This document shows positions 1-24,270 of a stretch of 24,270 nucleotides of DNA, piece after piece. How positions within the stretch are numbered: position 1 is the stretch's first letter; every line of letters starts with the position of its first letter. Origin of the DNA: a virus; the IMG/VR virus record IMGVR_UViG_3300007276_000295, positions 1-24,270 of that record; one strand, 5' to 3'. A program made the translations under genes and the position numbers. The notes beneath the pieces are model-generated. The model was given only the letters and a program-made list of their open reading frames with translations, made no database searches and was not told the DNA's origin.

Positions 1-2
1 AT

Positions 3-491
3 TTTGGGGGCGGCGGGACGTCTTTGGTCGACAACGTCTCAATCCGTGAAATCAACCCCCTCGCAGTCTCTATCCAGATGAAGGGGACGATGACTTATGC
101 GGATACTAATTCTGGGTCAGAGGCTACTTTTACTAGATGGCAGGCTGACGGCAGTAACCGCCTCACGCAATACATTGCGACGAATACCGGCGATGGACGG
201 ATCGACTTTTATCAGGTCGAAGGTGGGGTGGGGGATGTGGTTGAAAGTGGAGCATCAGCTTACTCTCCCGGCATCAATGTCCCGTTCAACATCGCCAGCC
301 GCCACGGCTCTACATTCATCAACGGAGCGGTCGATGGCACAGCACTCACGGCAGACACCACACCAACGGCACTGCCTGACTTGTCGGCAACTGACATAGA
401 GATTGGTTACGACTTCATGGGTACAATTAAGGAACTGCGTATCTGGGCTAAAGATATTAGTAATACACTGATGGCAGAGTTGAGCGCATAA
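3..491 (+). CDS. LamG-like tail fibre protein, C-terminal part (5' partial)
   Basis: The frame is open to the left edge of the window, so this is the 3' end of a longer gene. A TTG at 24 exists but has no ribosome-binding site, and the frame continues upstream of it. The visible part begins with a glycine-rich stretch, then the motif LVDNVSIREI, which commonly closes carbohydrate-binding or jelly-roll modules in phage fibre proteins. About 130 residues of beta-rich sequence follow, ending in GTIKELRIWAKDIS, which resembles the last strand of LamG/concanavalin-like domains. I infer a receptor- or glycan-binding tip of a tail fibre or appendage. G+C is high (35 of 60 bases in 181-240) compared with the next gene (19 of 60 in 721-780), as expected for an exchanged host-range module. 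The domain call rests on pattern recognition only. Confidence 0.6.
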   Translation, partial: FGGGGTSLVDNVSIREINPLAVSIQMKGTMTYADTNSGSEATFTRWQADGSNRLTQYIATNTGDGRIDFYQVEGGVGDVVESGASAYSPGINVPFNIASRHGSTFINGAVDGTALTADTTPTALPDLSATDIEIGYDFMGTIKELRIWAKDISNTLMAELSA

Positions 492-529
492 ATAGAAATT
501 CTCGACACCAGAAAAGAAAGAATAAATAC

Positions 530-1006
530 ATGGCCAATTTTTTAAATTTTCGAGATATGATTGATGGTGGTGGAGCAGGACAATCAGGAAATCGTTTTTC
601 TGGTGGTGGGTTACTTTCTGAAATTGGAAATACTTTTTTTCAACCTGCTGGATCTCGTGCCCGACAAGCTGAATCTTCAATGACTAATATACCACCTTCA
701 GTTTCTACTCAAATTCCAGATAACAATCGTAAAGAAATGGTATCTAATAATCAGATACCAAAAAAACCTCTCAGCGATTCATTACAGAATAAATCTGGTT
801 TTTCGTTTGAGTCTTTTTTAGACAACTTACCAGATATAGATGCACAGCGTCCATTAGGAGAATTACAACAAGCTTACCAACGAAACCTATCGGTTGTTCA
901 AGAAGATTATGATAGGTTTATTAAGGGATTAGGATCTAATACAAAAGATGTAAATCCAGATACCTTACAAAGAGCTTTTCAATTGTGGCGTACTCAATAT
1001 AAATAA
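530..1006 (+). CDS. Small protein of unknown function between two tail-fibre genes
   Basis: This is a 158-residue protein that I do not recognise. The N-terminal half is low-complexity and rich in Gly, Ser, Asn and Pro (GGGAGQSGNRFSGGG near residues 13-27), so probably disordered. The C-terminal 60 residues look helical (RPLGELQQAYQRNLSVVQED). There is no membrane segment or signal peptide. The start ATG follows only a weak purine-rich tract (AAAGAAAG, 513-520). Base composition is AT-rich like the phage structural genes and unlike the preceding fibre gene, so it belongs to the phage backbone rather than the imported module. Its place between two receptor-binding genes suggests a fibre-attachment, assembly or accessory virion role, which is inference only. 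Confidence 0.6.
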   Translation: MANFLNFRDMIDGGGAGQSGNRFSGGGLLSEIGNTFFQPAGSRARQAESSMTNIPPSVSTQIPDNNRKEMVSNNQIPKKPLSDSLQNKSGFSFESFLDNLPDIDAQRPLGELQQAYQRNLSVVQEDYDRFIKGLGSNTKDVNPDTLQRAFQLWRTQYK

Positions 1007-1024
1007 TAAACTGTTTTGGGTGTA

Positions 1025-1057
1025 TTAATTGACAATTAAAAATTAGTAACCTATTGG
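1025..1057 (+). promoter_or_regulatory. Candidate sigma70-type promoter with a palindrome over the -35 box
   Basis: A perfect consensus -35 hexamer TTGACA lies at 1029-1034. Seventeen bases later comes TATTGG (1052-1057), a poor -10 that matches only the first three positions. The -35 sits in a 7-1-7 perfect palindrome, TTAATTG-A-CAATTAA (1025-1039). The element lies in the 79-base gap before the tailspike gene. N4 late genes are transcribed by the host sigma70 enzyme with phage single-strand binding protein, so a weak -10 would not be surprising. AT-rich sequence produces such matches by chance, so this is only a candidate. Confidence 0.3.
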
Positions 1058-1072
1058 ACTCGAATTGAACGT

Positions 1073-1077
1073 AGGAG
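1073..1077 (+). promoter_or_regulatory. Ribosome binding site that fixes the tailspike start
   Basis: AGGAG lies eight bases before the ATG at 1086. It supports starting the tailspike there rather than at the in-frame TTG at 1065, which has no such site. Confidence 0.75.
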
Positions 1078-1085
1078 AACTTACT

Positions 1086-3809
1086 ATGGCTGTATCTTTA
1101 ACAAATATCACAGGCTTGGTTTTACTACCTTCAGGTGTAACTCCAACCAATGGTCAAGTAGTTTTTGAATTAACTTCTTGGGATAAAGAAGAAGGTGAAG
1201 CTGTTTTTGCAACTGGACCTTATGTTGTAGATATTGATATCAATGGGGCAATTGATATTGATCTTTTTACAACTACTTCTGGTGATAGATCAGTTGTTTA
1301 TAACATGTATGTGACTTACTTGGATTCTCGCCAGTACAATGAACAGTTTCAACATAAAAAAACAGATTATATTGGACAATTTGCATTGTCTGGTCCCGGT
1401 CCTTTTCGAATTTCTGAATTGAATATTGTTGATGATGTAACTGCTGGTTCATTTAATCTTTATGCAGAAATGTTAGCACTAAATGATGGGGTTTCATCTT
1501 CGATTACATCAGCAACAACTGAAGCTATATCTGCTGCAACTATAGCAGCAGATCTCTCTGCGACTAATGCATCTAATAGTGCAATTTCTGCAACATTAAG
1601 TGAGTCAGCAGCGGCTGCAAGTGCAGCCGAGGCTGCTTTGTATACTAGCCATTGGCTAGATGATGTGGCCGCCGTCCTCACTAATACGTCTCTGACATAT
1701 ACGGCTGGTCAGTCTGGAACTGTTGTAGCTGGCGAAATTGTGCAGACTCGAGCCGACAGGGTTTCCTATGAGGTCGCAGCATCCGGTGCGTCTGACCATC
1801 ACATCGAAACCGCCAATGGCACGCCGGTTAAGCTATATGTCCGTCCCGGTGCTTCCGGTTATAATGTGGTTGCATTTGGTGCATTGGGTGATGGCACAAC
1901 AGACGATACGGCAGCGATTCAGGCGGCGATTGATACCACAGAATTGGTTCTGGTTCCTGAAACGGCGAACTACTACAAGATCACGTCCGCTCTATCCATG
2001 ACATCTGTGGGGCAGAGCATCCAAGGCGGTGGGCGCGGGGCGCAAATCCGGCAGGTAACGTCACTGGCGAATGTTTTGAACGTGAACGCTGACAAATGTC
2101 AGGTAACGGGGCTTCACATATGGCAAAGTGGGGATTTCTCGACCACAACCGATGGCGCGGGCATAAAGGTGACTGCGAATAACTGTATTGTTCGGGAGAA
2201 CATTTTTGAAAACACGCGAGGTTCTGGTGTCGTCCTAACCACGGCGGCAAGTTATAATATTGTCAGCGATAACATTTTTGTTAATTCTACAGCGGTTCCG
2301 GGTGCCCCAACGGCAGAAGTCGGCGTTGATATCGCCGTGCGTAGGAACGCAAGTTATAACGTTATATCAAATAATGTCATGCTTTCTGGAAACGGTACGG
2401 CCATTCTGGTCCAAGCCATTGCCGCCGGGGAAAATTGCCTTGGGAATGTGATCGAAGGCAACACGATCAAAGATTACCTCACGTATGGGATCGTTGCATA
2501 TCGAAACCATCAATTTTCGACCGACGGGGCACTGCCCGCTATCATGAATGTTAGGCGGACAGTTATAGCCAATAATACCATTGAGAATATATCAGGCAAC
2601 GTTCTGGGTGGGACTAGTGCGTTTGATTTTGGGTGTGGGATTTATGTACAAGGTGCAGAGCAAACGGCAGTTACTGGAAATACAATTTATGGTTCTCATT
2701 CGGCAGTGGTAACGTTTACTGAACTTCTATCGCCGGGTGCTATTGGGTTTGCCAACACGGGACGGTTCACGTGTACAGGTAACACCATCACGGATAGTGG
2801 AATGTTCGGGATATACGTTGGTGATGGCAACGAACTGGGCGATCCCATCGGCGGCGGAGTAATTGCCAATAACATTATTACAAATTCCACCGAAGAAGGC
2901 ATTATGCTTTTCAAGTGCGGGCGCAAAAATGTCATCGGGAATTTCATTGATACAGCCAGCGCGTCGGGGATCAATGTCGATGGCGATTCCGCAGCAAGTG
3001 CCGATTATCGGTCAACGATTAATATCTCAGGAAACACGGTGAAAAATATCACGGGCCTAGCTGGGATAGAAATCAGCGAAACCGATGATTGCATTGTTTC
3101 CGGGAACCTGATTGATACCGTTAGCGCCATCGGCATTTCCATGGTGTCAGGTACGACAAATGGCAAAATTTCCGGGAACCTTGTTAGAGCTCATTCTACA
3201 CGCGGCATTTATATTGCAAGCTCGTCAGGCGCTGGCATGTCTGTCACAGGGAACGACATTGTTGGCACAGGATCAAGTACCGAAGGTATCCGGGCTGATG
3301 AGATCACATTTCTTAACGGAAACAAGATTAGCGGTTGTACGAGTGCCTACATAGGCGCGTTTTCCAATGTGCGGAAATTGCAAAGTACTGGTGTAACAGG
3401 AAACGTTGGTGTGGGTGAAGATGACCTGCTGGTTTACACTCTGCCCGGTGGCACATTTCAGGCGACCAATGATGCAATCAAGGTTATATTCTCTGGGTCA
3501 ACGGCGAACAACGCGAACGCCAAGACACTAAAGGTCCACATCGGCAGCGTGACGGCCATCACAATGACAATGACAACAAGTCAGGCAGGGGCATGGCGTG
3601 CTGAGGTTATTTTAGGAAAAGCCGGGGTGAACACACAGCGGGCGACTGCGCAACTTTGGGAACTCGGAGCCACCTCGCAACAGTTGGGATACGCTGCACA
3701 ACTGACAGAAACGGAGGCAAGCGACATCATCATCAAGGTAACGGGTGAGGCGGTCGCGAATAACGATGTGCGATGTTGGGTGATGGACGCAGATTATTTG
3801 CCAGCCTAA
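1086..3809 (+). CDS. Tailspike with pectate-lyase-like right-handed beta helix
   Basis: The protein has 907 residues from the ATG at 1086. Residues 1-130 look like the virion-anchoring domain of phage tail fibres. Residues about 140-190 are an Ala/Ser-rich helical neck of the kind seen in trimeric fibres. The motif NVVAFGALGDGTTDDTAAIQ, near residue 260, is the classic entry to the pectate-lyase-like beta-helix fold. Many NosD/PbH1-like coils follow to about residue 770, such as ISGNTVKNITGLAGIEIS and CIVSGNLIDTVSAIGIS. The last 130 residues form a beta-rich terminal domain, perhaps for trimerisation or binding. Spikes of this fold usually bind or depolymerise capsule or O-antigen, but the substrate cannot be read here. 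Codon use shifts sharply near 1640-1690, from AT-rich (18 of 60 G+C in 1261-1320) to G+C-rich (35 of 60 in 3541-3600), which indicates a chimeric gene. Confidence 0.88.
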   Translation: MAVSLTNITGLVLLPSGVTPTNGQVVFELTSWDKEEGEAVFATGPYVVDIDINGAIDIDLFTTTSGDRSVVYNMYVTYLDSRQYNEQFQHKKTDYIGQFALSGPGPFRISELNIVDDVTAGSFNLYAEMLALNDGVSSSITSATTEAISAATIAADLSATNASNSAISATLSESAAAASAAEAALYTSHWLDDVAAVLTNTSLTYTAGQSGTVVAGEIVQTRADRVSYEVAASGASDHHIETANGTPVKLYVRPGASGYNVVAFGALGDGTTDDTAAIQAAIDTTELVLVPETANYYKITSALSMTSVGQSIQGGGRGAQIRQVTSLANVLNVNADKCQVTGLHIWQSGDFSTTTDGAGIKVTANNCIVRENIFENTRGSGVVLTTAASYNIVSDNIFVNSTAVPGAPTAEVGVDIAVRRNASYNVISNNVMLSGNGTAILVQAIAAGENCLGNVIEGNTIKDYLTYGIVAYRNHQFSTDGALPAIMNVRRTVIANNTIENISGNVLGGTSAFDFGCGIYVQGAEQTAVTGNTIYGSHSAVVTFTELLSPGAIGFANTGRFTCTGNTITDSGMFGIYVGDGNELGDPIGGGVIANNIITNSTEEGIMLFKCGRKNVIGNFIDTASASGINVDGDSAASADYRSTINISGNTVKNITGLAGIEISETDDCIVSGNLIDTVSAIGISMVSGTTNGKISGNLVRAHSTRGIYIASSSGAGMSVTGNDIVGTGSSTEGIRADEITFLNGNKISGCTSAYIGAFSNVRKLQSTGVTGNVGVGEDDLLVYTLPGGTFQATNDAIKVIFSGSTANNANAKTLKVHIGSVTAITMTMTTSQAGAWRAEVILGKAGVNTQRATAQLWELGATSQQLGYAAQLTETEASDIIIKVTGEAVANNDVRCWVMDADYLPA

Positions 3810-3846
3810 CGCCAAACCTGTTTTCGTGTATGGATGTTGATTTAAG

Positions 3847-3885
3847 ATGAAACGTAAATAAATTTTTTCTTTATTTACGTTTCAT
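3847..3885. repeat. Perfect 16-bp inverted repeat, probable transcript hairpin
   Basis: The left arm is ATGAAACGTAAATAAA (3847-3862), the loop is TTTTTTC, and the right arm is the exact reverse complement (3870-3885). A G-T pair and an A-T pair extend the stem outward. It sits in the gap between the tailspike and terminase small-subunit genes, the longest spacing in the window. The arms are AT-rich, and only TTGATTT follows, so it is not a textbook terminator. A terminator, an RNase III processing site or an mRNA-stabilising hairpin are all possible. Confidence 0.7.
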
Positions 3886-3910
3886 TTGATTTACAGTATA
3901 GGCTCACTTT

Positions 3911-3932
3911 AGTCATAAATTATTTTATGATT
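3911..3932 (+). promoter_or_regulatory. Small AT-rich hairpin just before the terminase ribosome binding site
   Basis: TCATAAA (3913-3919) pairs with TTTATGA (3924-3930) across a TTAT loop. One wobble pair and one A-T pair extend it to 3911/3932. It ends next to the ribosome-binding site at 3933 and contains the alternative ATG at 3927. It may tune translation of the terminase small subunit, but the stem is weak and could be chance in AT-rich DNA. Confidence 0.3.
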
Positions 3933-3936
3933 GGAG
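3933..3936 (+). promoter_or_regulatory. Ribosome binding site that fixes the terminase small-subunit start
   Basis: GGAG lies five bases before the ATG at 3942. The in-frame ATG at 3927 lies upstream of this site and has no site of its own, so 3942 is the better start. Confidence 0.65.
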
Positions 3937-3941
3937 ATATA

Positions 3942-4634
3942 ATGCTTACATTAATCGAAGTTCAAAAAAGCCTACCTGCTGGTCAGAAAGGTGTTATTAC
4001 TCAAGAAATGGTTAATCAGTTGAATAACCTTTCCCGAGACCCTGAAGAAGCTCGATATATTCGAGATAATTTTATTTCTTTTAGTCAGGTTCTTCAGGAA
4101 GGGCGATTCAAACTGGGAGACTATGTTCGAGCAGTAATGTATGTTTCTTACAAAGTGATGGGTAAATCAAATCTTGATGCCTATAAAACTACATTTCCAG
4201 AACGACATAGACAAATGGTTGCTGATGGGCGTGCTCCTAAGGATATTGCTTCCTATGTAGCGGCATATAACAAAGGCAAGTTAGTCAACTTGGTTTATGA
4301 ACGAGCCATAATCCCGACATGGGTTTTGAATCAGGATATGTTTCAAAGTGCTCTGAATGTAAACTATGAAATTATGAATGATGTTTCAGTCTCAGATAAG
4401 GTTCGAGTTGAGGCTGCTAATTCTATTTTGACCCATCTGAAAAAACCTGAAGTTAATAAAGCTGAACTAAAAATTGATATTGCTATGAATGATGGCATGG
4501 CTGCTCTGGAACAACGTCTTAGTGAGATGGCTGAAGCTCAAATGAAGGTCATCGAAGGAGATCGTATGACCGTTCAAGATGTAGCTGCTCTGCCTTTGAA
4601 TGTTCCAGAAGCAGAGGTAATAGAGAATGAGTAA
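3942..4634 (+). CDS. Probable terminase small subunit (N4 gp69-like position)
   Basis: This is a 230-residue, largely helical protein directly upstream of the large terminase gene. It overlaps that gene by 8 bases, so the two are probably translationally coupled. The middle part (KSNLDAYKTTFPERHRQM, then IASYVAAYNKG) could hold a DNA-binding helical domain. The segment VRVEAANSILTHLKKPE followed by KAELKIDIAMNDG resembles the oligomerisation region and tail seen in many small terminase subunits. These proteins form a ring, recognise the concatemeric phage DNA and regulate the large subunit's ATPase. The assignment rests mainly on gene order and helical pattern; no single diagnostic motif was seen. 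The best alternative is another packaging accessory protein. Confidence 0.68.
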   Translation: MLTLIEVQKSLPAGQKGVITQEMVNQLNNLSRDPEEARYIRDNFISFSQVLQEGRFKLGDYVRAVMYVSYKVMGKSNLDAYKTTFPERHRQMVADGRAPKDIASYVAAYNKGKLVNLVYERAIIPTWVLNQDMFQSALNVNYEIMNDVSVSDKVRVEAANSILTHLKKPEVNKAELKIDIAMNDGMAALEQRLSEMAEAQMKVIEGDRMTVQDVAALPLNVPEAEVIENE

Positions 4635-6234
4635 ATTCTTTGGTAACAAAACTGTTGATGATTACCTCAATGAAGTCGATTTTGATTGGTTAAATTCGGG
4701 AGGATATCTACCCTCTCAATTTGCATTAGAATTTATGAACTTTATTAAACTCTGTAATGATGGCCGTGGTGAAGATAATAAAACTCCAGTTATGCATTTA
4801 GCTATGTTAGATAAATTACCAAATCGAAAAAAGAAAGTTACCAATCTCTGTGCTCGTGGTACTGCAAAGACTACACTTATGATGGAGTATTTGACTCTAT
4901 ATCTGGCGATGTTCAATAAAATACCCGGTTTTGGTACAGTTCCCGGAATGCTTTATATTTCGGACTCTATGGAGAACGGCGTTAAATCCGCCCGAGAGTC
5001 GATTAAATCCAGATACTATTCTTCTGAGTTTCTTCAACATTGGATTCCAGAATCAGGAGTTAGATTCACTGAAAATTATATGGAATTTATCAACCGACGT
5101 GGAGGTAAATTTGGTGTAAAGATGTTTGGTGCAAAGTCTGGTATTCGAGGAACCAAGATCTTTAACCGTCGTCCTGTTTTAGCTGTAATGGATGATTTAA
5201 TCTCAGATGCTGATTCCAAATCTCCAACTGCTATGCAAGCTATTAACGATACGGTTTATTCAGGTGTACAGTATGCACTTGATCCTACACGTCATAAGAT
5301 GATTCTATCCGGGACTCCATTCAACAAAGAAGATATTGTAGTTCAAGCAATTGAATCAGGAGCTTGGGAAGTTAACGTATGGCCTATTTGTCAGCAATTT
5401 CCCTGTGATCGTGAAGAGTTCTCTGGTGCTTGGGAAGACCGATTCACATATGATTATGTGAAAGAGATGTATGATGATGCAGTTCTTCAGGGAAAAGAGA
5501 AAGATTTTCGTCAGGAACTTATGCTACGAATTACCTCTGATGAGGCTCGCTTGGTTCAGGATGCAGATATTGGTTGGTGTTCTCGTCAAGAGATCATGAC
5601 CAAACGTCGTGATTATAACTTTTATATCACCACTGATTTTGCCACTTCTTCAAAACAGACAGCCGATTATTCAGTTCTCTCAGTCTGGGCTTATGACAAA
5701 AAAGGTGATTGGACATGGATAGATGGGGTTTGTGCTCGTCAAACTATGGACACTACAATAGATGATCTTTTTCGCTTGGTTCAAGAATATATGCCACAAG
5801 GAGTTGGGATCGAGATTTCTGGACAACAAGGTGGATTTATTTCATGGATCCAAAAAGAAATGGATTACCGAAGTGTTTATTTCAATCTGACTCATGAAAA
5901 AGGAAAACCCGGTATTCGTCCAACAACCGATAAATTAAGTAGATTCAATATGGTTGTACCATTATTTAAAGCAGGAAAAGTAAATTTTCCTCTGGAGATG
6001 AAAAAAACTCAAGTACTAGGTTTGTTTATGGAACAAATTTCTCTAGCCACAAAAGATGGTATTAAAGGTAAAGATGATTGTCTCGATACAATCTCGATGC
6101 TTCCCTTTATGAATGCATGGATTCCAAACCCAGATGAACCAAAAGATGAACCTCAGGTATCGACGCCAGATACAATATGGGGTATGGACACGGAAGAAGA
6201 GTTTAAAACTGATTTAGATGCTTATGTTGTGTAA
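4627..6234 (+). CDS. terL: Terminase large subunit (N4 gp68-like)
   Basis: The 535-residue packaging motor has both expected domains. In the ATPase domain, a Walker A-like loop CARGTAKTT lies at 75-83 (Ala replaces the usual Gly before Lys81). Walker B is VLAVMDD at 184-190, with Asp189/Asp190 in place of the usual Asp-Glu, and the coupling motif SGTPFN is at 228-233. The C-terminal part fits an RNase H-like headful nuclease: ITTDFA with Asp337, GIEISG with Glu396, and GKDDCLD with Asp483, Asp484 and Asp487 as candidate metal ligands. It docks on the portal, pumps DNA into the procapsid and cuts it. The start is supported by AGAGG at 4613-4617, nine bases upstream. The gene continues into the adaptor gene after nine bases. 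Confidence 0.93.
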   Translation: MSKFFGNKTVDDYLNEVDFDWLNSGGYLPSQFALEFMNFIKLCNDGRGEDNKTPVMHLAMLDKLPNRKKKVTNLCARGTAKTTLMMEYLTLYLAMFNKIPGFGTVPGMLYISDSMENGVKSARESIKSRYYSSEFLQHWIPESGVRFTENYMEFINRRGGKFGVKMFGAKSGIRGTKIFNRRPVLAVMDDLISDADSKSPTAMQAINDTVYSGVQYALDPTRHKMILSGTPFNKEDIVVQAIESGAWEVNVWPICQQFPCDREEFSGAWEDRFTYDYVKEMYDDAVLQGKEKDFRQELMLRITSDEARLVQDADIGWCSRQEIMTKRRDYNFYITTDFATSSKQTADYSVLSVWAYDKKGDWTWIDGVCARQTMDTTIDDLFRLVQEYMPQGVGIEISGQQGGFISWIQKEMDYRSVYFNLTHEKGKPGIRPTTDKLSRFNMVVPLFKAGKVNFPLEMKKTQVLGLFMEQISLATKDGIKGKDDCLDTISMLPFMNAWIPNPDEPKDEPQVSTPDTIWGMDTEEEFKTDLDAYVV

Positions 6235-6243
6235 GGAAGAGCT

Positions 6244-6909
6244 ATGATCATATCATTTACAGATTTCACAACCAAACTGGCATTTCAGCAGTTAAAAAAT
6301 ACTGCTCTAGTATCTGACCAAGATACAGGTACAATTGATCCCAGTCATACAGATCAAATTTTGAATTTGGTGAATCAAGGTCTTAAAGACATCTCTACTC
6401 GTATGAAATTACTAGAATCTCAGGCAGTTTTATCCTTTGTTACTGGTCAGAATATATACACTCTGGATGAGGTGAACTATCCCGAATTTATACGATTGCT
6501 TTCAGTTGATGCTGTGTATCGTGGGAATGATGTCATTGAAGATAATAAAAGAACTTTTATCCCAAAGAGTAATAAACAGATTACACAACCATCTCCTACA
6601 ACTGTTCGGTTCTCTGATCAGTTCATGGAAGATTATGGACCTGCGGTAGATCTTCATTTTCAGAAATATCATCCTGAAATTACTGAAGTTGGGAATATTG
6701 ATCTTCCTCCAAATCTACATGAAACTCTTGCTCTTTATGTGTCTGGTTTGTATCTAACGCATATGGGGGGAGAGGAAAATAAAGCTACAGGTGATTCCTA
6801 TTATGGGCTTTACCTTCGTATGGTTTCTGATGATATTATTGAAAATAAATCTGGAACTTCAGAAGTTGTCGATGAAGATACTCGATTTCAAGACAGAGGA
6901 TTTGTCTGA
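6244..6909 (+). CDS. Probable head-tail adaptor (N4 gp67-like position)
   Basis: This 221-residue protein follows the large terminase and overlaps the next gene by one base (TGATG). The region from residue 30 (DPSHTDQILNLVNQGLKDIS) through the beta-rich middle to DLPPNLHETLALYVSGLYLT and a final amphipathic helix with paired Tyr (DSYYGLYLRM) matches the general plan of connector adaptors such as T7 gp11 or P22 gp4: a helix bundle followed by a C-terminal arm. Such proteins form a ring under the portal after packaging and provide the tail-attachment surface. The N4 family keeps a structural protein at this position. The function is inferred from pattern and synteny, and no catalytic motif is expected or seen. 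A ribosome-binding tract AAGGAAG overlaps the preceding stop codon. Confidence 0.65.
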   Translation: MIISFTDFTTKLAFQQLKNTALVSDQDTGTIDPSHTDQILNLVNQGLKDISTRMKLLESQAVLSFVTGQNIYTLDEVNYPEFIRLLSVDAVYRGNDVIEDNKRTFIPKSNKQITQPSPTTVRFSDQFMEDYGPAVDLHFQKYHPEITEVGNIDLPPNLHETLALYVSGLYLTHMGGEENKATGDSYYGLYLRMVSDDIIENKSGTSEVVDEDTRFQDRGFV

Positions 6910-7268
6910 TGCAACAGATGTTAGAAGATACAGAACTTTTTATTGTGATTATATTAACTCTTATCGCAAAATGGTTGATGAGTGAAGAGCCGATTCCAGA
7001 AGATGAAACTCCTCAAACTAAACGTCTTCGCCGTAAACGTGCGTATGGAGGTGTGATTGCAGGTGCTATGACTGCTTATTATGGACCGGGTCTTTTGATT
7101 CTTTGGTCTAATTCTTCAGATAGTCTTGTTTATGGACTTTTTTCTTCTGATTTAATTATACCACTAACGATTATTATGACTCTTTCTGGGGAGCATATTT
7201 TTCGTGCTCTAATTACAAAAGTACCTACTTGGATTGAACTCTTTGTTAATTGGAGATTAAAATCATGA
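6909..7268 (+). CDS. Putative holin with three membrane segments
   Basis: This is a 119-residue protein. Hydrophobic segments lie near residues 9-24 (LFIVIILTLIAKWLM), 46-66 (AYGGVIAGAMTAYYGPGLLI) and 72-94 (LVYGLFSSDLIIPLTIIM). A highly charged loop, with the basic cluster KRLRRKR at 38-44, separates the first two. Size, topology and the GGVIAGAMTAYYGPGLL segment fit phage holins, which open the inner membrane so that the endolysin can reach the wall at a set time. The amidase and spanins downstream support this. The ATG overlaps the adaptor stop by one base and the stop overlaps the next ATG by one base, so coupled translation is likely. I cannot name the exact holin family. Confidence 0.72.
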   Translation: MQQMLEDTELFIVIILTLIAKWLMSEEPIPEDETPQTKRLRRKRAYGGVIAGAMTAYYGPGLLILWSNSSDSLVYGLFSSDLIIPLTIIMTLSGEHIFRALITKVPTWIELFVNWRLKS

Positions 7269-7429
7269 ACCGAAAATCTCATGAATTTATATATCTCGGA
7301 CATCGAATCCATTTTAATTGGCCCTTGATTATTATTATGGCTTGGGCCACTCTTGTTGTATATGCTATTTTCACTAACAACGATCAGTGTGAAAATCCTC
7401 AAACCTACTTCTCTCAAGGAGATCAGTAA
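7265..7429 (+). CDS. 54-residue single-span membrane protein in the lysis cassette
   Basis: This short frame starts at the ATG inside the holin stop overlap (ATGA, 7265-7268) and ends at TAA whose last base begins the amidase ATG. It encodes a basic, aromatic N-terminus (MNRKSHEFIYLGHRIHFNW), one hydrophobic segment at about residues 20-36 (PLIIIMAWATLVVYAIF) and a short polar tail with one cysteine. Its one-base overlaps on both sides argue that it is a real coupled gene and not a gap. By position it may be an antiholin, a second holin or a holin partner. No homologue is recognised. The N-in, C-out topology is inferred from the positive charges before the segment. Confidence 0.72.
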   Translation: MNRKSHEFIYLGHRIHFNWPLIIIMAWATLVVYAIFTNNDQCENPQTYFSQGDQ

Positions 7430-8079
7430 TGTTTACTGTCCGAGATTATCAAAGCCGTGTGAACGGTATCTTCAAACGCCCTGTCCTTACCGTAGATGGG
7501 ATGAATGGCCCAAAGACTCATCAAGGTATTGAAAATGCCATGAAAGAAAAACGAGTCCGAACCAAACAAGAACTCTTCACTCGTGGTGTACGTGGAGTTG
7601 TTTGGCATTGGACTGCTGGTGCTTATGGTGTGATTGATTTTGAAAAAGATCACTATAATTTCATCTTTGATACTGATGGTAACACCTATGATGGTAATCA
7701 TACTATTTCTGAACAGGTCAACTATGACTGGCGTAAAGGTATTGGTGCATCCCATACCAAATCATTGAATACCGGCTGGTTGGGTTGTTCAGTTGATGCC
7801 ATGGGAGATGCTAAAGGTTGGCCTATGGATTGGGGTACTTATCCTCTAACGTGGGAAGGTATTGATGCAATGCTGGAAACTACCGCAGAGATTTGTGAGG
7901 AATATGATGTTCCTGTATCCAAATGGACCATTCTGACTCATGCTGAAGTTCAGCCAACACTTGGTGTAAAACAGAATAATAAATGGGATTATATGGTTCT
8001 ACCCGGTGATAATAGTCCCCGTGATCCAGTTCACGTTGGAGATGAGATGAGAAAACGAATGATTAAAAAGTTCATGTAA
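7429..8079 (+). CDS. Endolysin: N-acetylmuramoyl-L-alanine amidase (amidase_2 family)
   Basis: The protein has 216 residues. Zinc-site residues fit the amidase_2/PGRP fold: His60 in VVWHWTAG, His171 in LTHAEV and Asp187 in NNKWDYM. Lys185, two residues before the Asp, is in the catalytic position; the Lys-x-Asp arrangement is that of AmiD-like enzymes, where Asp replaces the Cys ligand of T7 lysozyme. The enzyme would cut between MurNAc and L-Ala in peptidoglycan. The N-terminal 40 residues (VRDYQSRVNG, then LTVDGMNGPKTHQGIENAM) resemble a short PG_binding_1 module, an unusual N-terminal placement for Gram-negative phage amidases. There is no signal peptide, so export would need the upstream holin. 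Both ends overlap neighbouring genes by one base (TAATG). Confidence 0.9.
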   Translation: MFTVRDYQSRVNGIFKRPVLTVDGMNGPKTHQGIENAMKEKRVRTKQELFTRGVRGVVWHWTAGAYGVIDFEKDHYNFIFDTDGNTYDGNHTISEQVNYDWRKGIGASHTKSLNTGWLGCSVDAMGDAKGWPMDWGTYPLTWEGIDAMLETTAEICEEYDVPVSKWTILTHAEVQPTLGVKQNNKWDYMVLPGDNSPRDPVHVGDEMRKRMIKKFM

Positions 8080-8402
8080 TGTTAAAACTTATTCCCTTCC
8101 CATATAAGATTGCGGCCCTCCTGCTTCTCGCAGGGGGGTTGTTTGGTTTTGGTTTTATACAAGGCCAAGAGAGACAGATTCGAAAATTTGAAGCTGCTCG
8201 TTTAGAACTACAACAAGAAGTTTTTGACTTAGCAGACGAACTAAGCGAAAAGAACTTTGAAATTTTGCGTCTTAACCAAGAAAAACAGGAGTTAATTCAT
8301 GCCCTTGAAAATGAAGCACTTGAAGCTCCCGGTTCTGATGCTCCCGGTATTAGTTCTACTGGTGGGTTGCAACGTTTGGAACGCAGATGGGGTACACCTT
8401 GA
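8079..8402 (+). CDS. Rz: Inner-membrane spanin (Rz-like)
   Basis: This 107-residue protein has one N-terminal membrane segment at about residues 10-28 (KIAALLLLAGGLFGFGFIQG), with no cleavage site evident. A charged helical coiled-coil region follows (residues about 30-80, ERQIRKFEAARLELQQE and beyond). The short Gly/Ser/Pro-rich tail ends in GGLQRLERRWGTP, a type of ending often seen in Rz proteins. It would anchor in the inner membrane and reach across the periplasm to the o-spanin, fusing the membranes after the wall is degraded. Its start overlaps the amidase stop by one base, and its last 104 bases overlap the o-spanin gene in another frame, the usual spanin arrangement. Confidence 0.85.
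   Translation: MLKLIPFPYKIAALLLLAGGLFGFGFIQGQERQIRKFEAARLELQQEVFDLADELSEKNFEILRLNQEKQELIHALENEALEAPGSDAPGISSTGGLQRLERRWGTP
8287..8291 (+). promoter_or_regulatory. Ribosome binding site for the embedded o-spanin
   Basis: AGGAG inside the i-spanin gene lies seven bases before the ATG at 8299. It supports that ATG over the in-frame ATG at 8311 and shows that the overlapping frame is translated. Confidence 0.7.
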
Positions 8403-8589
8403 ATCTCTTCCGACAAATGTTGAACTTCCTTGTCCTCATCCAATAGAAGTTATTATAAAAGTAAAAGGTACTTCCATTGGTTCAGATGAGATTCGAATGG
8501 GGCGTCTTGGAGATGCTCTTATCCAATGTGGTCAAGAAAAAGAAATTGCTGTAGAGGGTTATAATAAACTTTCTACTTTGTTGAAGTAA
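8299..8589 (+). CDS. Rz1: Outer-membrane lipoprotein spanin (Rz1-like), partly embedded in Rz
   Basis: The protein has 96 residues in the +1 frame relative to Rz. The N-terminus carries lysines, then a hydrophobic stretch ending in the lipobox LVGC (VLVLLVGC), with Cys24 the predicted lipidated residue. After cleavage about 73 residues remain, with a Pro-containing segment (LPTNVELPCPHPIEVI) and a helical end (RMGRLGDALIQCGQEKEI). This is the outer-membrane partner of the i-spanin, and together they disrupt the outer membrane at lysis. Unlike fully nested Rz1 genes, only about a third overlaps Rz. It ends five bases before the portal start. Two extra cysteines could form disulfides. Confidence 0.85.
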   Translation: MPLKMKHLKLPVLMLPVLVLLVGCNVWNADGVHLESLPTNVELPCPHPIEVIIKVKGTSIGSDEIRMGRLGDALIQCGQEKEIAVEGYNKLSTLLK

Positions 8590-8594
8590 GGATA

Positions 8595-10907
8595 ATGGCC
8601 GTGGATATATTTAACCAAGAATATCATGTACAATCAGAAAGCCGTAATGAGCAGTCCGGTGAAATGGGTGTGGATCCTGAACAACTTGAAACGACTGATA
8701 ATCAACAAACACGTTTGACTGAATGGACGAAAGAGCCAACTTTAATGGATCTTCGTGCTGATCTTGAATTTGCACATCAAGAGACTACCGATCAGAAAAA
8801 CAATGTTGATGGTTGGTTGAACCTTCGAAATACTACTGGAGCAGAATCCCCGAAGAAAGCAAAACCGGGTCGATCTGCTGTTCAACCTAAATTGATTCGG
8901 AAACACAATGAATGGCGTTATCCGGCTCTGTCGGAACCTTTTCTTAATACAGATCGAATGTTCCAAGTCCTGCCTCGAACTCATGAAGATGTTCAGAAAG
9001 CTGAACAAAATCAGGTAGTTCTAAATTGGCAATTTGATACTAAAATTAATAAAGTTGATTTTATTGATCGGTATGTTCGCACTGCTGTAGATGAAGGATC
9101 TGTGATTGTTCGTGTAGGTTGGGAACGTGAATATATGACGAAAGAAGTTGAAACTACGAAATTCAATTACTTCCGCGTTCAAGATGAAAATAAAGCTCAA
9201 ATGATTCAACAAGCTGTTATGCACATGCAACAGGAGACTCCTGATTTTGAATCTCTTCCAGAAGCCTTGAAAGCTTCAGCCGAGAAAACTCTAGAAATGG
9301 GTTATTTAGTTGAAGCTATTTCAGATGGTGTAACTAAAGCTGTGGATGAGGTGATGGTTAAAAATTGTCCTTCTCTCCGTATTGTAAATGTGGCCAATCT
9401 TTTCGTTGATCCATCTTGTGATGGGGATTGGGAAAACGCTCAGTTTATGGTGTATACCTATGAGGCTACAAAATCTGATCTTCTGAAAAAGAAAGATCAG
9501 TATCATAACCTTAATCAAGTAAACTGGGAGCAAGCTAAGATTCAGTCTCAGCATGGTAATCCTGATCACGAATCAACTACTCCAAATTCAGATTCTCGAA
9601 GCATGTCTGATAAACAGAAATGCTTAGTTTATGAATATTGGGGAACCTATGACATCTATGATAATGGTATTTTGGTTCCTATTGTTGTTACTTGGATTGG
9701 TGAAACTATTGTTCAGATGCAAGAAAATCCGTTCCCGGATTCTTTACCTCCGTTCGTAATTGTACCTTACATGCCAATCCTGAAATCTGTTTTTGGTGAA
9801 GCTGATGCTTCCCTACTCCAAGATAATCAACGCATTATTGGTGCTGTGACTCGTGGTATGATCGACTTGATGGGTCGTTCTGCTAATGCACAAACTGGTT
9901 ATGCCAAAGGTTTCTTGGATCCTGTTAATAAGCGTCGTTTTACTAATGGTGAAGATTTTGAGTTCAATCCAAATGGTGATCCTCGAACTAATATCCAACA
10001 GATGCAGTATCCTGAAATTCCTCGTTCTGCACATGAAACTATTATATCTCAGAACCAAGATGCTGAAGCTCTTACAGGTGTGAAATCCTTTTCTGGTGGG
10101 ATTTCAGGTGATGCTTATGGTTCAGTTGCTACGGGTATCCGTGGTGCTTTGGATTCGGCTGCTACTCGTGAAATGAGTATTCTACGTCGTCTTGCTAAAG
10201 GTATACAGGATATCGGTAAGAAATTTATCGCTATGAATGCTAAGTTCTTGGATGAAAAAGAAGTTATTCGTGTCACTAACAAACAGTATGTAGAAGTTTC
10301 TCGTGCTGAACTAGAAGGTGATTTTGACTTAAAAGTAGATATTTCCACTGCTTCAGTTGATGAACAAAAAGCAGCAGATCTTGGTATGATTCTTCAAACT
10401 GTTGGTCCGGATATGGATCCTCAACTTCGTTCGATCATTCTAGCTAAAGTAGCTGATCTCAAGCGTATGCCTGATCTGGCTGAGAACCTTCGGAATTATC
10501 GTCCTGAACCTGATCCTTTGCAAGTGGCTCTTCAAGAAGCTGAACTTCAGAAAATTCAAACTGAAATTTCTCTTAATATGGCTCGTGTAGAAGAAGCTCA
10601 TGCTCGGGCTGCTCAATTGTTGTCTGATGTGGATGAGTCCGTTACAGGTCTTAAACATGAACGTGAAGTTGAGAAGATGGGTGCTCAGGCTCGTGGTAAT
10701 CGTGATCTGGAAGTTACCAAAGCCATGCTGAAAGGAGAGACTCCTTCAGGTATGGTAGAAGCTGCGGTTGGATATAATGCCTTGACTGAAGCCAAGGACA
10801 ATAGAGAAACTGCTCCTAAACTTGGTTCAGGTTTCTCAGATCCCTCTGCTATTCCTCCACAACTTTCTGGACAAAACCTTCCTATTGGTCCATTGAGCAC
10901 TCAGTAA
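8595..10907 (+). CDS. Portal protein (N4 gp59-like)
   Basis: This 770-residue protein has the length of the large N4-type portal. After a disordered acidic N-terminus, residues about 50-400 contain mixed beta and helical wing sequence. The central segment, with YAKGFLDPVNKRRF and then EALTGVKSFSGGISGDAYGS, resembles the region around the portal channel in podovirus portals. A long helical C-terminus (LQVALQEAELQKIQTEISLN and onward) would form the barrel. Portals make the dodecameric ring for DNA entry and exit, bind terminase and nucleate capsid assembly. Upstream is the lysis cassette and downstream the scaffold and capsid genes. The start is ATG at 8595, but AAGGA at 8588-8592 is only two bases away. 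GTG at 8601, two codons later, has better spacing, so the exact start is uncertain. Confidence 0.88.
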   Translation: MAVDIFNQEYHVQSESRNEQSGEMGVDPEQLETTDNQQTRLTEWTKEPTLMDLRADLEFAHQETTDQKNNVDGWLNLRNTTGAESPKKAKPGRSAVQPKLIRKHNEWRYPALSEPFLNTDRMFQVLPRTHEDVQKAEQNQVVLNWQFDTKINKVDFIDRYVRTAVDEGSVIVRVGWEREYMTKEVETTKFNYFRVQDENKAQMIQQAVMHMQQETPDFESLPEALKASAEKTLEMGYLVEAISDGVTKAVDEVMVKNCPSLRIVNVANLFVDPSCDGDWENAQFMVYTYEATKSDLLKKKDQYHNLNQVNWEQAKIQSQHGNPDHESTTPNSDSRSMSDKQKCLVYEYWGTYDIYDNGILVPIVVTWIGETIVQMQENPFPDSLPPFVIVPYMPILKSVFGEADASLLQDNQRIIGAVTRGMIDLMGRSANAQTGYAKGFLDPVNKRRFTNGEDFEFNPNGDPRTNIQQMQYPEIPRSAHETIISQNQDAEALTGVKSFSGGISGDAYGSVATGIRGALDSAATREMSILRRLAKGIQDIGKKFIAMNAKFLDEKEVIRVTNKQYVEVSRAELEGDFDLKVDISTASVDEQKAADLGMILQTVGPDMDPQLRSIILAKVADLKRMPDLAENLRNYRPEPDPLQVALQEAELQKIQTEISLNMARVEEAHARAAQLLSDVDESVTGLKHEREVEKMGAQARGNRDLEVTKAMLKGETPSGMVEAAVGYNALTEAKDNRETAPKLGSGFSDPSAIPPQLSGQNLPIGPLSTQ

Positions 10908-10916
10908 GACTGAAAG

Positions 10917-10937
10917 AACCCTGAAAGGCAGGGTTTT
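10917..10937 (+). terminator. Possible weak rho-independent terminator after the portal gene
   Basis: AACCCTG (10917-10923) pairs perfectly with CAGGGTT (10929-10935) across the five-base loop AAAGG, with two more T residues following. The T-run is short and partly within the stem, so read-through into the next gene is likely. It could reset expression between portal and scaffold. Confidence 0.45.
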
Positions 10938-10959
10938 AGTTCATTGCTGGAGTAATTAC

Positions 10960-11349
10960 ATGGACCTTTATAACGCCTCAATGAGTGAAGAAGACGAAGA
11001 ACCAATTGAACTCACTCATGAACAGTATGTGGAAGCTAAATCCCACTATGAGACTATTATCGAACGTGCTGAGTCTGCTCGTCGTCTTTCTACAAATGTG
11101 GACTTCGTTAATTTAATTATGAATGGTTATCTAACTAATGAACCACAACGCCTAGCTGAACTTATGGCGTCAGGTCGCCTAAATGAACAGATCATGCAAA
11201 ACTGTGTTCGTGATATCGCCGCAGTTGGTTCCTTCCGGAACTATATGAAAATGCATGTTGAACAAGGCAATATGGCTTATGATGAGTTGGTCTCTCTTGA
11301 AGAAGCCCGAGATGAAGCTCTTAAAACAGAAGAAGAACTATCCAAATAA
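10960..11349 (+). CDS. Small helical protein between portal and scaffold (N4 gp58-like position)
   Basis: This is a 129-residue, mostly helical, acidic protein. The core includes EQYVEAKSHYETIIERAESA, then NVDFVNLIMNGYLTNEPQRL. The latter resembles a motif (asparagine, acidic/aromatic pair, glycine-Tyr, E-x-x-RL) that I associate with small proteins beside portal and scaffold genes in many tailed phages. Their function is not well defined; a virion-assembly or head-completion role is inferred from location. The start is supported by TGGAG eight bases upstream. There is no membrane segment, signal peptide or enzyme motif. Confidence 0.75.
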   Translation: MDLYNASMSEEDEEPIELTHEQYVEAKSHYETIIERAESARRLSTNVDFVNLIMNGYLTNEPQRLAELMASGRLNEQIMQNCVRDIAAVGSFRNYMKMHVEQGNMAYDELVSLEEARDEALKTEEELSK

Positions 11350-11395
11350 TCTCGGATTTTACTATTTTAATAAAACCCAATGATGGAGAATAATC

Positions 11396-12754
11396 ATGGT
11401 TGATACCCCTAAAACTGCTGTTGATTTCGAAAATATGAGCGATGAAGATTTTCTCAAACTTGATGAAGAAGATTATTCCGGTAATGTACCTGAAGGTGAA
11501 ACTTCTTTGACAAATGAGGAACTCCATGCTGAAAACCAAGAACAAAAATCTGATCCGGAAGACAATACAGAATCTGAAGATACAGATAATGATGAGTCAT
11601 CTTCTGACAATTCTGAGTCTGATGATACCGGGGCTAATAATGATCCCAATGCCGGTGAAACTTCGGAAGCAAACGAAGACCAGAAAGATATGGGAGGACG
11701 TAAAGATTCCCACCAAGACGAAGATTCAGAATCTGAAACAGATGATAAAACACCGTCGGGTGAGCAACCCAAAGAAAACACCAAAGAAGAAGGGAAGACT
11801 CCCACTGATGAAGTAACACCACAAAAAGGTGGGAAAGAAACTCCTGCTAAAGCAGGGTACTACAAACTCCCAGAAGGGATAGATACTACTGCTATGGATA
11901 CTGCTCTTGGTTTCTATCAGCAGATTACTGCTCCCTTCAAAGCAGATGGGAAGGATTTTTCTGTTCGTTCTCCAGAAGATGCAATTCGTCTAATTCAACA
12001 AGGTGTAAATTACTCTCGTCGAATGCAAGAACTTAAACCAATGAAAACTTTGAATAGAATGCTTTCTGATCAAGGTTTGAATGATCCTACTAAATTGAAT
12101 TTTCTAATAGATTTGTCAAAAGGTGATAAAGCAGCAATTACACAGTTGCTAAAAAGTCACAAAATTGATCCAATGGACCTTGATACTGAAAAAGATACAG
12201 GTTATCAGGCTAACAACTACCAAGGAGACTCGCAAGATAACAGTTTCCGGGATGCGTTGGATGAAGCTATTGCTAACCCTGAAGGTCAGGCTCTGGTTGC
12301 TCACATTCACAAAGACTGGGATCAAGAATCAAAAGCTCAATTAAGAGAGAATCCCGTAATTTTGGGCAATCTCCAAGAATTGAAAGCAAGCGGTGTTTAC
12401 GACAAGGTAGTTGAAGAACTCGAATACCAGAAGCGCACAGGATATCTACTCAATGTGCCTTTCTTAAAAGCATTTGATCAAGTCGGTGAGGCTATGAGAA
12501 ATGCCGGGGTATTTAAACAAAGTTCTCAAAATCCCGCTCCTCAGGCGAATCCTATGGTTCCAATTACTTCGGACCAACTTCAGGATCAACCAGTGGCGTC
12601 GGGAGCAAGGAAGGCTCCGACAGCGAAGAAGTTAAAGCCCAATCCACATCTTTCTTCGACACCTCCTTCGAAACAGATAAATACTCAATTAACTGATACT
12701 GATTTCGATAAACTGTCGGACGAGGAATTCCTAAAGATGGCTCCTCCCGAATAA
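11396..12754 (+). CDS. Scaffold protein (N4 gp57-like position) with matching motifs at both ends
   Basis: The protein has 452 residues and lies immediately before the major capsid gene, the usual scaffold position. Residues about 25-150 are extremely acidic and disordered (Asp, Glu, Ser, Asn). Residues 155-380 are helical (SPEDAIRLIQQGVNYSRRM and onward). The C-terminus is proline-rich, then ends in a short acidic helix. Residues 10-22 (DFENMSDEDFLKL) and 436-448 (DFDKLSDEEFLKM) are near copies. Scaffolds drive capsid assembly by co-assembling inside the shell and binding coat protein through short, often C-terminal, helices; the repeated motif may be that contact. GGAG is placed seven bases before the ATG. 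The function is inferred from position, composition and size. Confidence 0.8.
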   Translation: MVDTPKTAVDFENMSDEDFLKLDEEDYSGNVPEGETSLTNEELHAENQEQKSDPEDNTESEDTDNDESSSDNSESDDTGANNDPNAGETSEANEDQKDMGGRKDSHQDEDSESETDDKTPSGEQPKENTKEEGKTPTDEVTPQKGGKETPAKAGYYKLPEGIDTTAMDTALGFYQQITAPFKADGKDFSVRSPEDAIRLIQQGVNYSRRMQELKPMKTLNRMLSDQGLNDPTKLNFLIDLSKGDKAAITQLLKSHKIDPMDLDTEKDTGYQANNYQGDSQDNSFRDALDEAIANPEGQALVAHIHKDWDQESKAQLRENPVILGNLQELKASGVYDKVVEELEYQKRTGYLLNVPFLKAFDQVGEAMRNAGVFKQSSQNPAPQANPMVPITSDQLQDQPVASGARKAPTAKKLKPNPHLSSTPPSKQINTQLTDTDFDKLSDEEFLKMAPPE

Positions 12755-12785
12755 CCACTGAGATTGTAATGCGAAAGGATACGTC

Positions 12786-14231
12786 ATGACTCAGATTTAT
12801 AATTCTCCCGAGGTCAACAAGACTGCTGATCAGTCCAGTGTTGGCCCTCAATTTAACACCCACTATTGGGATCGAAAATCTCTGATTGATGCTGCGGAAG
12901 AAATGTACTTTTCTCCGTTGGCTGATGCTAAGTCGATGCCAAAACATTATGGTAAAGAACTTCGAGTTTACTACTATGTTCCGTTGCTCGATGATCTCAA
13001 CGTTAACGATCAGGGTCTTGATGCTGGTGGTGCGGCTCGTGTTTCGGGTACTTTTACCGTAACGTTTCCTCGTACTGTACTAGCGATTGCAAATGCTTCG
13101 AAAGTAGCTGCTGCTGCTGCTATCAATGACAATGTGAACAATGATGACTTGTCTGCTGAAACCGTCGCCACTGCTGGTGCTGACGATTCTGGTGGTACAG
13201 GTCTGGCTACTATTACGCTGACTGATAACTCAATCCATTATGCGGATGAAACCAAAGCAAATACTGCTGTGGCTCTGGATCTTGGTGGTGTGAAGATTGA
13301 GAACGTTGGTGCTCTGTATGGTGGTTCACGTGACGTTGGTACTATTCTGGGTAAGATGCCAACTCTGACGGAACAAGGTGGTCGTGTAAACCGTGTTGGA
13401 TTTACCCGTCTGGAGCGTAAAGGTGAAATCGCTGAACATGGTTTCTTCATGGAATGGACTGAAGATTCGCTGATGTTTGATACCGATTCGGAACTTTATG
13501 GTCATCTGAGCCGTGAGATGCTGGCCGGTGCGAACGAGATCTATGAAGACCTTCTGCAAGCTGATCTTCTGGCTGCTGCTGATGTTAAAGTCTTCCCTGG
13601 TGTGGCAACTGCCGTATCGGAGATCTCTGGTGAAACTGGTTCTGTTGATCTGCTGACTGTTGGTGATCTAAAGCGTCTGTCTGTTACTCTCGATGACAAC
13701 CGTACGCCGAAGAAAACTACGATCATTAAAGGTTCTCGTATGACTGATACTCGTGTGGTCTCGGCCTCACGTATTGCTTATATTGGTTCGGAACTGCAAA
13801 TCATGATCTCGGATTGGGATGATTTCATTCCAGTTGAGAAATATGCTGATGCAGCAACGATTATGAATGGTGAAATTGGTGCAATTCCAACTGCTCATCT
13901 TCGTATTGTGGTTGTTCCGCAAATGATGCGTTGGCAAGGTGCTGGTGGTGCAGAGTCTACTAACAATGGTTATCAAGTGACTGGTGGTCGTTACGATGTG
14001 GCTCCACTGCTGGTAGTTGGTGATCAGGCTTTTGCTACCATCGGTCTGCAAGGTATGGGTGGTAAAGGTAAATCGAAGTTCCGTATTATCGTGAAGAAGC
14101 CGGGCGAGAAGACTGCGGATCGTACCGACCCGTATGGTAAGATCGGTTTCTCTTCGATCAAGTTCTTCTACGGCTTTATCAAGCTTCGTGGTGAACGTAT
14201 GGCTGTTTCCTATAGCCCGATCCCTGAGTAA
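12786..14231 (+). CDS. Major capsid protein (N4 gp56-like)
   Basis: This 481-residue protein sits at the N4 gp56 position after the scaffold gene. The N-terminal arm (SLIDAAEEMYFSPLADAKSM) leads into a fold consistent with HK97-type coat proteins of this family. A Gly/Ala/Asp-rich stretch at about residues 110-165 (NDNVNNDDLSAETVATAGAD) looks like an inserted surface loop or domain and may explain a length greater than I recall for N4 gp56. Codon use differs from its neighbours: Leu is mostly CTG, Arg CGT and Gly GGT, and G+C is high (32 of 60 in 13561-13620). That pattern is typical of very highly expressed genes. A strong ribosome-binding site, AAAGGA, precedes the ATG and a terminator follows the gene. 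Confidence 0.88.
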   Translation: MTQIYNSPEVNKTADQSSVGPQFNTHYWDRKSLIDAAEEMYFSPLADAKSMPKHYGKELRVYYYVPLLDDLNVNDQGLDAGGAARVSGTFTVTFPRTVLAIANASKVAAAAAINDNVNNDDLSAETVATAGADDSGGTGLATITLTDNSIHYADETKANTAVALDLGGVKIENVGALYGGSRDVGTILGKMPTLTEQGGRVNRVGFTRLERKGEIAEHGFFMEWTEDSLMFDTDSELYGHLSREMLAGANEIYEDLLQADLLAAADVKVFPGVATAVSEISGETGSVDLLTVGDLKRLSVTLDDNRTPKKTTIIKGSRMTDTRVVSASRIAYIGSELQIMISDWDDFIPVEKYADAATIMNGEIGAIPTAHLRIVVVPQMMRWQGAGGAESTNNGYQVTGGRYDVAPLLVVGDQAFATIGLQGMGGKGKSKFRIIVKKPGEKTADRTDPYGKIGFSSIKFFYGFIKLRGERMAVSYSPIPE

Positions 14232-14254
14232 TGGATCTGATTAAACGACTGATT

Positions 14255-14279
14255 AGGGCTGCCTTCGGGTGGCCCTTTT
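14255..14279 (+). terminator. Rho-independent terminator after the major capsid gene
   Basis: AGGGCTGCC (14255-14263) pairs with GGTGGCCCT (14268-14276), with seven Watson-Crick and two G-T pairs, around a stable TTCG tetraloop. Four T residues (14276-14279) overlap the stem end and are followed by CATTT. This is the clearest terminator in the window. As in T7 after gene 10, stopping here would raise capsid messages over downstream genes. Confidence 0.85.
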
Positions 14280-14351
14280 CATTTAATTTGCCTTAGTTTT
14301 TAGGTTGTGTTAAGCGACTTTTACCCATGGTAACTTAAAAGGAAATTCCCA
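14280..14351 (+). promoter_or_regulatory. Leader region after the capsid terminator, possible late promoter
   Basis: Transcription of 14352 onward needs read-through or a new start here. Loose -35-like boxes are present (TTGCCT at 14288, TTGTGT at 14305), but neither has a convincing -10 at 17 bases. The region ends with a good ribosome-binding site, AAAAGGA, before the ATG at 14352. It is listed for its position; the promoter itself is not established. Confidence 0.25.
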
Positions 14352-15083
14352 ATGGAAAAACCAATCACTGATTATACTCCTGAGGCTCTAATGAGTCTTG
14401 TTATGGAAACCGAAGATAAAGATATCTTGCGCGCTGTGGCTGATCATGTCGGTATAAAATATTCTGGAAATACAGGTATTGCTACTCTCAAGGAAAATAT
14501 TCTTGCAGAGATTGCCCTCGACGAAGAAAAAGATTCAGAACTTGATGAAGATGATCCTGTGGTGCAGGCTATGCGTAAAATGCAGTCTGGACTTAAAAAT
14601 CCTGTTATTGAAGAAAAACCCAAGTCGATTTTGGAACATTCTCGTGCCATTCTAGCTGAAATGGATCCCCGTCAACCGAATCTTTCGGAACCAGAGAAAC
14701 GTGCAATTGTACGAGCTAAAGCCATGCGTTTGCATCGTGTTCGAATTACCAATATGGATCCAAACGATTCTGCTGTACCGGGTGCCATTAAAACCGTCTA
14801 TAATAGATATACTGGTAAAGTATCTAAGTTTATTCCTTTTGGTGAAGAAAACGAACTTGGTTATCATGTTCCTGAGATTCTATTGAATGCAATGGCTGCG
14901 GAAACTTATAACCATCGTCGGGAAGTGAAACAAAAAGGTGCAAACTTTGGTGTCAAACGGTATAAAACTGTTTCTATGAAGAAATTTGCTATCGAGTATC
15001 TTACTGCATTAACAGATCAAGAACTTATTGGTTTGGCTCAAGATCAGAAAGCACGAGGGGCTATCGACCAAAGCGGAGAATAA
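14352..15083 (+). CDS. Virion or assembly protein downstream of capsid (N4 gp55-like position)
   Basis: The protein has 243 residues. The N-terminal 50 residues (ILRAVADHVGIKYSGNTGIA, then TLKENILAEI) resemble a HeH/LEM-like helix-extended-helix domain, often found in phage proteins near the capsid and sometimes linked to nucleic-acid binding. An acidic linker follows. The C-terminal 130 residues are beta-rich with basic patches (RLHRVRITNMDPNDSAVPGA, then TGKVSKFIPFGEENELGYHV) and end in a helix. This layout recalls proteins beside capsid genes in several large phages, possibly minor head or completion components. It is the first gene after the strong capsid terminator. Function unknown; the structural role is inferred from synteny. 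Confidence 0.7.
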   Translation: MEKPITDYTPEALMSLVMETEDKDILRAVADHVGIKYSGNTGIATLKENILAEIALDEEKDSELDEDDPVVQAMRKMQSGLKNPVIEEKPKSILEHSRAILAEMDPRQPNLSEPEKRAIVRAKAMRLHRVRITNMDPNDSAVPGAIKTVYNRYTGKVSKFIPFGEENELGYHVPEILLNAMAAETYNHRREVKQKGANFGVKRYKTVSMKKFAIEYLTALTDQELIGLAQDQKARGAIDQSGE

Positions 15084-15123
15084 CGCTATATCGGTCATAA
15101 CTTCGACATAAAGGTGAATAATC

Positions 15124-16488
15124 ATGGCTCAAACTTTTGAAAATATCGACAATTCGTCTACTTTGGCGAATGATTTGTTCACCACATTAACAGCGGGGGT
15201 TACTATCCCCGCTGTTCCTAACTTTGATGATGTTAAATTTAATTTTGACCCAACAACTGATGCAACTACTGGTTTGTATGATGATGTTGCTGGAGTCACA
15301 ATTTCAGATGTCACTGAAGGTAATGGTACTATTACTGGTGTTGGTGCATTTGATGTATTCATGCAAGCAATGGATACTCATCTTGAACGAGAATTTAAAG
15401 GTAATCGTATTACTGGTTCTCAATATGCAGAAGCATATACAACCATTGCCAATCAGGTAATTGGACAATCTATTTCCTTCTCTCTCCAAAAAGACCAAGC
15501 TCGCTGGAATGCTGTAACTGCACAAATGCAAGCCCGAATTGCTGAGATTCAAGCAACTGCTGCTTTGGTGGAACTAGAACGAGTGAAGATTGAAACTACT
15601 AATGCGAACTTCCAACTGAACCTGACTGCGGCTCAGTATGCTCTAACTAAGATGCAGATTGCTACAGAAGAAGCATCTCATGATTCAGTAACTGCGGATG
15701 TACTAATTAAACAATACCAGCGAAATTATCAAATGCCTGCTGAATTGGCTATTTCTCAATATGAACGTACGGCTGTGATGCCATCAACAGTAGCTATGAA
15801 TGAGGTTCAGGTAGATCGTATACTTCCTGCACAGGCTTCTATAGCTGAATTTCAGCATCGTATTCTTCAGCCTTTGGAACAAGATATTCAGACACTTCAA
15901 CGTGATCGGATTATCCCAACACAAGCTGATATTTCTGATTTCCAGCTTACTTCTATGCTACCTGTAGAACTGGCACAACAACAACATATTCTGGATGAAC
16001 GTCAACCTGCTGAAACCACTTTAATTCAAGAACAAGTAGAAACTCAGCGTGCAAATACTTTGGATACGCGCAGTGATGGTCTGACTTCTATCCAAGGTGT
16101 TATAGCACTTCAGAAAAGAAATCTGACCTCTGATGCGGATATCAAAGATTTTAATCTCACTAATACTCTACCAACACAAGTTACACTGATTGGTGAACAA
16201 ATCACTTTGACTACGGAACAAAGTGAAGCAGAACGTTCTAAAACTCTGGATGCTCGTTCAGATGGTGCAACGGTTGTTGGTTCTGTTGGAAAACAGAAAG
16301 ACCTGTACACTCAACAGATCGACAGCTTTATTAAGGATGCTCAACACAAGACTGCGAAGATGTATCTTGATGGTTGGATTACCCAGAAAACCCTAGATGA
16401 AGGTCTAACGGCTCCAACTCAATTGACCAATATCGAGATCAATGAAGTTTTGGCTGCTGTTCGGGTTAACAACACGCTGGGAAGTTAA
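15124..16488 (+). CDS. Virion structural protein with seven exact 15-residue proline repeats (N4 gp54-like position)
   Basis: The protein has 454 residues. Residues 1-110 are a mixed head domain. Residues 115-195 look like long helices (QARWNAVTAQMQARIAEIQA). Residues 195-299 form seven tandem 15-residue units with proline at 205, 220, 235, 250, 265, 280 and 295. A second pattern follows: TLDTRSDG (312-319) and TLDARSDG (374-381), with ISDFQLTSMLP (270-280) echoed by IKDFNLTNTLP (340-350). The conserved-looking end includes GKQKDLYTQQIDSF. A rod or tube built from regularly kinked helices is plausible, fitting a tail or ejection-conduit component. AAAGGTG precedes the ATG by seven bases. The next gene starts two bases after the stop. 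No enzyme motif was seen. Confidence 0.8.
   Translation: MAQTFENIDNSSTLANDLFTTLTAGVTIPAVPNFDDVKFNFDPTTDATTGLYDDVAGVTISDVTEGNGTITGVGAFDVFMQAMDTHLEREFKGNRITGSQYAEAYTTIANQVIGQSISFSLQKDQARWNAVTAQMQARIAEIQATAALVELERVKIETTNANFQLNLTAAQYALTKMQIATEEASHDSVTADVLIKQYQRNYQMPAELAISQYERTAVMPSTVAMNEVQVDRILPAQASIAEFQHRILQPLEQDIQTLQRDRIIPTQADISDFQLTSMLPVELAQQQHILDERQPAETTLIQEQVETQRANTLDTRSDGLTSIQGVIALQKRNLTSDADIKDFNLTNTLPTQVTLIGEQITLTTEQSEAERSKTLDARSDGATVVGSVGKQKDLYTQQIDSFIKDAQHKTAKMYLDGWITQKTLDEGLTAPTQLTNIEINEVLAAVRVNNTLGS
15706..16020 (+). repeat. Seven 45-base tandem coding repeats (15 residues each)
   Basis: The units begin at residues 195, 210, 225, 240, 255, 270 and 285 of the encoded protein. Each has proline at its eleventh position, and most have Ile, Leu or Met at position 1 or just before the proline. 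Codons differ strongly between units, so the repeat is old and kept at the protein level. Confidence 0.85.
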
Positions 16489-16490
16489 TT

Positions 16491-19199
16491 ATGGGTATCT
16501 TCTCTGGTTCAAAAAAGATTTATGTTGCTTCAACCTTATATAATTTGGCTGGAGATGAAGCAAATCGACCAAATTTTCTAAAAGGAATAATGTATTCGTC
16601 AATTTTGGCGAATACTTCATCATTGTCTGAAAGTATTACTAATACTTATTTTCAGGGACCGGGTATTAGTCAAAGATCATTCTTTAATTATGCTAAACGA
16701 AATAATCTTGCTGGTTTACCTACTGTAACTACTTCTAATAACCAAGCAGTAGATTCTATTGTAGTAGCTGGAGAAATTACAATTCCTCCTACTCCTGCTG
16801 GTTTAAGTATATCTATTCAATCTTCTTACCTTACAGAAGGAGATCCTGATATCTTTGTTGAAAAATGGGTTTTGGAGAATTATCCAAATCGTGTTTCAGA
16901 AGATTACTTATCTGATTATGACTTAAATACATCAACATTTTCAGTACAATTCCCTAATGGTGATTTTTACTCTTGGGTTGATGTTAATTTTGATTATCAA
17001 TCTCAGTATGTTATTGCTAAATTCTTTTATGTTTTAGAAGACAATACAGAAGCTTTAGAAGAAGGTACTCCAATTTCTGTAAGTGTATTACCTGATCTTA
17101 CTGATTGGATTCAGCAAAGTTCTACTGGAACATTTACTCCAGTTACTTTGCAACGAGAGATGGTAGAGACTAGAGAATATAGTGATTCTACTCCTACAGA
17201 GGTAGATTCTGCTATAGATGCAGATGTAGCCACTAATCTCAATACATCAATTGATGTTTGGGAACAAACTACATGGATAGGTACTGTTGGTTTAGAGACT
17301 GAAGGTCTTTTTGAACGATATACTTTTACTGGTACTGATAGTGTAATTGGAGGTTATTCCAATACTGTTATTATTAATGAAGATATTGGTGGTGGGGTAA
17401 TTAGAACTACAACTCAAGTTACAACCGGAGAACAAGTTAATGAATCATGGATTCAAAAACTTGATACTCAAACAATCTATGAAAATACAATTGTAGGTGG
17501 TGAACAAATCTTTATTTACGAAGTTGGAACTGGAAATGTTAATTTAGATGCTTTTTCTAATGATTTGGATATGACTAATTGGCAAGAATTCTTTCCGTTA
17601 CTACCACTTCGTTTGGATAATAAATCAATTGATGAAGCTCCTTATGATACTAATGGTTTATATGAAGAAACAAAAAAAGCATATAAACGAACTACAAATA
17701 AATCTATTAGTAGTATTCTAGCAGATATTGCTGATAATCCAGATATCGACGATATTGATTATGCTTACATAATATTTGGAGCATCTTTGAATGTAAAAGA
17801 AAATGCTTGTCGAAAATATATCTTCAAATTCTTTGAAGAGATGATTCAATTTCAAAATACTACTAGTAGTACAATGACGGATTTTGCTACACAAGTGGCA
17901 GAATATGAAATTAAACTTCAAGAATTAATAGATTGGGAAAATGAAACTAATATTGAATGGGAATCTAGAGTTGATCCTCCTGTAGTACCCACTATATCTA
18001 CTCCAGAAGCTACGGTTTTGAAGCTTAAATCTGATCATGCTGAACTGGAAGATCATTTTGATATTCGTCTTCAGTGGACTCATATTGAAAAAACTCAAGT
18101 AACTGGTGTATACACTTTTAAAGATATACTTGGAAACACTCGACCCGCTAACCCTGGTGAAACCATGTTCGAAAATGGACCAGATCTTGAGTGGGTAGAA
18201 CGTGAAGGTCTGCAAGATCAAAATGGTCTTTATACAGTTCGAGACACTTTGAACTCAATTCCAACAATAATTATGTATTTTCAGGTTTCAGATACTGAAT
18301 ACAGTAAGTTAACAATTACTGGTTTAATTCATCATAATTATGTTTATGGAGGTAAAAGCGTTAAGATTACCAGTAAAGAAGCACTAGATGATTCTGATAT
18401 TTCTGGTTTCATAATTCCACTTCACATGCCTACAGTAAAAGCTATGGGATTAGTTGATGCTACTCAAATGGCTACAGCTAATGTACATATTCTTTTTAAT
18501 TCATATGAAGTAGTGAAAAAGAAATGGTATGAATCATTTTTGTTTAAGATTCTATTAGTAGTCTTAATTATTGTAGTTGCAGTAATTATTTCACCAGCAA
18601 CTTTTGCCGCAGGAGGTGGTATTCTTGGATCTAATGCCATTATTGGTGCAAGCTTAGGTCTTACTGGAACGGCAGCTATTGTGGCAGGTGTAGCAGCAAA
18701 TTATATTGCTTCTATTGTTGTGTCTCAAATTCTTACTTCTGTGGGTACAGAGCTTTTTGGTGAGCAATGGGGTGCTATTTTTGCAGCAATTGCTAGTTTT
18801 GCTATTGGGGCTGTTGTATCAGGGCTGGATTTATTCAGTACAGAAGGTCTTCTTGGGTTGGGAAATGCTTTAGCCAATGGTTATGCTGGTTGGGTAAAAG
18901 GTGATATCGCAATCAAGTTAGAAGAATTAGAAGAAGCTGAATCAGAATATGAACAACAAATGGATTATATTAACAATCTTATTCAAGGATTGGGCGGAAA
19001 CGATTTGAACTTTAATCCACTTTCTCTTACAAGCAGTGTATATGGCAATGTCTCACGCCGTGGATCTCGTGGTTATATGCCCGAAACCGCAGATGAGTTT
19101 ATCCAACGAACAACTATGACTGGAACTGACATCATTAAGATTACTCAGTCAATGGTTTATGATTTCGTTGATATACAACAAACACTTCCAAGGAATTGA
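16491..19199 (+). CDS. Large virion protein with a C-terminal hydrophobic block (N4 gp53-like position)
   Basis: The protein has 902 residues. Residues 1-560 are beta-rich, with Thr, Ser and acidic residues, like tail or baseplate components. Residues about 640-680 (IIPLHMPTVKAMGLVDATQM, then VHILFNSYEVVKKKWYES) lead into three hydrophobic segments: about 684-705 (KILLVVLIIVVAVIISPA), 715-748 (a Gly/Ala-rich stretch with LGLTGTAAIVAGVAANY) and 760-782 (AIFAAIASFAIGAVVSG). A charged helix follows (KLEELEEAESEYEQQMDYIN). Similar tails occur in large virion proteins encoded beside repeat proteins like the previous gene, so the pair may work together. The hydrophobic block could enter the host membrane during DNA ejection, which is inference. 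The gene is notably AT-rich (19 of 60 G+C in 16921-16980), unlike the capsid gene. Confidence 0.75.
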   Translation: MGIFSGSKKIYVASTLYNLAGDEANRPNFLKGIMYSSILANTSSLSESITNTYFQGPGISQRSFFNYAKRNNLAGLPTVTTSNNQAVDSIVVAGEITIPPTPAGLSISIQSSYLTEGDPDIFVEKWVLENYPNRVSEDYLSDYDLNTSTFSVQFPNGDFYSWVDVNFDYQSQYVIAKFFYVLEDNTEALEEGTPISVSVLPDLTDWIQQSSTGTFTPVTLQREMVETREYSDSTPTEVDSAIDADVATNLNTSIDVWEQTTWIGTVGLETEGLFERYTFTGTDSVIGGYSNTVIINEDIGGGVIRTTTQVTTGEQVNESWIQKLDTQTIYENTIVGGEQIFIYEVGTGNVNLDAFSNDLDMTNWQEFFPLLPLRLDNKSIDEAPYDTNGLYEETKKAYKRTTNKSISSILADIADNPDIDDIDYAYIIFGASLNVKENACRKYIFKFFEEMIQFQNTTSSTMTDFATQVAEYEIKLQELIDWENETNIEWESRVDPPVVPTISTPEATVLKLKSDHAELEDHFDIRLQWTHIEKTQVTGVYTFKDILGNTRPANPGETMFENGPDLEWVEREGLQDQNGLYTVRDTLNSIPTIIMYFQVSDTEYSKLTITGLIHHNYVYGGKSVKITSKEALDDSDISGFIIPLHMPTVKAMGLVDATQMATANVHILFNSYEVVKKKWYESFLFKILLVVLIIVVAVIISPATFAAGGGILGSNAIIGASLGLTGTAAIVAGVAANYIASIVVSQILTSVGTELFGEQWGAIFAAIASFAIGAVVSGLDLFSTEGLLGLGNALANGYAGWVKGDIAIKLEELEEAESEYEQQMDYINNLIQGLGGNDLNFNPLSLTSSVYGNVSRRGSRGYMPETADEFIQRTTMTGTDIIKITQSMVYDFVDIQQTLPRN
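19190..19194 (+). promoter_or_regulatory. Ribosome binding site that fixes the small ejection-protein start
   Basis: AAGGA, inside the end of the preceding gene, lies nine bases before ATG 19204. This favours 19204 over the in-frame upstream start at 19159, which would overlap the previous gene by 41 bases. Confidence 0.65.
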
Positions 19200-19203
19200 T
19201 GCC

Positions 19204-19653
19204 ATGATAAACGGACTTCAATATACAGATCCAACCCTTTCGGGTGCTCAATTAGGAACTACTGGAACAGGTCTTATGCAGACTATGATGGCTCCTTTAG
19301 GGACAGTTCAAGGAACAGGTGCACTTCAAGCTCCTAATGTTACTGTTGGTCCTGCAATTGGTTCCGAATCTGGTGTTGGTCAACAACAAAATTCTCCTTT
19401 CTTTTCTAAAGATGGAGGTGCAGGTCTGATTCTTGGAGGTGTTCAAGTTCTTGGAAACTTGTGGAATACCTATCAACAGAATAAACTTGCAAAACAACAA
19501 CTTTCATTTGCTAAAGACACTTTTGAGACTAATTTGGCAAATCAAACCCAAACTTATAATACTGCTCTTGAAGATCGGATCCGTGCTCGTCATCACACTG
19601 AAGGTAAATCCAGTGCCGATACTGAGTCTTATCTCGATGAACATAGTCTATAA
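19204..19653 (+). CDS. Small probable ejection/internal virion protein (N4 gp52-like)
   Basis: The protein has 149 residues from ATG 19204, near the 15-16 kDa I recall for N4 gp52. The N-terminal half is rich in Gly, Thr and Gln and likely flexible. A glycine-rich hydrophobic helix lies at about residues 71-87 (GGAGLILGGVQVLGNLW). It is followed by a charged helix (QQNKLAKQQLSFAKDTFETN) and the end TQTYNTALEDRIRARHHTEG. This layout matches the small ejection protein that accompanies the N4 virion RNA polymerase and is comparable in role to T7 gp14, proposed to form a channel at the outer membrane. The order small protein, lysozyme-containing protein, giant protein supports the assignment. The stop lies 11 bases before the next ATG. 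Confidence 0.75.
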   Translation: MINGLQYTDPTLSGAQLGTTGTGLMQTMMAPLGTVQGTGALQAPNVTVGPAIGSESGVGQQQNSPFFSKDGGAGLILGGVQVLGNLWNTYQQNKLAKQQLSFAKDTFETNLANQTQTYNTALEDRIRARHHTEGKSSADTESYLDEHSL

Positions 19654-19664
19654 GGAATACTCTC

Positions 19665-21566
19665 ATGGCTGATCCTCGTCTTCAGTGGCGTCAACTTAGC
19701 GCCCCAGATCTTAGTGCTGCTTCGGCAGCCCTTGCACGTGCTGGTGATTCTTTTAATCGAGGAATGGAAACTGGTTCAGATATCCTCTCCAAATACCAAT
19801 CAGGTCTAGAATCCAAAGCAGACGCTGAAGTAATGCAAGAATTGGCAGGAATTTCTTCAGAAGAAGAACTCGATACATGGCTGCAAGGTGGGGGTTTAGA
19901 AGGTCGTAGTGTATCTAAAGATATGTTGAATACTTTATATGGTCATCGTGCAGAGTCTCTAGATTTTGCAAACCAACGGTCGATTACATCAGATCGTCTA
20001 GGTCGTCTTGGTTTAGCTCAACAAGCAGGTAATCGTGCAGAAGACCTTCATGGTATTGCGATGGATGATAATCTTTGGCGTCAAGGTCGACGTTCAGAAC
20101 TTGCTGGTTTGTCAGATGAAGTTGTTGCTGCTCGTTCTGAAGGTCAACAACATGGTAGATATGGTGTTTCTACTGAAAGTGCTCAGAGTCAGGTTTATCA
20201 AGGTTTGATTAATCGTGGAATGCCTTCACATATTGCCGAAGGATTCATGATGAATTTTCAAGATGAATCCGGTTTTAATGTTGGAGTTACTGAATCTGTT
20301 CCTAATGTTCATGGTACTCGTGGTAAAGGTCTCTACCAGTTGACTGGCCCTCGTCGAGAAAAATTTGAAACTAAGTATGGAAAAGATGGTTATACCATTG
20401 ATAATCAACTAGATTTTCTGATGGAAGAACTCAATACTACTGAAGCTGGTGCTTGGGATGTGATACGTCAATCCCAAAATGCTGGTGAAGCTGGATCTAA
20501 TATTGTTAATAATTTTCTTCGTCCTGCTGCTGAACATGCTCGTTCACGTACTGCTAAATATGTTGGTGCTAATGGTTTCGATATAAAAGCCGCCACCGCA
20601 GATGTTCGTTCTGGTGCTACTCCTGCTCGTGATATTCTTTCTGCTGCTGTATCAAATTCAGAGTTTCTATCTCTGGAAGATGTGAATTCCATTCTCTCTG
20701 GTTCGGATAAAGCCATTGAAGAAGGTGATACACGATTGGCAGAAGAACTTGCTCAATCTCAACGGGATGCAACTGCTGCATTTATTTCGGCTGCGGTTTC
20801 AAACCCCAATAACATTACTCCTGATCAAGTCGCAAAGGCTGTTGAAGATGCAGCAAATGATTCTGGTGATTTTTCTAGTTCTGAGGCTTTGACTGCACGT
20901 TTTGCTGCTGAAGCTATGATTTCTGAATCTGCATCTCTTCAGACTGAACTTGCTCCTGCTGTAGCAGAGGATGTGGCTTTGAATCGAGCTATTGAAGATA
21001 GTCTAGCCTTTGAACGTCGTCAGTTTGAAGGTGATGATCAGAATCGTGCTCTAGGTGATATTAGTCGGTATTATGACGATCCAACTACTAGTCTCATTAC
21101 TGATCTTGGTTTGGGCAAAGATGGTGAAAATCCTGATGCTGTTCTAGGTCTTTTTGGTGAATCTGGTTTCGATGAAAATAAGATGCGTAATTTGATTAAC
21201 GAATACGCCAATGAATTTGGTGTTGTTCCTGAAGTAGTTGCTGTTGCAATGCGTGATGTATTCAACCGTGATCCTTATGGTCGAAATACTATTCGTTCTC
21301 GTTTTAATAAAGATGCGGTTCAAACTGCGGTGGAACAACTTAGCCCTGAATCACGTCGTGATTATGATCGTGGTAGTAGTCGTCTTCAGATTCAAGAGAC
21401 ACAAGTTCGTCAATTAGAGAATCAACGCAATCGTTTTCGTACTCAATTAGCGAAAATGAAAGAAAATGATCCTCGTCGAAGTGCTCTTGAATCGCAGATT
21501 CAAGCTCTAGATGCTCAAATGGCTGCAATATTTTCTACACAAGTTGCAGAAGAAGCTCGACAGTAG
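19665..21566 (+). CDS. Ejection protein with a tail-lysozyme domain (N4 gp51-like position)
   Basis: The protein has 633 residues. Residues about 1-165 are helical. Residues about 172-300 form a phage tail-lysozyme-like domain: ESAQSQVYQGLINRGMPSHI, then NFQDESGFN with Glu201 as the candidate catalytic acid, GKGLYQLTGPRREKF, and NQLDFLMEEL. These follow the usual order of an N-terminal helix, an E-S-G-F segment, a G-L-x-Q-x-T-G-x-R segment and a Q-L-x-F-x-x-x-E-L helix. The rest is helical, Ala/Ser-rich, ending in a coiled coil (QIQETQVRQLENQRNRFRTQ). It lies directly before the vRNAP gene, where N4 encodes a protein ejected with vRNAP. I infer that it crosses the periplasm and locally opens peptidoglycan. 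AAGGA precedes the start. Confidence 0.8.
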   Translation: MADPRLQWRQLSAPDLSAASAALARAGDSFNRGMETGSDILSKYQSGLESKADAEVMQELAGISSEEELDTWLQGGGLEGRSVSKDMLNTLYGHRAESLDFANQRSITSDRLGRLGLAQQAGNRAEDLHGIAMDDNLWRQGRRSELAGLSDEVVAARSEGQQHGRYGVSTESAQSQVYQGLINRGMPSHIAEGFMMNFQDESGFNVGVTESVPNVHGTRGKGLYQLTGPRREKFETKYGKDGYTIDNQLDFLMEELNTTEAGAWDVIRQSQNAGEAGSNIVNNFLRPAAEHARSRTAKYVGANGFDIKAATADVRSGATPARDILSAAVSNSEFLSLEDVNSILSGSDKAIEEGDTRLAEELAQSQRDATAAFISAAVSNPNNITPDQVAKAVEDAANDSGDFSSSEALTARFAAEAMISESASLQTELAPAVAEDVALNRAIEDSLAFERRQFEGDDQNRALGDISRYYDDPTTSLITDLGLGKDGENPDAVLGLFGESGFDENKMRNLINEYANEFGVVPEVVAVAMRDVFNRDPYGRNTIRSRFNKDAVQTAVEQLSPESRRDYDRGSSRLQIQETQVRQLENQRNRFRTQLAKMKENDPRRSALESQIQALDAQMAAIFSTQVAEEARQ

Positions 21567-21630
21567 CACTTGAAAACTTTGGCATAGTGTGAAAGTAGAA
21601 TGACGTAACCTTCATCTACAGGATTGCACT

Positions 21631-24270
21631 ATGTCTAATAACACACGCCCTACTGACGATTTTTTGATCGAAGCTCTTGGTAATGTTGGCTTTCAAGATC
21701 GTTATGGAATTGGATTGACAGCAAATGCTGAATTTACTGATGAATTCAGTCAAGATCTTCAAGATATGAATGATCTTGAACTCAGGGCAAAATATGGTGC
21801 AGAGGTTCAACAAAATGCATATCGACTTTCTCAAGGTCAGCATCGTTATCGTGATGTACGTAAATCGGTACGTTCAACTCCTGAAGCACTCTCTGATATG
21901 GCTGTGGACGCAGCTTCTGCTCTATATCGTGGAGTTGGTGATTTGGGTGTTCTTGCTGCGGGATACACAGAAGGTGCTTTTGATGGCGATGATAACACTA
22001 CTGGTGCTAGTCGTGCTGCTGAATTAATGTCAGCCCACCGGGAAATTTCTGCTGGTATTAAACAAGAAAACCTCTCACTGACTCTTCAAGAAAAACAGGC
22101 TTTTGAAGCCATTGAAGGTCAACTTGATAACGAAACTTCTCAGGTGCAATATGAAGCAGACATCGCTGCTGGTGTCCCTGAATATCAAGCTGCCATGGCT
22201 CGTGAGGGTCGTAATGCACTGAATGCTCTTGAACGAAACCTCCGAGATCCTGCTCTTGCTGGTTCAATTATTGCAGATGGTGTTGGTTCTCTAGTAGCTT
22301 CTGCCCCTCTTGCTGGTGTTGGTGGACTTGCTGCTAAGGGTTTAACTGCTGCTGCTACTCGTAATTTAATTGCTCAACGAGTTGCTCAAGCATCTGGTAT
22401 TGCTGCTGCTGCTGCGGTTCCTGAAGTTGCTGGTGTATATGGAGAAGCTGTCACAGATGTGATGAGCCAAGACACAGATCAACTGATGATTTCCTCTATT
22501 ATTATGCAAGGTCTTGTTTCTGAAGGTCTCTCTCCTGAGGAAGCCAAGGTTCAACTTGCAGGTATGGTGGCTGAAACCGCTGCTGTACGTCAGATTATTC
22601 CTTCTCTTGCTCTTGGTTTCATTACCAACAAGTTTGAAGCTATGCCTCTTGGTTCATTTATTAATATAGGTATTACCAAAGGTCTTCTTCAAATTGCTGG
22701 TGAGGGTATTGAAGAAGCTGGTCAAGGTATCTCTGGAACTATAAACCGAAATATTTCTATTGAAGAATATGGTAATATTGGTCGTGGTGTCTTGGAAGGT
22801 GTTGGACAAGAAGCTGCTCTTGGTGCTCTTGCAGGTGTGGGTATGGCAGGTGTATCTGCAATTCCCAGTACTGTACGCGGAACGTTGAATATTCCTAGTA
22901 ATATTGTGGATGCTCTTGTAGCAGAGGGAGAAGATAGTGGACCTTCTTTTGCTGCTCGTAGTGGTCGTATTGGTGCTGCGATTGTTGATGAAATTGTAAC
23001 CACTTCTCGTCCAATTATTGAAGCCGCTACCCAAACTATATCTACTACTGCTGGACGGGTTTCTGAGGCTGTTCAGGGATATGCTGATCGTCCTGACACA
23101 GGTGAAGTATCCTCGTCTGTACAAGCCGTTTTGGATGTCACGAAAACTCTTCATGAAGAAGTAGCAAGTGGTCAGCTTGAAGACACTGTAGAAATTGCTG
23201 TTACTCAACCTGATTCAGATCCAGTTCCAGAAAGTATGAGTGGTATTGCTGGTGAAAATCGTACTCTAATGGAGAATATTACTGGTATTGTTGCAAAAAT
23301 AGGATCAAAAGATTTCAAAGCTACTGAGGCTGATATTGCCTATGCAGCTACTCAATTGAATAAACTCTCAGGGTTGGTAAACCAACTAACGGGAAAATCC
23401 AAAAAACAATTGGGTCGGGTTCTTTCCTCAAAATTGGTAAAAAAGATTCAAGAGGAATCTGCTAAGATTGATCTAAATACGACAGATGTTCAGGATCCTA
23501 TCACTATTTTGAACGTGGCCAAAACCAATCCGACGAATGTGAATCCGGAAACTGCCAATAAGATCCTTGAGGAATCGGATGAACAGATTACTCCTGAAGA
23601 TTTAAAGTACGTTCGTGTGGCATCCAAACTGGCTAATTTGATCAATACGAATGTAGGAACTCAGATTGAAATTCGGAATAATGAGAACATTGGACTTACA
23701 CAGGTAGATCGTTCTACTCGTCCTGTAAAATCGGTAGAGAACACCTCTCGTTCAATCCAAGCTGAAGGTTATGTAGATACTGCTGGTCGTTCTCTTCGTT
23801 CAATCAACGACTTTAATCGTGATATTATCGTGGGTGTTCAATCCCCTAATAAGACAATTGTGAATCAGAAAGGACAAGTTGTTTCGGTTCAGAAAGTAGC
23901 TGAATCTATGCGTAAGTTTGGTCAGCACATGCAGAACAAGGTACAAGCTTTGAATGAATCATTGGCTGATTCTTACACCAATGATCAAGGTACTATCTCT
24001 GGTCGTGCCAAGAAATTCTCTGGTTTACGTGGTGGTGAGGTTTTCGTCCCTGCTAATCGTTGGGAAAAACCTGTACGATATTCTGCTGGTAATTCTTCAA
24101 GTGTTGCATTTGCACAACAGGTTACTGCTGATCAGAATACATTGATTGAATCCTTTAATATCCTTTTGGAAGAATTTCCTGAGGTATTTGAAGGTCTTGA
24201 ACCTTTGGTTCCTATCATTCTTAATCCTCCTGAAACTGCTAGTAAGCAACAGGAAACAACACAAGAACAA
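21631..24270 (+). CDS. N-terminal part of the giant virion RNA polymerase (N4 gp50-like; 3' partial)
   Basis: This frame has no stop before the window end: 880 codons from ATG 21631, preceded by CAGGA. From memory, several segments align with the N4 vRNAP N-terminal domain. They are an Ala/Gly hydrophobic region after residue 210; IAGEGIEEAGQGISGTINRN with EGVGQEAALGALAGVGMAG (N4 has a VEEG...GVGTQAGLGALYGFG pattern); VNPETANKILEES (N4: LNPESVNVVL); and FGQHMQNKVQALNE near residue 766 (N4: FAQHMQNKVGALNE) followed by VAFAQQVTAD. In N4 this approximately 3500-residue enzyme is packaged, injected with the DNA and transcribes early genes from hairpin promoters. The catalytic core (N4 about 998-2103) would lie beyond this window, so polymerase motifs cannot be checked. 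Ala-rich segments may help membrane passage. Confidence 0.9.
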   Translation, partial: MSNNTRPTDDFLIEALGNVGFQDRYGIGLTANAEFTDEFSQDLQDMNDLELRAKYGAEVQQNAYRLSQGQHRYRDVRKSVRSTPEALSDMAVDAASALYRGVGDLGVLAAGYTEGAFDGDDNTTGASRAAELMSAHREISAGIKQENLSLTLQEKQAFEAIEGQLDNETSQVQYEADIAAGVPEYQAAMAREGRNALNALERNLRDPALAGSIIADGVGSLVASAPLAGVGGLAAKGLTAAATRNLIAQRVAQASGIAAAAAVPEVAGVYGEAVTDVMSQDTDQLMISSIIMQGLVSEGLSPEEAKVQLAGMVAETAAVRQIIPSLALGFITNKFEAMPLGSFINIGITKGLLQIAGEGIEEAGQGISGTINRNISIEEYGNIGRGVLEGVGQEAALGALAGVGMAGVSAIPSTVRGTLNIPSNIVDALVAEGEDSGPSFAARSGRIGAAIVDEIVTTSRPIIEAATQTISTTAGRVSEAVQGYADRPDTGEVSSSVQAVLDVTKTLHEEVASGQLEDTVEIAVTQPDSDPVPESMSGIAGENRTLMENITGIVAKIGSKDFKATEADIAYAATQLNKLSGLVNQLTGKSKKQLGRVLSSKLVKKIQEESAKIDLNTTDVQDPITILNVAKTNPTNVNPETANKILEESDEQITPEDLKYVRVASKLANLINTNVGTQIEIRNNENIGLTQVDRSTRPVKSVENTSRSIQAEGYVDTAGRSLRSINDFNRDIIVGVQSPNKTIVNQKGQVVSVQKVAESMRKFGQHMQNKVQALNESLADSYTNDQGTISGRAKKFSGLRGGEVFVPANRWEKPVRYSAGNSSSVAFAQQVTADQNTLIESFNILLEEFPEVFEGLEPLVPIILNPPETASKQQETTQEQ

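Follow-up and report, generated by a model that had tools for sequence, protein, structure and literature searches.

The proline-punctuated units of this protein are likely part of the heptad-built wall helix of a phage tail tube, where each proline would come with exactly one skip residue and the tube would rule its own length. We arrive at this reading from homology to solved tail tubes, from a length law that spans the homologues, and from secondary structure prediction. The window referred to throughout is the whole stretch of DNA analyzed here, 24,270 bases of a virus record that is closest to N4-like roseophages (Sulfitobacter phage EE36phi1, and phages of Dinoroseobacter and Ruegeria).

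Identity of the protein

The open reading frame matches phrog_2050 (E=3.4e-98). With phmmer, its product matches N4 gp54 (E=6.7e-51) and also the tail tubes of Moo19, B2 and DEV; a profile search pairs it with the Moo19 structure 9d80 at E=5e-103, and a Pfam search of the protein gave no significant match. The homology to the solved tubes extends over the N- and C-terminal domains. Given that the N4 gp54 alignment covers only residues 15–200 and 344–453 of the query, the proline array would be an extra helix between two conserved domains. The N4 gene order is also kept, running from the portal through a gp57-like gene labeled as tape measure, the major head protein, the gp55-like gene and the tail tube to the gp53-like plug, and the part from the major head protein onwards agrees with that of the relatives (Table 1). 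gp53 is the tail plug in N4 and DEV (PMC12892993, PMC12633501).

On these sequence grounds, we assign the protein as the tail tube subunit of an N4-like podophage (Schitoviridae, roseophage group). The first-pass annotation was correct in calling it a virion protein, as the homology to solved tail tubes indicates. Of the two outcomes that it had named as refuting its reading, neither applies: there is a known fold, the Schitoviridae tail tube, but the prolines are not coincidental in it, and the period is retained in close homologues.

Table 1. Features of the tail tube gene and of its two neighbors (positions in the window).
Feature	Positions	Strand	Basis or remark
Upstream gene, N4 gp55-like	14352..15083	+	phrog_2130; order as in relatives
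Tail tube protein gene, 454 aa, phrog_2050	15124..16488	+	N4 gp54 / DEV gp75 homologue
Single long helix, residues 98-312 (215 residues), predicted tube wall	15415..16059	+	AlphaFold2 DSSP
Seven 15-residue units (residues 205-309), proline first in each	15736..16050	+	sequence; kept in homologues
Unit starts	15736, 15781, 15826, 15871, 15916, 15961, 16006	+	proline codons
First TLDTRSDG loop, residues 312-319, end of long helix	16057..16080	+	sequence; AlphaFold2 loop, two short strands 313-325
P350, LP unit between the two loop modules	16171..16173	+	sequence
Second TLDARSDG loop, residues 374-381	16243..16266	+	copy aligning with the single N4/Moo19 loop
Conserved C-terminal segment (GKQKDLYTQQ...WITQKTLDEGL), helices 387-423 and 436-449	16282..16485	+	
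Downstream gene, N4 gp53-like by position	16491..19199	+	phrog_2220, E=9e-241; order as in N4, DEV and Moo19

The proline array and the predicted helix

The prolines of the array stand at residues 205, 220, 235, 250, 265, 280 and 295, so that seven prolines delimit six exact intervals of 15 residues and a last unit. When seven prolines were shuffled randomly within a 130-residue segment, the longest equally spaced run was five, and 0 of 200,000 shuffles reached seven. The exact spacing that had been noted at first reading is thus borne out, and so is the divergence of the side chains: apart from the proline the units differ, each with a hydrophobic-hydrophobic-Pro-x-Q/E look. A further 28 distinct homologues (49–77% identical to the query where aligned) share the seven prolines at spacing 15, and six more hold the register without one or two of the seven; the period is evidently kept in close homologues.

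AlphaFold2, supplied with the query protein and 44 relatives, returned a low-confidence monomer (pLDDT 72, pTM 0.23) of which only the secondary structure is usable. According to DSSP, the long helix of Table 1 is unbroken through all seven prolines, in agreement with the earlier suggestion that the array is helical; loops are found at both TLDxRSDG motifs, with helices at 326–373 and 387–423. N4 gp54 modeled in the same way has one helix at 89–220 (132 residues) with no break at its proline, and the difference in helix length between the two proteins (215 versus 132) is the same as that in the anchor distance L defined below (233 versus 150). One long helix between two domains is what is predicted for the query as well. 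Against the solved N4 chain, the N4 model scores E=1e-33 over 298 columns, with a TM of 0.37 and an rmsd of 12.5 Å. Since this model is globally off and the pTM of the query is low, the geometry at the prolines is unreadable from the models, and we rejected a reading of tube geometry from them. In a Foldseek search with the query model, the top hits are the tail tubes of B2 and DEV, although the match is weak (E about 0.07). By analogy with the solved tubes, the repeat helix would be located in the tube wall.

A length law across the homologues

Two conserved anchors enclose the helix, F76 in the motif G.G.FD and R309 in EQxExxRAxT, the latter motif lying before the first TLDxRSDG loop. We define L as the distance between these two anchors and n as the number of helix prolines. 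L spans 58 to 454 residues across the family, and L = 7k + n + 2, i.e. (L−n) mod 7 = 2, in 102 of 111 distinct homologues. In six of the nine exceptions, one or two of the kept sites no longer have their proline, which leaves a spacing of 30 and V or T instead; the remaining ones are L060, with an extra upstream proline, L015, in which the anchor pattern caught the second module, and L140, with a spacing of 63. Counted as distinct (L, n) states, 24 of 29 obey the law (binomial p=3e-16).

Both ends of the array are in register with the anchors. The first proline is 94, 115, 122, 129 or 136 residues from F, which is 3 mod 7 in 106 of 107 cases, the single exception (48 residues) being the extra proline of L060. 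The last proline is 14, 21, 28, 35 or 49 residues from R, which is 0 mod 7 in all 107. Between prolines, the spacings of 15, 22, 29, 36, 50, 64 and 113 are all 7m+1, a form found in 243 of 254 spacings with the Acinetobacter phages counted separately; the off-rule values are 30 (a lost proline, 7 cases), 63 (L140), 81 (the extra upstream proline of L060), and 27 and 28 (the second-module artefact of L015).

The heptad itself was sought in 62 dissimilar proline-free helix stretches by scoring residue similarity at each lag. Similarity peaks only at lags 14, 7, 28 and 21 (z of 29, 27, 21 and 18, respectively), and lag 15 is below chance (z=−10.6). A hydrophobicity periodogram of the query helix by itself has no significant period, hence the heptad claim rests on the family. 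Judged from these sequences, what is really repeated is a pair of heptads with a single skip residue added at the proline (15 = 7+7+1), and relatives have unit sizes of 22, 29 and 36 as well as 15. The 15-residue period proposed at first reading accordingly holds for close homologues, but as the basic unit it gives way to the heptad, with one residue added per proline.

Isolates beyond the first set mostly fit the law, namely Vibrio phi1 (158 aa, L=58), EcP1 (L=100), KpCHEMY26, K481, RHph_N38, 1.025.O, OLIVR2, D283b, S6 and phiEaP8; PJN101 and 1.188.A are off it unless one proline is counted as skipless. For DEV (L=219) and LIT1 (L=191), which lie 28 residues apart, L leaves a remainder of 2 on division by 7; the single helix proline of DEV is without a skip residue. 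As both of these phages make a long tube although the helix has at most one proline, prolines are not a requirement. Among the Acinetobacter phages Presley (homologue L177, 570 aa), nACB1 (homologue L183, 545 aa) and XC38 (homologue L188, 480 aa), there are prolines with a skip (spacings 29, 36 and 71) and without one (28 and 35). Modulo 7, L still comes to the number of skips plus 2, a relation that is not an independent test because the skips are inferred from the spacings.

The wider proposition is that helix length throughout the family is quantized as 7k plus skip prolines plus a constant, so that the tube measures itself and grows by added heptads, while proline-skip sites reverse the supercoil locally and thereby allow growth at constant bore and subunit number. 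To this we give about even chances; if true, it would make tail length readable from sequence.

The helix as proposed tube wall, and tail length

The DEV tube is 12-fold, with outer and inner diameters of 63 and 36 Å, a length of about 330 Å and a subunit of 321 aa (PMC10925440), and a dodecameric tube on the head-to-tail adaptor is known for both DEV and Moo19 (PMC10925440, PMC11654681). By our own arithmetic, the DEV diameters leave about 13 Å of circumference per subunit, hence one lengthwise helix each. A hairpin topology, with both domains at the head end, was rejected, as 330 Å, 321 residues and 63/36 Å fit only one helix per subunit.

Extending the structures of the family to the query, we propose that twelve copies would form a non-contractile tail tube to which each gives one very long wall helix, the 15-residue proline units being an inserted stretch of it. 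A helix built of heptads would allow identical neighbors to pack side by side in register. Each repeat proline would occupy one fixed heptad position and bring exactly one skip residue; if nothing is tolerated but heptad multiples with a further residue for each proline, the length of the tube would change by whole rungs at constant bore. At the proline and its skip, the helix is probably kinked locally or forms a pi-bulge, relaxing or reversing the left-handed heptad supercoil, and this may help the helix to follow, or bend along, the cylinder. The tube is then probably its own ruler. The homology, the prediction of an unbroken helix, the length law and the gain and loss of whole units are shown here, and we infer from the family the place of the repeat in the tube wall of this phage, together with the geometry at the prolines and a tube length proportional to the helix. 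With regard to the rod, ring or tube that the first-pass annotation had offered, the tail tube homology speaks for the tube, and rod and ring find no support.

With 12 helices at a mean radius of 24.75 Å, spacings of 9–10.5 Å correspond to a bend of 18–27 degrees per 15 residues. This is similar to a typical proline kink, although the estimate is consistent arithmetic and not evidence that kinking happens.

Expected tail lengths were scaled from DEV (330 Å at L=219, 1.5 Å per residue) and set against the lengths reported from TEM in papers, among which laboratories, stains and definitions differ. With the expected value given first and the reported one second, KP8 (about 19.5 and 16 nm), CB1 (22.5 and 23.9), phiAxp-3 (22.6 and 20) and LIT1 (28.8 and 30) are within about 4 nm of expectation, and R1 (35–44 and 35) agrees at the low end only. 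EE36phi1/DSS3phi2 (35–44 and 26) and nACB1 (about 58–64 and 7, a strong conflict) disagree.

Such disagreements are what would be seen if the repeat segment were a folded-back or outer layer, a collar or sleeve round a tube of N4 length, whose extra residues do not lengthen the tail. We consider this unlikely. TEM tails indeed do not always grow with protein length, as DSS3phi2 and nACB1 illustrate, and the second loop module of the query could reverse the chain. Nevertheless, the AlphaFold2 helix continues uninterrupted through all seven prolines, in DEV it is the lengthening of this type of helix that yields the 330 Å tube (PMC10925440), and KP8, CB1, phiAxp-3 and LIT1, with R1 at its low end, fit lengthwise growth.

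Length changes on a tree

Because related sequences are not independent, a tree was built so that length changes could be counted. It is a quick tree made from the conserved domains only, with the helix excluded, and the counts are by unit-cost parsimony; a proline lost from a kept site was still scored as present, and the labels of L015 and L060 were corrected by hand. The change in L equals the change in n mod 7 in 50 of 57 inferred changes, whereas it is 0 mod 7 in only 18 of the 57. Thus, the proline count is needed in the law. Six of the seven exceptions belong to a single deep clade with Acinetobacter, Litunavirus, CB1 and D283b, the part of the tree in which anchors and labels are the least certain, and the seventh is L140.

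Several lineages amount to natural experiments. From the seven-proline state, L015 and L062 each lost 75 residues together with 5 prolines, L064 lost 82 with 5, L055 lost 38 with 3, and L065 lost 105 with 7. In L008 (phage RD-1410W1-01), one proline and a single residue were lost together, and L010 gained seven residues with no proline. Units of 29 residues are found in Meara (L079) and L068, and units of 22 or 36 in other lineages; length changes of 7, 14 and 21 residues that do not involve a proline unit also obey the modulo-7 law. Repeat number hence changes by whole units among homologues, which had been named at the outset as the sign of a length ruler.

These changes bear on the idea that the array is the product of tandem duplication only, i.e. 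unselected copying of 15 residues at the DNA level, with the exact spacing reflecting recent copying and not structure. The units are in-frame and tandem, and the 29-residue arrays of L079 and L068 resemble ordinary repeat expansion. However, the units are strongly diverged, yet spacing and prolines are kept in homologues of 49–77% identity, and the modulo-7 law spans different unit sizes as well as the changes outside proline units; this idea is already disfavored, and we regard it as very improbable. Still less credible is a chain of separate 13–14-residue helices (a solenoid or helical hairpin stack) in which the prolines are N-caps only, for while the look of each unit is compatible with a helix start, according to DSSP the helix runs on through every proline of the query and N4 models, V or T takes the place of a lost proline while the register stays intact, and breaks every 15 residues would not demand heptad register over the whole helix.

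Relation to known systems

The solved Schitoviridae tubes, N4 gp54 (9lc0, 9yf4), Moo19 gp71 (9d80), DEV gp75 (9bgm) and B2 gp34 (9d83), match the query significantly in sequence and resemble it in gene position, in the conserved N- and C-terminal domains and in the long helix between them. As to differences, N4 and Moo19 each carry just one LP unit, at P182 in both, and DEV has one helix proline with no skip, against seven units spaced by 15 residues in the query, whose TLDxRSDG module is also duplicated.

The myosin rod has skip residues in its heptad coiled coil, each one extra residue, without loss of the frame. The tail tube skips are alike in that a residue is inserted and the heptad frame kept; unlike those of myosin, they coincide with proline and recur every 15, 22, 29 or 36 residues, in a predicted 12-membered tube rather than a dimer. 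In siphophages and myophages, tail length is set by a tape-measure protein. There, too, the length of one helical protein encodes tail length, but in the tail tube the role of ruler would fall to the subunit, a single copy of which would run the whole length of the tube, with no stacked rings or separate ruler.

In the open-licence literature, we found no skip residues associated with prolines in phage proteins, and no title or abstract on the Schitoviridae tail tube together with heptad, proline or tail length describes the repeat. The tail tube family and its structures are already known. Of the repeat, the skip-proline rule and the length law, the literature searched makes no mention; nor, as far as that search showed, has it been described how podophages with a tube one subunit long set or change tail length. 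The law makes this question testable from sequence alone, predicts at residue level which insertions should be tolerated, and relates subunit lengths between 158 and 570 aa to expected tube lengths of about 9–68 nm. A further use is in designed helical pores, for which it provides a case from nature of the way in which a tube of heptad helices can be lengthened.

Additional observations

The echo that the first-pass annotation saw after the array is real: its LTNTLP (P350) is a further LP unit, and the two TLDxRSDG motifs are a loop module duplicated internally (window 16057–16266; R309 to R371, 62 residues). N4, Moo19 and most relatives have a single copy, and the RPP1-like L010 is without the first. 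In the distal tube, the second loop could form an extra contact ring.

The homologues of Presley, nACB1 and XC38 (480–570 aa; spacings 28/29/35/36) predict tubes of ~50–68 nm, and these phages are described as short-tailed. An identical 454-aa protein (the pair being L002 and L016) is encoded by a second contig, IMGVR_UViG_3300025652_000454, of 26,348 bases.

Elsewhere in the window, the product of 11396–12754 matches phrog_2120, labeled 'tail length tape measure protein'; this label is doubtful because N4-like podophages are without a stacked-ring tail. The protein encoded at 19665–21566 has a Phage_lysozyme2 domain (PF18013, residues 174–299, E=1.7e-20) and stretches matching tape-measure and virion families. 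Since its position corresponds to that of the N4 gp51 ejection protein, it is possibly an ejection protein with a predicted wall-degrading domain. An 880-aa open frame at 21631–24270 runs off the contig end and is, by position, the putative start of a giant virion RNA polymerase. Finally, a 914-aa frame at 1065–3809 begins with TTG, and its matches to tail spikes are confined to the later part of the product (phrog_2234 at 525–775).
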